A stretch of DNA of 64,000 nucleotides from Candidatus Nitrosopumilus sp. SW (GTDB taxonomy: Archaea > Thermoproteota > Nitrososphaeria > Nitrososphaerales > Nitrosopumilaceae). Where the stretch lies: the NCBI RefSeq assembly GCF_006740685.1, contig NZ_CP035425.1:1279687-1343686 (forward strand). Direction: 5' to 3'. The first letter of the stretch is position 1. Each line of letters opens with the position of its first letter. Below the pieces are notes generated by a model, which ran no database searches, was not told where the DNA came from, and saw only the letters and a program-made list of their open reading frames with translations. The translations under genes were made by a program, and so were the position numbers. Positions 1 through 64,000 of this stretch are shown one piece after another.

Positions 1-91
1 ATAACTATTTCTCAAATAATTACAAAAAATTGATAACTTAACCAAGTTTTTTTTGATTTGGGCTTTAATGATTTTGTTATGACTTTGTAGA

Positions 92-778
92 ATGTATAAT
101 TGGACTGACTCGTATGAATCACACGATCACAAATACTTGGGATTAATTTTATTTGGTGCTTCTGCCTCTCTTGCAGTAATTCTATTTCTAATATTCCATC
201 CTCAAATTGAAGAAATTAACAAACAATCTCCAATTCTCATCAATATTATGTTCATTCCTGCAATGGCAGTTGGTTTTCTATATGGAGTAAGGATTACAGA
301 AAGAGCTGTAAAACCATCTGAAATTAGGAGTCCTCTAAAGCGATCAATTGTTAAAACCTTCTTGTTCTTTTTTGTTATAGGTGGTATGTTTAGCTCTGTA
401 AACTTTGCAATAAATGGCGGAAGTATCATGCCTGATATGTCTATTCTTGAGGATGGATTGCTGCCTTGGGCAAATAATTTCATTACTGCAAATGGTGGTG
501 CCACATTTCTGATTATTACTAGCATTACTCTGATGGCAGCAGCTACAAAAAGAATTGTTGGGATGAACTTTGGCTTTCTTAATAGATTGGTAACTTCAGT
601 TGGAACCTTTGTATTTTTCACAATGTTGGCTCTGAGTTTTACAAAATCTGATCCTACATCTTCAGGTGTATTCTTGTATACGTTTTATCAGGCAGGAATT
701 GTTGGTGGTGCATTCTTTGCAATGAACAGACTTACAAAGAATCAAAACATGCTTGAAGATTTCTCAAACGGATATTAG
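92..778 (+). CDS. Six-segment integral membrane protein, unknown function
   Basis: The 228-residue protein has about six hydrophobic segments (roughly residues 17-37, 48-66, 91-108, 134-151, 167-185 and 193-213), short loops and no recognisable catalytic motif, so it is an integral membrane protein of unknown function. A polar, Asp/His-containing N-terminus precedes the first segment. Its C-terminal part, with a Leu-Tyr-x-Phe-Tyr-Gln-x-Gly-Ile pattern in the last segment, resembles the end of the 190-aa membrane protein at 13818-14390, so the two may be distant paralogs. The ATG follows a T-rich stretch with no clear ribosome binding site, as in leaderless archaeal genes. I do not recognise a family. 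Confidence 0.75.
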   Translation: MYNWTDSYESHDHKYLGLILFGASASLAVILFLIFHPQIEEINKQSPILINIMFIPAMAVGFLYGVRITERAVKPSEIRSPLKRSIVKTFLFFFVIGGMFSSVNFAINGGSIMPDMSILEDGLLPWANNFITANGGATFLIITSITLMAAATKRIVGMNFGFLNRLVTSVGTFVFFTMLALSFTKSDPTSSGVFLYTFYQAGIVGGAFFAMNRLTKNQNMLEDFSNGY

Positions 779-781
779 AAA

Positions 782-1030
782 TTATTCATCCAAGTCTACG
801 TAAATTCCTGAGATTTGATTGTTGATTCTATCCCAGTATTTTTCACAACCTTCTGTTTTGAAATCATTTACTTTACATTCGTTAAAGTGCTTTGTGTGGT
901 CTCTTTGTAAATTATCTGCATATAATACATCATCTGCCATAAACAATCCCATTATTCCAATAACTGCTAATGAAGCTGCTACTGCAATCATCCCGTATCC
1001 GACTTTTGCATGATTGTGAGGCTCTTTCAT
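782..1030 (-). CDS. Small single-span membrane protein
   Basis: An 82-residue protein with one transmembrane segment at about residues 10-32 (Ala/Ile/Gly-rich) and a charged C-terminal domain with two cysteines and many Asp/Asn/Lys. It converges with the membrane protein that ends at 778, leaving 3 bp between the stops. The topology suggests a small N-terminally anchored protein with an external or pseudoperiplasmic tail. No family is recognised. Confidence 0.65.
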   Translation of the reverse strand: MKEPHNHAKVGYGMIAVAASLAVIGIMGLFMADDVLYADNLQRDHTKHFNECKVNDFKTEGCEKYWDRINNQISGIYVDLDE

Positions 1031-1092
1031 TTAAAAAAAATCAATCACTCTTGAATTTAATCTTTTCAAGTTCATATACTGCGATCAATTTC

Positions 1093-1176
1093 ATGGCACT
1101 AGGCAACTTTCTAAGAAAAGGAGAAAAGACAGTTATTCAAAATACTATTGTTGAGTATTCAAATTTTACAATATGA
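1093..1176 (+). CDS. Possible short upstream ORF or displaced N-terminus of the zinc-ribbon gene
   Basis: A 27-codon ATG-initiated frame that runs into the next gene and ends inside its first codons, in a different reading frame. The peptide begins Met-Ala-Leu-Gly-Asn-Phe-Leu-Arg-Lys-Gly, a plausible N-terminus, and ends in a Glu-Tyr-Ser-Asn-Phe context just where the downstream protein enters Tyr-Glu-Phe-Leu-Gly. It may be the authentic N-terminus of the downstream protein displaced by a frameshift, or only a chance ORF. Confidence 0.3.
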   Translation: MALGNFLRKGEKTVIQNTIVEYSNFTI

Positions 1177-1642
1177 GTTCCTTGGCCCTATTCCACTTGA
1201 TGAATGGGGTCCACCAATGGAAAAACTTGTGTTTCTAATCATGGCTAGGGATAAGGATAGATTCAATATTGTATATGCAGGCGATTGCGAAAAAACAGAT
1301 GATAAATCATTTTTTGTACAACATTCCGGTTTCAAGTGTTGGGTTGAAAAATCGGGCTCTGAAAAATCATTATACTTGGCAATATTGCCTTTATTTGATG
1401 CAAGTAAAGATCATCGAGAAAGTGTTCTAAATAAAATCAAAGTCCGATACAACCCACCATGTAATTCTCGTGATGTTACTCAACCCAAACCTGATTATGT
1501 TGTTAGGAAATCCCCCGAATCCTCTAAAAAATTTTCATGTCCTTGTTGTGGCTCTGAAATGAAGGCAGAACAATTTCTAGAAAAATCCACACTCTATAGA
1601 TGTAGTAGTTGTGGAATTAGTGACACAAAACTTAATTCTTGA
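1148..1642 (+). CDS. C-terminal zinc-ribbon protein, unknown function
   Basis: The 164-residue soluble protein has a C-terminal zinc ribbon: CPCCGSEM at about residues 131-138 pairs with CSSCG at about 152-156. The N-terminal two thirds contain a conserved-looking LDEWGPPMEKLVF stretch. The only starts in this frame before that stretch are TTG at 1148 and 1151. The ATG of a 27-codon ORF in another frame lies just upstream, so the true N-terminus is uncertain. A role in nucleic-acid or protein binding is only an inference from the ribbon. Confidence 0.7.
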   Translation: MLSIQILQYEFLGPIPLDEWGPPMEKLVFLIMARDKDRFNIVYAGDCEKTDDKSFFVQHSGFKCWVEKSGSEKSLYLAILPLFDASKDHRESVLNKIKVRYNPPCNSRDVTQPKPDYVVRKSPESSKKFSCPCCGSEMKAEQFLEKSTLYRCSSCGISDTKLNS

Positions 1643-1865
1643 CTTTATTTTGAACATCAAATAGTTGCAATGTTAGTAAATCAATTGCTTTTTTCAAATG
1701 ACCAAATTCATTTATTGAATGAATTTGTCCTTCTACCAAGGCCCTCATGATTTTAATTGAATTTTTTTGAAAATCATCTGACGCAACAATTTCCATGGCG
1801 TTAATTTTTGACAATAAATTGTCTAATTCTTTTATCATCTCGTCTGATGGTTTGTGTTTTTCCAT
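1632..1865 (-). CDS. Small helical protein, unknown
   Basis: A 77-residue, acidic to neutral, helix-forming protein with Leu/Ile heptad-like spacing and no cysteines or membrane segments. It overlaps the 3' end of the convergent zinc-ribbon gene by 11 bp. The ATG at 1865 is the only Met before the conserved-looking Asp/Glu-Met-Ile region. No family is recognised. Confidence 0.6.
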   Translation of the reverse strand: MEKHKPSDEMIKELDNLLSKINAMEIVASDDFQKNSIKIMRALVEGQIHSINEFGHLKKAIDLLTLQLFDVQNKVKN

Positions 1866-1897
1866 GAGTATTCAAAATGATTTTGATATATGAATTG

Positions 1898-2062
1898 TTA
1901 CAACAACTCTTCATCAATTTCTTGTATTGGATCCAAGTATTGTTGACATGTACATGTTGGAATTTGACATTTACCCATTTTCATTAATGAATTACTTTGT
2001 TCATTTGGAACATGTGCTTCATCTGTATGATGACATCTATTACAATTCATACTGCCAAACAT
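1898..2062 (-). CDS. 54-aa cysteine/histidine-rich mini-protein
   Basis: A small ORF of 54 codons encoding MFGSMNCNRCHHTDEAHV at its N-terminus, then a second cysteine pair (Cys-Thr-Cys) after a Met/Lys linker, and an acidic tail. The CxxCHH and CxxxxCxC spacing suggests a mononuclear zinc site. A second in-frame ATG lies four codons in. It sits just downstream of the alcohol dehydrogenase on the same strand. Function is unknown; the coding call rests on clustered metal ligands and absence of internal stops. Confidence 0.55.
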   Translation of the reverse strand: MFGSMNCNRCHHTDEAHVPNEQSNSLMKMGKCQIPTCTCQQYLDPIQEIDEELL

Positions 2063-2082
2063 TCACTCCGATATTTAACTAG

Positions 2083-3117
2083 TCAAGGAATCAAAACTGC
2101 TCTGGCTTCGATACTTGAATCTTTTAATTTTTTGAGAACTTCATTTGCACTCTCTAAAGGAAATGTTTCTGTTATTACTTCAATATTTTTTTCATCACAT
2201 ATCTTGATTACTTCTTCCATATCTGCAGTTGAACCAATAAGCGTGCCTCTAATTGTCTTCTCTTCAAATGCCATGAATGCTGGATTCTCACCAACCGTTG
2301 CAATGACTATCATCCCTCCTTTTTTTACTGCTTTGATTGCAGTATCAGTTACAATATCTGCCGGTGCAAACACAATTACTGCATCAAGCATTCCGTGTTT
2401 TTCTTTTAATTTTTTCAAAAACTCTTCTTGATTTTTAGAAAATTGTATTGCATCATCTGCACCTAATCTCTTTGCAACATCTAGGTGATTTTGTGATCTT
2501 GAAAATGCTATGACCTCACAATCTTTTACTTTGGCAAATTGTACTGCCATGTGTCCTACTCCTCCAATCCCAAAAATTCCGATTTTTTTGTGAGTCTGTG
2601 GTTCTGCAGCTTTGACTGCTTTGTATGCCGTAATTCCTGCACAAAATAGCGGTGCTGCATATTCTGGTTTCATATGCTCAGGAACTTTGGTAGCAAAATC
2701 TTCAGTTACTGTAATGTATTCTGTATATCCTCCTTTGAAAGATTCTCCTGTAATTGTTGATGATTCACAAAGATACTCTTTTCCTTCTTTACAATATTGA
2801 CATTCTTTACATGCTTCTAACAACGGAGTGATTCCTGCCCTATCTCCAACTTTGAATTTTGTAACTTGTTCTCCTATCCCAATAACTTTTCCAACAACCT
2901 CATGTCCCGGAACTGTTGGTAGTTGTGGTGGAATACCAAGGTCTTGCCAATCCCCCTCAATACCGTGAAGCTGTGAATGACAAACTCCACATGCTTCAAT
3001 TTTTAGCAAAATCTCATTTGGCCTTTTAATCTCATGTCTATCAATTTGAGTTAGTTTTAATGGATTAGTCTCTATTGCCCCACATCTTTCAAGTACCATT
3101 GCACGCATCTTTTCCAT
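2083..3117 (-). CDS. Zinc-dependent alcohol dehydrogenase (MDR family)
   Basis: A 344-residue medium-chain dehydrogenase. Catalytic zinc ligands are visible as GVCHSQ (Cys46) and GHE (His72-Glu73). The structural zinc site is Cys103, Cys106, Cys109 and Cys117. The nucleotide-binding glycine motif GIGGVG lies at about residues 183-188, so it should oxidise an alcohol or reduce an aldehyde with NAD(P)H in the cytosol. All catalytic and structural ligands are intact and the length matches the family. The physiological substrate cannot be read from the sequence. The gene stands alone, with small ORFs on either side. Confidence 0.93.
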   Translation of the reverse strand: MEKMRAMVLERCGAIETNPLKLTQIDRHEIKRPNEILLKIEACGVCHSQLHGIEGDWQDLGIPPQLPTVPGHEVVGKVIGIGEQVTKFKVGDRAGITPLLEACKECQYCKEGKEYLCESSTITGESFKGGYTEYITVTEDFATKVPEHMKPEYAAPLFCAGITAYKAVKAAEPQTHKKIGIFGIGGVGHMAVQFAKVKDCEVIAFSRSQNHLDVAKRLGADDAIQFSKNQEEFLKKLKEKHGMLDAVIVFAPADIVTDTAIKAVKKGGMIVIATVGENPAFMAFEEKTIRGTLIGSTADMEEVIKICDEKNIEVITETFPLESANEVLKKLKDSSIEARAVLIP

Positions 3118-3206
3118 AAACTTGAAAATTTTTCATGGAATTTTAAGATTCGCTAATCCTGAATTCATATTACTGTAAATCAGGCATTATCAATTTTTTA
3201 AATCAG

Positions 3207-3302
3207 TCAAATCAAGAAAAAAACCAATCCTGTTATTGCTCCAACAATTCCTATGAATAACAATGCATTTCTTTTTTGATGTGCAACAAGTAGTTGACTC
3301 AT
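3207..3302 (-). CDS. 31-aa single-span membrane peptide
   Basis: A 31-codon ORF with a short polar N-terminus (Met-Ser-Gln-Leu-Leu-Val-Ala-His-Gln-Lys-Arg) followed by one transmembrane helix rich in Ile, Gly and Val. It lies alone in the 338-bp gap upstream of the alcohol dehydrogenase. Charge distribution and hydrophobicity look like a genuine small membrane protein, but there is no homology evidence. The rest of the gap shows only AT-rich promoter-like sequence. Confidence 0.4.
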   Translation of the reverse strand: MSQLLVAHQKRNALLFIGIVGAITGLVFFLI

Positions 3303-3456
3303 ATGGTAAACAGTACTTAATAGAATTTAAATCACTTTCAAAATATATGAAAATTTGTCTTAAAAACTTGGTAAATTATTCACAATTGTTTACATATATG
3401 GTTTCATTTACCTACTAATTCATTAGAAAAATAAAGGACACTGAATGTCTTGAGTT

Positions 3457-3690
3457 GTGGATAAAATTACTGACGAAGATAAAGAAAGAGTAGAATTACT
3501 GCGTCTTGTATCTAGTTCTAAAAATGAATTCAAAAATCTCACTCTTGAACAACTAAAACGCTTACAGGAATTAGTTGAGAAAAAAGATTACAGTCATGAT
3601 AAAAAAGCTCATAAATCCAAAGTAAAATTACTTGGAAAAATTAATGTTAGAATTTATGAAATAACTGAAGGAAGAGGAATTTGGGGTTAA
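3457..3690 (+). CDS. Small basic helical protein, unknown
   Basis: A 77-residue highly charged protein, with Lys/Glu-rich helices and a basic middle section, and no cysteines. Translation must begin at GTG 3457 because an in-frame TGA lies two codons upstream. It precedes the YyaL-like gene by 38 bp on the same strand and may be co-transcribed. No recognised domain. Confidence 0.6.
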   Translation: MDKITDEDKERVELLRLVSSSKNEFKNLTLEQLKRLQELVEKKDYSHDKKAHKSKVKLLGKINVRIYEITEGRGIWG

Positions 3691-3728
3691 CCCTTTAGGT
3701 ACAAATATCAAAACATATCTGAAAAACT

Positions 3729-5756
3729 ATGGCAGAAAATAATCTTATTCATGAAACTAGTCCTTATCTTCTTCAACATGCGCATAATCCAGTTGATTGG
3801 TATGGATGGAATGATGAAGCATTAAAAAAAGCAAAAGATGAAAACAAGCCCATCTTTCTTAGTATTGGTTATAGTTCTTGTCATTGGTGTCATGTAATGG
3901 AACATGAATCATTTGAAAATGAAGATGTTGCAAAATTCATGAATGATAATTTTGTAAACATTAAGGTTGATAGAGAAGAGCGCCCCGACATTGATGACAT
4001 TTATCAAAAAGTTTGTCAAATAGCTACCGGTCAAGGTGGATGGCCTTTGAGTATTTTCTTAACCCCTGATCAAAAACCATTCTATGTAGGAACATATTTC
4101 CCTGTATTGGATTCTTACGGTCGTCCTGGATTTGGAAGTATATGCAGACAACTCTCTCAAGCTTGGAAAGAAAAACCAAAAGACATTGAAAAATCTGCAG
4201 AAAACTTTCTTAACGCTCTAAATAAAACTGAAAAAGTTTCGGTTCCATCAAAATTAGAAAGAAGCATTCTTGATGAAGCTGCAATGAATCTGTTCCAATT
4301 AGGTGATTCTACTTGTGGTGGATTTGGTTCTGCCCCTAAATTCCCCAATGCTGCAAACGTTTCATTTTTGTTTCGTTATGCAAAATTGTCTGGTCTTTCA
4401 AAATTTACCGAATTTGGGCTCAAAACTCTCAAAAAAATGGCAAATGGCGGAATCTTTGATCAAATTGGAGGTGGTTTTCATCGATATTCTACAGATGCAA
4501 AGTGGCTTGTACCTCATTTTGAAAAAATGCTTTATGATAATGCACTGATTCCTGTAAATTATGCTGAGGCATTTCAAATAACAAAAGATCCTTTCTATCT
4601 TGATGTTTTGAAAAAAACACTTGATTTTGTCTTACGTGAAATGACTTCTCCTGAAGGTGGCTTTTATTCTGCATATGATGCAGACTCTGAAGGTGTAGAG
4701 GGCAAATTTTATGTCTGGAAAAAAAGTGAAATCAAAGAAATTCTTGGTGATGATGCAGATATTTTTTGTCTGTTTTATGATGTTACTGATGGTGGAAATT
4801 GGGAAGGAAATAACATTCTCTGCAACAATCTGAATATTTCTACAGTTGCTTTTAATTTTGGAACTACGGAAGATAAAGTTAGAGAAACCCTTCAGCATTG
4901 TTCTAAAAAACTTCTTGATATTCGTTCCAAACGCATTCCCCCTGGATTAGATGATAAAATTTTGGTTTCATGGAATTCACTGATGGTTACTGCATTTGCT
5001 AAAGGATATCGTGTAACAAATGATTCAAGATATCTTGATGCTGCAAAAAACTGCATCTCTTTTATTGAAAATAATTTGTTTTCAGAAGGTAAGTTATTGA
5101 GAACTTATAAAAATAAAACTGCAAAAATTGATGGTTATCTAGAAGATTATTCTTATTTTGTCAATTGCCTCTTAGATGTGTTTGAAATTGAACCTGATCC
5201 AAAATATCTAAAATTGGCAATCAAACTAGGCCATCATTTAGTAGATCATTTCTGGGATTCAGAAAATAATAGCTTCTTTATGACTTCTGACAATCATGAA
5301 AAATTAATCATCAGACCCAAAAGCAATTATGATTTGTCATTGCCTTCGGGAAATTCTGTTTCTGCATTTGTCATGCTTAGACTATTTCACTTTTCTCAAG
5401 AACAACAATTTCTAGAAATTACCACAAAAATCATGGAATCTCAGGCACAAATGGCTGCTGAAAATCCGTTTGGATTTGGATATTTACTAAATACAATTTC
5501 ACTTTATTTAGAAAAACCTGTTGAAATTACGATTATCAACCCCGAAAATTCTCAACTATGTAACTCAGTCATTTTAGAATATATCCCAAACGCAATTATT
5601 GTCACTGTACAAAATTCTGATCAATTATTTGCACTCTCTACATATCCTTTCTTTGCAGGAAAATCTTTTGAAGAAAAAACATCTGTGTTTATTTGCAAAA
5701 ACTTTACTTGTTCGCTACCTTTGCACACCATTGATGAAATAAATTCTGATCTTTAG
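3729..5756 (+). CDS. Thioredoxin-domain protein of the YyaL/SPATA20 (DUF255) family
   Basis: A 675-residue protein of the widely conserved YyaL/SPATA20 family. The N-terminal thioredoxin-like domain (about residues 1-160) carries the family CHWCH motif with Cys51 and Cys54. The remainder, with [12 protein letters not shown] and [10 protein letters not shown] signatures, is an (alpha/alpha)6 barrel like N-acyl-glucosamine epimerases and glycosidases. Biochemical function of the family is not settled; redox or carbohydrate-related roles have been proposed. Full length with the CxxC intact. It overlaps the convergent gene at its 3' end by 4 bp. Confidence 0.93.
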
Positions 5757-6073
5757 ATTTTCTTTAAGTTAACTTCAATCGTATTGCCTACTTGTGGTCT
5801 TCCCATTCCGTCATATCTTGATTTTGGCATCGCAATTGTAATCTGAGTCTGTTGATATGACTTGATGTTTACTGTGGGCTGTGCTTGCAAAATTGCTTCT
5901 AATAATGGCATAACCTGCTCTTTTGTTTCTTGATCAAGTTTTTTTGAAACATTTTCAATAATCATCTGTTTTTGTGAAATTGGCTCTGTTGAAACATTTT
6001 CAATTAAAGTCAATTGTACCATCTGACCGTTGTCTACAATTTGAGTTATTTTGAATTCATTTGTTGCTGACAT
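5753..6073 (-). CDS. Conserved-looking beta-strand-rich protein, unknown
   Basis: A 106-residue soluble protein with alternating polar and hydrophobic strands, a Gln/Thr-rich centre and a C-terminal half containing [13 protein letters not shown]. It has no cysteines, signal peptide or membrane segment. Convergent with the YyaL-like gene, with the stop codons overlapping by 4 bp. Family not recognised. Confidence 0.65.
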
Positions 6074-6103
6074 ACATTGTTAGACTTTCTTTATGATTTA
6101 TCT

Positions 6104-6196
6104 TTAACGAATCGAAAAATATAATGCAACTATTGCTGTGACTACTGCTGCAGCAGTTCCTCCCCAAAAAATTATTTTACTGCCATCTACGTTCAT
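6104..6196 (-). CDS. 30-aa single-span membrane peptide
   Basis: A 30-codon ORF: a polar N-terminus (MNVDGSK) followed by one Ala/Val/Ile transmembrane helix and a short basic end. It has the same size and layout as the 31-aa ORF at 3207-3302. It lies between two minus-strand unknown genes and may be cotranscribed with them. Supported only by composition and its ATG. Confidence 0.4.
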   Translation of the reverse strand: MNVDGSKIIFWGGTAAAVVTAIVALYFSIR

Positions 6197-6258
6197 GTTT
6201 TTACACCATTTTTTCAGAATTAAACTGTATTGATTTTTTAAAAATAATTCTAAAATCT

Positions 6259-6582
6259 TTATTGTTCTTTGATTTCTTCAGTTTCTTCTTTTGCTTCTGT
6301 TTTATGAGGCTCAATTATGGCCTTTTTTATTAATGCAGCACGATTTTTTATCATTTCATTAAATTCTCTTATATCTTCTAAACTTGGAGTTTGTTGCTGG
6401 TTTTGATATGCTTGTAAGAATCCCGAATATACACATCCCGTAATAATTCCAAATGCTGTATCTGGAACAGATTCAACTTCTGGAACAAAGTTTTCTGCAA
6501 TCTGAGTATATGCTTCAGATTCGCTAATGTAATAATCAATTAAACTGTCTATGAATTCTTTGTTCTCTTTTGAGATTGCCAT
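6259..6582 (-). CDS. Acidic helical protein, unknown
   Basis: A 107-residue protein, predominantly helical, with a Glu/Lys-rich C-terminal tail (HKTEAKEETEEIKEQ) and a small hydrophobic centre around FGIITGCVYSGFLQAY. There is one cysteine and no signal peptide. Same strand as the small membrane peptide at 6104-6196. Function unknown. Confidence 0.65.
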   Translation of the reverse strand: MAISKENKEFIDSLIDYYISESEAYTQIAENFVPEVESVPDTAFGIITGCVYSGFLQAYQNQQQTPSLEDIREFNEMIKNRAALIKKAIIEPHKTEAKEETEEIKEQ

Positions 6583-6653
6583 ACTTTTCTTTAACTCCTG
6601 TTTATTTAACTGTCTTTGATTAATCGTTTATTTATTCATGGATTAATTTTTAG

Positions 6654-7112
6654 ATGTTGTGGAAGTTAGAATTAGACGAGGAATATTTTCGCATATATGA
6701 TTCAAATAAAATGATTGCAGGATATTTTGATCCTGACTATGGTGATATCTATCCTAAAGAAAATTCTGAACAAATCATTTCTTCTATGCTAAAAAACCAT
6801 GATATGATTTCAGGAGGAATAATGATGATTCCTCTAGTAAAATTTGGCTTGTTTGATAGGGATTTAGATACTAGCATTTCAGATGTTCATCAAAATGTTA
6901 CTAGAGTAAATACACACTTGGAAAAATGGAATAATGTTTTGTCTGAAATAAATTCCAAATTTCATTCAGTACGAATATCTCACACTGATCAAGATATGCT
7001 GACAATAACTTTTCCTATTTTATTTTCAAAACCTACTCCTTTAAAAAAAGAAGAATTGATCAAAGAGATTTTTCCTACTTTAGATTTGTTGCAGAAAAGA
7101 GATTTGTTATAA
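6654..7112 (+). CDS. Soluble protein of unknown function
   Basis: A 152-residue protein with mixed secondary structure, Asp/Tyr-rich at the N-terminus (a YFDPDYGDIYP stretch) and no cysteines or membrane segments. Its 3' end overlaps the convergent exported-protein gene by 38 bp, the largest overlap in the window. The ATG at 6654 is the first possible start. No family recognised. Confidence 0.65.
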   Translation: MLWKLELDEEYFRIYDSNKMIAGYFDPDYGDIYPKENSEQIISSMLKNHDMISGGIMMIPLVKFGLFDRDLDTSISDVHQNVTRVNTHLEKWNNVLSEINSKFHSVRISHTDQDMLTITFPILFSKPTPLKKEELIKEIFPTLDLLQKRDLL

Positions 7113-7833
7113 TTCTTCCAGAATACCGTGTAATTCCAATATATGCTGATAATGTGAGTATGAGTACGATAACTGTGCCTATGGGAAATTCTGGTACTGC
7201 TGCATATTCTTCAGACTCTGCAATCAACACATATTCTTTAATTTCTTCAGTTTGAATTTTGTCTGGGACTGATAACAAAAAGAATGCACTGTCTTCTACT
7301 CTTAGATAATCTGGTTTAGGATTAACTTGTGATACTGCTGCAACATTTCCTTGTTTGTCATAAAGTGTGGCAATAACTGATATCATATTTGCTGTTATCT
7401 CTCCGTTATTTACTACAGTGCCTGTAATCATCAAATTATTATGATTATCTCTTGAAAGTGATGACTCTGTAATGTCTATGACTTGACTTTTTGGAGGGCT
7501 TACTTGATAGTTCAATTCCATTGAATACGATTTTGCACTTTTTGCCTCATTATCTGTTAAAATAAGATCAAATGGACCTTTCATACCTGGCATTATTGTA
7601 TTTACTAAAGATCTTGTCTCTTTTTGCTGAATTAGTTGTTGATTCTCATCAAACAAATCAATTTGTACTTGAATTTGGTTTAGAGGTATGTCTAGATTGT
7701 TTACAATTTCTCCTACGATGTGGACCGAACCATCATCTCCCACATATTGTTGATCATTTTGAATATAGACGTCTGCAAATACAAGTGGTGTCATGCTTGT
7801 AAAAATAATTACTATGATGAAGATCTTCTCCAC
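7075..7833 (-). CDS. Exported, C-terminally anchored protein with two FxLYD-like beta domains
   Basis: A 252-residue surface protein. A signal peptide occupies about residues 1-20. Two tandem Ig-like/FxLYD-type beta domains follow, each with a 'GTVVNNG' or 'GEIVNNL' strand and a Leu-Tyr/Phe-Asp core, and end in a VPEFPIG motif directly before a C-terminal hydrophobic segment and basic residues. That tail is close to the PEF/PEFG-CTERM sorting signals of thaumarchaea, so processing by an archaeosortase and attachment at the cell surface is likely. Ligand unknown. Confidence 0.75.
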   Translation of the reverse strand: MEKIFIIVIIFTSMTPLVFADVYIQNDQQYVGDDGSVHIVGEIVNNLDIPLNQIQVQIDLFDENQQLIQQKETRSLVNTIMPGMKGPFDLILTDNEAKSAKSYSMELNYQVSPPKSQVIDITESSLSRDNHNNLMITGTVVNNGEITANMISVIATLYDKQGNVAAVSQVNPKPDYLRVEDSAFFLLSVPDKIQTEEIKEYVLIAESEEYAAVPEFPIGTVIVLILTLSAYIGITRYSGRIITNLFSATNLK

Positions 7834-7885
7834 AATTATTCTTGGTCTGATTCTTTAAAGTACTTTTTGTGGATTTGATTATTTC

Positions 7886-8575
7886 TTATGGGAGATGTTC
7901 TATTTTCCATTTTTTAGCCTCATTTATGCAGTTAAACCACTCTACTTCTATTTCGTCGGAATCAAATCCTCCTAACTCATTTTTGAATTCTTCATTGCAT
8001 TTGCTTGCCATATTTTCTGCTACTTGGATTACTTTTTGTGTCAATCCTGCTTGTGGAGCTTCAAACTTTGCATCTTCATCATAGTTTTTGATACCTGTTT
8101 TTGCTGAATAAAACTCAACTAAACCCTGTAACTCGTATTCTACTGATTCTTGGAACTGTGTATCTGATCTTATTTTAGCTGATTCGTCTCCTGTTTCGAT
8201 CCATTTGATATATTCTGAATCACTTGACAACTGTGTCTCTGATGAAATCTTTAGCAATTCTACAGAACTCTCAAATAATTCTGGTGCATCAAGTTCATCA
8301 TATTTAGAAATGATTTCATTGAATTCATTTAGATGTTCATCGTAAAATTCTAACAATTCTTCTTTTGTTATGTCCCCTTCTTCCCACTTTGTTTTCTCTG
8401 AATAAAATTTGATTTGCAAATCTTTTACATCTTGTTGAATTTGTTCTAACTCTACTCCAAACTGTAATCCTTTTTGTTTGGTTTGATCTATTGAATAATT
8501 GTATGCTCCAATTGCACCAATAATGCTAATTGCAATCACTACAATTGTTATATTTTGAATCTTCTTTTTCTTCAA
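7886..8575 (-). CDS. N-terminally anchored exported helical protein
   Basis: A 229-residue protein: a strongly basic start (MKKKK), one transmembrane segment at about residues 8-26, then a long acidic helical domain with coiled-coil character and two cysteines near the C-terminus (CNEEF and FNCIN). This predicts a membrane-tethered protein facing outside. It overlaps the upstream gene by 4 bp (stop/start), so the two form a translationally coupled pair. Family not recognised. Confidence 0.7.
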   Translation of the reverse strand: MKKKKIQNITIVVIAISIIGAIGAYNYSIDQTKQKGLQFGVELEQIQQDVKDLQIKFYSEKTKWEEGDITKEELLEFYDEHLNEFNEIISKYDELDAPELFESSVELLKISSETQLSSDSEYIKWIETGDESAKIRSDTQFQESVEYELQGLVEFYSAKTGIKNYDEDAKFEAPQAGLTQKVIQVAENMASKCNEEFKNELGGFDSDEIEVEWFNCINEAKKWKIEHLP

Positions 8576-8862
8576 AGATAATCTATGTAATTTCCATCTT
8601 CGTCTAATTTTAATTCAATTGTAAATTCCGTACCGCTAATAAAAGAATCATTTCGTGTTGATCTGACTCTGCCTATTACAAGCTCATATGGCCAAATTTC
8701 AACTACAATTGAGCCTATCTTTGCAGTTGGGGTCTCTGTAATTTCCATATCTTCGCGTTTTACCCCATGTCTCTCTAACATGTGTATGGCGTGATCTAAA
8801 AGTGGTTTAGGATTATTGTAATTTAGTACCCATACTGGTGCTTCATAATCAATTTTCTGCAA
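8572..8862 (-). CDS. Small soluble protein coupled to the downstream anchored protein
   Basis: A 96-residue alpha/beta protein with conserved-looking YEAPVWVLNYNNPKP start and a series of beta strands ending in a Tyr-Ile-Asp-Tyr-Leu tail. No cysteines or membrane segment. Its stop codon overlaps the start of the exported helical protein by 4 bp, so the two are probably co-translated. Function unknown. Confidence 0.65.
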   Translation of the reverse strand: MQKIDYEAPVWVLNYNNPKPLLDHAIHMLERHGVKREDMEITETPTAKIGSIVVEIWPYELVIGRVRSTRNDSFISGTEFTIELKLDEDGNYIDYL

Positions 8863-8895
8863 TTTGATTCAATCCTGAATTTTCTCATATAACAA

Positions 8896-9129
8896 TTATT
8901 CGGGGCGAATTACATTTAGTGTCATTGTGCTGACCACTCTGGATAATTTTCTAATTACTGCAATTGCTTTTTCAAATCCATCTTGATTTTCTGTCTCTAT
9001 TTCTGCAATGACATCATATGCCCCAAAAGTTAGATATGCATTTTTCACATCTTGCATATGATTTAACTCATCTACAATGTACTCTTCGGCTCCTAGATCA
9101 CAATTTAATAAAATGAATCCTTTGTGCAT
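8896..9129 (-). CDS. Stand-alone Lrp/AsnC ligand-binding (RAM) domain protein
   Basis: The 77 residues match the RAM ligand-binding domain of Lrp/AsnC regulators: an N-terminal strand with 'ILLNCDLGAEEYIV', the conserved 'AYLTFGAYDVIAEIE' strand pair, and a C-terminal 'VVSTMTLNVI' strand. The DNA-binding helix-turn-helix is absent, as in many archaeal single-domain family members that sense amino acids or associate with full-length Lrp proteins. It may form oligomers and bind small molecules. It lies downstream of the DEAD-box helicase, separated by 48 bp. Confidence 0.88.
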   Translation of the reverse strand: MHKGFILLNCDLGAEEYIVDELNHMQDVKNAYLTFGAYDVIAEIETENQDGFEKAIAVIRKLSRVVSTMTLNVIRPE

Positions 9130-9177
9130 TACTTTACCTTGAATTAATTATGTAGTTGTGGTCTTTAAGTTTTACAG

Positions 9178-10494
9178 TTACCATCTACTACGGCCGCCGT
9201 AACTATTTCTGTTACCGCCTCTATCATTATATCTTCGTCTACCGCCTCTATCATCTCTTGAATCTCGTCCACCTGATCTTCCATATCCTCCAGAACGACC
9301 TCCTCTTGAATAGTTTGATCTTGATTGACCTCCGTATCTTCTTGATGGCATTTGTCTTTTTAGAGGATCTGGAATTGAAATTTCTATTCCCATCTCTTCA
9401 TTCAAATCTTTGATAGGGACTTTGATTTGTCGTTTAATAAGATTCCAATCTCCTACTGATGAATATGAAACAAATGTAATTGCTTTACCCTTTGCTCCTG
9501 CTCTTGCAGTTCTTCCAATTCTGTGAAAATATGCCATTTCTTGATTTGGAACATCGTAATTAATTACCAACTCTACTCTTGGAACATCTATGCCTCTTGA
9601 TGCAACATCTGTTGCCACTAGAATGTCTGCCTTACCACTACGGAATTTTCCCATTGATTGCTCTCTTCTGTGTTGTGACATGTCTCCTTCTATTGCTACT
9701 GCATCAAATTTTTCTTGGTGTAAGAATTTTGCAACATCTCTAGTTCTATATTTTGTTGAGCAAAACACAATAGATTGGCCTTTTACTGGTTTGATAAAAT
9801 CAATTAGATACTTGAATTTGTCCCTGTCTTTTATGACTAGATATGATTGATCAATTCCTTCTCCGCTGAGATCATCTGCATCTAACAAGAATTGTTTTGG
9901 GTTTTTCAAATATTCCTCAGACAATCTAAGAATTTCAGTTGGCATTGTTGCTGAAAACAACGACATAACTCTGTCTTCTGGTGCTAAATCTAAAATAAAT
10001 GAAATATCATCAACAAATCCCATATCTAACATTGTGTCAGCTTCATCCAAAACAATATGTGAAACGTCTCTGAGTTCTATTGATCCTCGTTTGAGATGAT
10101 CAATTAATCTACCTGGTGTTGCTACAACAATTTCCACTCCTCTTTCTAGAGCGTCTAATTGAAGTCCCATTCCTTGTCCTCCATAAACTGTTGCTACTCT
10201 AATTCCAGTGTATTTTCCAAATTTTTTAATCTCATCTGTAATCTGCATAGCAAGTTCTCTTGTGGGGGCCATGATCAAACCCTGAATTCCGTTTTTTGGT
10301 TGAATTTCTTGCAGCATTGATAAGGAAAATGCTGCAGTTTTACCCGATCCTGTATGTGCTTGTCCTACAACATCTCTTCCTGTAAGTAATACTGGAATTA
10401 CTGCCTCTTGAATTGGAAATGCTTCTTCAAATCCAAGGTCTTTAATTCCTTTTAGTATGTCTTCTTTTAATCCTAATTCTTGAAATTTTGTCAT
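9178..10494 (-). CDS. DEAD-box ATP-dependent RNA helicase with RGG-type tail
   Basis: A 438-residue DEAD-box helicase. Visible motifs are the Q motif (FPIQ), Walker A AHTGSGKT (residues 46-53), PTRELA, DEAD, SAT, and in domain 2 the ATDVASRGID and HRIGRTARAG motifs. The last 45 or so residues are a Gly/Arg/Ser/Tyr-rich tail with RGG-like repeats, typical of RNA-binding extensions that promote annealing or condensates. It should unwind structured RNA, for example in ribosome assembly or at low temperature. The leader upstream of the ATG contains two mutually exclusive hairpins. Confidence 0.96.
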   Translation of the reverse strand: MTKFQELGLKEDILKGIKDLGFEEAFPIQEAVIPVLLTGRDVVGQAHTGSGKTAAFSLSMLQEIQPKNGIQGLIMAPTRELAMQITDEIKKFGKYTGIRVATVYGGQGMGLQLDALERGVEIVVATPGRLIDHLKRGSIELRDVSHIVLDEADTMLDMGFVDDISFILDLAPEDRVMSLFSATMPTEILRLSEEYLKNPKQFLLDADDLSGEGIDQSYLVIKDRDKFKYLIDFIKPVKGQSIVFCSTKYRTRDVAKFLHQEKFDAVAIEGDMSQHRREQSMGKFRSGKADILVATDVASRGIDVPRVELVINYDVPNQEMAYFHRIGRTARAGAKGKAITFVSYSSVGDWNLIKRQIKVPIKDLNEEMGIEISIPDPLKRQMPSRRYGGQSRSNYSRGGRSGGYGRSGGRDSRDDRGGRRRYNDRGGNRNSYGGRSRW

Positions 10495-10512
10495 TTTATT
10501 ATCTTCTCTTTA

Positions 10513-10545
10513 GCAATGACGAAAAGCTCATTGCCAGCCGTCATT
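10513..10545 (-). promoter_or_regulatory. Alternating hairpins in the DEAD-box helicase 5' leader
   Basis: Two 7-bp stems compete for the same segment. On the plus strand, 10513-10519 (gcaatga) pairs with 10528-10534 (tcattgc), and 10515-10521 (aatgacg) pairs with 10539-10545 (cgtcatt). Both cannot form at once. The element lies 19-51 nt before the helicase ATG, and a TATA-like box at about 10576-10583 would place the transcript start near 10550, so the whole leader is essentially this element. This is the layout of an RNA switch or thermosensor, or of autoregulation by the helicase. Function is inferred. Confidence 0.5.
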
Positions 10546-10575
10546 ATTCCGATGCGTAAAGTTACAGTTTAGGTC

Positions 10576-10583
10576 TAATAAAC
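10576..10583 (-). promoter_or_regulatory. Putative TATA box of the DEAD-box helicase gene
   Basis: On the minus strand this reads GTTTATTA, a reasonable archaeal box A. At the usual 24-27 nt spacing it would give a transcript starting near 10550, just before the paired hairpin element and about 55 nt upstream of the ATG. Confidence 0.4.
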
Positions 10584-10595
10584 GCTTGTTATTTT

Positions 10596-11408
10596 TTATG
10601 CCTCTAGTTGTGCATCAATAACTTTTTTGAAACTTTCAAAGGGCTGTGCACCTTTTAGTTCTACATACCCTATCTCGTCATTTCCTATAAAAAATCCTGG
10701 GGTTCCTGTGACATCATAACTTCTACCATCATCAAGATCGTTTCTTATCTCTTCGATGTATTTTCCACTTATGAGACACTCATCAAATGTTTCTTGTTCT
10801 AGTTGTATTTGAGATGCATATTGACTAAACACAGATAACGCATCAACTGTTTCTAGATTATTCCATTGATTTTGATTATCAAATAATATGTCGTGCATCG
10901 CTTTGAATTGTCCTTGCTCATTTGCACACTCTGCTGCTACTGATGCAGGAAGTGCATTTGGATGAATACTTTGTATTGGAAAGTCTCTAAAGACTAGTTT
11001 CACTTTACCTTGATCAATATATTCTTCTAAAAGCAATGGAAGTGTCTGCACATGGAATCGTGCACAGAATGGACATTGAAAATCAGAAAATTCTATTATT
11101 GTTATTGGTGCATCTGGATTTCCAATTACTGGGTCATCATCTGCTGAAATTTTTACAGGCTGTGATGGTTGATTTGTTGGTAGTCTGTTTTGTAACATTT
11201 TGAGTTCTAGTTTTGCAATTGCATCATCAAGATCTTCTTGTGAAATTTGATTTGAATTCATATTTGAAACATACATTCCTGCAAAAAATGCTGCAGCACC
11301 CACTGCAACAATTAATCCAATTATTAGGCCATTTGATTTTGATTTTTTTTGATAATTTTCATCTTGTTTGATCTCATTATCTTCAAAACTCATGTATGAT
11401 TGCTCCAA
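10596..11408 (-). CDS. Membrane-anchored DsbA-family thiol-disulfide oxidoreductase
   Basis: A 270-residue protein: charged N-terminus, one membrane anchor at about residues 28-47, a linker, then a DsbA/thioredoxin-fold domain. The active site is CPFC (Cys112 and Cys115) in an FSDFQCPFCARFH context, and the cis-proline loop is TGTPGFF near residue 240. Together these indicate a thiol oxidoreductase acting outside the membrane, introducing or isomerising disulfides in exported proteins such as the copper proteins encoded elsewhere in this window. DsbA-like proteins are common and often multiple in thaumarchaea. Confidence 0.93.
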   Translation of the reverse strand: MEQSYMSFEDNEIKQDENYQKKSKSNGLIIGLIVAVGAAAFFAGMYVSNMNSNQISQEDLDDAIAKLELKMLQNRLPTNQPSQPVKISADDDPVIGNPDAPITIIEFSDFQCPFCARFHVQTLPLLLEEYIDQGKVKLVFRDFPIQSIHPNALPASVAAECANEQGQFKAMHDILFDNQNQWNNLETVDALSVFSQYASQIQLEQETFDECLISGKYIEEIRNDLDDGRSYDVTGTPGFFIGNDEIGYVELKGAQPFESFKKVIDAQLEA

Positions 11409-11455
11409 AATCCAGCATAATTAACCGTATTGCCAAATTATCATTGAAAATTTAA

Positions 11456-11530
11456 AGCCAATGATGGGATCTGAACCCATGACCTTTCGCTTACAAGGCG
11501 AATGCTCTAGCCAGGCTGAGCTACATTGGC
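11456..11530 (-). tRNA. tRNA-Thr (TGT)
   Basis: The minus strand folds into a standard cloverleaf without intron. The 7-bp acceptor is GCCAATG/CATTGGC, the anticodon stem TTCGC/GCGAA closes the loop CTTGTAA with anticodon TGT, and the T loop is TTCAGAT. The discriminator is T, which is usual for archaeal tRNA-Thr, and CCA is not encoded. A TATA-like box lies about 30 nt upstream. Confidence 0.97.
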
Positions 11531-11554
11531 ACGAAGTAAAATGAAATTTTTGAA

Positions 11555-11563
11555 GGTTTAAAG
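11555..11563 (-). promoter_or_regulatory. Putative TATA box of tRNA-Thr
   Basis: The minus strand reads CTTTAAACC, a good archaeal box A, ending about 25 nt before the first base of the mature tRNA-Thr. Position and sequence support it. Confidence 0.5.
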
Positions 11564-11648
11564 TGTTACCTGTGTTCTTTTTGTAAGGCTTTTTCTGGAA
11601 AATATCTCAACCGTCAGTTTATAATAATGCCATTTTTTGATACCTGTT

Positions 11649-11879
11649 ATGCGATACATTGAACCAACCAGAGTCAAAGTTTTGATGATGATGTTCTTTG
11701 CAACTGGTATTTTGGGTATTGTAATTGGATTGTCTCCGATTGCAGGAAAGGAACAAACAATATTCATTACATTCATGGGGGTTGTCAATGTTGGATTGGG
11801 AGCATTTTTCACGTTCATCTTTTTAACACAAGAAGCAAAAGCTCCTGATAAAAGAAAAAAGAAAAAGAAACGAGATTAG
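11649..11879 (+). CDS. Small two-span membrane protein with lysine-rich tail
   Basis: A 76-residue protein starting at ATG 11649; an upstream in-frame TTG at 11637 is less likely. There are two transmembrane segments, around residues 11-30 and 39-59, joined by a short polar turn, and the C-terminus is strongly basic (RKKKKKR) and should lie in the cytosol. No family recognised. Confidence 0.65.
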   Translation: MRYIEPTRVKVLMMMFFATGILGIVIGLSPIAGKEQTIFITFMGVVNVGLGAFFTFIFLTQEAKAPDKRKKKKKRD

Positions 11880-11973
11880 TTTTCCAAAAAAACTTGCACT
11901 ATGACCTTTTCATAAAACGAAATTCAGAATTTAATTAAAGTTAAATACTAACCCTCTTTCTAAAATTTTGAAA

Positions 11974-12525
11974 ATGCTGGATTTAGTTGCAAAGAAATTA
12001 TTTCTCACAAAAGGAAAAGGCATACATGAAGACAGGTTAACTAGCTTTGAATATGCCCTAAGAGATGCTGGTATTGCAGGAACAAACCTGGTATTGATTT
12101 CTAGTATCTTCCCTCCAAAAGCAAAACTAATTTCCAGAAAAGAGGGACTAAAACAAATCAAACCTGGACAGATTCTGTTTACAATTTATTCAAAGAATCA
12201 AACTAATGAGCCCCATAGAATGTGTGCTGCATCTGTTGGATTGGCCCAACCAAAAGATACCTCAAGATATGGTTATTTGTCTGAATACGAGTCTTTTGGA
12301 CAAAATGAGACTCAGGCAGGTGACTATGCTGAAGATATTGCAGCACAAATGTTGGCATCATCATTGGGAATTCCATTTGATGTTGATAAGAATTGGGATG
12401 AAAAAAGACAACAATGGAAGATATCTGGAGAAATTTACAATACTCATAACATTACCCAATCAACACGTGGTGATAAAGATGGGAAATGGACTACTGTTTT
12501 TGCTGCGGCAGTACTTTTACTATAA
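11974..12525 (+). CDS. pdaD: Pyruvoyl-dependent arginine decarboxylase
   Basis: A 183-residue PdaD-family protein that converts arginine to agmatine for polyamine synthesis. The family self-cleaves between two serines to form the pyruvoyl group. The Ser43-Ser44 pair in the LVLISSIFPP context is that site, and the later CAASVGLAQPKD and AEDIAAQMLAS regions match the family. The ATG at 11974 is preferred over an in-frame TTG two codons upstream. It abuts the stop of the convergent exported-protein gene with no spacer. The length is typical. Confidence 0.93.
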   Translation: MLDLVAKKLFLTKGKGIHEDRLTSFEYALRDAGIAGTNLVLISSIFPPKAKLISRKEGLKQIKPGQILFTIYSKNQTNEPHRMCAASVGLAQPKDTSRYGYLSEYESFGQNETQAGDYAEDIAAQMLASSLGIPFDVDKNWDEKRQQWKISGEIYNTHNITQSTRGDKDGKWTTVFAAAVLLL

Positions 12526-13671
12526 TTATTTTCTATACCCTTTAAGATAAAACAATGCGGCTGCAATTGCAACTATTGAAATTATTATCACCACTACAAG
12601 CGATTCATCTGATGATTCTTGTTGTGTAGGTGGTACATCTCCTAATGAAAACTTTAACTTGTCTTTGTTAACTGAAGTTTCTTCTCCGAAAATATATTTG
12701 CCTTGAATTCTTTGTCCTTCTTGAGGATCAAAAACCCATCCTTGTTTTGATACGTCTGTTGGAATTTGTTCGTTATTCACTGTTTGTGTTGGAACTATAT
12801 TTCCTCTAATGTTTGAAATTATTTCATCCTCAGGTGATAATATGACTACTTGGATGATTGAATTGAGTGGATAAAATCCTGAAGAAAAATAATCTGATCT
12901 GCTAATTGTATCTACTTTTAACAAATCTAATGGACTAACTTCAGAAATTGTAGATGCCTCATTAGGGTAATCAACTGACAATTTCAACTGTAACAGAGAT
13001 TTTGAATCTAAAGGTATTATTGAAAATGTCATTTTTGCATTATCTTCAAATGAAAGATTTTTTGCAATTTCATAAAATCCTCCACTATCTCTGATTATTT
13101 TTGGAATTAGAATTGCTGATGTCTTTTCATACATCGCATTGGTGTCTTCTGGTGGCATTGTGTATACTACTGAAATCATTCCTTTTCCTGAAATGACTCC
13201 TGATGTCTCAAATGCCTCATTGGATGCATCATCACTATGTACAAAAACTGAATGAAGTTCTGCCTCTGTGTCAAAGACTTGGTTTATCTCATCAATGTAT
13301 GGCATTGCAACTTCTTTAGCTGCATCCTGAATCTCTATGATTCCTTTTGCTGATGGGTCTCTTACTACGTTAATCATAATACATGATTCATTAAAAACTC
13401 CTAAAACACATTGCTCTTGATTTGTAACAATTACTGCTTTAACCATTTCATCCTCTCTAAGCTTCTGTTCTAACTCTGCTGGAATTCTAATCTCTTGAAT
13501 GCTTGTACTTTGTAGAGTTACTGAGGCAGTTACATTTTGAGATATACTTCTATCTATTATTACTTGGGCGGTTTCTTGAAACGTTGCTAAACCCATCTCC
13601 TGTGAATACACAAGATTTGTTGAAATTCCAATAAATGTAACTGATAATAAAATCCAAAGCATCTTTTGCAT
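12526..13671 (-). CDS. Exported protein with N-terminal signal and C-terminal anchor, unknown
   Basis: The signal peptide begins at Met-Gln-Lys-Met-Leu, so I place the start at 13671, 21 codons inside the longest frame (which begins at 13734). The mature protein is about 380 residues, beta-rich, with one cysteine pair around Gln-Cys-Val and Ser-Cys-Ile. It ends in a Ser/Gln-rich linker, a hydrophobic segment (VVVIIISIVAIAAALF) and a basic KGYRK tail. It is therefore a surface-anchored protein. The PEFG motif is absent. Function unknown. Confidence 0.7.
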   Translation of the reverse strand: MQKMLWILLSVTFIGISTNLVYSQEMGLATFQETAQVIIDRSISQNVTASVTLQSTSIQEIRIPAELEQKLREDEMVKAVIVTNQEQCVLGVFNESCIMINVVRDPSAKGIIEIQDAAKEVAMPYIDEINQVFDTEAELHSVFVHSDDASNEAFETSGVISGKGMISVVYTMPPEDTNAMYEKTSAILIPKIIRDSGGFYEIAKNLSFEDNAKMTFSIIPLDSKSLLQLKLSVDYPNEASTISEVSPLDLLKVDTISRSDYFSSGFYPLNSIIQVVILSPEDEIISNIRGNIVPTQTVNNEQIPTDVSKQGWVFDPQEGQRIQGKYIFGEETSVNKDKLKFSLGDVPPTQQESSDESLVVVIIISIVAIAAALFYLKGYRK

Positions 13672-13817
13672 TGGTTGTTCCTCTAATCTTGAAATTATTA
13701 ACCTTACTCTAGTTGGTTCATTTTTCGAATCCATTTTTGATGAATTTTTTTTATTTTTTTTCCGAAAATTAGTTATCTCTTAACTAATATTCTCTCTTTA
13801 TGGGATAATGATCAGTA

Positions 13818-14390
13818 TTGGCTCTAATTCCGTTTCTTGTTGATATATTTCAAGATCCAATTTTTTCTATTATTGCAGTAATTGGGGCATTTGGGGTTGG
13901 ATTACTTCAAGGAATAATTTTGGGACGTGCAATTCTTGTTAGATTTCCACGATTGCAAAATCATCTAAAGACTGTATCTGTTACTTTGTTTGTTTTGTTT
14001 TTGGCAAATGCAATTCTTAGTGTACCTAGATTTGCATCTCCTGAAAAAATCGAACTTTCTAATATCTCTGCTGGAAGCCCTGCAGAACTTGCATCTGTAT
14101 TGTTTTTAATTTTTGGAATGAATACTGGTTTTCTAACAGTGTTGGCAATTTCTGTGACTGTGATGACTTTTGTTATTTTGAAATTTACAGATATTCGTGG
14201 AATTGTAAAATTATTTGTCTTCTTCTTTAGTTCTTTATTGTTGATATTAACTGGAATCAGTAGATTCACAGATCTTACTCCTAGCACATTTGAAGTTTTA
14301 TTGTATTTTCTATATCAGTTGGGAATCACAATTGGAATATTGGGTGGCACCCTTAGAAAAATCAAACCTAAAAAAGTGGACTTTGAATAA
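13818..14390 (+). CDS. Multi-span membrane protein, unknown
   Basis: A 190-residue integral membrane protein with about six hydrophobic segments. The only start in frame near the N-terminus is TTG at 13818. Its last third, including the Leu-Tyr-Phe-Leu-Tyr-Gln-Leu-Gly-Ile segment, resembles the C-terminus of the 228-aa membrane protein at 92-778. Short cytoplasmic basic ends (RKIKPKK) suggest the C-terminus is inside. No family or function recognised. Confidence 0.7.
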   Translation: MALIPFLVDIFQDPIFSIIAVIGAFGVGLLQGIILGRAILVRFPRLQNHLKTVSVTLFVLFLANAILSVPRFASPEKIELSNISAGSPAELASVLFLIFGMNTGFLTVLAISVTVMTFVILKFTDIRGIVKLFVFFFSSLLLILTGISRFTDLTPSTFEVLLYFLYQLGITIGILGGTLRKIKPKKVDFE

Positions 14391-14417
14391 TTTCAAAGGT
14401 TTAAATCAGATAATTTG

Positions 14418-14487
14418 TGATGTCGTTTTGACATCGAATTCAAACCGTTCGGGGAACAAGCTGGCAGTCCTTGCGTTGGACTGTCAG
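14418..14487. ncRNA. Candidate structured RNA between convergent genes
   Basis: Two clean hairpins lie in the gap: gatgtc (14419-14424) pairs with gacatc (14430-14435) around a gtttt loop, and ctggcagtcc (14461-14470) pairs with ggactgtcag (14478-14487) with one G-U pair around a 7-nt loop. Between them is a GC-richer segment with gttc/gaac pairing. The GC content is higher than the surroundings. The gap has no coding frame. It could be a small RNA or a bidirectional terminator; strand is undetermined. Confidence 0.4.
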
Positions 14488-14504
14488 CCCCATTTATTAA
14501 AAAT

Positions 14505-16277
14505 CTAATTTAATGATGAGAGTGTTTTTACTTGCTTGCTAACATAATCAAAACCTTCTTGCCAAAATTTGGTAGATCTGATATCTAATCCGTGTTCTTG
14601 AAGGAGTTTCTCAGGTTTTTTTGAACCGCCTGCTGCAAGAATGTCTATGTATGCTGGAACAAAATCTCGGCCTTCTTTTTTGTATCTTTGGAATAATGAT
14701 AATGCAAGCAAATTTCCAAATGAATATGCATAGCAGTAAAACGGTGTGTGATAGAAATGTGGAATGCAACTCCATTCTATTGCAAAGTCATCTGTAACAT
14801 CTACTGATTTTCCAAATTGTTGTTTCAAATTTTGTAGATATGTTTTTGAAATTTCATCTATAGTTGTTCCTTCACCGATTTGTTTGTGGGCATCAACTTC
14901 AAAAATCGTGAAAAATGATTGTCTTAGAATTGTTGCATACAAGTCGTCAATTTTTTCAGATAACATTATTTTCTTTTCATCATCTGAAATTTTATCTGAA
15001 ATATTGTCATAAAGCAATAATTCTGAAAATGTTGATGCTGTTTCAGCTAATGGTAATGGTGCATCTTGAACTAGAATTGATCTTTCTTGTGCTGCCTGAC
15101 TGTGAACAGCATGACCTAGTTCATGTGCTAATGTGAATACATCTCTTGATTTTCCTGTAAAATTGACCAAGACATATGGGGTAATTTTGGGTGTTAGTGT
15201 GCTGCAAAATGCCCCATCTCTTTTGCCTTGTCTTACTGATGAATCAATATGATTTTCGTTGAATACTTTTCTTGCAAAATCTTCTAGTGTACTACTAAAT
15301 CTTCCAAGTGATTCAAAAACTAGTTTTACTGATTTGTTGTATGAATAATTTTTTTCTTTAATATTTGCAGCAGCTGGTGCATAGATGTCATATCTTCTAA
15401 GCTTTTTCATTTTAAGCATCTTTGCTTTTTGCACAAAGAATTTTTGAAATACTGGAGCATTTTTTTTACAAACAGCAAGTAATGATTCTATAGTTTTATC
15501 ATCTACATCATTTCCAATATTTCTCATTGAAATCGGTGTCTTGTAGCCTCGAATATCTATGCCTTCATCCTTCCAGTTGAGTACAATATTCTGATAAATT
15601 TCTCCAACTACACCTTTGTTTTCATTGTATTTCCCGAGAATTGTTTTGTAAGCTGTTTCACGAATTTTTGGATTTGTATCTCTAACATAATTTGTCAATT
15701 CCTCTCTTGTCATCTTTTTTGTTTTGCCTCCAATTTTCATTTGATATTCAAATGCATTGGTTATCTTGTCGTACAATTTTACAAGTGCAGAAATTCCTGT
15801 AACATCTAATGTATTGATGATTCTTTCTTCAGGTTCGCTGAGTGAATACTTTGCAATCAATCTTTTATGTGCTAAATATTCTGAAAGTTCTCCTGCATCT
15901 TTGATCAATCTTTTTGCATTTTTTTCGTCAATCTGAGTTTTCCACCATAAATCAAAAAATAATATCTTGTTTGAAATATCTGAACCTAATTTTGACATTC
16001 TAGTCATTAATGATGTTGCCTCATCTGATTGAGTATCTGAAGAATATGAAAGAGATGCATATCCGCCAATCTTGCTCATCTTTTCAGAAATTTCTTCTAT
16101 CTGAGATAACATCTCCATGAATTTCTTTGATGACATTTTTGGGTCTAGTTTTGATTTGATTTTCTCAAATTTCTTTGCCTGATTTTCTAATTCTTGAATT
16201 TGTTTTTGAAATGCTGGACTTTTTGGATTCTTTGCTAATTCTGAAAGATCCCACGTTCCTAATTGATATTGAGACAT
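14505..16277 (-). CDS. M3-family oligoendopeptidase (PepF type)
   Basis: A 590-residue zinc metallopeptidase of the M3B oligoendopeptidase F family, cytosolic, degrading short peptides. The zinc site is HELGHAVH near residue 385, followed by the downstream Glu of the family in PLAETASTFSELLL. The N-terminal helical lobe (residues 1-190) and C-terminal half with FYHTPFYCYAYSFGNLLAL are typical. Length and motifs are complete. It stands alone between a structured intergenic region and a small membrane protein. Confidence 0.94.
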   Translation of the reverse strand: MSQYQLGTWDLSELAKNPKSPAFQKQIQELENQAKKFEKIKSKLDPKMSSKKFMEMLSQIEEISEKMSKIGGYASLSYSSDTQSDEATSLMTRMSKLGSDISNKILFFDLWWKTQIDEKNAKRLIKDAGELSEYLAHKRLIAKYSLSEPEERIINTLDVTGISALVKLYDKITNAFEYQMKIGGKTKKMTREELTNYVRDTNPKIRETAYKTILGKYNENKGVVGEIYQNIVLNWKDEGIDIRGYKTPISMRNIGNDVDDKTIESLLAVCKKNAPVFQKFFVQKAKMLKMKKLRRYDIYAPAAANIKEKNYSYNKSVKLVFESLGRFSSTLEDFARKVFNENHIDSSVRQGKRDGAFCSTLTPKITPYVLVNFTGKSRDVFTLAHELGHAVHSQAAQERSILVQDAPLPLAETASTFSELLLYDNISDKISDDEKKIMLSEKIDDLYATILRQSFFTIFEVDAHKQIGEGTTIDEISKTYLQNLKQQFGKSVDVTDDFAIEWSCIPHFYHTPFYCYAYSFGNLLALSLFQRYKKEGRDFVPAYIDILAAGGSKKPEKLLQEHGLDIRSTKFWQEGFDYVSKQVKTLSSLN

Positions 16278-16317
16278 CTACTAGTCATAATTTTCTAACT
16301 ATTAAAAAATGAATGTG

Positions 16318-16533
16318 CTAAGGTTTAGTTTCTCTGAATTTTGCAATTTTTCTAATTACCGAATATATGATCAAACCTATCCCAAAAATTATCCAGCCGT
16401 AGCTATACGTTATGGTCTCTTCAATGTAACTTGGTGGACCTTCTCCTGCAAGTAAAATTCCCCAACTTATACCTCCTGCTATGAGAAATCCTATACCTAC
16501 CCAAAAAGTCCAGTGGATTTTTTCTTTATTCAA
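16318..16533 (-). CDS. Small two-span membrane protein
   Basis: A 71-residue protein with two transmembrane segments (about residues 8-27 and 42-60), a Gly/Pro/Ser loop between them and a basic C-terminus. The layout resembles the 76-aa protein at 11649-11879, but sequence identity is not obvious. No family recognised. Confidence 0.6.
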   Translation of the reverse strand: MNKEKIHWTFWVGIGFLIAGGISWGILLAGEGPPSYIEETITYSYGWIIFGIGLIIYSVIRKIAKFRETKP

Positions 16534-16562
16534 CTACCTATGATTTTCTAGTATATTGAAAA

Positions 16563-16820
16563 TTAATAGTATTCTTTATGGTGATAACACCACTTCCAAA
16601 TATCTCCTGGAATTGCTTTCATAACTGGATGTCCTGTTTCTTCAAAATGTTTTGTTGCATGTTTTCCAATGGATGAATCACAACATCCTACGTGCCCACA
16701 TGTTAGACACATTCGTATTGCCACAATTGGAAGATGTTCTTTTTCGCATTCTTCACAGCTTTTTGTGTTTGGTGTTATTCCTTTTTTCTCTTCTAAAAAA
16801 TGATTACATTTTTTTGACAT
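16563..16820 (-). CDS. UBP-type zinc-finger protein
   Basis: An 85-residue protein that is a single zf-UBP domain. The ligand pattern is visible as SCEEC, MCLTCGHVGCC and then HATKHFEETGHPV, with the WKWCYHHKEYY end typical of the fold. In eukaryotes this domain binds the free C-terminus of ubiquitin; in archaea stand-alone versions are of unknown function, possibly binding C-terminal Gly-Gly tails of small archaeal modifiers or other termini. It sits immediately downstream (1 bp) of the pyrophosphatase gene, suggesting cotranscription. Confidence 0.92.
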   Translation of the reverse strand: MSKKCNHFLEEKKGITPNTKSCEECEKEHLPIVAIRMCLTCGHVGCCDSSIGKHATKHFEETGHPVMKAIPGDIWKWCYHHKEYY

Positions 16821-16821
16821 G

Positions 16822-17361
16822 TTAAAATTTCTTCAAAGTGTTCTTGTATCTTTTGATTGATTCAACAATTATACCCTTTGCTTCTTTTGCTGATTGCCAT
16901 CCTAGAATCTCTACTTTTTTTCCCTCCAAGTCCTTATACACTTGGAAAAAGTGAGCAATTTCAGAACGATAATGATCCTCAATATCTGAAATATCTGCAG
17001 TGTGTAAATATCTAGGATCATTTGTTGACACACAAATAATTTTGTCATCCAAGTCTCCTGCATCTTTCATTTGAAGCAATCCTATTGGTCTTGCTTCAAT
17101 TAAAATACCTGGATAAGTTGGATTTGTAACTAACACTAGTGCATCTAATGGATCTCCATCTTCAGAAAGTGTTTGAGGAACTAGACCATAATCTCCTGGA
17201 TAATGAAATGGTGAAAATAAAACTCTGTCAAGTTTTATCATGTTGTGCTTTTTATCATATTCATATTTGTTCATAGAACCTTTGGGAATTTCTACCACTA
17301 CGTTGATAATTTCAGGAATGTCTGCTCCTGATTCTATGTCATGCCAGAAATTTTTACTCAT
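16822..17361 (-). CDS. ppa: Family I inorganic pyrophosphatase
   Basis: A 179-residue soluble type I pyrophosphatase hydrolysing PPi to two phosphates, which drives biosynthetic reactions forward. Active-site motifs are YPGDYGLVPQTL and the metal-binding DGDPLDALV signature, and the later KDAGDLDDKIICV block is also present. All key acidic residues seem intact and the length is usual. The zf-UBP gene follows at 1-bp spacing. Confidence 0.96.
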   Translation of the reverse strand: MSKNFWHDIESGADIPEIINVVVEIPKGSMNKYEYDKKHNMIKLDRVLFSPFHYPGDYGLVPQTLSEDGDPLDALVLVTNPTYPGILIEARPIGLLQMKDAGDLDDKIICVSTNDPRYLHTADISDIEDHYRSEIAHFFQVYKDLEGKKVEILGWQSAKEAKGIIVESIKRYKNTLKKF

Positions 17362-17417
17362 TTTCTAGCTAACATTTTCTTGAATAGTATATGAATTCTG
17401 TGAAAAATAAAGGGTGT

Positions 17418-17837
17418 TTAGACTAGTTGATTTTGGTTAGGAACTACTCTGTATATCATTACAGTATATTCGCCTTCAAAGGCTTTTTCCATATTTCCAT
17501 TGTCATCAACACTAGTTACTCTAAACTTGTATTCGTAAGAACCATCTCCTTTGACATCTACTTGGGCTACATGCACCAAGTCATCTGCCTCATCAAAGAA
17601 CTGGATGATTACTGGATGTCTCTCAACATATTCTGAGGGACTGCCTGTGACAAATCCCCATGGTAATGTATTATCTTCTGGAACAATCATTGTTGTGACT
17701 GTTTTTTGTAAACTGATCTCTTCATTGATTGGAGTGATTGTTGTAGTTTCAGAACTTTCTGCAATTATCTCTGATGGGAACATCAGAACTGCAAATGATG
17801 CAATAACTGCTAGAAAGATACTTGATTTTGTTCTCAT
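17418..17837 (-). CDS. Small exported beta-rich protein, unknown
   Basis: A 139-residue protein with a clear signal peptide (basic start, hydrophobic core to about residue 26, Ala-Glu-Ser cleavage region). The mature part is a single beta-sandwich-like domain with Asp/Glu turns and no cysteines, apparently secreted or loosely cell-associated because it has no C-terminal anchor. No family recognised. Confidence 0.65.
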   Translation of the reverse strand: MRTKSSIFLAVIASFAVLMFPSEIIAESSETTTITPINEEISLQKTVTTMIVPEDNTLPWGFVTGSPSEYVERHPVIIQFFDEADDLVHVAQVDVKGDGSYEYKFRVTSVDDNGNMEKAFEGEYTVMIYRVVPNQNQLV

Positions 17838-17886
17838 TTGACTAGCTTTTTTGAAAGTTACTTAAAAAATTTATTACAAATTCATA

Positions 17887-18018
17887 CTATGGTAATTCAT
17901 CTTCTAAATCAGAACATGATGCATGAACCCATTGCTCTTTGGAGTTTTTTAGAATCTCTTTTCCTGCTTTAATTGCCTCTCCACATTCTACACATTTTCC
18001 TGGAAATCTGGCTTTCAT
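17887..18018 (-). CDS. 43-aa zinc-binding mini-protein
   Basis: A 43-codon ORF beginning MKARFPGKCVECGEAIKAGK. The CVEC pair and a later HASC pair form a compact zinc-ribbon-like site with a basic linker between. Such PARP/LIM-like mini-ribbons are frequent in archaea and typically bind nucleic acid or protein. The ATG is well defined, and the acidic C-terminus ends in Asp-Glu-Leu-Pro. Coding status is inferred from ligand spacing. Confidence 0.6.
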   Translation of the reverse strand: MKARFPGKCVECGEAIKAGKEILKNSKEQWVHASCSDLEDELP

Positions 18019-18052
18019 GTTTCTTTTGATATGTTGTCTAATTTTAAGTAGG

Positions 18053-18065
18053 TGGACCGGATGGG
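18053..18065. repeat. 13-bp copy of the tRNA-Val 3' end
   Basis: The sequence tggaccggatggg is identical, in the same orientation, to positions 25050-25062, the 3' terminal acceptor and start of the T-arm of tRNA-Val(CAC) including its discriminator base. It marks the left side of a 7-kb stretch of exported and unknown proteins. The match fits a remnant attachment site, but it is short and no integrase is present. Confidence 0.4.
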
Positions 18066-18257
18066 TAGTGATACTGTAATGGTTCTTTTTTTGGTTCCGT
18101 GATTATTACAATACTTATAATTTTAAACTTTTTTTGATGACCATAAATCTCATAATTGATATTTTTATGGAGTTTTTATTAATTACTTTTATGCAACAAT
18201 ATTACGAATACTAGTGACTCCCTTACAATTTCTATTCTTTTCATAGCGTTTGCTCTG

Positions 18258-21200
18258 GTGGTTTTTGCTTCAAGTACTGAAAGTGTTGATGCTTCTCATA
18301 ATTCTTGTAGTGGCGATCTGTGCAAGAAATATTGGGTTGAAAACACTCTGTCTATTACATCTGATCTAAAACAAGGGCATGTTCTTGGATTTTGGGGAAA
18401 GGTAAATGATAAAAGTATTCATGAAGTTGACATAATTTTCAAAGACCCTTGTGGAAAAACAGTAACCAAAGTAACTGAAACTGTTCAAAGCAATCCTCCT
18501 GATAGGTTCATTGATTCTCGAGGTACTAAAGCAGATAGTAATTGGTATTTTTCTGGAAAATACACTGCAACATCTTCTCATAATGGAAAGACTCTAGCTT
18601 CGACTAGTGGTAGTTACAGTGGCAAAGGACCATTCGTTTCATCTCCTTCTGATCCAAAATGTTCTGAACCAATTCCAAAATCAGTTGGCGGTGCAACTTT
18701 GTCAAAAATGTTAACTCCTATGAATGGAGGGTTAGTGAAATTCTCAAAATCGGGAACCTTTAATGGACTTTCTTATCAAGCAATTGGACAGTTTGTTTAC
18801 AAATTCGATTCAGGAAATAAAATTACTAATGGAAAGGGCGAAGCAATTGTAAAAATGACAAGGACTGGCTATGCTGATGAACCTTTTAAAAATTGTGCAC
18901 TTACAGGAACAAAACGAATTAATTTTAACGTTGGTGGAACACTGCTTGGAAACAATCTACACTTCACATTGAAAAACGTTTTTCCAACTAAAATTACATT
19001 AAGTTATCCTTGTTCTAATATCGTTGACGATATTTCACAATCTACTTCACATCCTCTCAATTTACTTAGTTTGTCTATACCTCATTCTTTAGGAAAACAT
19101 TATTCCTCGGGATGGGAAGTTGATGTTTCACAAAAAGCAAATTCAGGTTCTAGTTATACATCGGGCGGTTCTAGTACCTCAAAAAGCTGTCCTTCAGGTT
19201 CAGAATTACAATGGAGTGATGGAAAACTCCAATGCGTGTATGTTGTAAAAGCGCCCAAACAGACTTCAAATTTTTATGATTTCAAAGTTGATGTTCCTGC
19301 TTTTATGACTGTTGAACAAAATGTTCGTGGTGTAGTATGGGTTAAAATTTCGAGCTTAATAGGGGATCCTCCTCCCCTCACATTTCAATCAACACAATAC
19401 TACGTGTCTGGATTGGCCTCAAAAGTCGTGACACCTGAAAAACTTCTTGATCCTCCAAAAGCTCCGCAATCAATGAAAGCAATAGGTTGGATTGATACAA
19501 AATGTACTACTCCTCCTGGAGACTATCTTGTAACATTTACAGGATCCGTAAAATCGGGTTCATTTCGTGCTAGTCAGGATTCGGTATCTGTAAAAGTTAT
19601 CGCATCTGAAAAATGCTCAACTTCTACTACGTCTTCTAATGATAAGTGGATTTCTTCAAAAGAATCTTCATCGGTAAACAAACCTGTTACAGAAACTCCT
19701 CCAATTGATGAATCCACAAAAGACTCGATTACAATTTCGGGAAAAATTAATAATTTTAATGGAGAAGACAAGGGTCCTGTAACTTTGATGATCCTAGCTC
19801 CAAATGGAAATCTAGTAACTTTGATGAACTCAAATGTGAATTCCGATGGGACATTCACAGAAACTCTGGAGAGTAATATTTTCAATTATGAAGGAAGACA
19901 CAAGATTACTGCAACTTATAATTTCCAATCTAAAACAGTAGAAACAAGTTTTGATTACAAAAAAGGTATGGGCAGTAAGACTGTGAACGTAATTTTTGGT
20001 ACATCTGTGCCTGAGATTATAGAACCTGAAATTCCATTTTCTGCAAAGTTTGAAAAATCAGTTTATTATTCTGGTGACAAAATCATCATTTCAGGAAATA
20101 TAGGAAACAACGACATTGATGAATTGTGGTATTATCTATACGATTCTAATGGAAATGTTTGGACTTCATCCTTTGGAAATGTATCTCAAAAATTTAAAAT
20201 AAAAAGCGATGGGTCATTTTCTATTCCTATTTCAAAAAATGGGAGTTGGGAACATGGGATTTATGAAATAGAATTAATTTCAGGCACTAACATTGTAGGT
20301 ACATATTCATTTGCACATGCAGGAAACATTACAGCAGAAGAGTGGGATGAAATCACCAGAAATGCAGCAGAATTTTTTGATAATTTGGGCAAACAAGAAT
20401 CTCTAACAGCAGAAGAGTGGGATGAAATCGTAAATGATGCTGAAGAAATTCTTGACAATATAGGAAAGGAAAAATTATTTTCTGAACAAGAAGCAAAAAA
20501 ATTAACTGATAAAATACTTACAGAAGAACTAGAAAAAAGTACGAGGGTTCCTGATTGGGTCAAAAACAACGCAAAGTGGTGGACTCAAGGACAGATTGGT
20601 GAGACTGACTTTAAGAGCGGACTGTCATATTTGATAAAAGAGAAGATAATTTCAGTTCCAACACAAGCATCAACTAGTTCAAATCAAGAAATTCCACAAT
20701 GGGTAAAGACTCAGACTCAATGGTGGGCTAGTGGACAGATTTCTGAAGACGAGTATCTTAATGCAATAGAATTCTTGGTAAAAAATGGAATTGTTAGTGT
20801 TGCAAACCATGAATCAACTGTTTCAGAAAATACTACTGATCTTCAACCGCTTGACGAACATGATGATTCTCCTCTAATTCACAAAAATAATCAAAATCAT
20901 GTTGGGATCTCGATAATGTATCCTGAACATTGGCAAACTCAAGATTCAATGTTTGAAGATGATACTGAAGTCTTAGACATTTTTAAAGGTCGGTCTGATG
21001 GGGATCCTTTCATTCAGATTTTTTCTTATGATCACAATAGTGTTGGTTGGAATGGAGAAATCATCCTTGAACGTGATTGGTTAAATGAATCATATGTTGT
21101 AGAATCTGATTCCTTTTTTATCTCTGAAGGACCTATCGAATTAGATAATATTGATTCAAAAGCATATAGATTTAAAATTGAATATGCAGATCCTGAAACT

Positions 21201-21344
21201 TTGATGCCCATGAATGCATACTCTATAATTATTTCAAATCATGACAAAATCCTCTATGTTTGGGTTACAGCTCAAATAGATCAATTTGATTACTATGAGG
21301 AAACATTTGATAGAATTTTGAATTCCATGCAAATTGTAAAGTGA
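18258..21344 (+). CDS. Large modular exported protein with Ig-like, WW-repeat and PsbP-like modules
   Basis: At least 1028 residues from the first GTG. The preceding in-frame codons, back to a stop at 18180, encode a good signal-peptide core (about 18 hydrophobic residues) but no ATG/GTG/TTG. So either an unusual start (ATT 18201 or ACG 18204) or a frameshift after ATG 18191 applies. In order the protein has an N-terminal Cys-containing beta domain, a Ser/Gly linker, Ig-like beta domains (about 490-690), a 25-residue tandem repeat (about 692-740), two Trp-rich modules (about 764-840), and a C-terminal PsbP/Mog1-like domain (about 865-1028). Secreted, adhesive or substrate-binding role inferred. 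Confidence 0.75.
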   Translation: MVFASSTESVDASHNSCSGDLCKKYWVENTLSITSDLKQGHVLGFWGKVNDKSIHEVDIIFKDPCGKTVTKVTETVQSNPPDRFIDSRGTKADSNWYFSGKYTATSSHNGKTLASTSGSYSGKGPFVSSPSDPKCSEPIPKSVGGATLSKMLTPMNGGLVKFSKSGTFNGLSYQAIGQFVYKFDSGNKITNGKGEAIVKMTRTGYADEPFKNCALTGTKRINFNVGGTLLGNNLHFTLKNVFPTKITLSYPCSNIVDDISQSTSHPLNLLSLSIPHSLGKHYSSGWEVDVSQKANSGSSYTSGGSSTSKSCPSGSELQWSDGKLQCVYVVKAPKQTSNFYDFKVDVPAFMTVEQNVRGVVWVKISSLIGDPPPLTFQSTQYYVSGLASKVVTPEKLLDPPKAPQSMKAIGWIDTKCTTPPGDYLVTFTGSVKSGSFRASQDSVSVKVIASEKCSTSTTSSNDKWISSKESSSVNKPVTETPPIDESTKDSITISGKINNFNGEDKGPVTLMILAPNGNLVTLMNSNVNSDGTFTETLESNIFNYEGRHKITATYNFQSKTVETSFDYKKGMGSKTVNVIFGTSVPEIIEPEIPFSAKFEKSVYYSGDKIIISGNIGNNDIDELWYYLYDSNGNVWTSSFGNVSQKFKIKSDGSFSIPISKNGSWEHGIYEIELISGTNIVGTYSFAHAGNITAEEWDEITRNAAEFFDNLGKQESLTAEEWDEIVNDAEEILDNIGKEKLFSEQEAKKLTDKILTEELEKSTRVPDWVKNNAKWWTQGQIGETDFKSGLSYLIKEKIISVPTQASTSSNQEIPQWVKTQTQWWASGQISEDEYLNAIEFLVKNGIVSVANHESTVSENTTDLQPLDEHDDSPLIHKNNQNHVGISIMYPEHWQTQDSMFEDDTEVLDIFKGRSDGDPFIQIFSYDHNSVGWNGEIILERDWLNESYVVESDSFFISEGPIELDNIDSKAYRFKIEYADPETLMPMNAYSIIISNHDKILYVWVTAQIDQFDYYEETFDRILNSMQIVK
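20331..20429 (+). repeat. Recent in-frame tandem duplication (75-nt period)
   Basis: A 24-nt segment at 20331-20354 recurs exactly at 20406-20429 inside the large exported protein, giving two 25-residue acidic helical units that begin Thr-Ala-Glu-Glu-Trp-Asp-Glu-Ile. The rest of each unit has diverged. It lengthens a helical spacer between the Ig-like and Trp-rich modules. Confidence 0.8.
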
Positions 21345-21348
21345 TTCT

Positions 21349-22113
21349 ATGGATTGTCCTAAATGTAATGGCTCAAACATAGGAGACTGCATCTATGGTC
21401 CTCCGTGGATAATCACTTCTAAGATGCAAGAAATGATACAATCTGGTAAAATTAGGATGGGGGGATGTATTTTCCATAACAATGCCCCCACAAATTATTG
21501 CATGGATTGTAATTTTGAATGGATAGAAAAAAATGATGTTTCCAATCCTGATTTCTCAAATGAATCTTGGCATACCTATTTGATTAAACTTGCAGAAAAC
21601 AAAAACTATGGGTGTGGGAAGATTTTCAACATTAACGACACTCTTGTGGCAACTCTGAAACCTGGAACAGAGCCTAACGCAGAACATATAATTTTAGAAA
21701 CATCTGACAAACCACTTTTGCATATCAAACAAAAAGGAAGATCTCTGGGAAAAAAACTTGAATTCACTATAGAAGATGAAAATGAAAAATTTTTGGCACA
21801 TGTGTCTGGAGAGAAGACTAGTCCTACCTTTACTGTCAAATTTCAATTAGATTTTAACAAACAGTTGCTTTTTGCAAAAGAAAGTGTGAACAGTAATGAA
21901 ATTCATATTTTTGAGAAAAAAGGGTTTTTACAAAAAAAAACAATAGCCAAAATTTCAACAGATCAAGGATCTTTCTTGAATGGGGCACTAACTGATGAAA
22001 AAAAGATTGTTACATTAGAACTTGTAGATGAAAATGCAGAAATCTTGATTCTGCTAGGTTTTGCAATATGTATAGAGAGGATTATTCAGGGAATGTATCA
22101 CCATTGGTCATAG
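21349..22113 (+). CDS. Zinc-ribbon protein with possible LURP-one/tubby-like barrel
   Basis: A 254-residue protein starting 4 bp after the large exported protein. The N-terminal 60 residues contain CPKC and CMDC pairs forming a zinc ribbon, with an extra Gly-Gly-Cys-Ile-Phe-His motif between. Residues about 85-245 are a run of beta strands with recurring 'I...kGrsLGKKLEFTI.DE.' and 'KGFLQKKTIAKIS' units, reminiscent of the LURP-one/scramblase beta barrel; that assignment is a guess from pattern. A near-terminal helix (ILILLGFAICIERII) matches the central helix of that fold. No signal peptide. Confidence 0.65.
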   Translation: MDCPKCNGSNIGDCIYGPPWIITSKMQEMIQSGKIRMGGCIFHNNAPTNYCMDCNFEWIEKNDVSNPDFSNESWHTYLIKLAENKNYGCGKIFNINDTLVATLKPGTEPNAEHIILETSDKPLLHIKQKGRSLGKKLEFTIEDENEKFLAHVSGEKTSPTFTVKFQLDFNKQLLFAKESVNSNEIHIFEKKGFLQKKTIAKISTDQGSFLNGALTDEKKIVTLELVDENAEILILLGFAICIERIIQGMYHHWS

Positions 22114-22159
22114 ATCACACCAAAAATATTTTCATATACAAGCAAACGAAAGAATTTTT

Positions 22160-23152
22160 GTGAAATTGATATTTTTTGTTATGCTTTTGACTTTTGTTAT
22201 TTTGGGATTTTTTCCATCTGAATCCTTTGCAACAATTCTTCCTGAAATTATTGATTCAGATATGACCATTGAAGAACTTTTCATAATTAATCATGATTTG
22301 ATTATTGAAAAAGATGTCACTGTAAACATTTTAGGATTTTTAGATGTTAAAGGACTTGAATCCAATACCACTCCTCCTGATGGTTGGGCAGGTCCGATAG
22401 ATGGCAATTTAATTAATCATGGAATTATTGAAAACAAAGGCACCATCACAGTAAATACTGAATTTGTAAATTATGGAACTCTGAACAATCTTGGAACAAT
22501 TAGTATTGCATGTGATGCGGTTTTCAGAAATGAGGGAACAATTTATGGAAATGATATTCTTGTTTGTGATGAGCAATTTGTTGACGCAACCATATGTTCA
22601 CAATATGACGATGTCCGATTAGAGTATTCCATAAATGATGGAAAAGTTCTAGAAATGTGCAAAGATAGTTTATCTCCTGATGTGATAGTTTCTGTTTACT
22701 CTGAAATAGATAATCGACTTACTATTGAAATCCCAAAAAAATTGGTATATGCTGTCGACCAAGACTGTAACTCCCAAGAAGTAATTGTGCTAATTGATGA
22801 TGAAGAACATTTTGTGATGGTTGAAAATACTCCTTCTAGTAGAATTTTCACTTTGGATCTATTTCCTGGAGAACATGTCATTGAATTCCTTGGAACCTTT
22901 ACACTTGGAGATGATGTTCACCAGTACTGTGGCGAAATCTACGGGTATGATTCTCAATTTTTGAGTCCAAAAAAACAGATAGAGAATGGAAGATTCTCTA
23001 CGAGTGTTCGATGCAATGATGGATTGGAACTAATTTTGAAATACGATGATTCACCTGCATGTGTAACCCTTGAAACCAAACAAAAATTGATTCAGCGAGG
23101 ATGGGTTGAAAACTCTGGAACCTCTATGTTTTGTAACCATATTGGTTTATGA
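22160..23152 (+). CDS. Exported protein with repeat-like N-terminal beta domain
   Basis: A 330-residue protein with GTG start and a signal peptide (MKLIFFVMLLTFVILGFF, then Ala cleavage region). Residues about 55-140 show repeating 'N.GI.EN.GTI..N..F.N.GT.NN.GTI' strands of a right-handed beta-helix-like solenoid. The C-terminal half has six cysteines, probably in disulfides. It lacks a C-terminal anchor. The neighbouring exported proteins suggest a surface-associated cluster. Confidence 0.7.
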   Translation: MKLIFFVMLLTFVILGFFPSESFATILPEIIDSDMTIEELFIINHDLIIEKDVTVNILGFLDVKGLESNTTPPDGWAGPIDGNLINHGIIENKGTITVNTEFVNYGTLNNLGTISIACDAVFRNEGTIYGNDILVCDEQFVDATICSQYDDVRLEYSINDGKVLEMCKDSLSPDVIVSVYSEIDNRLTIEIPKKLVYAVDQDCNSQEVIVLIDDEEHFVMVENTPSSRIFTLDLFPGEHVIEFLGTFTLGDDVHQYCGEIYGYDSQFLSPKKQIENGRFSTSVRCNDGLELILKYDDSPACVTLETKQKLIQRGWVENSGTSMFCNHIGL

Positions 23153-23190
23153 GTTAAAACTAAAAGAATCAGAAAAAAGAAATTTTGTTG

Positions 23191-23340
23191 CTAGCCTAAG
23201 ATTCCGCTAGCAACAAAGTAGGCACCTGCACCCATTCCTATTACTGTACCAATTGCCATACAGATAAGATCGAATTTTATGACCTTTTTGAATGGGGCAT
23301 GAACCATTTTATCCCAGTTTGAGATTTGTTGTGTTTTCAT
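23191..23340 (-). CDS. 49-aa single-span membrane protein
   Basis: A 49-codon ATG-initiated ORF: a polar N-terminal 25 residues (MKTQQISNWDKMVHAPFKK) followed by a Gly/Ala/Ile-rich transmembrane helix ending Ser-Gly-Ile-Leu-Gly. The amphipathic-then-hydrophobic layout is typical of small accessory subunits of membrane complexes, but no partner is identifiable here. Found by reading the 23153-23731 gap. Confidence 0.55.
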   Translation of the reverse strand: MKTQQISNWDKMVHAPFKKVIKFDLICMAIGTVIGMGAGAYFVASGILG

Positions 23341-23448
23341 GATAGTAATTAGTTGTAGAGACAGATAGGGTGTGGTAAATTCTAATGCACACCAGTCAGC
23401 TAATTAGCTTACTAATGTATATTGTAATTAAGCTCCTTATTCCTGTAT

Positions 23449-23508
23449 GCGAGAACTCTCTACCCTAGACCAGTATGGGATTGTGGGCTTTTTTCCACAA
23501 CTTCTCGC
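23449..23508. ncRNA. Candidate 60-nt structured RNA or leader hairpin
   Basis: A closing 7-bp stem gcgagaa (23449-23455) with ttctcgc (23502-23508) encloses a second 6-bp hairpin ttgtgg (23481-23486) with ccacaa (23495-23500) that stacks on it after a 1-nt bulge. The remaining 25 nt form an open arm with short CCC/GGG complementarity. It lies 21 nt before the small zinc-finger gene at 23529, so it may be that gene's leader, or an independent RNA. The strand is unknown. Confidence 0.45.
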
Positions 23509-23528
23509 TGTAACTGAGGTGCTTTACA

Positions 23529-23690
23529 TTGCGATTTGATTCCTGTAGAAAATGTGGAATTGAACTAGATGTTAAAGAATACTGTAAAGATTGTCAGCAG
23601 CCATTTGAATTACAATGCAATAACTGCAAGCAGATCATAACTAATCCCATCCATTATCAGTGCCCTTCAAAATCTCCAATAACTGTGTGA
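23529..23690 (+). CDS. 53-aa double zinc-ribbon mini-protein
   Basis: A 53-codon ORF with CRKCG, CKDC, CNNC and a final Cys, giving two possible zinc-binding knuckles. The start is TTG at 23529, preceded at a suitable distance by gaggtg (23516-23521), a good match to the archaeal Shine-Dalgarno sequence, and by an in-frame stop further upstream. A structured hairpin precedes it. It lies 41 bp before the FilR1-type regulator on the same strand. Nucleic-acid binding is inferred. Confidence 0.6.
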   Translation: MRFDSCRKCGIELDVKEYCKDCQQPFELQCNNCKQIITNPIHYQCPSKSPITV

Positions 23691-23731
23691 TTTAACTTTG
23701 TTTTTTATACTATAACCTGAGAGAAAAAACT

Positions 23732-24532
23732 ATGAGTGATCTCTATGATGAAACAGCAGAGAATTTTTTAGAGCTGGCAAGCTCTCAAAGACTGGAAATT
23801 CTTTTTCAACTTTTACTTAAGCGTTCAACTCCTACGTTTCTTGCAAAAGAAATTAACTCCACCAAGCAAGAGGTTCATAGAAATTTCATAAGACTGGAAG
23901 AGACTGGACTGATTGAAAAAGGAACTGATGGTAAGTTTGGCTTGACCACATTTGGAAAAACAATGTGTACCCAAGTCCCATCACTTGTATTTCTTTCAAG
24001 AAATAGAAAATATTTTGAGGATCATACATTTGAAAACATTCCAACAAAATTCATCATGAGGACAGGACAACTAGCTTCAGCTCATCACATAAAGGGTGTC
24101 TCAAAAACTTTAGAACAATGGAAGTCGATCTACAAAAATGCCAATGAGTACATCTACGAGATGCTTTCTGAAGTTCCCTTGGATCTTATTGAACCCTTGA
24201 TAAAGAGAGTAAAAAAAGGAATAAGATTTCAGTATATTTTTGCTGAAAATATTGTTATTCCAAAGGGAAGAAAATCACTTCTTAAGAAATTGGGGTTTGA
24301 CAAACTCATTGAAAAAGGACTTGTAGAACGTAAGATGGAATCTAATGTTCAAACAGTTCTTGTATTAAATGAAAAAGAGGCATGTGTAATGTTTCCTACT
24401 ATTGATGGTGAATCTGACATAACAGAAATGCTTTACAGCGATGATCCAATGTTTCATGAATGGTGTCTTGATTACTTTCGATATTGCTGGTATGGCTCTG
24501 ATGTTTTTAAGGAAAGCAAATTGAAGGAATAA
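23732..24532 (+). CDS. Winged-helix transcriptional regulator with FilR1-like C-terminal domain
   Basis: A 266-residue archaeal regulator. Residues about 10-75 form an ArsR-like winged helix (LASSQRLEILFQLL, then the recognition helix region INSTKQEVHRNFIRLEETGL). Residues about 105-255 match the FilR1/DUF1724 domain found in many archaeal regulators, with 'YIYEMLSEVPLDLIEPL' and 'EKEACVMFPTIDGESDI'. The effector is unknown. The family commonly controls local genes; the gene follows the zinc-ribbon mini-protein and precedes a membrane protein. Confidence 0.88.
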   Translation: MSDLYDETAENFLELASSQRLEILFQLLLKRSTPTFLAKEINSTKQEVHRNFIRLEETGLIEKGTDGKFGLTTFGKTMCTQVPSLVFLSRNRKYFEDHTFENIPTKFIMRTGQLASAHHIKGVSKTLEQWKSIYKNANEYIYEMLSEVPLDLIEPLIKRVKKGIRFQYIFAENIVIPKGRKSLLKKLGFDKLIEKGLVERKMESNVQTVLVLNEKEACVMFPTIDGESDITEMLYSDDPMFHEWCLDYFRYCWYGSDVFKESKLKE

Positions 24533-24573
24533 TAAAATGAAAACTCAACATAGCCTGATCAAAAAATAAAATC

Positions 24574-24954
24574 ATGTTTTACAAGATCTTAGATTTTTCT
24601 ATTTTAGTAATTGCAACAATATTTTTTGTAGGCGTACTGGCATTTGATTATTCTATGTTTGGTTTGACTAAACCAATAATTCTGATTTCTTATGAATGGA
24701 AGTTCTTCTTTGATATTTTGATTTGGCCCCTTGTTGTCTTGTTGATAATAGATCTTACTTTAAAATACAAAAAAACAAAGAATCCAAAAAAATTCATCAA
24801 AAAATACTGGGTTGATATTACGATGCTAGTTCTAATTCCTGTTTTTTCAGTTTTCAAATTCTTGAAAATTGGATTAACTGTTGTAAAGCAATTAAAAACT
24901 GCAAAAATGGGTGCTAAAATAGCTCATAAAACAAAAAAGATGTCTAAAAAATAA
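24574..24954 (+). CDS. Membrane protein resembling a truncated ion-channel sensor region
   Basis: A 126-residue protein with three hydrophobic segments (about 5-25, 44-62, 78-98), followed by an amphipathic Lys-rich C-terminal helix. The second segment is followed by KYKKTKNPKKFIKKYWVDI, a pattern seen between S2 and S3 of voltage-sensor-like proteins, but no pore region exists. That likeness is weak and the function is unknown. It follows the regulator by 41 bp and may be its target. Confidence 0.6.
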   Translation: MFYKILDFSILVIATIFFVGVLAFDYSMFGLTKPIILISYEWKFFFDILIWPLVVLLIIDLTLKYKKTKNPKKFIKKYWVDITMLVLIPVFSVFKFLKIGLTVVKQLKTAKMGAKIAHKTKKMSKK

Positions 24955-24965
24955 TTTTCATACAT

Positions 24966-25037
24966 TGTCTATATTTGGTAGACAGTATTTGATGTTTAAG
25001 CCAAACCATCTACGTTCTGTAACTCTGACAGTCCTTA
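24966..25037. ncRNA. Possible small structured RNA downstream of tRNA-Val
   Basis: A 6-bp hairpin tgtcta (24966-24971) with tagaca (24979-24984) is followed by caaacc and then by ctgacagtcctt (25025-25036). The same order of parts - hairpin, caaacc, ctggcagtcctt - occurs at 14419-14472. The shared 12-mer has one difference. It lies between the end of the membrane-protein gene and the 3' end of tRNA-Val. Evidence is suggestive only. Confidence 0.25.
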
Positions 25038-25049
25038 AAATCTAAAAGA

Positions 25050-25144
25050 TGGACCGGATGGGATTTGAACCCACGACCTTTGCGGGGAATTATTCCCTTA
25101 CGCAGTGTGAGTGCGTCATCCAAACCAAACTAGACGACCGGTCC
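25050..25144 (-). tRNA. tRNA-Val (CAC) with a 20-nt non-canonical intron
   Basis: The minus strand has a 7-bp acceptor GGACCGG/CCGGTCC, discriminator A, D arm, anticodon stem ACGCA/TGCGT with loop CTCACAC (anticodon CAC), and T arm GTGGG/CCCAT with loop TTCAAAT. Twenty extra nucleotides sit after the anticodon stem. Removing them gives a normal 5-nt variable loop AGGTC, so the excess is read as an intron and not a long variable arm. Length without intron is 75 nt including the discriminator. Confidence 0.95.
25079..25098 (-). other. Non-canonical tRNA intron (between tRNA positions 44 and 45)
   Basis: On the minus strand, TGCG before the insert pairs with CGCA near its end to give the 4-bp central helix of a bulge-helix-bulge motif. 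TAA and AAG are the two 3-nt bulges, and GGGAA/TTCCC forms the intron hairpin. Cutting in both bulges by the splicing endonuclease removes 20 nt. A 1-nt shift gives the same product. Confidence 0.8.
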
Positions 25145-25238
25145 AACAAAATTACAAAACTACAAGCTTTTTTGTCTTTAGATTTTGGATATTTTGTAAT
25201 AACCTCTGCCTTTAGTACTATTTTCTGAAAATCTTATC

Positions 25239-25487
25239 ATGTCTTTACAGGAATTTGATGCATTAATTGACCGAATGAAGTTAGCCTTTGAGTATGCTGA
25301 AAATCTTGGGCAATACACTGATGCAGCAAAAATTCTCTTTCAAATGAATGAGCAATTACCTGATGATCTACAGATCTCTTTAGAAGAGTTAGACAATCCT
25401 GATTTGGCTAAATCTTTTGTAATGAGATACAATTCTGATATAAAATCTGCAATTGTAGATTATCGACAACGATTGATGAATTTCTAA
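25239..25487 (+). CDS. Small helical protein, unknown
   Basis: An 82-residue acidic all-helical protein with LDNPDLAKSFVMRYNSDIKSA in its C-terminal half; no cysteines or membrane segment. It starts at ATG and lies head to head with tRNA-Val and tail to tail with eL40 (2-bp gap). The size and helical repeat hint at a small TPR-like or ligand-binding protein, but nothing specific is recognised. Confidence 0.65.
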   Translation: MSLQEFDALIDRMKLAFEYAENLGQYTDAAKILFQMNEQLPDDLQISLEELDNPDLAKSFVMRYNSDIKSAIVDYRQRLMNF

Positions 25488-25489
25488 TT

Positions 25490-25657
25490 CTATTTCTTTA
25501 CACCGAGATTTCTGTTCTTTAATCTCAAGTATGGATTTCTACATTTTCTGCATCTGGTAGCGTCAATGTCATTTCTACATCCACAATTAAAACAAATTCT
25601 CATGACAAGTCTGGCTTGTTGTGCAATTCGTTTCTTTTCTGGGTCTGTGATTGGCAT
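25490..25657 (-). CDS. rpl40e: Large-subunit ribosomal protein eL40
   Basis: A 55-residue ORF with the L40e zinc finger CFNCGCRNDIDATRCRKCRN and the basic C-terminus YLRLKNRNLGVKK. The four cysteines and the Arg/Lys pattern match archaeal/eukaryotic eL40, which in eukaryotes is made as a ubiquitin fusion but in archaea is free. It is an assembly protein of the large ribosomal subunit near the factor-binding site. The N-terminal 20 residues form the family's basic helix. It lies directly upstream of nothing ribosomal, as is usual for this gene in archaea. Confidence 0.95.
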   Translation of the reverse strand: MPITDPEKKRIAQQARLVMRICFNCGCRNDIDATRCRKCRNPYLRLKNRNLGVKK

Positions 25658-25688
25658 TTGATTCTCTCCTAAATCTCTCTCTTTTAAT

Positions 25689-26606
25689 CTAATCGGATTT
25701 TTCCATTTTTCCTGCTAATAAAACAGGTACTTCAGCAGGTCTTTTTGCTACTGGGATGTTTGCCTTGTTAAACATTGAAACTTTGGATTCTGCTGAACCA
25801 TATGTTCCCATTACAATTGCTCCTGCATGCCCCATTCTCTTTTCTTTAGGTGCTGCTCTTCCTGCAATATATGCAACAGTTGGTTTGTTAAATCCTGAAT
25901 CGATAATTCTCTGAGCTAGCATCTCTTCAGAGTCTCCTCCAATCTCTCCTACTACTACCATTCCTTCCAAATCTGGAATGTCTTTTACCATGTCAAATGC
26001 ATCAATGAGTCTTGTTCCGTTTACTGGGTCTCCTCCAATGCCAATTGTAATTGATTGTCCAAATCCTGCATTAGTTAATGCATCTGAAATTTCATAAAGT
26101 AATGTCCCACTCTTTGATAATACTGCAATCTTTCCTGCTTTGAAAGGCATTGGTGGCATGATTCCAATTTTGATTATCTCTGGAATCATGATTCCTGGTG
26201 TATTTGGTCCAATGATTACTGCATCTTTTTGTTTTGCAATCTCTAGTGCTTCCATTGTATCTCTGACTGGAACATGTTCTGGAATTGCAACTAATAGTTT
26301 GATTCCTGCTTCTAGTGCATCTTTTGCAGCGCTAAGGAAGAACTTTGCTGGAACAAAGACAATTGAAATTTTTGCATTTGTTGCATCAACTGCTTCTTTC
26401 ATTGTATTGTAAATTGGAACTTTGTCTTCGAATTTTTGACCTCCTTTCCCTGGTGTAACTCCTGCAACAACATTTGTTCCATATGCTATCATGTTTCTTG
26501 CATGAAGTGAACCATATGCTCCTGTGATTCCTTGAACGATTACTCCTTTCTTCTCATAATCAGGATCTCCTGGATTGCCTTTTAGTAGTGCAAAAATATC
26601 TGTCAA
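25689..26606 (-). CDS. sucD: Succinyl-CoA synthetase, alpha subunit
   Basis: A 305-residue CoA-binding subunit of succinate-CoA ligase: a Rossmann CoA-binding domain (VQGITGAYGSLHARNM, then GVTPGKGGQ) and a ligase domain. The phospho-histidine is His260 in a KRMGHAGAIV context, and the GPNTPGI motif is present. It forms a complex with the beta subunit encoded just upstream (4-bp overlap, so coupled translation). The enzyme interconverts succinate and succinyl-CoA with ATP or GTP; in thaumarchaea this links to the TCA-type reactions and the hydroxypropionate/hydroxybutyrate cycle. Confidence 0.95.
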   Translation of the reverse strand: MTDIFALLKGNPGDPDYEKKGVIVQGITGAYGSLHARNMIAYGTNVVAGVTPGKGGQKFEDKVPIYNTMKEAVDATNAKISIVFVPAKFFLSAAKDALEAGIKLLVAIPEHVPVRDTMEALEIAKQKDAVIIGPNTPGIMIPEIIKIGIMPPMPFKAGKIAVLSKSGTLLYEISDALTNAGFGQSITIGIGGDPVNGTRLIDAFDMVKDIPDLEGMVVVGEIGGDSEEMLAQRIIDSGFNKPTVAYIAGRAAPKEKRMGHAGAIVMGTYGSAESKVSMFNKANIPVAKRPAEVPVLLAGKMEKSD

Positions 26607-27709
26607 TTCTTTACTCCCATTACTGCTGCATTAATTGCCTCTTCAACAGTACCAAAAATTTTGGTTCTAGAACCTTGCAACATCTCTGTTGCTTTTTCTG
26701 ATTCTGTTCCCTTTAGTCTAGAAAATACTGGCAAGTCAATTACGTTGTCCTCATATGCTTTTAGAAATGCTTCAGCTACAACTGTCGTTTTTACAATTCC
26801 TCCATAGAGGTTTACTAGAATTCCTTTTACTCTATCTAATTTGCTGATCAAAGTCAATGCTTCATAAACTGATTCAGTTGTTGCACCGCCACCAACATCT
26901 AAGAAACATGCTGGTTTTCCTCCGTTGTCTGATAACATATCTAATGTGGACATTACTAATCCTGCACCATTTCCAACAACTGCAATGTCTCCATCTAATT
27001 CTACTAATGAAAATCCACTCTTCTCAGCTTGTTCTTCAATTGCTGTTTTTTCTTGATACTTTTCTAACTCTGGATGTCTAAAGTTACTGTTATCATCTGT
27101 AACAAATTTTCCATCTAGTGCCATTATTGAGTCGTCTTGCATAATTGCAAGTGGATTAATTTCTACAAGTTCTGCTTCTTTTTCAATTGTAAGTTTTGAT
27201 AATTTTTTCAAAGTATCTACAACGCCTTCTGCAGGTTTTCCTTCTAGTCCCATTTCTTTTGCAACTTCTTTTGCAAGTTCATCTGAAACTTCACCTAATC
27301 CTATCTCTTTGATAATCTGATTTTTTACTGATTCAATTTCAACGCCACCTTCAGCTGATGCAATAATTGTGTAACATCTTTTTGAACGATTCAAAAATAT
27401 TGAAAGATACAATTCCTTTTTGATATCTGCCATCTTTTCGAGGAGAATTGCCCTTGCCTTTTCTCCCTTTATTGTCAAATCCATTACTTGGGGATATTTT
27501 ATCTCAAATTCATCGTCATTTTGGCATTTTTGGATTCCTCCTGCCTTTCCTCTTCCTCCTACTGGAACCTGAATTTTAATCACAAATGGATATCCTAACT
27601 CTTTTGCATGCTTTCTGCCTTCTTCAATATTTGTAGATGAAATGCTGTCTAGAAGGTTAATTCCATATTCTCGAAATAGCTCTTTTGCTTGAAATTCTAG
27701 TAGTTGCAT
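26603..27709 (-). CDS. sucC: Succinyl-CoA synthetase, beta subunit
   Basis: A 368-residue ATP-grasp subunit: the N-terminal ATP-grasp domain has the QVPVGGRGKAGGI loop and 'ELVEINPLAI' metal-binding region, and the C-terminal flavodoxin-like domain has FLDVGGGAT and GILVNLYGGI. The acid residues for Mg-nucleotide are retained. Its stop overlaps the sucD start by 4 bp, so the two subunits are translated in tandem from one mRNA. Confidence 0.95.
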   Translation of the reverse strand: MQLLEFQAKELFREYGINLLDSISSTNIEEGRKHAKELGYPFVIKIQVPVGGRGKAGGIQKCQNDDEFEIKYPQVMDLTIKGEKARAILLEKMADIKKELYLSIFLNRSKRCYTIIASAEGGVEIESVKNQIIKEIGLGEVSDELAKEVAKEMGLEGKPAEGVVDTLKKLSKLTIEKEAELVEINPLAIMQDDSIMALDGKFVTDDNSNFRHPELEKYQEKTAIEEQAEKSGFSLVELDGDIAVVGNGAGLVMSTLDMLSDNGGKPACFLDVGGGATTESVYEALTLISKLDRVKGILVNLYGGIVKTTVVAEAFLKAYEDNVIDLPVFSRLKGTESEKATEMLQGSRTKIFGTVEEAINAAVMGVKN

Positions 27710-27749
27710 GCAAAAATCTTGAATTTTACGGTCTTTATTAATTATGACG

Positions 27750-28079
27750 TTATCTCAATTGCTCATCAAGAAAATCAATCATTTCTAAAAAGCGATCTTT
27801 ACTTTTTCTCAACAATTCTTGGGGGTATTCTTCAATGGTAAATACAAATTGTTGATGAAAACTTGGGACTAGGATTCCTCCTGATGTCACCATTTGCTCT
27901 ATAACATACCCTTTTGTCAATGTACATACAATTTCTTCATAAGACTCTTCTTCTTCTTCAAGGGTTTGTCTGTAAAGGACAATTGGACGATTAGTCTTCT
28001 CCACAATTTTTGAACCCTTTTCAAGCAAGTCTGCTAAGTGCTGAATTTGCCATGCATCAAGACTAATCTGCTTTACCAT
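27750..28079 (-). CDS. Small soluble alpha/beta protein, unknown
   Basis: A 109-residue protein: N-terminal helix, a Glu-rich loop (TLEEEEESYEE), a beta-hairpin region (GYVIEQMVTSGGILVP) and a long C-terminal amphipathic helix. No cysteines besides one; no membrane segment. It precedes sucC on the same strand, separated by 40 bp. No family recognised. Confidence 0.65.
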   Translation of the reverse strand: MVKQISLDAWQIQHLADLLEKGSKIVEKTNRPIVLYRQTLEEEEESYEEIVCTLTKGYVIEQMVTSGGILVPSFHQQFVFTIEEYPQELLRKSKDRFLEMIDFLDEQLR

Positions 28080-28182
28080 GTTAAGAATACGTGATTTTTC
28101 TATTTAACCGTGATAAAACAATGTATTTTCACTATTTGTTGCCATTCAAAGCTAGTTTGAAATGAAAAAGAAAGAAAAAGTA

Positions 28183-28767
28183 TTAGAGACTATCAAGTGA
28201 TCTAGAATGTTTACTTGTGTGTGGTCTTTCACCAGAATATCTTCTTCTCATATGTCCTGATGGTCTACCGTCAAGTAATTCTAAGAACCATGATTCGTGC
28301 TCAATCTCTTCAGCGAGAATACTTTGTGCGATATCATATGTCATAGGATCTTTTCCATGAGTCATTTTACAGACTTTGTTCCAATTAATAATTGCCCCTT
28401 GTTCTGCTTTAAGACATTTTTCTAAAATTTCATTTAGAGTTGTGCTCTTGTCTGATTGTAAGAAATCAGCACCTGCTGATTTACAAAAGTCAACAATGTC
28501 TTTTGGGAACTCTCCTCCTAATTGGAAGATTCTGTCGATACATGACTCAAAATGGCTTAAATCTTCAAGTCTGGCATCTTCAATTACTCCTTTGATTCCC
28601 TCTCCTTCCATTCCTGTACAGAATGAACGAAGGTTTGTGAAATAATAATATGCCACAAATTCGACTGCTGCGTTTTTCTTGAGTTCTTCAATTAACTCAT
28701 CTACGTCAACACCGTTCTGCTTGAGAAATTCTACACCTACAACATGATGTGGTTTTGAATCTGACAT
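28183..28767 (-). CDS. DPS-like ferritin-family protein (DPSL type) with basic C-terminal tail
   Basis: A 194-residue four-helix bundle of the ferritin superfamily. Ferroxidase-type ligands are arranged as Glu (in AVEFVAYYY), Asp-x-x-His-x-Glu (DLSHFE), Glu (KAEQGAI) and Glu-x-x-His (EEIEHE). Two cysteines near the central helices (KCLKAEQ and KVCKM) are characteristic of DPSL (thioferritin-like) cages. The C-terminus from residue 170 is Arg/Ser/His-rich and disordered, as in DNA-binding Dps tails. It should oxidise and store iron and protect from peroxide. A strong inverted repeat lies in its upstream gap. Confidence 0.9.
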   Translation of the reverse strand: MSDSKPHHVVGVEFLKQNGVDVDELIEELKKNAAVEFVAYYYFTNLRSFCTGMEGEGIKGVIEDARLEDLSHFESCIDRIFQLGGEFPKDIVDFCKSAGADFLQSDKSTTLNEILEKCLKAEQGAIINWNKVCKMTHGKDPMTYDIAQSILAEEIEHESWFLELLDGRPSGHMRRRYSGERPHTSKHSRSLDSL

Positions 28768-28837
28768 TGTACCAATACTTTATGATTGTCATAAAAATCT
28801 ATTCTTAGAAATATCATTTTGTAATGAAAATAATTCT

Positions 28838-28890
28838 CAGAAGAGATGGGAGAAAATACTGGTTGGGGACCTAGATGCCAATCTCTTCTG
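28838..28890. ncRNA. Long hairpin in the ileS-ferritin gap
   Basis: A perfect 10-bp stem, cagaagagat (28838-28847) with atctcttctg (28881-28890), closes a 33-nt loop that contains a second, smaller pairing (TTGG with CCAA on the minus strand). It lies 71 nt before the ferritin-like ATG and 71 nt after the end of ileS. Possible roles are the 5' leader of the ferritin-like gene, an attenuator, or an independent RNA; loop conservation is unknown. Confidence 0.45.
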
Positions 28891-28960
28891 GAATATGATT
28901 GATTTTTTGATTTTTTATTAATAAAAAGTGAGTTTGCACTGCAATCAGATTTTTTTAGAG

Positions 28961-31900
28961 TTATTCTACTGAAATTCTAATTTTTTGTCCATCTATATCA
29001 TCATCTTTGTATTCTTTACATGATTCAGTAAAGTTCACTTGTTTTACTCTCACCAAGAAAGCCAAATCATCTGCTTTTTCTTTAATCATTTCAAGTGACT
29101 CTTCATCTAAATCAAGGATTGATGCTACACCTAAAACATCTGTTGGATTGTATCCTCTCTCTTTTCTTAAAGTTTGTAATCTTCTTGCAACATCTTTGAT
29201 CAATCCTTTTGCCATCATCTCTTTGTTTCGTGATGTTGAGATAAACACTACATAACTATCTCTTTTTGATACTGCAAAATTTTCATCTGCATCAAAATCT
29301 ATTACAAAGTCTTCGTTATCTAATGAAATAACTTCACCATCAATATCAAAATCAAATTTTGAATCTTTTTGTAATGCTGAAATTATTTCTTCAGGATTTG
29401 TTTCAGAAAATTTTGCAACTAGTTTTCCCATGTGTTGTTTTGCTTTTGGTCCTATTCTCTTTCTTTCTAATTCAATAATTGGTTTTACAGGCAATCCTAA
29501 TTGCTTTAATTCTAAAATTTGTTCTAATCCTGATTCTTTCTCTGTTTCAATTATGTTAAATTTCTCTACATTTAGTTGAGATTGGAGTAATTCTGACAAT
29601 GATTCTAACTTTGCTTTTAGACCTTCCTTTACACAAATCTTTGCTTCATTTAATGGCCATCTTCTTTTTAGCTTACCTTTCATTCTTGCAGCTGATGAAA
29701 TAGATACCACATCTTTCATTATGTCAAATGACTCTTCAATCTCTTCATTTACTAGTGACTCTTGTGATTTTGGCCATTTGTCAAGTAGTATGCTTTGTTT
29801 TCCATCAAAAACTGTTTGATACAGATGCTCACTAGTAAATGGACAAAATGGATGAATCAAAATATCTAGTGTTTTTAGAACTTCGGCTAACACTGCATAA
29901 ATTGCTAGTCGCCTTTCTTTTTTCTCCTCATCCTCGTCCCATAATTCCCCTCTTGTAATTGGGATGTAAATTTGACTTAGATTGTTAATGATAAAGTCAT
30001 CAATTGCTTTTGCACCCTCATGAAACTTGCATGAATTATTTCGGTCTGTGATTTTTAGAATCAATTTTTGAAGTTTTGATAAAAGCCAAATATCTGGTGA
30101 TGTTAACAAATTCTTTTGTTTTGCCCATTCTACTGTGTTTGATTTATCAAAATTATCATATTGACTATTTTGTTTAAAATACAAATGCAAATTGAATAGC
30201 GTGTTGATTACTTGATATGGTCTTGACATCAACTCTTCTGTACTGAAACTTAGTGGCTCAATTGGGCTTGCTTTCCACATAAAGTAAAATCTAATCAAAT
30301 CTGCAGGATATTTTTCTAGTAACTCTATTCCTTCCAAAACATTACCTTTACTCTTACTCATCTTGCCTCCTTTTTCATCCAGCACATGTCCTTGGAACAA
30401 AAATGACTTGTATGGTGGAATCGGTCCGTTGTTTAAGATTACATTTTCAATAAGTAACGTATATGCCCATCCTCTAGTTTGATCAATTCCCTCAGTAAAA
30501 AATGGTGCAGGAATTTCATTTGAATATTCTTCATCAGTTAATGATGAATATGGTGCAGAACCACTATTGTGCCAGGTATCTAAGACATACTCTTCTCTCT
30601 TTGTTTTTGTACTTCCGCACTTTTTGCATTTTATTGTAATATTGTCAATCCATGGTCTGTGTAGTTCAAAGTCTGGGCCATCAGGAAGATTGTTTGCAGA
30701 TTCAACAATTTCTTTTCTTGTGAAAAACCAGTTTCTTTCATTACATTCTTCACATGTCCATACTGGCAATGGACATCCCCAAATCCTCTCCCTTGAAATA
30801 CACCAAGGGTGTCTTTCTTTGATGATTCCTAGGAATCTGTTTTTTGGTTGTTCAAAATAATATTCTACACTTTCAGCTGCATCAATTGCTTTGTTATCTA
30901 ATCTATCTAATTTGTAAAACCAACCTTTTCTTGCAAGCCATACGATTGGATGGTGTGATCTCCAACAAAGAGGATACTTGTGTTTGATTTTTCCAATTTT
31001 TACTAGAGCATTGCATTCTTTTAGATCTTCTACAATTGTTCTGTCTGCATCTCTGACAAACATTCCTTGATATTTTCCTGCCTGTGCTGTGAATTTTACT
31101 TCGTCATCGATGGGACTGAAAACTTTGACTTTTCTCTTATTGGCAATTTTGATATCTTCCTCACCATTTGCTGGAGATAGGTGTACAAGACCACTACCTG
31201 TACTTGCATCTACGAATGATTCTGATACTGCAACATGAAAATTATCTGCTTTAGAACATTCGTTTAATTCTGGAATTAAATTCAATAATGGATGAATGTA
31301 TTTTTTCCCTTCAAATTCTGAACCCTTGACTGTTTTTTCAATTTCATACTCTTCAATTTTCACCTCTGTCATGAATTCTTCTAGTCTTGTTTTTCCAACA
31401 ACCCAAGTTTCATTTTCTACTTTAACATAAACATAATCTTCTTCAGGTTGTAACCCTACCATTGCATCAGTTACTAGTGTAAATGGCATTGTAGTCCATA
31501 CAATCAAAAATGCATCTTCATCTACCAGTTTTACTTTATAATATAATGATGGGTCTTTTACTTCCTCATATCCCTGATTAACTTCTGCATGACTAAGAGA
31601 TGTTTGGCAGCTAGGACAATATGCAATAACTGTAAAGTCTTCTTCTAAAATCCCATTTTCATATGCTTTTTTTAGTACTTGCCATTCTCTTTCAATAAAT
31701 TCATCTCGAAAAGTCCAATATGCTTTTTCATGATTAAATGACATTCCAAGTAATTCGTCTACTTTGACCCATGTTTTGTTGTATTTCTCAACAACTTTTT
31801 TGCATTCAGAAACAATTCGTTCTACCCCAAATTGTTTTATGGCTTCTGTCTTTCCTCCTGTTACTCCTAATTCTTTTTCTACCTGTAATTCCACAGGGAG

Positions 31901-32158
31901 TCCTTGAGTATCCCATCCTCCATTAAACTCAATTTTTTTCCCTTGAAGTGTATTGTATCTATACCACAAATCTTTGATGACTCTACCTCTAAGATGTCCT
32001 GCATGAGGAATACCGTTCATTGTTGGAGGTCCTTCAATGAATCTTATTTTTTCAGGTTTGTCTGATGCGAAAATCTGTTTTTCTAAATCAATTGATTTCA
32101 CATATTCTTTAATTTCTGACTCAATTGCTTTTGCATCAAATTTCGTGGAAAGTTCCAT
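28961..32158 (-). CDS. ileS: Isoleucyl-tRNA synthetase
   Basis: A 1065-residue class Ia synthetase charging tRNA-Ile. The HIGH motif is present as HAGH (residues 52-55, variant of the family), KMSKS at about residue 600, and the editing domain spans about residues 180-390. The C-terminal anticodon-binding and extension region is full. The zinc-ligand Cys pairs CEECNERNW and CKKCGS are visible in the middle domain. Length matches archaeal/eukaryotic-type IleRS. A TATA box about 24-32 nt upstream suggests a nearly leaderless mRNA. Confidence 0.97.
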   Translation of the reverse strand: MELSTKFDAKAIESEIKEYVKSIDLEKQIFASDKPEKIRFIEGPPTMNGIPHAGHLRGRVIKDLWYRYNTLQGKKIEFNGGWDTQGLPVELQVEKELGVTGGKTEAIKQFGVERIVSECKKVVEKYNKTWVKVDELLGMSFNHEKAYWTFRDEFIEREWQVLKKAYENGILEEDFTVIAYCPSCQTSLSHAEVNQGYEEVKDPSLYYKVKLVDEDAFLIVWTTMPFTLVTDAMVGLQPEEDYVYVKVENETWVVGKTRLEEFMTEVKIEEYEIEKTVKGSEFEGKKYIHPLLNLIPELNECSKADNFHVAVSESFVDASTGSGLVHLSPANGEEDIKIANKRKVKVFSPIDDEVKFTAQAGKYQGMFVRDADRTIVEDLKECNALVKIGKIKHKYPLCWRSHHPIVWLARKGWFYKLDRLDNKAIDAAESVEYYFEQPKNRFLGIIKERHPWCISRERIWGCPLPVWTCEECNERNWFFTRKEIVESANNLPDGPDFELHRPWIDNITIKCKKCGSTKTKREEYVLDTWHNSGSAPYSSLTDEEYSNEIPAPFFTEGIDQTRGWAYTLLIENVILNNGPIPPYKSFLFQGHVLDEKGGKMSKSKGNVLEGIELLEKYPADLIRFYFMWKASPIEPLSFSTEELMSRPYQVINTLFNLHLYFKQNSQYDNFDKSNTVEWAKQKNLLTSPDIWLLSKLQKLILKITDRNNSCKFHEGAKAIDDFIINNLSQIYIPITRGELWDEDEEKKERRLAIYAVLAEVLKTLDILIHPFCPFTSEHLYQTVFDGKQSILLDKWPKSQESLVNEEIEESFDIMKDVVSISSAARMKGKLKRRWPLNEAKICVKEGLKAKLESLSELLQSQLNVEKFNIIETEKESGLEQILELKQLGLPVKPIIELERKRIGPKAKQHMGKLVAKFSETNPEEIISALQKDSKFDFDIDGEVISLDNEDFVIDFDADENFAVSKRDSYVVFISTSRNKEMMAKGLIKDVARRLQTLRKERGYNPTDVLGVASILDLDEESLEMIKEKADDLAFLVRVKQVNFTESCKEYKDDDIDGQKIRISVE

Positions 32159-32181
32159 CTGGCTTTTGGTAGATCTGTGGC

Positions 32182-32190
32182 ATTATAAAG
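32182..32190 (-). promoter_or_regulatory. Putative TATA box of ileS
   Basis: The minus strand reads CTTTATAAT, a good archaeal box A. It ends 24 nt before the ileS ATG, giving a leaderless or very short-leader transcript. Confidence 0.5.
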
Positions 32191-32214
32191 CTAAATTGGT
32201 TTTATGAGACTTGG

Positions 32215-32225
32215 ATTATATAATT
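32215..32225 (+). promoter_or_regulatory. Putative TATA box of purD
   Basis: The plus strand reads attatataatt. The centre is about 25 nt before the TTG at 32245, one codon after the GTG at 32242, so the purD mRNA would be leaderless or nearly so. It faces the ileS box across 24 bp. Confidence 0.5.
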
Positions 32226-32241
32226 GAGTAAAAAATAATTT

Positions 32242-33507
32242 GTGTTGGTAAATGTACTGGTAATTGGTTCTGGAGGACGAGAACATGCTTTGTCCTGGAA
32301 ATTATCTCAAAGCCCCAAAGTTGATACTGTGTTTACTGCTCCTGGAAACGGAGGAACAAAAAACAATATTCCAATTGATGTTGATGATTTAGATGGACTT
32401 GCTGATTTTGCTGAAAAAAATAATTGTTTTACTGTAGTGGGGCCTGAAGCCCCTTTAGCTGCAGGAATTGTTGATAAATTTATTCAAAAAAACCTCAAAA
32501 TTTTTGGTCCTGCAAAAGATGCTGCACAACTTGAATCAAGTAAAATTTGGGCAAAAAACTTTATGAAAAGAAATAACATTCCTACTGCTAGATTTGAAAT
32601 ATTTGATGATGCTCAAAAAGCTCAAGATTATGTAAAGTCACTTGATTATAATGTCGTAGTCAAAGCAGATGGCTTGGCTGCTGGAAAGGGTGTAATTGTT
32701 TGTAATAGTCCTGATGAAGCAATTTCTGCAATACAAACAATTTTGATAAAAAAAACATTTGGTGATGCTGGAAATCGGATAATCGTTGAGGAAAGAATTG
32801 ATGGAATAGAGGCTTCATACATTGCCCTCTCTGATGGCAATATCGCCATTCCGATGGCTTCTAGTCAAGATCACAAGCGAATTTTCGATGATGATAAAGG
32901 TCCCAACACCGGCGGAATGGGTGCTTATTCTCCTACTCCTATAATTGACGAAACCCTGGCAAAAAAAATACAAGAAAAAATCATTGATAAAACAATACAA
33001 TCTATGAAAAATGAAGGAATTACATTCAAAGGATTTCTTTATGCTGGAATAATGCTAAAAGACAATGAACCATATGTTTTAGAATACAATGTTAGAATGG
33101 GTGACCCTGAATGTCAACCAATTACAATGAGGATGAATTTTGATTTGTATGATTATTTTGTTGCAAGTGCTAACGGTGACTTGTCATCAATGCCTCAAAT
33201 TTCTTGGAAGAATCAGTATTCTGTATGTGTTGTTTTAGCTTCGGAAGGATATCCTGAATCTTATCCCAAAAACGAAGAGATCACCGGTTTTGATTCTATT
33301 CCAGATAATGCATATGTTTTTCATGCTGGAACAAAACAAACTAATGGAAAAATTCTTTCAAACGGGGGCCGTGTTTTAGGAGTTACTGCATTAGGTGATA
33401 CTTTGGAATCTGCAATTACTAATGCATATGCTGCATCTGAAAAGATTTCTTGGCCACACAAATTTTGCCGAAAAGATATTGGCAAAAAAGGCTTAGATTA
33501 CCTCTGA
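32242..33507 (+). CDS. purD: Phosphoribosylamine-glycine ligase (GAR synthetase)
   Basis: A 421-residue ATP-grasp enzyme, step 2 of purine synthesis, joining glycine to 5-phosphoribosylamine. The N-terminal GSGGREHAL motif and the ATP-grasp signatures (VVKADGLAAGKGV, NTGGMGAYSP, and GDPECQP) are all present. The start is GTG 32242 or TTG 32245, supported by the box A position. Its 3' end overlaps the convergent formyl-THF cyclo-ligase gene by 10 bp, and folD and purN lie nearby. Confidence 0.96.
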   Translation: MLVNVLVIGSGGREHALSWKLSQSPKVDTVFTAPGNGGTKNNIPIDVDDLDGLADFAEKNNCFTVVGPEAPLAAGIVDKFIQKNLKIFGPAKDAAQLESSKIWAKNFMKRNNIPTARFEIFDDAQKAQDYVKSLDYNVVVKADGLAAGKGVIVCNSPDEAISAIQTILIKKTFGDAGNRIIVEERIDGIEASYIALSDGNIAIPMASSQDHKRIFDDDKGPNTGGMGAYSPTPIIDETLAKKIQEKIIDKTIQSMKNEGITFKGFLYAGIMLKDNEPYVLEYNVRMGDPECQPITMRMNFDLYDYFVASANGDLSSMPQISWKNQYSVCVVLASEGYPESYPKNEEITGFDSIPDNAYVFHAGTKQTNGKILSNGGRVLGVTALGDTLESAITNAYAASEKISWPHKFCRKDIGKKGLDYL

Positions 33508-34061
33508 GTTTCTATAATTCTGTCTTCTGTAACAATCCAGTCTATCAATACATCATGATCTGATTTTGGAATATTTTTTACAACTTGTTTTTCCAGAGTC
33601 AAAGATATTGTGATTGTTTTATGATTTACCAAAAACTTGTCATAGAATCCATGACCATATCCCAATCTGATTCCTTTTGGGGTGATGCCTACTGTTGGCA
33701 CTAAAATTACGTCTAAATTATTTTCTGTCTTGCATTCTATTTTTGGTTCCATAATGTCAAAACTACCATTTTCTAGGCTTGAAAAATCCCTTATTTTCTT
33801 AAAATCCATCTGTTCTCCTGAGACTCTTGGTAGGAAAACCTGTTTTCCATTACTTAGTAACTCTTGAATAATATCTTGAGTAAGAACTTCACTTCCAATT
33901 GGATAATACGCACCAATTTTTTGAGCATCTTTGAACAGTCCAATTTTTTTCAATTTTTTACTAATTTTTTCACTAGCAATTTTCATCATATCAAATGACG
34001 TTCTATCTCTTTTTTCTAAAAGAAGATTTCTTAGTGATTTTTTTTCAGGGTTATCTTCCAA
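33498..34061 (-). CDS. 5-formyltetrahydrofolate cyclo-ligase
   Basis: A 187-residue MTHFS-family protein converting 5-formyl-THF to 5,10-methenyl-THF with ATP. The N-terminal KKSLRNLLLEKRDRT start, the YYPIGSEVLTQ substrate region and the C-terminal RLGYGHGFYDKFL glycine-rich motif are diagnostic. It overlaps the folD gene by 11 bp on the same strand, so the two are coupled, and both serve one-carbon folate metabolism that also feeds purine synthesis (purD and purN are neighbours). Confidence 0.94.
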   Translation of the reverse strand: MEDNPEKKSLRNLLLEKRDRTSFDMMKIASEKISKKLKKIGLFKDAQKIGAYYPIGSEVLTQDIIQELLSNGKQVFLPRVSGEQMDFKKIRDFSSLENGSFDIMEPKIECKTENNLDVILVPTVGITPKGIRLGYGHGFYDKFLVNHKTITISLTLEKQVVKNIPKSDHDVLIDWIVTEDRIIETQR

Positions 34062-34914
34062 TTTGGCTACTCAATGATGCTGCAGTTATTGTATTTTTTA
34101 AAAGCATTGCAACTGTCATTGGTCCAACTCCTCCTGGAACAGGTGTTGCAAAAGATGCTTTTTGAATAATGTCTTCATAATCTGCATCTCCTACTAATTT
34201 TTCTTGGAATCGTGATATTGCAACATCGATTACTATTGCCCCTTCCTTAATCATATCTGAAGTTAATGTGAATTTGTTTCTGTCTCCAACTGCTGTAATT
34301 ACAATATCTGCTGATTTACATAACTCTGTCAAGTTTTTGGTTCTAGAATGACATGTGATGACCGTAGCGTTTTTGTCTAATAACAAATGATAAAGTGGTT
34401 TACCTACAAGATTGCTTCTGTTAATTAATACAACATTTTTTCCTTCCAATTCAATTCCATGATAATCAAACATCTCCATTACCCCTGACGGTGTGCATGC
34501 CACAAGTGCTGCTTTTTTCATTGCTAACAAACCTGCATTGTGAGGAGTTAGTCCATCCACATCTTTTAGGGGTGAAATCCGTGATGTTGTAATAAATTCG
34601 TCTAGTTGTTTAGGTAGTGGCAGTTGAACAAGGATGCCGTGAACTGAATTGTCATTATTCAAATTTTCAATAATCTCGTTAAGTTGAACTTGAGTTGTAT
34701 TTGCATCAAGTTTGTGGTCTTTTGTAGCAATTCCTACCTCTTCACATGCTTTGTGCTTGTTTCTAACATAGGTTGCAGATGCTGGATTGTCGCCTATGAG
34801 AACTGTTGCCAGGCACGGATTGATTCCCTGAGTCTTTAATTCTTCGACTGCCTTTTTCACTCTGTCTTTAACTGACTGTGCAATTATCTTACCATCAATC
34901 TTAGTTCCTGTCAT
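34051..34914 (-). CDS. folD: Bifunctional methylenetetrahydrofolate dehydrogenase/cyclohydrolase
   Basis: A 287-residue FolD protein interconverting 5,10-methylene-THF and 10-formyl-THF with NAD(P). The signatures are SATYVRNKHKACEEVGI (catalytic Lys), ILVQLPLP, the NAD-binding VVLINRSNLVGKP loop, and PGGVGPMTVAMLL. The length is typical. It is upstream of the formyl-THF cyclo-ligase gene with overlapping stop and start, forming a folate operon. Its 10-formyl-THF product is the donor for PurN encoded 0.7 kb away. Confidence 0.97.
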   Translation of the reverse strand: MTGTKIDGKIIAQSVKDRVKKAVEELKTQGINPCLATVLIGDNPASATYVRNKHKACEEVGIATKDHKLDANTTQVQLNEIIENLNNDNSVHGILVQLPLPKQLDEFITTSRISPLKDVDGLTPHNAGLLAMKKAALVACTPSGVMEMFDYHGIELEGKNVVLINRSNLVGKPLYHLLLDKNATVITCHSRTKNLTELCKSADIVITAVGDRNKFTLTSDMIKEGAIVIDVAISRFQEKLVGDADYEDIIQKASFATPVPGGVGPMTVAMLLKNTITAASLSSQIGR

Positions 34915-35006
34915 AGTATGTTTTTGATTTGTAGATATTTAATTCTTGGAATTCTACTGTGGAAATCTTCGAAAAGAAATTTAATGTCATTTTTTCTAGT
35001 CATACT

Positions 35007-35291
35007 ATGTTTGTAATGATCGCAGACGTTCAACTCAAAGATGGGGCTGAAGAAGATTTTAAAAATTGGTTTTCAGAATCAAACAAAGTTTTAGCAAACT
35101 TTCCTGGATTCAAATCTAGAAAATTTCTAAAATCTACTGATGGTAGTTATAGAATTGTTGTAGAGCATGAAAGTAAGGAGACTTTTATCAAAATGCATAA
35201 TAGTCCAGAACATGAAAAACTCCATCCTCAGGGACATTCTTTCATGAGTGAACCTCCTCAAAGAAAAACATACACAGTAGCTGCTGAGTAA
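35007..35291 (+). CDS. Antibiotic-biosynthesis-monooxygenase-like (ABM/ferredoxin-like fold) protein
   Basis: About 94 residues from ATG 35007. A longer frame reaching TTG/ATG at 34959 adds a non-conserved N-terminus, and the ABM fold begins only at FVMIADVQLKDG. Alpha-beta sandwich features include 'KNWFSESNKVLANFPGFKSRKFL' and 'SYRIVVEHESKETFIKMHNSPEHEKL', a classical ABM-type dimeric barrel. Heme-degrading and quinone-oxidising members are known; the specific activity is not predictable. It precedes the cupin gene with 1 bp spacing. Confidence 0.82.
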   Translation: MFVMIADVQLKDGAEEDFKNWFSESNKVLANFPGFKSRKFLKSTDGSYRIVVEHESKETFIKMHNSPEHEKLHPQGHSFMSEPPQRKTYTVAAE

Positions 35292-35292
35292 A

Positions 35293-35613
35293 TTGAAACT
35301 AGAATTTGATTTAACTACGTATCTAGAAAAAATTGAAAACAGTAGTGATTATTTTCATACTTTTATTAATCGAGACAGTTTAGCTGCTGGAGTCCTAGTT
35401 CTTCAACCTGGTGAAGAAGACACTCAAACTCCTCATGAAAGTGATGAAGTTTATTACGTCATATCTGGTGATGGATTTCTACGAATTAGAGATAAAGATT
35501 ACAAAGTCTCAAAAGATAAATTATTTTTTGTTGCAAAAGATGTTGAGCACTTTTTTCATGGAAACACAAAAGAGCTAAAAGTCCTGTATTTTTTTGGTGG
35601 TCCTGATTCTTAA
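35293..35613 (+). CDS. Cupin-domain protein
   Basis: A 106-residue single-domain cupin with TTG start 1 bp after the ABM stop, so probably coupled. Metal-binding cupin motif 1 is partially visible (QTPHESDEVYYVISGDGFLRI) and motif 2 (DVEHFFHG) is complete, with His and Glu in the usual places. It could bind a divalent metal and act on, or sense, a small molecule. The gene ends in an overlap with the purN stop. Confidence 0.88.
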   Translation: MKLEFDLTTYLEKIENSSDYFHTFINRDSLAAGVLVLQPGEEDTQTPHESDEVYYVISGDGFLRIRDKDYKVSKDKLFFVAKDVEHFFHGNTKELKVLYFFGGPDS

Positions 35614-36227
35614 CTAATTATTGTTCTGCGACCTGACACTTTGATCTTTTTTCTTGCAAACAGATTAACTGCTTCAGGATAAATTCTGTGCTCTTCTTTT
35701 AGAATTCGTTTTGATAATGAATTTTCAGTATCGTTTTCTTTTACTTTAACTACTGATTGGATTATCACCGGACCTGTGTCCATCCCTGCATCAACAAAAT
35801 GTACTGTGCAGCCTGAGAACTTTGCACCATATTCTAATGCCTGTTTTTGTGCATCAAGGCCTGGAAATGATGGCAATAATGCTGGGTGAATATTGATAAT
35901 TTTGTTTTTGTATTTTTTTACAAATTCTGGACTGATTATTCTCATAAACCCTGCTAAACATACCAATCCATTGTTTGGCGTAACTCCGTATCTAGTTAGG
36001 GTTTTAATTATTTTTTTATCATACTCTGCTCTACTTCCTTTGAATCCTTTACTTTCTATAACTTCAACATCTACTCCGAGTTTTTGTGCAATTTTCAGAC
36101 CCTTTGCATTTGGTTTGTTTGAAATAACTATAGCTGGATTGATAGGTATTCTTTTTTTCTTAATTGCCTTTAGTATGGATTCCATGTTGCTCCCGCGACC
36201 TGAGATTAAAATTCCAAGATTTAGCAA
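35610..36227 (-). CDS. purN: Phosphoribosylglycinamide formyltransferase
   Basis: A 205-residue PurN: transfers the formyl group of 10-formyl-THF to GAR in purine synthesis. The start is MLNLGILISGRGSNMESIL; the catalytic Asn-His-Asp set is visible as NIHPALLPSFPG (Asn and His) and VDAGMDTGPVI (Asp). The length matches the family. Convergent with the cupin gene (4-bp overlap); purD and folD are within 4 kb. It starts 2 bp after an upstream box-like T-rich region. Confidence 0.96.
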   Translation of the reverse strand: MLNLGILISGRGSNMESILKAIKKKRIPINPAIVISNKPNAKGLKIAQKLGVDVEVIESKGFKGSRAEYDKKIIKTLTRYGVTPNNGLVCLAGFMRIISPEFVKKYKNKIINIHPALLPSFPGLDAQKQALEYGAKFSGCTVHFVDAGMDTGPVIIQSVVKVKENDTENSLSKRILKEEHRIYPEAVNLFARKKIKVSGRRTIIS

Positions 36228-36285
36228 CTAGTCAACAGTAGATCAAACCTGCAATTTATATCAAATCTTATTTTGATGAATTCCG

Positions 36286-37269
36286 TTGCCTAGAAAAGTC
36301 AGGATGACAAAAAATGGTATCCTGTGTGAGGTAAATGACAAACGCGTATGTTTAGATCCAAAAAACGCTGATGCTGCAGGGATAAATTTTGTATCTCATG
36401 CTCATGCTGATCATCTTCCATCAAAAAATGGTGGCACGATTTTAGCTTCAATTGAAACCAGTGAAATTGCTAATCTACGTGGATTCAAAATGGAGAATCA
36501 TGTTGAATCTATTGATGATTTTTCTCTAATTGATAGTGGACATATTCTTGGAGCAAAAGGACTTCTTTTTGATGATATCTTCTATACTGGCGATATCTGT
36601 ACTCGAAATAGGGGGTTCCTTCAGGGTGCAAAAATCCCAAAATGCAAGACATTGATTACTGAATGCACCTTTGGTTTGCCTGAATTTGTTTTTCCAAAAA
36701 TGGATGAAATTCAAAAACAAGTAAATGAGTTAATTTCAGAATTGTATGGCAAAGGAATACCTGTAATTTTGATGGGGTATCAGTTAGGAAAGGCTCAAAC
36801 TATAACTCAGTTATTTGGACATTGGGGCCCACTTTATTTTCATGATTCTGTAAAAGAAATGAATTCTCTTCATCAGAAGTTTGGTGTTGAATTAAAAGAT
36901 GGCATTGGACATTCTGAGGCCCAAAAAAATGGGTTATTGGATAGAAAGCCTTGGATTATGGTTGCACCTATGATGTCAAGTAAAAGTAAATTCATTCAAG
37001 AAATGAAATCAAAATATGGTGCAGTAACAATTGGATTTAGTGGATGGGCACAGTCAACAAAGTTTTCATTTGGAAGGAGAACTGACTACTCTATTCCGAT
37101 GAGTGATCATTGTGATTTTAATGAACTAGTAGATATGGTAGTTCAATCTGGTGCAGAACAAGTTTACACCATACATGGATTTGTTGAAGAGTTTGCAGAA
37201 CATTTGAAGAAAAAAATTGGAATTAATGCTCAACCATTACTTGAAAATTCTTTAGATGACTTTACTTGA
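36286..37269 (+). CDS. Metallo-beta-lactamase-fold nuclease-like protein (COG1236 type, RNA processing)
   Basis: A 327-residue protein of the metallo-beta-lactamase superfamily. It contains HAHADH (about residues 37-42), a later DSGHILGA and GDI region, and SDHCDFNEL near residue 275. This combination resembles the archaeal mRNA 3'-end-processing or SNM1-like family (COG1236), so RNA or DNA exonuclease activity is likely, but the beta-CASP signature was not checked. The start is TTG 36286 or ATG 36304. It overlaps the small downstream zinc-binding gene at its end by 8 bp. Confidence 0.85.
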   Translation: MPRKVRMTKNGILCEVNDKRVCLDPKNADAAGINFVSHAHADHLPSKNGGTILASIETSEIANLRGFKMENHVESIDDFSLIDSGHILGAKGLLFDDIFYTGDICTRNRGFLQGAKIPKCKTLITECTFGLPEFVFPKMDEIQKQVNELISELYGKGIPVILMGYQLGKAQTITQLFGHWGPLYFHDSVKEMNSLHQKFGVELKDGIGHSEAQKNGLLDRKPWIMVAPMMSSKSKFIQEMKSKYGAVTIGFSGWAQSTKFSFGRRTDYSIPMSDHCDFNELVDMVVQSGAEQVYTIHGFVEEFAEHLKKKIGINAQPLLENSLDDFT

Positions 37270-37498
37270 CAAATCCATGACAATCACAATCTGCAACTAG
37301 ACACGTCTCTGAATTTCTAATATGATCATGTGAAAAATGTTTACACTGGTCATTTTTACAAATTCTTCTCTGTGCTTCTTTTTGTACAACTAACTGTGCA
37401 ATTTCATTTGCTTTTTCCTTTGTGTATCCTTTTTTATCAATATAGAAATGAACTATTCTGTTATACAGAACATCTGGATTGAATTGTTTTTCTAGCAA
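37262..37498 (-). CDS. Small protein with C-terminal cysteine/histidine cluster
   Basis: A 78-residue protein: N-terminal helical domain with YIDKKGYTKEKANEIA, then a metal-binding tail with Cys-Lys-Asn-Asp-Gln-Cys-Lys-His and Cys-Leu-Val-Ala-Asp-Cys-Asp-Cys-His. This may hold one zinc ion. Convergent overlap of 8 bp with the metallo-hydrolase gene. Function unknown. Confidence 0.65.
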   Translation of the reverse strand: MLEKQFNPDVLYNRIVHFYIDKKGYTKEKANEIAQLVVQKEAQRRICKNDQCKHFSHDHIRNSETCLVADCDCHGFVK

Positions 37499-37560
37499 AG
37501 TAATTCTGCATAAAATACGTCATTGTGATATTAAAAGATCAGTAATCTAAAACCCCAAAT

Positions 37561-38850
37561 TTACCTCAAAATCACGCCTATATCCATGAGATTTGTATGT
37601 GTAAAATCCGTCACAATACTACTTTTTTGCTTTTGAAAGAATCTACCTGAATCACTATTTTTAAGAAATTCTTTCATTGTGTTTAGGTCCACTTTGGTGT
37701 TTTCAGTAATTGCTCCTGCAAAAACAGAGTTCCCATCAATTCCATCTGTTCCCATTGATGCAATAACTATTTTTTTAAATTTTTGAGTATTTTTCAAAAG
37801 TCTTAATACTAATTCTTGGTTTCTTCCTCCCATACCTTTGCCTAAAACCTTCACTGTTGTTTCTCCTCCTATGAGCAAACATGTTTTTTGGTCTTCTGAA
37901 ATATTTTTCAAAATCTCTATCACTGCTTCTTTAATGTCTCCAAATACTTGTAATGTTTTGATTTTGTAACCTTTCTTTTTAGCTTCTATCTCCATTGCTT
38001 TTAGGCAATCATTATTGTTTGCTATTACCTGATTTTCAATTTTATGTTTTTTTGGAGTTTCTAATTTTTCGTCTTCTAATCCTTTCTCTAAAACTTGCAG
38101 AACCTCAATTGGTGTTTTTCTTTTTAGTTTGTATTTTTCTAAAATCTCTAATGCGTCTGAAAATGTTGTATTGTCCATATATGTTGTCCCTGAGGCAATA
38201 GATGATAAATCGTCTCCTTCAACATCTGACATTATCAAACTTACCCCTTGGCATTTCATGTTCTCAACTAATCTTCCTCCTTTGATTTTTGAAAGATGTT
38301 TTCTAACACAATTGAATTCTTGAATTGACGCTCCTGATTTTAGTAATAATTTTGTTACAAAGATTTTGTCATCTAATGTAATTCCATTTGGCATGGCCAA
38401 AAGTGATGAACCCCCTCCAGAAACTAGGAAAATTATTAGTTCATCACTTTTTTTGTTTTGAACAAATTTCATGACTTCTTTTGCTGCTTTTACACTAGTT
38501 TGATCAGGCTCAGGATGTCTGGAATTAAAAATCTGGAATTTTTTGCCCTTGATAATTGATTTTGAGCCTTTGGGAATTACTATGATTCCACTCTTTATTG
38601 GAATTATTGCATTAAGTGCTCTTGTCATAGAATCTCCTGCCTTTCCAAATGCAACTGAGTAAATGTTAGAATATTTTGTAATATCAATAATTTTATCATT
38701 GATTTTGATATTTTCAGGTGTGACATATTTTGAAATTATATTTTCAGGATTTGCTGCCTTGAGTCCTGATTCTAAAATCTCCAGACAATCTTTCTTCTTA
38801 TCAGTTGTTGCTAACTCTTCAAAATTTTGAATGATCATACTCTTCTTCAA
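37561..38850 (-). CDS. Glycerate 2-kinase (GckA/MOFRL family)
   Basis: A 429-residue protein of the DUF4147/MOFRL glycerate kinase family. Visible signatures are FVSGGGSSLLAMP (nucleotide loop), 'CVRKHLSKIKGG' and near the C-terminus GGETTVKVLGKGMGGRNQELVL and MGTDGIDGNS. The family phosphorylates glycerate to 2-phosphoglycerate. Motifs and length are complete. The gene is divergent from the iron-ADH-like gene with only 40 bp between starts. Confidence 0.93.
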   Translation of the reverse strand: MKKSMIIQNFEELATTDKKKDCLEILESGLKAANPENIISKYVTPENIKINDKIIDITKYSNIYSVAFGKAGDSMTRALNAIIPIKSGIIVIPKGSKSIIKGKKFQIFNSRHPEPDQTSVKAAKEVMKFVQNKKSDELIIFLVSGGGSSLLAMPNGITLDDKIFVTKLLLKSGASIQEFNCVRKHLSKIKGGRLVENMKCQGVSLIMSDVEGDDLSSIASGTTYMDNTTFSDALEILEKYKLKRKTPIEVLQVLEKGLEDEKLETPKKHKIENQVIANNNDCLKAMEIEAKKKGYKIKTLQVFGDIKEAVIEILKNISEDQKTCLLIGGETTVKVLGKGMGGRNQELVLRLLKNTQKFKKIVIASMGTDGIDGNSVFAGAITENTKVDLNTMKEFLKNSDSGRFFQKQKSSIVTDFTHTNLMDIGVILR

Positions 38851-38890
38851 TAATGCAAGATATAATAATAATCAATGATGTTGGTGATCT

Positions 38891-39835
38891 ATGCAAACAG
38901 TACGCATTCCAAAAGTTATCAACTTTGGAGAAAATGCACTTGGTGAAACAGAATATCCTAAAAATGCATTAATTGTCACAACAGTTCCTCCAGAACTTTC
39001 TGACAAATGGATTGCAAGAATGGGAATTCAGGATTATATGCTGTATGACCAAGTAAAACCTGAACCATCAATTGATGATGTCAATGCTGTTATTTCACAA
39101 TTCAAAGACAAAGATCCATCTGTTCTAATTGGACTTGGTGGTGGAAGTTCTATGGATGTAGTAAAATATGCTGCACCAGAGATGAAAAAAGAAAAGATCT
39201 TGATTCCAACAACCTTTGGAACTGGAGCTGAAATGACAACTTATTGTGTCCTCAAATTTGATGGAAAAAAGAAATTGTTACGTGAAGACAGATTCTTAGC
39301 TGACATGGCAGTAGTCGATTCATATTTCATGGATGGTACTCCTGAACAAGTCATCAAAAATTCTGTCTGTGATGCATGTGCTCAAGCTACTGAGGGCTAT
39401 GATAGCAAACTTGGTAATGACTTGACTAGAACTCTGTGTAAACAAGCATTTGAGATTCTTTATGATGCAATTATGAATGACAAACCAGAAAACTATCCTT
39501 ACGGTTCAATGTTGTCTGGTATGGGATTTGGTAATTGTTCAACAACTCTTGGACATGCTTTGTCCTATGTGTTCTCAAATGAAGGTGTACCTCATGGTTA
39601 CTCTCTTTCATCCTGTACCACAGTTGCTCACAAACATAACAAATCAATCTTCTATGACAGATTCAAAGAGGCAATGGATAAACTAGGATTTGATAAATTA
39701 GAACTCAAAGCTGATGTTTCTGAAGCTGCTGATGTCGTAATGACTGATAAAGGACATTTGGATCCAAACCCAATTCCAATATCAAAGGACGATGTCATAA
39801 AATGTCTTGAAGATATCAAAGCAGGCAATTTGTAA
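38891..39835 (+). CDS. Iron-containing alcohol-dehydrogenase-family protein (short, one metal His replaced)
   Basis: A 314-residue member of the iron-ADH superfamily, shorter than the usual ~380. The NAD-binding GGGSSMD motif is intact. The region corresponding to the first metal-binding segment reads CDACAQATEGY, so the usual D-x3-H pair is Asp and Gln. The other two histidines, LGHALSY and VPHGYS, are present. So three of four metal ligands remain. In thaumarchaea such proteins are candidates for malonic or succinic semialdehyde reduction in the carbon-fixation cycle, but I cannot assign this. Confidence 0.85.
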   Translation: MQTVRIPKVINFGENALGETEYPKNALIVTTVPPELSDKWIARMGIQDYMLYDQVKPEPSIDDVNAVISQFKDKDPSVLIGLGGGSSMDVVKYAAPEMKKEKILIPTTFGTGAEMTTYCVLKFDGKKKLLREDRFLADMAVVDSYFMDGTPEQVIKNSVCDACAQATEGYDSKLGNDLTRTLCKQAFEILYDAIMNDKPENYPYGSMLSGMGFGNCSTTLGHALSYVFSNEGVPHGYSLSSCTTVAHKHNKSIFYDRFKEAMDKLGFDKLELKADVSEAADVVMTDKGHLDPNPIPISKDDVIKCLEDIKAGNL

Positions 39836-39929
39836 AAAATTCACAAATTTTTTACCTTTTTTCTATTTTCTTGATAAACTGCGAAATTGGCAGCTTGATT
39901 AAACTTTTTATTCTAATGATTCGACGTAA

Positions 39930-41036
39930 ATGTACTTGACTGATAAGAAACTCAAATTTGGTATTCAAAACGGCCTAAATGTCGCAAGAGCCGGATATAC
40001 TGAAGATCAAATCTTAACAGCATGTATGCTTGCAGACAAAACAGGCTATGATTCAATTTTCTATATGGATCACACCAATGTCCCACAATGGAAAAATGCT
40101 ATTGTGTTGGACCCTTGGGTTATGCTTTCTGCAATTGCTGCAGTTACAAATAATGTTGAACTTGGAACATGTGTAACTGATGCAATTAGAAGACACCCTT
40201 CAAACATTGCACTTGCTGCAATTACTCTTGATAGAGTCTCAAAGGGAAGAGCAATTTTGGGAATTGGTGCTGGTGAAGCGCAAAATCTAAAAGAGTTCTG
40301 TATTCCATTTGAAAAACCAGTATCAAAATGGGAAGAACAAATTGAAACTATTCATACATTATACAAATCAACTCCAGATAATACCGTCGATTACGATGGA
40401 AAATACTACAAACTTGAAGGTGCATGTTTACAAGCCCCTCCAATTAGAAAACCACGTCCTCCAACATACATGGCTTCTGGTGGTACCCGTACACTTGCAT
40501 TAACAGGAAAACTTGGTGATGGTTGGTTACCCATTGGTTATACTCCAGAACTGTTTGAGGATCATGCAAAACAAATTCAAAAATCTATGGATGAAAACAA
40601 TCGAACTCAAGAAGAAAAAGACAATTTCCAATATGCACTTGATATTGATGTCTACTTTTCTGAAGATGCAGAAGAATCATGGGCAAGAATGAAAGAAGCA
40701 GTAAAAGTAAGTTTGTTTAAACCAGAAATTCTTCGTGTACATGGACTAAAAGAAATTGAAGGCTTTGACTTTAGAAAATACTTTACAGAATATTCAATGT
40801 CTAACCAAGATTGGATTGTAAAGATGAGAGAGGCTGCAACAAAGATTCCTGAACCTGTAGCCCGTTCTTCAACTGCAGTCGGAACTCCTGATGACATCAT
40901 TCCAACATTTGAGAGATTTATGGACGCAGGTGTTAATCACTTTGTAATTAGATTCTGGGGTAAGAATTACTTTGGCTCTATTGATAAATTTGCAAGCCAT
41001 GTAATGCCTGCACTAAGAGAAAAAGCCAAACAATAA
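39930..41036 (+). CDS. LLM-class F420-dependent oxidoreductase (methylene-H4MPT reductase-like)
   Basis: A 368-residue luciferase-like monooxygenase-class TIM barrel. The motifs GYDSIFYMDHTNVP and GRAILGIGAGEAQNLKEF match the F420-dependent reductases (Mer-like), which reduce methylene-tetrahydromethanopterin to the methyl form. In thaumarchaea such homologs are common although methanogenesis is absent, and the substrate is uncertain. The ATG is about 20-25 nt after an AT-rich box, suggesting a leaderless mRNA. It follows the iron-ADH-like gene with a T-rich gap. Confidence 0.9.
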   Translation: MYLTDKKLKFGIQNGLNVARAGYTEDQILTACMLADKTGYDSIFYMDHTNVPQWKNAIVLDPWVMLSAIAAVTNNVELGTCVTDAIRRHPSNIALAAITLDRVSKGRAILGIGAGEAQNLKEFCIPFEKPVSKWEEQIETIHTLYKSTPDNTVDYDGKYYKLEGACLQAPPIRKPRPPTYMASGGTRTLALTGKLGDGWLPIGYTPELFEDHAKQIQKSMDENNRTQEEKDNFQYALDIDVYFSEDAEESWARMKEAVKVSLFKPEILRVHGLKEIEGFDFRKYFTEYSMSNQDWIVKMREAATKIPEPVARSSTAVGTPDDIIPTFERFMDAGVNHFVIRFWGKNYFGSIDKFASHVMPALREKAKQ

Positions 41037-41095
41037 GGCGTTCATTTCTATAACCTATAGAAAATCATTTACTTTACCATCTTTTACAGTATATC

Positions 41096-41326
41096 ATGGA
41101 CGATGAACTTCCTGAATCTGTAAAGAAATGTCTTGATATTTTAGAAGAAAACGTCGAGATTCTGGCAAATCTGGAACTTGAACTAGAAGATGAAAAAGAA
41201 AATGCTTTGGTTCCTAATATGGAATTACATCAACTATATGACATGACTGAAGATGTAGCCGAATCTGCCAAACTGAAAAAAGCTGAATCAAATTTTGCAA
41301 GAAGACAAGCAGAAGATTCTTTATGA
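41096..41326 (+). CDS. Acidic helical protein, unknown
   Basis: A 76-residue, strongly acidic helical protein (two helices, Glu/Leu heptads, Glu-Glu-Asn-Val-Glu-Ile-Leu), with one cysteine in the first helix. It overlaps the convergent basic protein's stop by 6 bp. No family recognised. Confidence 0.65.
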   Translation: MDDELPESVKKCLDILEENVEILANLELELEDEKENALVPNMELHQLYDMTEDVAESAKLKKAESNFARRQAEDSL

Positions 41327-41740
41327 TTTGTGAGGTCTCTTGTTTTTTGCTTTTGTAAATGACTTTGCCCTACGTTTGTTTCTCTGTTTTTCTAATCTTT
41401 TTCTAGTTCGTTCAGTTGCCTTTGTTGCACCTGCAATAATCTTTGTCTTGCTTCCATCTCTGAGCATTATCTCTTTTCCTTTGAATCTAAATTCAACATC
41501 CCTACATTTGATGTAGTACTTTCTCATGCAGAAAAATATTCTGTTGTTTGTACCGTGCATTTCTTTGATCTCTCTTGATTTTTTTAATTCGTTGAGAATA
41601 TTTCGTAGTAGCCCTTTATCGATATCTGTAATTCTATGTAATTCTCTAAACCAGATGAACTTTGACTCTGCTCCCCACTCTTCAAGAATATCTAAAACCT
41701 GATTTGTAGCCTCATCACGTTCTTCATCAAACTCTATCAT
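41321..41740 (-). CDS. Winged-helix-like protein with highly basic tail
   Basis: A 139-residue protein: residues about 8-70 fit a winged-helix DNA/RNA-binding domain (FRELHRITDIDKGLLRNILNELKKS). The last 40 residues are extremely basic with Arg/Lys clusters, like an RNA- or DNA-binding tail. No cofactor site. It could act on nucleic acid as a regulator, but a family is not recognised. Confidence 0.7.
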   Translation of the reverse strand: MIEFDEERDEATNQVLDILEEWGAESKFIWFRELHRITDIDKGLLRNILNELKKSREIKEMHGTNNRIFFCMRKYYIKCRDVEFRFKGKEIMLRDGSKTKIIAGATKATERTRKRLEKQRNKRRAKSFTKAKNKRPHKS

Positions 41741-41856
41741 GAATTCTGTTGAAAATTCTCTTAAATTAAGTGATTTTATTTAATAAAAAAATTGAATGAA
41801 TAAAGTCAAGTTTTAGGACGTTTCTGTTTTTTTGATATTTTTTGTGATTTGTTGAT

Positions 41857-41946
41857 ATGAATCAATATCAAACTGAATGTGATGAATTGTCTTGTAAAAT
41901 TTTAGAAATCAAGGAATTAGCTAAAGAACTTGAAGAAGAAGATTAG
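41857..41946 (+). CDS. 29-aa acidic peptide, uncertain
   Basis: A 29-codon ATG-initiated ORF ending immediately before the convergent coiled-coil gene. The peptide is acidic with a Cys-Asp-Glu-Leu-Ser-Cys motif and a Leu/Glu helix. Coding likelihood is low; it is recorded because no other feature explains this stretch. Confidence 0.3.
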   Translation: MNQYQTECDELSCKILEIKELAKELEEED

Positions 41947-41947
41947 A

Positions 41948-42178
41948 TTATTTCTTTAATCGTCTCTCTTTGATTCTTGATTTTGTGACTTTTGTTGATT
42001 GCTTTTGATTATTTTCCATTTGTTTTGCAATGTTGTCAATTTGCTTGATGATTTTCTCTTGTTCTTGGGGTGATTCTGTCTTTAGAAGTTTCTTTTTTAA
42101 TTTTTTTAAATTATTTGTGTATTTATTAAAATCGTTTTTCAATTCATCAAGGTATGGATCTCGCATACTTTTTGGCAT
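41948..42178 (-). CDS. Small basic coiled-coil protein
   Basis: A 76-residue Lys-rich protein with a Leu-heptad helix (DFNKYTNNLKKLKKKLL) and basic C-terminus (KSRIKERRLKK). It likely forms a coiled coil and may bind nucleic acid. It sits head to head with the flavin-binding protein gene at 42227. No family recognised. Confidence 0.65.
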   Translation of the reverse strand: MPKSMRDPYLDELKNDFNKYTNNLKKLKKKLLKTESPQEQEKIIKQIDNIAKQMENNQKQSTKVTKSRIKERRLKK

Positions 42179-42226
42179 ACATTGTTACATTTAGTTTATT
42201 AGATCAACTCACGAATCACAACTGAT

Positions 42227-42859
42227 TTGAAACTAGTAGGACGTCTTGAAATCAAATCCTATGAAAAGATAAAGGAATTTCTTTCTGAAGAACATGTTGG
42301 AAGAATTGCAAGCATTGATGCTGATGGATATCCTCAAATCATCCCTATGAATTTTGCATTTGCAAATGATTCGATTTACATGCATTCGTATACTAGAGGT
42401 GAAAAATTAGATAATATCTCAAGAAATAACAAAGTTGGATTTGAAGTTGATAGGGAATTGGAATTTCTTCCATCGTATTTTTCTCATCCAACTGATGCGT
42501 CTCAAGCCGATACTTTGTACATTAGTGTGGTTATCAAAGGAAAAGCAGTTTTTGTTGAAGATGATGAGGAAAAAGCACTTGGACTCAATGAACTAATGAA
42601 AAAGTATCAACCCGAAGGTAATTACATTCCAATACAAAGTAATGATCTAGTTTTAGATGAGGTTGCAGTAATCAAAGTAATTCCTGATTCCATCAAAGGA
42701 AAGTACAAAATTGGACAACATATGCGATCTGATTCTAGACAAATTTTAGCACAAAAAATACTAGAACGAAACTCTCCTACCTCTAAACAAACCCTGAAAA
42801 TTATGGGCTTTGAGGAAACTCCTGATGGCCTAAAAATGGTTGATGAACCCGTTTGGTAG
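42227..42859 (+). CDS. Pyridoxamine-5'-phosphate-oxidase-like FMN-binding protein
   Basis: A 210-residue split-barrel protein starting at TTG 42227. N-terminal residues 15-100 contain the PNPOx-like barrel with 'GRIASIDADGYPQIIPMNFAF' and 'YMHSYTRGEKLDNISRNNKVGFEV', typical of FMN- or F420-binding members. The C-terminal 70 residues are helical with no known motif. The function may be flavin- or F420-linked reduction. Upstream of uvrB by 40 bp. Confidence 0.87.
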   Translation: MKLVGRLEIKSYEKIKEFLSEEHVGRIASIDADGYPQIIPMNFAFANDSIYMHSYTRGEKLDNISRNNKVGFEVDRELEFLPSYFSHPTDASQADTLYISVVIKGKAVFVEDDEEKALGLNELMKKYQPEGNYIPIQSNDLVLDEVAVIKVIPDSIKGKYKIGQHMRSDSRQILAQKILERNSPTSKQTLKIMGFEETPDGLKMVDEPVW

Positions 42860-42899
42860 TTTTTGATATCACCATTGCTTTAAATTCAGTTTTTAGGGA

Positions 42900-44861
42900 T
42901 TGTACCTGTTGGAGCAAATAACTCAATTTGAATTAGCATCTGAATATGTCCCTACAGGTGATCAACCTCAAGCAATTGATCAACTAGTTCGTGGTGTAAA
43001 AGACAAAACTGTTCAGACATTACTGGGTGTTACTGGTAGTGGTAAGACATTCTCTGTTGCAAATGTTATTGCTAGGACTGGAAAAAACACCCTGGTCATA
43101 TCTCATAACAAGACCTTGGCAGCACAACTGTATTCTGAATTAAAACAATTCTTTCCAAAAAACAATGTTGGATATTTTGTTTCATACTATGATTATTATC
43201 AGCCTGAAAGCTACCTGCCACAAACTGATACTTACATTGAAAAAGACACTCAGATAAATGAGAAAATCGAAAAACTGAGATTAGAAGCAACAGCAATGCT
43301 GCTCTCAGGTGAGCCTACAATTATCGTATCTACTGTTTCTTGCATTTACTCTCTAGGTAATCCTAAAGACTGGGAAGACCTGGCTATCACTGTAAATTCT
43401 GGTGATGAAATTAAGCGCAATGAACTCATTAGACAGTTAGTTGATGCTCGATATGAAAGAAATGATACTGAAGTGGCTCCTGGAAACTTTAGAGTCAAAG
43501 GTGACACCATTGACATTACTCCTGCATACTCTGAAGATCTTGTGAGAATTTCCATGTTCGGTGATGAGGTGGAAAAAATATCTTTACTTGATCATGTTTC
43601 ATTAAAAGAAAAAAAGAAAATTAATCAAATGAAAATTTTTCCTGCAAAACACTATCTTATAGCCAAAGATGTTCGAAAAAAAGCAGTCCAATCAATTAAA
43701 GACGAACTTAAGAAACGTCTACCTGAATTAAATGAATTGGAAAAACAGAGACTTGAAATGAGAACAAAATATGATTTGGAAATGATTGAAGAATTAGGAT
43801 ATTGCTCTGGCATTGAAAATTATTCTAGGCATTTTGATGGGAGAAAAGCAGGTGAAAAGGCATTTTGTTTGATGGATTTTTTTGGAGATGATTACCTCTT
43901 AGTAATTGATGAATCTCATGTTACATTACCACAATTACATGGCATGTACAAAGGTGATCATTCTAGAAAAAAAGAACTAGTAACATATGGGTTCAGATTA
44001 CCAAGTGCATATGATAATCGTCCGCTAAAATTTGAAGAATTTGAAAAATATATTCAAAACACAATCTTTGTCTCTGCCACTCCTGCCGAATATGAAAAGA
44101 AAATCTCCTCTCATATTGCAGAACAATTGGTGAGACCTACTGGACTCCTTGATCCTAAAGTGGAGATTAGACCTACAAAGAATCAGATGGATGACTTGAT
44201 TCAAGAAATTAACAAAAAAGTAGCCTTCTCTGAGCGTGTTTTAGTTACAACTTTGACCAAACGAATGGCCGAAGATTTGGCTGAATATCTATCAAAAAAA
44301 CAGGTCCGTGTACGATATATGCACTCTGAAATTGAAGGGTTACAGAGAACTGAGCTAATCAGACAATTACGTCTTGGAGAATTTGATGTTCTGGTTGGAA
44401 TTAACTTACTTAGAGAAGGATTGGATATTCCGGAGGTATCTCTTGTTGCAATACTGGATGCTGATAAGGAAGGATTTCTTAGAAATTTTACTAGTTTGAT
44501 TCAAACTTTTGGAAGGGCTGCAAGAAACGAAAATGGACATGTCATTATGTATGCTGATACTGTTACTCAATCAATGAAAAATGCAATGAATGAAACAAAG
44601 CGCCGTAGAGAAAAACAAATGAAATACAACAAAGACAATAACATAACTCCAAAGACAATCATAAAATCTGTTCCAGAACAAGTAACAACACTTGATGATT
44701 CAAAACTAAAATCAACACATGACATTGCTACTGATATTATTGATTTGGAATCTCAGATGAAAAAATACTCTGAAGATTTGGATTTTGAGCGTGCAATTGA
44801 ATGTAGAGATAGAATAAAAAGACTAGAAAAGGAGATTCAAATCAAAAATGACCGAAGATAA
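42900..44861 (+). CDS. uvrB: UvrABC excinuclease subunit B
   Basis: A 653-residue SF2 helicase. Walker A is GVTGSGKT and the beta-hairpin region with YYDYYQPESYLPQTDTYIEK is intact; the DESH box is VIDESHVTLP, motif VI is TFGRAARNENGHVIMYAD, and the C-terminal UVR domain (LESQMKKYSEDLDFERAIE) is present. It verifies damage and loads UvrC. The start is TTG 42900 or the in-frame TTG 42909; a box A near 42881-42889 favours a leaderless mRNA. Overlaps uvrA by 14 bp. Confidence 0.97.
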   Translation: MYLLEQITQFELASEYVPTGDQPQAIDQLVRGVKDKTVQTLLGVTGSGKTFSVANVIARTGKNTLVISHNKTLAAQLYSELKQFFPKNNVGYFVSYYDYYQPESYLPQTDTYIEKDTQINEKIEKLRLEATAMLLSGEPTIIVSTVSCIYSLGNPKDWEDLAITVNSGDEIKRNELIRQLVDARYERNDTEVAPGNFRVKGDTIDITPAYSEDLVRISMFGDEVEKISLLDHVSLKEKKKINQMKIFPAKHYLIAKDVRKKAVQSIKDELKKRLPELNELEKQRLEMRTKYDLEMIEELGYCSGIENYSRHFDGRKAGEKAFCLMDFFGDDYLLVIDESHVTLPQLHGMYKGDHSRKKELVTYGFRLPSAYDNRPLKFEEFEKYIQNTIFVSATPAEYEKKISSHIAEQLVRPTGLLDPKVEIRPTKNQMDDLIQEINKKVAFSERVLVTTLTKRMAEDLAEYLSKKQVRVRYMHSEIEGLQRTELIRQLRLGEFDVLVGINLLREGLDIPEVSLVAILDADKEGFLRNFTSLIQTFGRAARNENGHVIMYADTVTQSMKNAMNETKRRREKQMKYNKDNNITPKTIIKSVPEQVTTLDDSKLKSTHDIATDIIDLESQMKKYSEDLDFERAIECRDRIKRLEKEIQIKNDRR

Positions 44862-47667
44862 ATTAAAAATTCGTGGTGCACGTCATCATAATCTAAAAAA
44901 CATTGACATTGACATTCCAAAAAACAAATTAGTTGTAATTAGTGGATTGTCTGGTTCAGGAAAATCTACTTTGGCTTTTGATACAATTTATGCTGAAGGC
45001 CAAAGAAGATATGTTGAATCTCTTTCTGCATATGCTCGTCAATTTTTAGAGATGATGGACAAACCTGATGTTGATTCTATAGAAGGATTGTCACCTGCAA
45101 TTTCTATTCAACAAAAAACAACTAGTAAAAATCCCCGTTCCACGGTTGGAACAACCACTGAAATCTATGATTATATGAGATTACTTTATGCAAGAATAGG
45201 TATTCCTTATTGTACAAATTGTGGACGAAAAATCTCGACTCAATCAATTGAAACTATTTGTGATTCTATACTAAGGGAATTTTCAGGCAAAAAAATCCTA
45301 GTCTTATCTCCAATTATTCAAAGAAAAAAAGGAACCTATGAGAAACTATTTGAGCAGATCAAAAAGGATGGATACTCAAGAATACGTCTAAACGGTGATA
45401 TTTTGAGCCTAGATGAGGAGATTCCTCCCCTTGATAGGCAAAAATGGCACAATATTGAGATTGTAGTTGACAGAATCACTACTGAAAAATCCGAGCGTTC
45501 AAGACTATTTGAGGCAATACAGACTGCAATAAAGGCCTCAAAAGGAGATGTCATGATTGCATCAGAAAAATCTGAAAAAATCTTTTCTCAAAACAATGCT
45601 TGTCCTTATTGTGGATTGACTGTTGGTGAATTAGAACCAAGAAATTTTTCATTCAACTCTCCCTTTGGTTTGTGTAAAGAATGTAATGGTCTTGGTGTCA
45701 AGATGGAATTTGATCCTGATTTGGTAATTCCTGACAAAACAAAGTCTATTTTAGATGGTGCAATTGTTCCTTGGAGTGGAAGATTTTCTTCATTTAGACG
45801 ACAAGCGTTAAGAGCAGTTGGGAAAAAATTTGGTTTTGATTTAATGACTCCAATAAATAAAATAAAACCAAAACATCTTCAAATCATTTTATATGGCACT
45901 GATGATTTGATTGATTTTAATTATCGTTCAAAATCAGGTGACTCTTCATGGCAATACACCAATGCCTTTGAAGGTGTATTATCTAACCTTCAACGTGTTT
46001 TCATGGAAACTGATTCTGAATCAAAACGTGAGTGGTTAAAACAATTCATGAGGGACACTCCATGTAATGCATGTAATGGAAAAAAACTAAAACCTGAATC
46101 TCTTGCAGTAAAAATTAACGATAAAGGAATTATGGATGTTTGTGATCTATCTATTGATCATTGTTATGATTTTTTTTCTACACTGAAACTAACTGAAAAC
46201 GAACAATACATTGCAAGAGATGTACTAAAAGAGATTAAAGAACGATTAGAATTTTTGATGAATGTTGGCTTGAATTATCTTACTCTAAACAGATTGAGCT
46301 CTACATTGTCTGGTGGTGAATCTCAAAGAATTCGATTAGCTACTCAAATTGGTTCTAACCTTACTGGAGTGTTGTATGTTTTAGATGAACCAACCATTGG
46401 CCTTCATCAAAGAGACAATGCACGATTAATTAAAACGCTCAATAAACTACGAAATCTTGGAAATACTGTCATTGTGGTAGAACATGACGAAGAAGTTATA
46501 CGAAATTCAGACTGGATGGTTGATTTAGGTCCTGGTGCCGGTGTGAATGGTGGAAGCGTAGTTTTTGAAGGAACAGTTGATCAAATTCTCAATGGTCACA
46601 AATCTGTAACTGGTGATTATCTCAAAGATAACTCGTTAATCACTTTACAAGATAAAATTAGAAATAATTCTGGTACTCTTGTTGTACAAAAGGCATCTGA
46701 AAATAATCTCAAAGACATTGATGTTGAAATTCCTTTAGGTCTCTTTGTTTCAATTACTGGTGTTTCTGGTTCTGGAAAATCTACCTTAATCAATGATATT
46801 TTGCTTAAAGCACTAGAGAGTCATTTTTACAAATCTAATGTAAAACCTGGAAATCACAAGAAGATTGTTGGACTGGAAAATATTGATAAGGTTATAGCAA
46901 TTGATCAATCTCCGATTGGAAGAACTCCTAGGTCAAATCCTGCAACATACATTGGTGCATTTACACCAATTAGAGAATTATATGCAAATACTGAATTATC
47001 TAAAGAACGTGGATATGCCCCTGGCCAATTTTCATTCAATGTTGCTGATGGTAGATGTTTTGCATGTGATGGAGATGGAGTAAAACAAATTGAAATGCAA
47101 TTTCTTTCTGATGTTTATGTAAAATGTGATGAATGCAAAGGTAAGCGTTACAACTCTGAAACATTATCTGTTCTTTACAAAGGAAAAAACATTTCAGATG
47201 TTTTAGACATGACTGTCTATGAGGCATTAAACTTCTTTGAGAATGTTCCTGCAATTAAAAGAAAATTACAAACAATCTATGATGTTGGTTTAGGGTATAT
47301 CAAACTTGGACAATCCTCAACAACTCTGTCTGGTGGTGAAGCTCAACGAGTTAAACTAGCCTCAGAACTATCAAAACGAGGTACTGGAAAGACCATGTAT
47401 ATTTTAGATGAGCCCACAACCGGACTGCACTTTGCTGATGTTCAAAAATTATTAGAGGTTTTAAATCGACTAGTGAATCTTGGAAACACTGTAGTTGTAA
47501 TTGAACATAATATGGATGTCATTAAAAATTCAGATTGGATAATTGATTTGGGTCCTGAAGGTGGTGATGAGGGTGGTAGAATTGTTGCTACAGGTACTCC
47601 AAAAGACATTGCAAAAGCTCCTGGAAGTTATACTGGGAAATACCTAAAGAAATTAGTTAAAAAATGA
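44848..47667 (+). CDS. uvrA: UvrABC excinuclease subunit A
   Basis: A 939-residue damage-recognition ATPase with two ABC modules. The Walker A motifs are GLSGSGKS and GVSGSGKS; the three zinc modules (CPYCGLTVGELEPRNFSFN, CNACNGKKLKP, CFACDGDGVKQIEMQF) and two LSGGE signature loops are all present. It is coupled to uvrB (14-bp overlap) and uvrC (4-bp overlap), so the three subunits are made from one mRNA. Bacterial-type NER is standard in this archaeal group. Confidence 0.97.
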   Translation: MTEDKLKIRGARHHNLKNIDIDIPKNKLVVISGLSGSGKSTLAFDTIYAEGQRRYVESLSAYARQFLEMMDKPDVDSIEGLSPAISIQQKTTSKNPRSTVGTTTEIYDYMRLLYARIGIPYCTNCGRKISTQSIETICDSILREFSGKKILVLSPIIQRKKGTYEKLFEQIKKDGYSRIRLNGDILSLDEEIPPLDRQKWHNIEIVVDRITTEKSERSRLFEAIQTAIKASKGDVMIASEKSEKIFSQNNACPYCGLTVGELEPRNFSFNSPFGLCKECNGLGVKMEFDPDLVIPDKTKSILDGAIVPWSGRFSSFRRQALRAVGKKFGFDLMTPINKIKPKHLQIILYGTDDLIDFNYRSKSGDSSWQYTNAFEGVLSNLQRVFMETDSESKREWLKQFMRDTPCNACNGKKLKPESLAVKINDKGIMDVCDLSIDHCYDFFSTLKLTENEQYIARDVLKEIKERLEFLMNVGLNYLTLNRLSSTLSGGESQRIRLATQIGSNLTGVLYVLDEPTIGLHQRDNARLIKTLNKLRNLGNTVIVVEHDEEVIRNSDWMVDLGPGAGVNGGSVVFEGTVDQILNGHKSVTGDYLKDNSLITLQDKIRNNSGTLVVQKASENNLKDIDVEIPLGLFVSITGVSGSGKSTLINDILLKALESHFYKSNVKPGNHKKIVGLENIDKVIAIDQSPIGRTPRSNPATYIGAFTPIRELYANTELSKERGYAPGQFSFNVADGRCFACDGDGVKQIEMQFLSDVYVKCDECKGKRYNSETLSVLYKGKNISDVLDMTVYEALNFFENVPAIKRKLQTIYDVGLGYIKLGQSSTTLSGGEAQRVKLASELSKRGTGKTMYILDEPTTGLHFADVQKLLEVLNRLVNLGNTVVVIEHNMDVIKNSDWIIDLGPEGGDEGGRIVATGTPKDIAKAPGSYTGKYLKKLVKK

Positions 47668-49250
47668 CTTTTACTATTTCAGAGATTACAATTCCAACTG
47701 ATCCTGGTATCTATTTGATGAAAGATTCTGATGGAAAAATAATTTACATTGGTAAGGCAAAGAATCTCAAAAAACGTGTAAAGTCATATTTTCTAAAAAA
47801 TCAAAATTACAAAACACAAAAACTCGTTCAAAATATTTCTGATATTGAATTTGTTCTAACTGATAATGAAAGTGAGGCGTTTCTTTTAGAATCAAACATG
47901 ATCAAAAAATATCGTCCTAGATTTAATATCGAATTAAAAGATCAACAACGATACACATACCTTAGAATATCTGATGAGAAATATCCTAGATTATTAGTTG
48001 CAAGACGCACTAGAGATGGAAAATTTCTTGGAAAAGGAAAAACTTTTGGTCCTTTTACTCAGGGTAGTTCAAAATTACTAACAATAGGAGCGCTACGTAA
48101 GGCGTTTCAAATTAGAATCTGTAAAACTTTGCCCAAAAAAGTCTGCCTTGAATACCATCTGGGAAATTGTGAAGGCCCTTGTGAATTTAAAGATGCTCAG
48201 GATAGATACTCAAAACATGTTGCAGCCTTAGAAGATGTACTGAAAGGAAAGAATCAGACAAAAATTTTTACAAAAAAATTAGAGGAAGAGATGCATCAAG
48301 CTGCCGAATTACAGCAATTTGAGCGTGCAAAAGACATTCGTGATACTTTGATTAGACTTGGAAGCCTTCAAACAAAACAAAAAATGGAATATGTAGAAAA
48401 TTCTGATGAAGAATATTTTGGAATTGGAATTCAAGATCAGTCTGCCACTGTAATGAATTTTAGAATGATTAACGGAGTAATTCGTGATAGCGACAAATTC
48501 TTTTTTGATCTGGTGGGTGATAATTCCTTTTCAAATTTCTTATACCAATATTATTCCACCCATAAAATTCCAAAACACATCATTGTTAGCGAACTGCCTG
48601 AGAATCAAAAACTTTTAGAATCTTTACTCTCAGAGCAATCTGGATTTACTGTAAAAATATCTGTCCCAACAAAAGGCAAGAAAAAAGACATTGTGAATCT
48701 GATTCTAAAAAATATCAAACTTATTCATACTAAAGGTGGAGACCCTGGTCTAGTTGAACTAAAAGACATTCTGCATCTTCCAGAAATTCCAAATATCATT
48801 GAATGTTTTGATATTTCTAATCATGGAGAAGACTTTGCAGTTGGCTCCATGGCTCAATTTGTTAATGGAAAACCAAACAAATCTGGATATCGAAAATTCA
48901 AAATCAAAACTGTCACTGGAAGAGATGATTTTGCTATGATTGGCGAGATAATCAAGAGGAGATATTATCGATTGTTAGAAGAAAATTCTGAATTGCCTGA
49001 TTTGATAGTAATTGATGGCGGTAAAGGACAACTTAGTGCTGCTACAAAGTCTTTAGAGTCCCTTGGATTGAAACTCCCTTGTATTTCATTGGCAAAAGAA
49101 AATGAAGAAGTCTATATTCCAAAAAACAAAAACCCTGTTGTCATTGCAAAGAGCAAACCCTCTTTGAAAATCTTACAACACGTTAGAGATGAAACTCATA
49201 GATTTGGAGTTGCATACAATAGAACAATTAGAAAAAACAAAATAAAATAA
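47664..49250 (+). CDS. uvrC: UvrABC excinuclease subunit C lacking the C-terminal helix-hairpin-helix domain
   Basis: A 528-residue protein. The N-terminal GIY-YIG nuclease domain (PTDPGIYLMKDSDGKIIYIGKAKNLKKRVKSYF) is complete, the UVR-type region is around residues 200-235, and the C-terminal RNase H-like endonuclease fold includes ECFDISNHGEDFAVGSMAQF and IDGGKGQL. The protein ends right after the 'RDETHRFGVAYNRTIRK' region, where bacterial UvrC continues into a helix-hairpin-helix repeat. This domain is therefore absent. Both cuts may still be possible with altered DNA binding. Confidence 0.95.
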   Translation: MTFTISEITIPTDPGIYLMKDSDGKIIYIGKAKNLKKRVKSYFLKNQNYKTQKLVQNISDIEFVLTDNESEAFLLESNMIKKYRPRFNIELKDQQRYTYLRISDEKYPRLLVARRTRDGKFLGKGKTFGPFTQGSSKLLTIGALRKAFQIRICKTLPKKVCLEYHLGNCEGPCEFKDAQDRYSKHVAALEDVLKGKNQTKIFTKKLEEEMHQAAELQQFERAKDIRDTLIRLGSLQTKQKMEYVENSDEEYFGIGIQDQSATVMNFRMINGVIRDSDKFFFDLVGDNSFSNFLYQYYSTHKIPKHIIVSELPENQKLLESLLSEQSGFTVKISVPTKGKKKDIVNLILKNIKLIHTKGGDPGLVELKDILHLPEIPNIIECFDISNHGEDFAVGSMAQFVNGKPNKSGYRKFKIKTVTGRDDFAMIGEIIKRRYYRLLEENSELPDLIVIDGGKGQLSAATKSLESLGLKLPCISLAKENEEVYIPKNKNPVVIAKSKPSLKILQHVRDETHRFGVAYNRTIRKNKIK

Positions 49251-49270
49251 GAAAAAAGAAAAAGTTTTGG

Positions 49271-50167
49271 CTAGTTCACTGTAACACTACCAACCATCCA
49301 AGGATGTACCATACAGAAATAGTCATAGCTTCCTGCATCTTCAAATGTGAATGAATATGATGCTCCACCCATAACTAAGCTGCTGTCAAAGACACCAGAT
49401 GGTCCATCTGCTGGGCTGCCACCAGTAACTGTGTGTGCAGCGGTGTCAACATTGACCCATTCTACTGTATCTCCAGCATTAATTGTAAGGTCTGCTGGTA
49501 AGTAGCATGTGTTTGTTTCTTCACATCCTGGAACTGAAGTACCTTTTGGCATATCAACAGTGTGAGTTGTTGGGCCTGCTGGTTTAGTTGTGGTATCTTT
49601 CATAGTTACCTCTTCTTTCATTTCCACAATCTTAGCCTCTGTTTCTGTGAGGTCTAGTATTTTGTAATCAACTACGAATGTGTTTGTCTTCATTGTGTGA
49701 ACTGCTAAAGCATTACCGGAAAATTCCCATTCCCCTTTTGCATTCTTTGGATCAACAAATGTTAATTCAAAGATTGTTTCACCATCTGGAGTCCAAGTTT
49801 TTGCTGGTTTTTCATCAGCTCCAACTGGTCCTCTAAGTGTGACTAGCTGAATATTTTCAGATGCATCATAAAGGAGTGTTCCTGAATATACATTCTCACT
49901 TGGTGCCAACAATACTGCAAGTTGGTGTGATTCATGTCCGATACCTGGGTCTTGTTGAGATGTGGCTCTCTCCCAACCAGCTTTCATTGGTTTTTGAGGA
50001 GATGCCTTTGGTTCATCCATTTTTGGTTCAGGTGCTGTAGATGTTACAGCTGGAGATGAAACACTGGGTCCGGCATTTTGAGATGCATCGCCATACATAG
50101 CAAATGCAACTCCGATTGCCACAATTGCGATTGAAAATCCAATTGCAGCCTTATCAATACCTGCCAT
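49271..50167 (-). CDS. Membrane-anchored blue-copper protein (plastocyanin/amicyanin type)
   Basis: A 298-residue protein: a short cytosolic start, one N-terminal membrane segment (about residues 5-24), a Pro/Ala/Lys linker, a middle beta domain (about 75-200), and a C-terminal cupredoxin (about 205-298). Copper ligands are His in AAHTVTGG and Cys-Met-Val-His-Pro-Trp-Met, with the short amicyanin-like spacing C-x2-H-x2-M. It is predicted to be anchored and face outside, as an electron carrier in the copper-based respiratory chain typical of ammonia-oxidising archaea. It lies 21 bp downstream of the convergent uvrC end. Confidence 0.93.
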   Translation of the reverse strand: MAGIDKAAIGFSIAIVAIGVAFAMYGDASQNAGPSVSSPAVTSTAPEPKMDEPKASPQKPMKAGWERATSQQDPGIGHESHQLAVLLAPSENVYSGTLLYDASENIQLVTLRGPVGADEKPAKTWTPDGETIFELTFVDPKNAKGEWEFSGNALAVHTMKTNTFVVDYKILDLTETEAKIVEMKEEVTMKDTTTKPAGPTTHTVDMPKGTSVPGCEETNTCYLPADLTINAGDTVEWVNVDTAAHTVTGGSPADGPSGVFDSSLVMGGASYSFTFEDAGSYDYFCMVHPWMVGSVTVN

Positions 50168-50201
50168 AGTTGATCAGTGGCTTCATTAATGGTAAATAAA
50201 T

Positions 50202-50354
50202 CTAATCTTCATTCTTACCTTCATAATCAAATTTTTCTACTTTTTTTCTTTCAAAGGATTCTATTTCTTTAAATTTTTCAAATTTTTTCAAATTTTCTAA
50301 AAATTCATTGAAAATTCCATATGATCGCTCTAATACAAGATTGACTGTTGTCAA
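50202..50354 (-). CDS. 50-aa basic-acidic helical peptide, unknown
   Basis: A 50-codon frame with TTG start at 50354 and an in-frame TGA just before it. It encodes an amphipathic, Phe/Glu/Lys-rich helix (LERSYGIFNEFLENLKKFEK, then FERKKVEKFD). Heptad spacing of Phe and Leu suggests a coiled coil. The gap is otherwise non-coding, and codon bias fits neighbouring genes. Call rests on composition and an uninterrupted frame. Confidence 0.45.
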   Translation of the reverse strand: MTTVNLVLERSYGIFNEFLENLKKFEKFKEIESFERKKVEKFDYEGKNED

Positions 50355-50409
50355 TCAAGTTGAACAACTCTTTCTTTTATGATTCTGTATTATCAAAACA
50401 TCATACGAA

Positions 50410-50462
50410 GCAATTGAGCTGTCACCAAGTAACTAACCGTTTTTGGTCTTAAGCTCTTTTGC
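50410..50462. ncRNA. Candidate nested hairpin RNA
   Basis: Nested pairing: gcaa (50410-50413) with ttgc (50459-50462), gagct (50416-50420) with agctc (50452-50456), and accaa (50424-50428) with ttggt (50443-50447). Symmetric tt/tt and 3-nt internal loops separate the stems. It lies between the 50-aa and the 115-aa minus-strand ORFs, so it could be the 5' leader of the former or a small RNA. Not a terminator, since no T-run follows on either strand. Confidence 0.45.
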
Positions 50463-50480
50463 CTTAGTTATTTTTCTTGA

Positions 50481-50828
50481 TCAGATTAATTCAAATTCCA
50501 TCTTTAATTTTCTTTGAGAGATTAACTGTTTGATGAATTGTGTTCTTTTTTTGATAAACTCATCATTGATTTCTTTATTGAATTTGAAATGCTCTAACAT
50601 TATTTTTTCATTAAACTTTACTTTGATGGTGTCTTCATTTTTTATGATGAACACTCCTATTGCCCAAAAAAGACCTACATGAAATGCAATGAATTTTGAC
50701 TGTAAATCTGTCACTTTATTTTTGTACATCTGAACATGATCTCTATTTTGTTTTTCAATAGAGTTTGCTGTCTCTATTTTCCACGAGATTTTCTCATTAT
50801 TTCCATCAAAGTAAAAAACATGGTCCAA
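50481..50828 (-). CDS. Soluble/peripheral helical protein, unknown
   Basis: A 115-residue protein with a mildly hydrophobic segment (FIAFHVGLFWAIGVFII) around residues 47-63, flanked by Lys/Glu-rich helices. It might be peripheral or single-span. No family recognised. Divergent from the gene at 50905. Confidence 0.6.
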   Translation of the reverse strand: MDHVFYFDGNNEKISWKIETANSIEKQNRDHVQMYKNKVTDLQSKFIAFHVGLFWAIGVFIIKNEDTIKVKFNEKIMLEHFKFNKEINDEFIKKRTQFIKQLISQRKLKMEFELI

Positions 50829-50904
50829 TTGTCATCCAAAAAGTGGTTCTTTGTCAATATATTTTGAATCCTTCACTTATGATCAAAGATTGAAAGGTGT
50901 AGTT

Positions 50905-51111
50905 ATGCTTGAATCTCACGCCTTCTTTTCAAAAATGGTGGATGAATTAGTTGAATTTTCTGAATATGATCCTGAATTAGCAGATGGTATAAAATGGCTT
51001 GATGAACAAGCACAGAAAAAAGGCATTACATTTTATGATATGGTTTTTGAAGTGTTGTACAAACATGATGTAAATTCTAAAGCTAAAGATTGGCTTAGTA
51101 CCAGAAATTAA
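50905..51111 (+). CDS. Small helical protein, unknown
   Basis: A 68-residue acidic helical protein, from ATG 50905 with an aaggtg Shine-Dalgarno-like sequence just before it; a longer in-frame TTG start at 50851 is possible. Sequence features are MLESHAFFSKMVDELVEF and GIKWLDEQAQKKGITFYDM. No cysteine. Convergent with citrate synthase (4-bp gap). Family unknown. Confidence 0.65.
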   Translation: MLESHAFFSKMVDELVEFSEYDPELADGIKWLDEQAQKKGITFYDMVFEVLYKHDVNSKAKDWLSTRN

Positions 51112-51115
51112 AAAA

Positions 51116-52279
51116 TTATTTTCTTAAATCTAGTGTTTTGTATTCACAACCTTCTGGACCGCAATACTTTCCAACATACGTTGCTTTTGGTCTGTATAAT
51201 GCTGGCTTGGGTGCGGCTTCTGCAAATTTCTCTTCAATAATATGAGCTGCCCATCCTACAACTCTTGATATTGCAAATATTGGTGTGTTCAAATCTACTG
51301 GAATTTTTAGCATATAGTAAATTGATGCACTATACAAATCGACATTTGGATAGATGTCTTTTCCTTTCTGTGCTTTCATTTCAGAAATTGTTGTAGTTTC
51401 AACTTTTTCAGTCATATCAAACCATGGCTCTTTGGTCTTTTCTGCAAGTTTTCTTGATAATTCTTTTAGAACTTGTGCTCTAGGATCATATGTTTTGTAC
51501 ACTGCATGACCCATTCCCATGATCCTCTCACCTGCACTCATCTTTTCTTTAATCCATGGTTCGACATTTTGGATTTCTTGAATCTCTAATAACATCTTCA
51601 TGACTTCTGTATTTGCTCCTCCGTGCAATTCTCCACTTAGTGCACCAATTGCAGCACTAACTGCCGAATACATATGAGCTCTTGTTGATGCTACCTGTCT
51701 AGCTGTAAATGTTGATGCATTGAATGTGTGGTCTGCATGCAAAATCAAACATGTATCAAAAACTTTTTCAACTTCCGGATCTGGTTTTTCTCCTGACATC
51801 ATGTACAGGAAGTTTGCTGCATGGCTTAGAGAAGAATCTGGATCTACAATAGGTAACCCATTTCTAATTCGCTGCCAACTAGCAATTATTGTAGGAACTT
51901 TGGCAATTAGGTTGATTGCTCTATCATAACTTGCATTTTTGTTTGAGAATTCTTCGTCATAATACCCTGCAAGTGCTGCGACAAATGCTTGAAGCATATC
52001 CATAGGATCTGCATCTTTTCTCCAGTTTCCCATGTTTTTTTGCATCTGTTTTGGGATGTATCGTGCATCGACCAGTTTTGAATTAAATTCATCTAATTGT
52101 GCTTTTGTGGGTAAATTATCATAAAGTAGTAAATATGCTGTTTCCTCAAATGTTGAATTCTTTGTAAGATCTAAAATATCAAATCCTCTGTAGATTAGCT
52201 TGCCTTTTTGACCATCAATGTTTGAAATTCTTGTATCTGCAACCTCGATTCCCCTCAAGCCAATATTTTTTGTCTCCAT
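51116..52279 (-). CDS. gltA: Citrate synthase
   Basis: A 387-residue citrate synthase (oxaloacetate plus acetyl-CoA to citrate) of the archaeal/bacterial type II family. The RGFDILDL, LILHADHTFNASTFTAR and MGMGHAVYKTYDPRA motifs contain the catalytic histidines. The catalytic Asp lies in the downstream PNVDLYSASIYYML region. The longest frame adds 13 residues from TTG 52318, but the position of the TATA-like box at 52304-52313 and the conserved ETKNIGLRG start favour ATG 52279. Complete catalytic set. Confidence 0.96.
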   Translation of the reverse strand: METKNIGLRGIEVADTRISNIDGQKGKLIYRGFDILDLTKNSTFEETAYLLLYDNLPTKAQLDEFNSKLVDARYIPKQMQKNMGNWRKDADPMDMLQAFVAALAGYYDEEFSNKNASYDRAINLIAKVPTIIASWQRIRNGLPIVDPDSSLSHAANFLYMMSGEKPDPEVEKVFDTCLILHADHTFNASTFTARQVASTRAHMYSAVSAAIGALSGELHGGANTEVMKMLLEIQEIQNVEPWIKEKMSAGERIMGMGHAVYKTYDPRAQVLKELSRKLAEKTKEPWFDMTEKVETTTISEMKAQKGKDIYPNVDLYSASIYYMLKIPVDLNTPIFAISRVVGWAAHIIEEKFAEAAPKPALYRPKATYVGKYCGPEGCEYKTLDLRK

Positions 52280-52303
52280 ATTGAGCCTAGCAAAAAATCT
52301 TCT

Positions 52304-52313
52304 ATTATATTTT
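52304..52313 (-). promoter_or_regulatory. Putative TATA box of the citrate synthase gene
   Basis: The minus strand reads AAAATATAAT, a box A candidate 25-34 nt before ATG 52279, giving a leaderless mRNA. It lies inside the 13-codon N-terminal extension that the longest frame would add, which argues against that extension. Confidence 0.5.
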
Positions 52314-52398
52314 CGCAAAAATCGTGTCTATGAAATTTAGTAATTAGTCTAATATGCCAACTTTTGGCCCTAAATGAGAATTTTTAATCAAAAATTAA

Positions 52399-52590
52399 AT
52401 GACTCCCAATGAACGCAAAAATTTGCAAAAACTTGATGACTTGGTTCTAAACGCATCTGCTGAAGAATTAAAAAAAATCCAGGAAGTTGATCATCAAAAC
52501 CAGATGGAGGGACTCTCTCTTTATGAGGTGTATCTCGATTCAAGTTCTCTGATAAATCAAAGTGTCAAAAAACCATCTAGAAAATCTTGA
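52399..52590 (+). CDS. Small helical protein, unknown
   Basis: A 63-residue protein with a first amphipathic helix (NERKNLQKLDDLVLNASAEELKKI) and a short basic C-terminus ending KKPSRKS. Coding appears likely from its ATG and reading-frame length. No family recognised. It lies 45 bp before the DHH-protein gene on the same strand. Confidence 0.55.
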   Translation: MTPNERKNLQKLDDLVLNASAEELKKIQEVDHQNQMEGLSLYEVYLDSSSLINQSVKKPSRKS

Positions 52591-52635
52591 AATTTCATTC
52601 TTCATTTAAATGAGGGCTTGTAGTTTTTCTTCATA

Positions 52636-53751
52636 TTGGCTGCATCAAAGACAAAGAAATCAACTGCCAAAAAATCTATTACTAAAAAGACTAAAGCAAC
52701 CAAAAAATCTGCAACCAAAAAAGTTGTGAAAAAAACAACCAAAAAAACTACTGCCAAAAAAATAGCAAAACCAAAGCGTACTAAAGTAATTTGCATCTCT
52801 CATAAAGAAGATGCTGATGGTATTAGTTCTGCTGCATTAATTAGACAAGCATTTGGCGGTGATGCTATACTAGTTGATTATCCTGGACAAATGGAAGCAT
52901 TACAACAAGTTGTTACTGATGAAAAATTAAAATCCTTATACATTTGTGATTTGGGTCTTAGCAAAAAAACTCAGGATGAATTTATTGAAATCATGACGAC
53001 CTTGAGAAAAAATAAAGTTTCAATTACCTATATTGATCACCATGATATTGATCCTGCTGTTGTAAAATCATTACAAAAAATCAAAGTCAAAGTGATTCAT
53101 GATATTAACGAATGCACTACTGTCCAAGTTTACAATGCTTTTAAATCAAAATTAAATGAACATGCAACTTTTGTTGCAACATGTGCTGCAATTACTGATT
53201 ATATGGAAGACAGACCACTAGGTTCTAAATTACTTCAGATGTATGATAGACAATTTGCACTCATCAGTGCCACTGTTCTAACTTACAATATTGTTGGCCA
53301 TCAAAAAGAACCAGATTATCTGTTGTACTTGGTTGAAGAACTAGCAGAATCTAAATTCCCTCATGATATCCCAAATACCTTTGAGTTTGCACAAATTCAA
53401 GTCGAAAAACTCTCTCAAATGATTGCCAAAGTAAAGGCAGGTATGAAAACAATGAAAAATCTTGGACATATGGAAATTTTAGATTCAGGTGCTAGTGGTG
53501 CTGTGAATTTTGTAATGGGGCTATCTGGCAAAGATGTGGGAGTTGCATACAAAGAAAGAGTAGACCATGGTATCTATGCAGTATCTGTTAGAGGTTCCAA
53601 AAACTGTAAAGTTCATTTGGGAAAAATTGTTAACTCTTTGGCAACTGAACTTGGTGGTTCTGGTGGTGGACATGATAGAGCATGTGGTGCCGTTATCCCA
53701 AAACCAAAGATAAAAAAATTCATCACAGAACTAAATAAGAAAATAAAGTAA
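52636..53751 (+). CDS. DHH-family phosphoesterase (RecJ-like) with lysine/threonine-rich tail
   Basis: A 371-residue protein from TTG 52636. Residues about 1-48 form a Lys/Thr/Ala-rich disordered tail in which KKTTKK-like steps recur, similar in composition to histone H1 tails. Then comes a DHH phosphoesterase domain with ISHKEDADGIS (metal site), CDLGLS and YIDHHDID, and a C-terminal DHHA1 domain with SGGGHDRACGA. Archaeal RecJ-like nucleases act in DNA replication and repair and some interact with GINS. Nuclease or other phosphoesterase activity inferred; the tail probably binds DNA. Confidence 0.92.
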   Translation: MAASKTKKSTAKKSITKKTKATKKSATKKVVKKTTKKTTAKKIAKPKRTKVICISHKEDADGISSAALIRQAFGGDAILVDYPGQMEALQQVVTDEKLKSLYICDLGLSKKTQDEFIEIMTTLRKNKVSITYIDHHDIDPAVVKSLQKIKVKVIHDINECTTVQVYNAFKSKLNEHATFVATCAAITDYMEDRPLGSKLLQMYDRQFALISATVLTYNIVGHQKEPDYLLYLVEELAESKFPHDIPNTFEFAQIQVEKLSQMIAKVKAGMKTMKNLGHMEILDSGASGAVNFVMGLSGKDVGVAYKERVDHGIYAVSVRGSKNCKVHLGKIVNSLATELGGSGGGHDRACGAVIPKPKIKKFITELNKKIK

Positions 53752-53862
53752 TCATTGTAATCCTCTTGGGATTTTTTTCACAGCATGTGAAATTGAAATT
53801 CTTCCAGGACCTATTGCAATTATTGCTAATACTGCTTCAAGCATTACTAAATTCCATCCCAT
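53752..53862 (-). pseudogene. Possible decayed DoxX-like fragment
   Basis: A 36-codon frame encodes a hydrophobic helix followed by GPGRISI and a basic end (VKKIPRGLQ), like the C-terminus of DoxX-family membrane proteins. Immediately upstream, in a second frame, the minus strand can encode GFFVSKGGWDG, the motif that normally precedes that helix. A frameshift and in-frame stops separate the parts. It may be a remnant of a DoxX gene; a new small membrane ORF is the alternative, since aaggagg precedes the ATG. Confidence 0.4.
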
Positions 53863-53993
53863 CCTCCTTTAGAAACAAAAAATCCATTTTGCTATCTAAT
53901 GTGAAATACTGCATCTAGTACAATTACAGAAAATATTGTATGATATTTTTGAGATTTGATTTTTTCTAAATCTAGCATTTCTGTAATGTACTG

Positions 53994-54812
53994 CTAATAT
54001 CTTGGTACGATTGCTAGTCTTGATTTTGCTGAAAATATGATTATTGAGATTATCGAAACTCCCAAAATCAATGATGCAATTACTCCAAATTCTGGAACTA
54101 CTACTCCGTCTTTGATTTCCACTTGTACTGATTTTTTATATTCTGATGCGACTCCTTGATTTGCAGTAATTGTATAAACTCCATCTTCTTTCCACATAGA
54201 ACCTCCTGTTTTGATTTGAACTTCAAAACTACCTCCTGCTTTAGGTGAAACTTGATCAATGGCTACAATATTTCCTGAAGGAGAATTTACAATTAATGTA
54301 ATGTCTGTCTCTGTACGCTTTGTAACTCCTGAAACATTAATGATATCTGAACCATTTTCTGCATCTGCTGTCATAGATATCACACTTGAAACGCTTGTTT
54401 GTTTTTCTTGAATAATGGACTCTTGAACTCTAATATCCACATCATTTCGTGGAAGTTCTTGTGCTAGTACGTTAAATGATGTCCTTGCAGTAATCTCTGT
54501 GTCTTCATGACTGACAAATACAGTATATGTTCCAACCTTAAAACTAGGAATGGTAGGCTGTAATAATTTTTTAAATTCACCATTGTCTTCAATTGGTACT
54601 TGTGGTTGATATGCAATACTTCCATCGGGGGCAATCACCTTTATTGTAACTGGCTTGTATTTTGTAACATCTGTAATTTTTCCAGAAATTAAGACTGACT
54701 CTAATGCTTTGATACTGTCTTTTGATACATTAACTTCTAAACTTGGTTCTGCAAAAACTGACGTTGTCATTAATGAGATCACAATAAAAAACATTCCTAG
54801 AATCTTTAACAT
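53994..54812 (-). CDS. PEFG-CTERM surface protein with two Ig-like domains
   Basis: A 272-residue exported protein: signal peptide (MLKILGMFFIVISLMTTSVFA), two Ig-like domains (about 22-120 and 140-230) each with a 'Ka.DGS' or 'S.SGN' turn, then the sorting motif VVPEFGV immediately before a hydrophobic helix and a basic tail. This is the PEFG-CTERM tail, substrate of the thaumarchaeal archaeosortase. It would be cleaved and anchored at the cell surface. Confidence 0.85.
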   Translation of the reverse strand: MLKILGMFFIVISLMTTSVFAEPSLEVNVSKDSIKALESVLISGKITDVTKYKPVTIKVIAPDGSIAYQPQVPIEDNGEFKKLLQPTIPSFKVGTYTVFVSHEDTEITARTSFNVLAQELPRNDVDIRVQESIIQEKQTSVSSVISMTADAENGSDIINVSGVTKRTETDITLIVNSPSGNIVAIDQVSPKAGGSFEVQIKTGGSMWKEDGVYTITANQGVASEYKKSVQVEIKDGVVVPEFGVIASLILGVSIISIIIFSAKSRLAIVPRY

Positions 54813-54870
54813 TTAATTCTCTGAATCTCAGCAGTATATTAACAGTATTTCAAAATTATACGTAATGTTA

Positions 54871-55032
54871 TTATCCTTTGATGTTTTTTCCTTTGATTTT
54901 TCTAATGATTTTCTTTACTTGTCTGTATGCCAAAACCGGAGGAATGCAATATGGACATCCTATATCTATAACTGAACAACAACAAAAACATTGGCATTTT
55001 CCTTTTTCATGGTTACATTCTTGGCAAATCAT
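54871..55032 (-). CDS. 53-aa cysteine-rich mini-protein
   Basis: A 53-codon ORF with nine cysteines in the first 30 residues, clustering as CQEC, CQCFCCC, and CPYC. A basic C-terminus (RQVKKIIRKIKGKNIKG) follows. It overlaps the upstream Cys-rich gene by 20 bp in another frame. The ligand pattern supports a zinc or iron-sulfur mini-protein. Confidence 0.55.
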   Translation of the reverse strand: MICQECNHEKGKCQCFCCCSVIDIGCPYCIPPVLAYRQVKKIIRKIKGKNIKG

Positions 55033-55210
55033 ATTTTTTACTTCTAGCTTTTGATCTTAATCTTGTTTTACAACATGGACATGTATTTTCCTCTGTAAGA
55101 AAAAATATTGCACATAACGAACACCACTTTTGTCCTATCTTGTAACGAAGATTGTTTGTAAATGATGTTGATTTTAATCGTTCACATAACCCATTACACA
55201 TTTGAACCAT
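55013..55210 (-). CDS. Cysteine-rich small protein, two CxxC pairs
   Basis: A 65-residue protein starting MVQMCNGLCERL (either ATG possible; the second at 55201 is also plausible). The CSLC pair at residues 31-34 and CPCC pair at 44-47 form a zinc ribbon, followed by a basic tail RLRSKARSKKYD. It overlaps the downstream 53-aa protein by 20 bp. Similar small ribbon proteins are common in thaumarchaea and unassigned. Confidence 0.7.
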   Translation of the reverse strand: MVQMCNGLCERLKSTSFTNNLRYKIGQKWCSLCAIFFLTEENTCPCCKTRLRSKARSKKYDLPRM

Positions 55211-55254
55211 GAGACATATGCTCTGAAAATATATTTAAGAAAATTTCCAAATCC

Positions 55255-56532
55255 TCAATTTTTCTCTCGCGTTATTTCATTAAACACACAAGACGCAGTA
55301 AGATCTCCTGTAACATTGACCATGGTTCTGATCATGTCCAAAATTCTATCTACTGAAAGTAATAACAAAATTCCTACTGGGGGAATTCCCACTGTGATAA
55401 GTATCGTAGCTAGGACAATTGTTCCAGCTCCTGGAACTGCAGGAGTTCCAATTGATGCTAAAAGAGAAGTGACAATGATCACAAGTATGGAAAACATACT
55501 CAACTCAATTGCAAAGAGCTGCGCCAAAAAGAAGACTGCTATTACTTGATACAAAGCAGTACCATCCATATTTACAGTGGTTCCAAGTGGGATTACGAAT
55601 TTTGAGACACGTGTATCTAGTTTAAGATCCTCTTCTGCAGTTTTTAATGTCATGGGCATTGTTGCCATTGAGCTAGCAGTTGAGAAAGCCAATGTCTGGG
55701 GATTACGGAATTTTGAAAATGTAGAAGAAATTGGTCTTTTTGCTACAAACTTTATGATCATTGTGTACACCAACAGCATTGCTCCTAGTCCTAGAATTAC
55801 CGTTGCCATGTATACTCCCAGCCCTGCCATTGTCTCCACTCCTACTTTGGCAACCATGCCTACAATCAAACCAAAAACTGCAAACGGTACAATCTTCATT
55901 GCCATGAGTAGAATGTATAATGTAATTTTTTGAATAGATTCTAGTAAATCCAACAAAGGTTTGACTGAGTCTTTTGGAAGTGCAGCCATTGCCAAACCGA
56001 CAATCATTGCCATTATCAAAATGCTTAGCATCTGTCCTTCAAGATAAGAAACAATTGGATTTCTTGGAATAATGTTTGATGCTATTTCTGGAATGTCATC
56101 TACTGAGAAACCTTCTGTAACTTTCAAATCCTCATCAGAAAGATCATGAGTCTCTTGAAGTGCAGTAAGATCTAGGATGCTACCAGGTGCAATAATTGAT
56201 GCAAGAGTTATTGCAATTAGAATTGCAATTGTTGTAGTGATTACAAAATAAACACCAATGCCCAACCCCAAAGTTTTCATTTTTTCTTTTGTACCTAAAT
56301 TAGTAATTGCAACTATGATTGATGCAAAAATTAATGGAACTATAATCATCAAAATCACACTCAAAAATATGTTAGCTGGAATTTTCAGATATGATGAAAT
56401 AGTATCCAAAGTATTGTCGTCTAAACCGACACCAACATCATCTCCTAAAACTAAACCTACTCCTACCCCTACAAGTAAAGAGATTACAACTTGAAACCAC
56501 AATTGTTTGAAAATATTATTTTTCAATGCCAT
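55255..56532 (-). CDS. Dicarboxylate/amino-acid:cation symporter (DctA/GltP family)
   Basis: A 425-residue multi-span transporter of the DAACS family. About eight membrane segments and re-entrant loops are present. Substrate signature regions are SSMATMPMTLKTAEEDL, LGTTVNMDGTALYQVIAVF and IGTPAVPGAGTIVLATILI, and the NVTGD end motif lies near Arg-Thr-Met-Val. It uses sodium or proton gradients to import glutamate, aspartate or C4-dicarboxylates; exact substrate unknown. Import of organic acids would suit occasional mixotrophy. Confidence 0.94.
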   Translation of the reverse strand: MALKNNIFKQLWFQVVISLLVGVGVGLVLGDDVGVGLDDNTLDTISSYLKIPANIFLSVILMIIVPLIFASIIVAITNLGTKEKMKTLGLGIGVYFVITTTIAILIAITLASIIAPGSILDLTALQETHDLSDEDLKVTEGFSVDDIPEIASNIIPRNPIVSYLEGQMLSILIMAMIVGLAMAALPKDSVKPLLDLLESIQKITLYILLMAMKIVPFAVFGLIVGMVAKVGVETMAGLGVYMATVILGLGAMLLVYTMIIKFVAKRPISSTFSKFRNPQTLAFSTASSMATMPMTLKTAEEDLKLDTRVSKFVIPLGTTVNMDGTALYQVIAVFFLAQLFAIELSMFSILVIIVTSLLASIGTPAVPGAGTIVLATILITVGIPPVGILLLLSVDRILDMIRTMVNVTGDLTASCVFNEITREKN

Positions 56533-56600
56533 ACGGTCTCCTTAGATTTTCACCATTCTCATTTCATATAAGAACTACCTGAAATGATTTGATTTGTTTA

Positions 56601-58649
56601 CTATGGTTTTACGGTGATCTTTGATGTCATTTCTGATTCATGGTGTTCTAAAATATGACAATGCATAAGCCATTCTCCTGGATTAGAAAACTCTACTAGA
56701 ATATCTATAGTACTTCCTTTAGGCACTAAAACACTGTCTTGCCATGACAAATTAGAGTTCATCTCTCCATTTTCTGAAATAACAATGAATCTTTGACCAT
56801 GCAAATGGAATGGATGTTGCATTGGGTGTACTGAATCTGGACTGTTAATCAATCTGATTTTCTTGATATCTCCCACATTGACTGTAAAATCAATATCAAA
56901 TCCTTCCTTTCCTGAATTTTTATCACGTAAAATCCACTTCGTATTTTTTTCATTTGACATCATATTCATGTGAGGCATCTCATCTTCCCATTCGATTCCG
57001 TTTGTATCGTGATGATGGTTCATTGAATCCTCGTGATGATCCATTGACATACCTTGTGCAATAATACTTGCATGGTCCATTGTACTATCTGCCATTTGAT
57101 GGTCTTGTTGCATTGAATCTTCCATCACTGACTGATGATTCATCGAATCATCCATAGTAGAATGATCATGTTCTGAATGATCATGTTCCGTAGAATGCAT
57201 AGACATATCTAATGCTGTCTCTAAATCAAACTCTAACTCTAATTCTGGTTCAATTGAAAAATGTTTTTTCAATGTTGACATTTCATATTTTATTTCTGAA
57301 TTTTTTGATAAATTAAAAAATTCTTCATTTGCTTGAACAATTGATTTGTTAACTATGATTTTTCCAATACTGTATTTTTTTTCAGGAGTAAAATGAATAA
57401 TGTCGTATATGCCGGGCGATTCAAACATGACTTCGACTACTCTTCTTTCAAATGGAGATATGATTACTGATTCTACAAAACCACTTTCTTCATAGTCACT
57501 CATATCTGATGTAACTAGCTTTAGATTTTGCTCCTCTATTTGGAAATTGAATGTTCTAGTATTTGCTGTATTTGTTAGGTAAAACTTTAGAACTTCATTT
57601 TGTGGCACTTCTAAGACATAATCTGATTCTCCGTTAATTAGCATAGTATTTCCAAATCTTCCCATTAGAACATGATCTACAATATCTTTGTCATATTCTA
57701 TAACCCCCTTTTCATTAATAGTAACATCATCTAAAATTAATGGAATCTGGAAATCTTGGTAATTCTCATCTTTCTCTTGAACTAGAATATTTCCATACAT
57801 ACCCATGTCTACTTGCATCTCAGTTCTGACATGTGGATGATAGACATAGATTCCAGTATCTGGAAATTTCAGAGTATATTGGAAAGTTTCTCCTGGTTGA
57901 ATTGGTTCTTGTGTAAGATGTGGCACTCCATCATTTTTGTAATCTAGTCTTAATCCGTGCCAATGAGTGGTAGTTGGAATATCTAAATTATTTTTTAAAT
58001 TAATGGTGATTGTGTCTCCTTGATTTGCTATTAGCATTGGACCTGGGCTTTGGTTGTTATATCCGAACATCCTGATTTTTTCTCCATTGATGACTTTCTC
58101 AATAACGTCTACTGAAAATTCTATGTTTTGATTATTTTCTAGATATATTGGTGATGCATTTGCAATGATTTTGTTTTGTATTTTTTCATAATCATATTCT
58201 GATTTTTCTCCAAATGAAATAATATTTTCATTAATCAGATGCTCTACTCCTCCAAGAAAATGTTCTTGAGGTATTTCACCTGATGTGTACCATTTTGCAC
58301 TGTTTCTGATCCAATCAGGAATTTTGATGTCTTCATTAACATTGATCTCAATGTCTTTTGTCTGAAGAATCTCCTGATTTGTGGTTCCAAATACTATTCT
58401 GGTATCTACTTCAATCACTCTTTCTTTGATAAGAAATCCTAAACTACTTGCAAATTCATGATCACTGATGGTGCCTTCAGACCACCATTTCACTACTTGG
58501 TTCACCCACTCAGGAATTTGTCCAATACCTGGGTCTGAATTATTGTGATCTGTCCATTCCTGTGAATAGGCCTGTTCAATACCTTGAGAGAGAAATGTTA
58601 TTCCCAAAAATATTATTGAAAAAATAAAAATACTTTGATTTGTTTTCAA
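56601..58649 (-). CDS. Three-domain multicopper oxidase with His/Met-rich insert and Trp modules
   Basis: A 682-residue exported enzyme: signal peptide (about 1-28), two Trp-rich repeats (about 45-82 and 110-146) like those of the 1028-aa protein, and three cupredoxin domains. Copper ligand motifs are HWHG, YHPH, HPMQHPFHLHG and HCHILEHHESEM, the last two holding the T1 Cys and axial Met, and all four HxH pairs. A disordered stretch at about residues 478-560 is rich in His, Met and Asp, and lies between domains 2 and 3. Copper oxidation or laccase-type activity outside the cell. Confidence 0.94.
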   Translation of the reverse strand: MKTNQSIFIFSIIFLGITFLSQGIEQAYSQEWTDHNNSDPGIGQIPEWVNQVVKWWSEGTISDHEFASSLGFLIKERVIEVDTRIVFGTTNQEILQTKDIEINVNEDIKIPDWIRNSAKWYTSGEIPQEHFLGGVEHLINENIISFGEKSEYDYEKIQNKIIANASPIYLENNQNIEFSVDVIEKVINGEKIRMFGYNNQSPGPMLIANQGDTITINLKNNLDIPTTTHWHGLRLDYKNDGVPHLTQEPIQPGETFQYTLKFPDTGIYVYHPHVRTEMQVDMGMYGNILVQEKDENYQDFQIPLILDDVTINEKGVIEYDKDIVDHVLMGRFGNTMLINGESDYVLEVPQNEVLKFYLTNTANTRTFNFQIEEQNLKLVTSDMSDYEESGFVESVIISPFERRVVEVMFESPGIYDIIHFTPEKKYSIGKIIVNKSIVQANEEFFNLSKNSEIKYEMSTLKKHFSIEPELELEFDLETALDMSMHSTEHDHSEHDHSTMDDSMNHQSVMEDSMQQDHQMADSTMDHASIIAQGMSMDHHEDSMNHHHDTNGIEWEDEMPHMNMMSNEKNTKWILRDKNSGKEGFDIDFTVNVGDIKKIRLINSPDSVHPMQHPFHLHGQRFIVISENGEMNSNLSWQDSVLVPKGSTIDILVEFSNPGEWLMHCHILEHHESEMTSKITVKP

Positions 58650-58700
58650 TTTGTTGAACTCATACTTTACTCGTATAATAATTCTAAGATGATTTCCAAC

Positions 58701-59156
58701 CTATTCTGAGATCTCAACTATTGCATCAATTTCTGTCATTGAATCAAGTGGTAAACTTCCTGCTCCTAAGGCTATTCTTGCATGTTTTCCTTTCTCTCCA
58801 AAAATCTCAAACATCAAGTCTGATGCTGCATTGATGACTTTTGGATGTTGTGTGAATTCTGGAACTGAATTTACAAATCCTGATAGTTTGACAATTTTTG
58901 AAACTTTGTCTAAACTACCTGCCTCTCTTTTGATTTGTGCTAGTATGTTGATTGCGCAACTTTTAGCTGATTTTTGAGCAGTTTCTAAATTGTCATCTGA
59001 AACTTTTCCAGTATATGCTACTTTCCCGTTTTCAAGTGGAATTTGTCCTGATATGAAAAGCAAATTTCCTGTTTTTACTGCGGGAATATAATTTCCTGCA
59101 GGTACTGGAGCTTCTGGTAATTCTATTCCTAATTCTTTGAGTTTTTCTTCAGACAT
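58701..59156 (-). CDS. RidA/YjgF-family protein
   Basis: A 151-residue Rid-family trimer subunit, which in RidA hydrolyses reactive enamine/imine intermediates. The key Arg is conserved in HARIALGAGSLPLDSMTEI, and the N-terminal ISGQIPLENGKVAYTGKVS is typical of the fold. The sequence is longer than minimal RidA (~130 aa), nearer to the YjgH-like subfamily. Stand-alone between the multicopper oxidase and TrmB genes. Confidence 0.93.
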   Translation of the reverse strand: MSEEKLKELGIELPEAPVPAGNYIPAVKTGNLLFISGQIPLENGKVAYTGKVSDDNLETAQKSAKSCAINILAQIKREAGSLDKVSKIVKLSGFVNSVPEFTQHPKVINAASDLMFEIFGEKGKHARIALGAGSLPLDSMTEIDAIVEISE

Positions 59157-59185
59157 GACAATTGTTGTGTCCTTTTTGTCTGATT

Positions 59186-60346
59186 TTAGTTTTTACTTAT
59201 TTTGATATGTACTTTTTCGCCTTTACTAGAGTTATTTTGGAACACTGTTCTAGTTTTGTAACCCTGTTTTTGTAGACACCCATCTAAAATTGAAACCCAT
59301 GGGAGAGAATGACCACTATTTAGTTTTGATTCTACTGTAATGTTTTTTGTATTTGCTTCAAAGTTAACATGTCCTGAGCATGTGATTTGTAATATTGCAT
59401 CCATTATTTCGATCACATCATCTAGTGATTTTGATTTTAAAGAAACGCCGTTCTTTTCTAACAATCTAAACAAGTCAAATTCTGGTTTTTTTGAAAACAT
59501 TGTGGAATTTAGTATGTGTGTCAATCCTATCTCGTTAATTGTTTTTATGATTTTGTAAATTTCTTGGGCCTCTGTTTTTGTCATGTCTGCAAGTGCTTTT
59601 GTTTTTATTGCATTTTTCCAAATATGTGAGAATAATTTCTCTTGATTTGCACTTAGAATGTCAGTTGATGAAAAGATTGCACCTTTTCCATTTTCATTGT
59701 TTATCAACAGTAATTCTGCCTCATCAAAAATAAAGCAATTTTGTGTAATGTCTGATGCTCTAATTTCTACTCCATCTGGTATTGATCTGTAGGATTCTGA
59801 ACAAATTTGTGTTGGCGATACTAGAACTTTAACGTCTAGATTCCTACGTAATACTGATACCAACTGCTCTTTACATTCTCCCAGCAAACCCAAACCCCAC
59901 TGATCTACCATTATCTTCATTGAAGACTTACTTCCATCAATCATGGTTTGAAGTTGTGACAGAACATTATTTGCACTAATGTGAAAGTATCTTTTTTCTT
60001 CTGAACCTCTTGATTTTCTACTTTCTTCACTAGCTTTTTTGAGATTAGATACTAGTGAGTTCATTGCGTTTACTTTGTTAATTTGTTCGTGAATAATACC
60101 ATCAAATGCATCTTCTGGTGCAATAGCGGTACACATTATTGGTTTACTTTTTGAAATTATTGCGAGTTTTTTATTTTCTAGTTTTAATAAAGTTGGATAA
60201 ATTTTGGTCCTTGGAATCTCTGAATAATATGCTAATTCTCCTGCTGAAATTGTACCTTTAGCGATTAGTGCAACATATGCTTGTGCTTCGTATTTGCTTA
60301 GACCGAATTCCTCAAGGCTAACTGTTAATGCGTGTTCATTGACCAT
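59186..60346 (-). CDS. TrmB-family transcriptional regulator
   Basis: A 386-residue TrmB-like regulator. Residues about 5-75 form the wHTH of the family (LSKYEAQAYVALIAKGTISAGELAYYSEIPRTKIYPTLLKLE), followed by a long coiled-coil and a PLD-like ligand domain (residues ~120-240) with a weakly conserved C-terminal domain. TrmB proteins of archaea sense sugars and other metabolites; the ligand here is unknown. It is divergent from the CdvC-containing operon, whose promoter region has an inverted repeat. Confidence 0.93.
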   Translation of the reverse strand: MVNEHALTVSLEEFGLSKYEAQAYVALIAKGTISAGELAYYSEIPRTKIYPTLLKLENKKLAIISKSKPIMCTAIAPEDAFDGIIHEQINKVNAMNSLVSNLKKASEESRKSRGSEEKRYFHISANNVLSQLQTMIDGSKSSMKIMVDQWGLGLLGECKEQLVSVLRRNLDVKVLVSPTQICSESYRSIPDGVEIRASDITQNCFIFDEAELLLINNENGKGAIFSSTDILSANQEKLFSHIWKNAIKTKALADMTKTEAQEIYKIIKTINEIGLTHILNSTMFSKKPEFDLFRLLEKNGVSLKSKSLDDVIEIMDAILQITCSGHVNFEANTKNITVESKLNSGHSLPWVSILDGCLQKQGYKTRTVFQNNSSKGEKVHIKISKN

Positions 60347-60437
60347 AATTATGATTGATTTGTTATTAGGTAAAATCGAGAGCTAAATTCCTTTACACAA
60401 ATACTCAAAAAAAATCAAAATTGTATCTGCAGTAATG

Positions 60438-60468
60438 TGTCACTGTGGTTACTAAATTAATTGTGACA
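60438..60468 (+). promoter_or_regulatory. Inverted repeat flanking a putative TATA box before the cdvC operon
   Basis: The half-sites tgtcac (60438-60443) and gtgaca (60463-60468) form a 6-bp inverted repeat around a 19-nt spacer. The spacer holds ctaaattaatt, a box A candidate, about 45 nt before the ATG at 60504. Half-sites bracketing the TATA box are typical of archaeal operators. The adjacent TrmB regulator is a natural candidate binder. Site not proven. Confidence 0.35.
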
Positions 60469-60503
60469 TCGTCCTCAAATACAAAATCTCAATAAAATAT
60501 CTC

Positions 60504-61061
60504 ATGTCGGTTAAATGTATAGAAATAGACAATGAGAATATCGCTCATTCTGTCACTTTAACTCCTAGATTGGTATATTCTACTTCTCTACTTGATGAGA
60601 TAGTGGGCATCATATCTCAAAAAAGAGATGATTTGAAACAATCCAACAAGGATTTAGTTTCTGATTTTGATGATTCAGACAAAACTCATCTTAGAGCAAT
60701 TGAACTTGAACGAATCATGGCATTTTCTCTTGAGGTTTTGACCTTAACAAAAAGGAAAACTAAAAGCATCACAAATATCCAATCCATTCCTCAAGTTTTA
60801 CCTTCGTCCATTCCTTTGATAAGAACAATTAGTGCTCAACTTTATGATCTAGTTCCTGATTGTAGTCAAAAACTCTCAGAACTTTCTGTCCATTTAGGAA
60901 GTATTGTACTTGATTCTGCAGCACTTACTCATGCTAGTTTTGATTTTAGTCAATCAAACATTGAATCCTCCACTTTACTTGATGAAGTAAAATTGATGGT
61001 GGACTCTAAAATAAGTAAGCAGTATCCTAATCTTGATTTTTTTAAATTACGTAATACTTGA
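60504..61061 (+). CDS. Helical protein resembling a divergent ESCRT-III/CdvB, first in the cdvC operon
   Basis: A 185-residue, almost all-helical cytosolic protein. Helix 1-2 region (about 28-85) has a basic/acidic pattern LDEIVGIISQKRDDLKQSNKD, then an EL-rich stretch; about 100-145 reads IRTISAQLYDLVPDCSQKL and SELSVHLGSIVLDSA, reminiscent of the CdvB core 'kVs..L..i.Pei...L.eIn..L..il'. No C-terminal winged helix or MIM is visible. It is translationally coupled (4-bp overlap) to the next gene, which precedes cdvC. The ESCRT-III assignment is inferred from pattern, not homology search. Confidence 0.6.
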   Translation: MSVKCIEIDNENIAHSVTLTPRLVYSTSLLDEIVGIISQKRDDLKQSNKDLVSDFDDSDKTHLRAIELERIMAFSLEVLTLTKRKTKSITNIQSIPQVLPSSIPLIRTISAQLYDLVPDCSQKLSELSVHLGSIVLDSAALTHASFDFSQSNIESSTLLDEVKLMVDSKISKQYPNLDFFKLRNT

Positions 61062-61549
61062 ATATGCTAAACACTAAACGTGATTTTTCAAAGGATCTTG
61101 AGCGTATAAAATCACTTTCGTCAAAACTTGACAAGAAAATTTCTGAGGCAAAATCCTCTGATGATAAAAATATTGAAAAATTAACTTTGGAAGAATTACA
61201 AGATTTGGATAAAATTGTTGGAATTGCAGATTTTATGCTAGTCAAATATGCTGATAAAAAAGAGATGCGCTCAATTCTCAAATATTTTGTATCTGTAATC
61301 TCAGATGCTGCAGGTTCTATTGAAAATTTGGATGATGAAATCTCTGAATTGATCATGTCTGCAGAAGATTCTATTAGCAAGGTGAAAGGAATTCATGTAG
61401 ATATCTCAGAGAAATCTGATTTTAAGAAGAAATATCATGATGGTCCTGATTATAATGAGCACGAAACAAGTGCAATTAATTTAACCAATTTTGCTACAGA
61501 GATTCACACCATAGAATACCAACAAAATTCTCAAGGGAATACTGCGTAG
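61058..61549 (+). CDS. Second helical protein of the cdvC operon
   Basis: A 163-residue mostly helical protein starting at TTG 61058, overlapping the previous stop by 4 bp, or at ATG 61064. Four to five amphipathic helices of Lys/Ser/Asp/Glu with no cysteines (LERIKSLSSKLDKKI, then EELQDLDKIVGIADFML), and a polar C-terminal 40 residues. It resembles coiled-coil partners of cytoskeletal or ESCRT-III-like systems, but no family is recognised. It ends 10 bp before cdvC. Confidence 0.6.
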   Translation: MNMLNTKRDFSKDLERIKSLSSKLDKKISEAKSSDDKNIEKLTLEELQDLDKIVGIADFMLVKYADKKEMRSILKYFVSVISDAAGSIENLDDEISELIMSAEDSISKVKGIHVDISEKSDFKKKYHDGPDYNEHETSAINLTNFATEIHTIEYQQNSQGNTA

Positions 61550-61559
61550 GTAATTTGAA

Positions 61560-62753
61560 ATGAGTATGGCTCCCCAAGAACTAGAAAATACTGCTAGCAA
61601 ATATGCTTCTGAAGCTATCAAATTTGATTCTCAAGGTGCACGGGGTCAAGCAATTACATACTATCAACAAGCAATTGATGCTCTGGTAAAATTATTACAA
61701 TTGTATCCTACTAGTAAACTAAACCCAATTTACAAGGAGAGATGTAACTCTTATCACAATAGAATTAATGCATTACAACAGGCACATGGTGTAGAGCCTG
61801 CAGTTGATCCTAAAGCATCTCCTGAAGAACAAAAGAAATCTGTTCAAAGACAAGAAGCAGAAAATGACTTTGAAGATCTCATAATGAAAGAAAAACCTGA
61901 TGTCACTTGGGATCAAGTCATTGGTTTAGATGATGCAAAAAGTGCATTACGTGAATCAATTGTATATCCAACTAAACGACCTGATTTGTTTCCACTTGGA
62001 TGGCCAAAAGGAATGTTACTTTATGGTCCACCTGGAACTGGTAAAACAATGTTAGCAGCTGCAACTGCAAATGAAATGGATGGTTACTTTATCAATGTCG
62101 ATGCCTCTTCTATGATGAGTAAGTGGTTAGGTGAAGCAGAAAAGAATGTTTCAAAATTATTTACTATGGCAAGAAGTTATGCTGAAAAAGAAGGCAAACC
62201 GGTAATTTTGTTTGTAGATGAAGTTGATTCTCTATTAGGCTCCAGAAACAGTGAGGTTGGTGGAGAAGTTAGAACAAAGAATCAATTCCTAACTGAAATG
62301 GATGGTGTTAATGGTAAAGGAAAAGATTTGATGATGTATGTTATTGGTGCTACAAACAAACCATGGAGTCTTGATTGGCCTTTCCTTAGAAGATTCCAAA
62401 AAAGAATCTATGTGTCATTGCCTACTCAGGCAGCAAGAGAAAATCTCTTTGAACAATACACTGCTAAACTAAACAAAGACTATAGAGTTAATCCTACTGA
62501 ACTAGCAAAAATGTTTGATGGATACAGTGCAAGTGACATCAAGGATGTTTGTCAAGCTGCTCAGATTAAAACAGTACATGAAATTTTCAATGCTCCTGAT
62601 TATCATGAACCCATAGAAGGTGAAGAACCAGTACAACCAAGAGAATTGACTACATCTGATTTCAAAAATATTATGGAAAGAAGAAAACCAAGTGTTTCAA
62701 CTGAAATGATTCGTGCATATCACAAATGGAGCGAAGAATTCCAAGCACTATAA
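61560..62753 (+). CDS. cdvC: Vps4-like AAA ATPase, CdvC of the ESCRT cell-division machinery
   Basis: A 397-residue AAA ATPase. Residues about 8-76 are an MIT domain (Microtubule Interacting and Transport) with 'AIKFDSQGARGQAITYYQQAIDALVKLL'. The ATPase domain has Walker A GPPGTGKT, Walker B ILFVDEVDSLLG and an arginine finger WPFLRRFQKRIY. CdvC removes ESCRT-III (CdvB) filaments during archaeal cell division in Thaumarchaeota and Sulfolobales. The two co-transcribed genes upstream are new candidate ESCRT factors. Confidence 0.96.
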   Translation: MSMAPQELENTASKYASEAIKFDSQGARGQAITYYQQAIDALVKLLQLYPTSKLNPIYKERCNSYHNRINALQQAHGVEPAVDPKASPEEQKKSVQRQEAENDFEDLIMKEKPDVTWDQVIGLDDAKSALRESIVYPTKRPDLFPLGWPKGMLLYGPPGTGKTMLAAATANEMDGYFINVDASSMMSKWLGEAEKNVSKLFTMARSYAEKEGKPVILFVDEVDSLLGSRNSEVGGEVRTKNQFLTEMDGVNGKGKDLMMYVIGATNKPWSLDWPFLRRFQKRIYVSLPTQAARENLFEQYTAKLNKDYRVNPTELAKMFDGYSASDIKDVCQAAQIKTVHEIFNAPDYHEPIEGEEPVQPRELTTSDFKNIMERRKPSVSTEMIRAYHKWSEEFQAL

Positions 62754-62834
62754 TCAAAATTTTTGCGATCAAAAATTATCATTCTTAATACTCACAAAAC
62801 TTAAATTCACTTTCTTGCGGACTTTACGAGGGTC

Positions 62835-63977
62835 ACGATAACTACAAAGAAATCAATCCACGCAAACAAGCATGGAAAGCTGATCTTTGATGATGGAACT
62901 GTTTTTGAAGGCCAAGGTTTTGGTTACTCGACGACTGTTTTTGGTGAAATTGTCTTTAACACTGGTATGGTTGGTTATACTGAAGCACTAACTGATCCTT
63001 CCTATAATGGTCAAATTCTAACTCTGACATATCCTCTTGTTGGAAATTATGGTGTACCCGATCCAGAAATTAAAGACGAGGATGGAATTCCAAAATTCTT
63101 TGAATCTGATGTTATGCAAATCAGGGGACTTGTAGTTCATGAACTCTCATTGACTGCAAGTCATTGGAATCTCAAAATGACTTTGGATGAATGGATGTAT
63201 AATGAAAAAGTACCTGGAATCTCTGGCATTGATACTCGTGCCATAACCAAGAAACTCCGAAGTAGCGGTGTTATGATGGCTGCTCTTGTCGTATCTGATG
63301 AAGAAATCGATGTTGAAAAAATCAAAAAAGAACTAGCAGAGGCAACTGATTACAATTCTGAAAAATTTATGGATTCAGTTTCAACTAAAGAAGAAAAAAT
63401 CTACGGAAATGATTCTGAATCTGTTGTGGTAATTGATACTGGTGCAAAAAATGCTATTGTACGAAATGTACGAGAATTAGGATACAAAGCAATTGTTGTT
63501 CCATGGGATACTCCTTATGAGAAAGTAATGTCTCACAATCCAAAAGGTGTGGTTTTAAGTAGTGGTCCCGGTGACCCACAAAACTGTCCTGCAACTGTTG
63601 ATACTGCAAAAAAATTAATTGAAAATAATGTTCCTACATTAGGAATTTGTTTAGGTGCACAAATAATTGGTCTTGCTGGAAATACTGAAACTTACAAACT
63701 AAAATACGGGCATCGTGGACAAAACAAACCTTGTATTAATTTGGACACAAATCAGGTTTATGTTACGAGCCAAAACCACGGTTATGGAATAAAACCTGAA
63801 TCTCTAGAAAAATCTGATTTTAAATTATGGTTTACAAATGCAGATGATAAAACAGTTGAGGGAATAAAACATAAAACACAGAATTGCATTGCAGTTCAAT
63901 TCCATCCAGAAGCTGCACCTGGTCCTTTTGATTGTAAATATGTCTTTGAAGAACTTAAAAAATTAATGGAGAAATAA
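62835..63977 (+). CDS. carA: Carbamoyl-phosphate synthase small subunit, with non-canonical start
   Basis: The first ATG in frame (62967) would lose the conserved N-terminus. The preceding 44 codons encode LIFDDGTVFEGQGFGY and GEIVFNTGMVGYTEALTDP, typical of CarA, but no ATG, GTG or TTG occurs back to an in-frame stop at 62802. The likely start is ACG 62835 or ATA 62838, after a gaggg Shine-Dalgarno-like sequence. The C-terminal glutaminase domain shows the nucleophile Cys in LGICLGAQI and His in VQFHPEA. It supplies ammonia from glutamine to CarB for pyrimidine and arginine synthesis. Confidence 0.93.
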   Translation, partial: TITTKKSIHANKHGKLIFDDGTVFEGQGFGYSTTVFGEIVFNTGMVGYTEALTDPSYNGQILTLTYPLVGNYGVPDPEIKDEDGIPKFFESDVMQIRGLVVHELSLTASHWNLKMTLDEWMYNEKVPGISGIDTRAITKKLRSSGVMMAALVVSDEEIDVEKIKKELAEATDYNSEKFMDSVSTKEEKIYGNDSESVVVIDTGAKNAIVRNVRELGYKAIVVPWDTPYEKVMSHNPKGVVLSSGPGDPQNCPATVDTAKKLIENNVPTLGICLGAQIIGLAGNTETYKLKYGHRGQNKPCINLDTNQVYVTSQNHGYGIKPESLEKSDFKLWFTNADDKTVEGIKHKTQNCIAVQFHPEAAPGPFDCKYVFEELKKLMEK

Positions 63978-63980
63978 AAA

Positions 63981-64000
63981 TTGCCAAAAAATGAATCTCT
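63981..64000 (+). CDS. carB: Start of carB (carbamoyl-phosphate synthase large subunit), truncated by window end
   Basis: A TTG start 3 bp after the carA stop opens a frame reading Pro-Lys-Asn-Glu-Ser, a typical CarB N-terminus. Only six codons are in the window. The close spacing and carA context support the call. Confidence 0.55.

What the first reader, a model, noticed from the sequence alone, without database searches (positions are those of the whole stretch)
10513..10583. Mutually exclusive hairpins in the leader of a DEAD-box helicase gene
Two 7-bp stems share the same strand segment (tcatt), so only one can form at a time. The predicted leader (from about 10550 to 10494) is nearly the whole switch and ends 19 nt before the ATG. 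DEAD-box cold-shock helicase genes in bacteria often use long regulated leaders. An archaeal helicase controlling or being controlled by such RNA, or a cold sensor, would be new.
Basis: partly seen in the sequence, partly recalled or inferred. Interest (0 to 1): 0.6.

Follow-up and report, generated by a model that had tools for sequence, protein, structure and literature searches.

The report
Conserved RNA hairpin before archaeal helicase
Right at the predicted start of the messenger RNA for a cold-shock-type RNA helicase, ammonia-oxidising archaea of the family Nitrosopumilaceae keep a small RNA hairpin that has been preserved through paired mutations, so the helicase is probably controlled through its own message, although the proposed two-way switch between hairpins is only weakly supported.

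Summary
The two overlapping 7-bp stems are really there, and each arm combination is rare in the genome. Comparison makes the observation solid. The same leader precedes this CshA-like DEAD-box helicase in all 28 genus orthologs first examined and in many further genera of the family Nitrosopumilaceae. Conservation is nearly absent in the promoter-to-start spacer (38% identity), then jumps to 87% at the predicted transcription start, above third codon positions (61%). The outer stem (AAUGACG/CGUCAUU, 'stem B') is kept by compensatory changes on four of six pairs (0 of 1000 tree-based simulations reach it jointly), and distant genera carry an extra inserted pair. Stem A (GCAAUGA/UCAUUGC) is lost in some genera and its pairing is not significant (P 0.07-0.17). 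Folding favours B in 68 of 73 distinct leaders. Most likely a post-transcriptional cis-regulatory hairpin, perhaps autoregulatory. Long leaders of archaeal cold helicase genes were known; this element has no Rfam match.

The parts
9178..10494 (-). DEAD-box RNA helicase gene, 438 aa, CshA-like, with an RG-rich C-terminal tail
   Evidence: ORF; Pfam DEAD and Helicase_C; best NCBIfam model CshA, below its cut-off
10572..10590 (-). Conserved promoter block AACAAGCGTTTATTAGACC (BRE-like plus TATA-like box)
   Evidence: near-identical upstream of the genus orthologs; 95% mean pairwise identity in 28; only exact match of its core in the genome
10575..10582 (-). TATA-like box TTTATTAG
   Evidence: sequence; first T lies 32-37 nt before AATAAT in 117 leaders, 34 here
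10551..10571 (-). Unconserved spacer between promoter and predicted transcription start
   Evidence: 38% mean pairwise identity, length nearly fixed
10549..10550 (-). Predicted transcription start (purines of ATC(G/A)GAATAAT)
   Evidence: inferred from TATA spacing and from where conservation restarts; not mapped experimentally
10539..10545 (-). Stem B, 5' arm AATGACG
   Evidence: compensatory changes with 10515-10521
10515..10521 (-). Stem B, 3' arm CGTCATT (shared with stem A over 10515-10519)
10525..10535 (-). Inner helix of state B, GGC-AATGA-GCT, stacked in stem B
   Evidence: single-sequence folds; relatives AAGC/GCUU, AGGU/ACUU, AGCC/GGCU; inner-helix pairing not significant on its own
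10528..10534 (-). Stem A, 5' arm GCAATGA
   Evidence: present here and in most relatives, lost in L119 and in the genus g28 leaders read
10513..10519 (-). Stem A, 3' arm TCATTGC
10495..10512 (-). Purine-rich linker to the start codon, mostly unpaired
   Evidence: 77% mean pairwise identity; median unpaired probability of the start region 0.75
10542..10544 (-). Upstream AUG inside the 5' arm (17-codon frame overlapping the helicase start here)
   Evidence: frame not conserved; AUG absent from 10 of 73 distinct leaders

Best explanation
The region is an mRNA leader of about 57 nt that begins with a conserved two-part RNA hairpin (outer stem B plus a short inner helix), followed by a mostly unpaired purine-rich stretch and the helicase start codon. 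It most likely acts in cis after transcription: the folded hairpin sets the translation or decay rate of the mRNA, and the helicase (or another RNA-binding protein) binding or opening it, for example at low temperature, feeds back on helicase synthesis. Shown by comparison: conserved single-copy leader tied to this gene, pairing of stem B. Inferred: that it is transcribed from 10550, that it regulates, the direction of the effect, and who recognises it. Stem A is a minor alternative fold in most species.
For: All 28 genus orthologs recovered have it and the 9 genus genomes without an ortholog in that search give no model match; 76 of 95 genus genomes have a strong match, one per genome apart from a contaminated assembly, G104. 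Convincing matches in a 250-genome draw from the order all lie in the same family, over many genera; fetched divergent ones lie upstream of the helicase ortholog, except three weak ones, L125-L127; diverged hairpins are visible at the same place in genera g28 and g31. Hairpin 87% identical while the spacer just upstream is 38% and third codon positions are 61%. Stem B: 96.8% of cells paired against a tree-based null of 91.2% (P 0.007), four pairs with double changes against 1.4 expected (P 0.01), both together 0 of 1000. Examples: G-C to A-U (L020, L068, L072), A-U to G-C (L021), U-A to C-G (L081, L100, L132), C-G to U-A (L132), one extra pair inserted in distant genera, GACGGA/UCUGUC. In L020, L068, L072, L081 and L100 the changes that delete the upstream AUG are compensated on the other arm, so the stem, not the AUG, is kept. 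B is the favoured fold in 68 of 73. The element stays with the helicase when the upstream gene differs.
Against: No transcript start, probing or expression data. An untargeted covariation scan found no significant column pair, since the leaders are very similar. RNAalifold on the 28-sequence alignment chose stem A, though with no double changes. The hairpin masks neither the start codon nor an obvious Shine-Dalgarno sequence, so how it would control translation is not evident. The feedback and temperature steps have no direct evidence.
Confidence: 0.5

Rival explanations
1. True bistable switch: stems A and B exchange, driven by temperature, helicase or ribosome.
For: Both pairings are possible in most leaders; triple change G/G/C to A/A/U in L068 and L072 keeps both stems; no A-C mismatch at columns 20 and 44 of the genus alignment, where G-C, G-U and A-U all occur; near balance in the window species, L002 and L010.
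Against: A-stem pairing not beyond a tree-based null (P 0.07 to 0.17); A absent in L119 and in g28; B favoured by a median 5.6 kcal/mol at 25 C; in L028 and L096 A dominates instead, so the balance is not conserved.
Confidence: 0.15
2. A constitutive 5'-terminal stabiliser or ribosome standby structure: the hairpin guards the mRNA end or keeps the start region open, and is not responsive.
For: It starts a few nt from the predicted 5' end and leaves the start region mostly free.
Against: Does not by itself explain why only this gene in the genome carries this element; not otherwise excluded.
Confidence: 0.2
3. A DNA operator: the inverted repeat just downstream of the promoter binds a transcription factor, possibly one specific for this gene.
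For: Inverted repeats can covary as DNA dyads too; the site lies within 70 bp downstream of a strongly conserved promoter.
Against: Only copy in the genome, so no regulon; arm sequence changes when the partner changes, also by G-U steps and by a paired insertion, which is expected of RNA more than of a protein reading base identity; arm spacing varies.
Confidence: 0.1
4. A translated upstream reading frame (leader peptide) starting at 10544 controls the helicase.
For: AUG in 63 of 73 distinct leaders; in the window species the frame overlaps the helicase start.
Against: Length and sequence of the frame are not kept, and the AUG is lost in several lineages, in L020, L068, L072, L081 and L100 with the pairing restored on the other arm.
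Confidence: 0.03
5. Terminator or 3'-end structure of the upstream DsbA-like gene.
For: The gene upstream runs in the same direction and ends at 10596.
Against: No terminator-like site; the element stays with the helicase where other sequence lies upstream (L081, L093, L110 onward).
Confidence: 0.02

Closest known systems
5' UTR of the cold-inducible DEAD-box helicase TK0306 (Tk-deaD) of Thermococcus kodakarensis (PMC4247193; Shimada et al. 2009, cited there)
   Same: archaeal DEAD-box helicase gene with a non-trivial leader; cold-inducible gene
   Different: 158/159 nt and containing a tRNA-Lys; here about 57 nt with a hairpin and no tRNA; the two leaders were not aligned
Low-temperature-regulated deaD of Methanococcoides burtonii (Lim et al. 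2000, cited in PMC4695842)
   Same: archaeal DEAD-box helicase gene expressed more in the cold
   Different: leader details not read here; methanogen, not ammonia oxidiser; no structure comparison made
Autoregulated crhR helicase of Synechocystis (PMC3485376)
   Same: helicase that controls its own expression in response to temperature
   Different: bacterial; control shown experimentally through transcript and protein half-lives; no leader comparison made
Alternative and masking 5' UTRs in cold-adapted Methanolobus psychrophilus (PMC5378194)
   Same: archaeal leaders with predicted stems tied to temperature
   Different: works by alternative start sites and masked ribosome-binding sites; here the start region is mostly unmasked and one conserved promoter is seen

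Membership tests
Conserved structured 5' leader (cis-regulatory RNA element) | pairing kept by compensatory change in relatives | tested here: met
   stem B, joint 0 of 1000 tree-based simulations; but an untargeted scan was not significant
Conserved structured 5' leader (cis-regulatory RNA element) | fixed association with one downstream gene | tested here: met
Conserved structured 5' leader (cis-regulatory RNA element) | transcribed as part of the mRNA, and changes its expression | not testable with these tools
   start predicted from TATA spacing only; no expression data
Two-state RNA switch | both exclusive helices under selection | tested here: inconclusive
   B met; A P 0.07-0.17 and lost in some genera; RNAalifold on the genus alignment nevertheless picks A
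RNA thermometer | ribosome-binding site or start codon masked by a stem that melts | tested here: not met
   start region mostly unpaired at 25 C, median 0.75
Riboswitch | ligand-binding aptamer coupled to an expression platform | not testable with these tools
   no Rfam match
Known Rfam family | score at or above a family's gathering score | tested here: not met
   none at 10400-10700; best is a sub-threshold CRISPR-repeat match on the other strand
TK0306-type leader | 158-159-nt leader containing a tRNA | tested here: not met
   no tRNA in the leader; paper PMC4247193
Cold-shock DEAD-box helicase CshA | score above the NCBIfam CshA cut-off | tested here: not met
   best model, 430 bits against a cut-off of 646

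The most novel reading that the evidence does not exclude
The leader is a genuine two-state RNA switch, with the helicase itself or cold shifting the balance between stems A and B, tuned differently in each species: a feedback switch on an archaeal RNA helicase gene.
Probability: 0.15. Interest if true: 0.75.

Novelty: new member of a known kind. Interest (0 to 1): 0.5.

Why it matters
I found no described structured leader in ammonia-oxidising archaea in the library searched, and these are among the most abundant microbes in the sea. A family-wide hairpin tied to a single cold-shock-type helicase gene gives a small, testable handle on post-transcriptional control in this group, and a candidate for a new RNA family.

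Tried and rejected
Single-sequence folding energy as evidence: not exceptional. Rfam: no match. Further copies of the element in front of other genes: model R1 gives one match in the own genome at E<=1; of the seven weak second matches in relatives, at least five overlap or sit in unrelated open frames and none precedes a second helicase. Upstream reading frame: not conserved. Terminator: none. Untargeted covariation scan: nothing significant on such similar sequences; a targeted tree-based test was used instead, so the test was chosen after the first gave nothing, and its P values should be read with that in mind. RNAalifold prefers stem A on the genus alignment and a partial stem-B fold on the 73-row alignment; I give more weight to per-sequence folding and compensations, but this disagreement is real. 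Within the genus alignment alone the pair-count tool gives two double changes in B against 0.2 in shuffles, and none in A. Homologous leader outside the family: none recognisable by eye in eleven order-level orthologs, L029, L030 and L227-L235. Literature on transcription starts in Nitrosopumilus: none found in the held library.

Full report
What was checked. The window is part of a 1.5-Mb single-contig genome whose nearest named relatives are Nitrosopumilus genomes. The helicase gene lies on the minus strand at 9178-10494, with DEAD and Helicase_C domains and CshA as best NCBIfam model though below its cut-off. A published survey lists CshA-type cold-shock DEAD-box proteins in all Nitrosopumilales of its set (PMC8397731).

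The observation. Both 7-bp stems exist as described and share TCATT at 10519-10515. Two such overlapping stems did not appear in 4000 shuffles of the segment, but similar pairs occur in about 0.8% of overlapping 71-nt windows of the 64 kb. The energy of the single sequence is ordinary. So one sequence alone would not justify a claim.

The relatives. One search found clear orthologs in 28 of the 37 genus genomes searched, own genome included; all 28 have an almost identical arrangement: the promoter block AACAAGCGTTTATTAGACC, an unconserved spacer of nearly fixed length, then ATC(G/A)GAATAATGACG...CGTCATTGC, a purine-rich linker and the ATG. Mean pairwise identities are 95% for the promoter, 38% for the spacer, 87% for the hairpin, 77% for the linker; third codon positions of the helicase (22 sequences) 61%. 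Conservation restarts where a TATA-like box predicts transcription to begin, which argues for selection on the RNA rather than on the intergenic DNA as such. This start is inferred, not mapped.

Spread. A covariance model of the 28 leaders matches 76 of 95 genus genomes, one strong match per genome except one contaminated assembly. In a 250-genome draw from the order its convincing matches all lie in the same family. Fetched divergent members sit directly upstream of the helicase ortholog, apart from three of the weak ones, L125-L127. In genera g28 and g31 the model fails or is marginal, but the orthologs have a hairpin of the same kind at the same place. No homologous leader was recognisable by eye in orthologs from other families.

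Which stem. In a hand-segmented alignment of 125 leaders, 73 distinct, the outer stem B shows double changes on four of six pairs: U-A to C-G, G-C to A-U, A-U to G-C and C-G to U-A. Distant genera carry an additional G-U pair inserted on both sides. Against a null that redistributes each column's own substitutions on a tree of the helicase gene, stem B is more often paired (P 0.007) and more often doubly changed (P 0.01), with no simulation of 1000 reaching both; without the eight most distant leaders the joint value is 0.001. Stem A reaches only P 0.07 (all) or 0.17 (without the distant ones), and the inner helix 0.08 or 0.18. The null is my own implementation, the tree rests partly on short gene fragments (276 nt at least), the segmentation was made with stem B in mind, and an untargeted scan found nothing significant, so this is good but not overwhelming evidence.

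Energetics. At 25 C, folding from the predicted start puts stem B above 50% in 68 of 73 leaders and stem A in five. The gap is a median 5.6 kcal/mol at 25 C but 2.3 in the window species and about zero in L010. Against this, RNAalifold on the genus alignment picked stem A, and a triple change in L068 and L072 keeps both stems, so stem A cannot be dismissed.

What it is not. The upstream AUG in the 5' arm opens frames of different length and is lost in 10 of 73 leaders; in the near relatives among them (L020, L068, L072, L081, L100) the change is matched on the other arm. No terminator-like site. No Rfam match. The inverted repeat is unique in the genome, which disfavours a regulon operator. 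Start codon and linker are mostly unpaired, so it is not a classical thermometer.

Mechanism. The best reading is a 5'-terminal hairpin that sets translation or decay of the helicase mRNA, with feedback by the helicase as an attractive but unshown step. Helicase autoregulation is known in Synechocystis (PMC3485376), and the cold-inducible archaeal helicase gene TK0306 has a long leader of another kind (PMC4247193). The helicase's RG-rich tail is compatible with RNA binding but proves nothing.

Verdict. Observation confirmed; conserved structured leader well supported; switch weakly supported; function inferred. A new, small member of the known kind 'structured leaders of RNA-machinery genes'. 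My confidence that it is a conserved leader RNA hairpin is about 0.85; that it works by feedback or temperature-dependent control of the helicase mRNA about 0.5 at most, which is the figure given for the best explanation.

Noticed in passing
L118, L120-L122 and L132, upstream of the promoter: In several distant genera what looks like the 3' part of a tRNA lies directly upstream of the helicase promoter; in the window tRNA-Thr (11456-11530) lies one gene further up. Thermococcus TK0306 has a tRNA inside its leader (PMC4247193).
   Followed up: no
window 10596-11408: DsbA/thioredoxin-like gene just upstream in the same direction; its end is kept upstream of the promoter in most genus members but not in distant ones.
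   Followed up: partly
L028, L096: In this lineage stem A is extended and becomes the dominant fold (97% and 85%), the reverse of most relatives.
   Followed up: partly
L068, L069 (genome G104): Two different copies of the leader in one assembly listed at 8% contamination, probably two strains; L069 has a broken stem B (GAAG).
   Followed up: no
G000:C1:1445548-1445569 (L238): A second exact GCAATGA...TCATTGC inverted repeat in the genome, outside the window.
   Followed up: no
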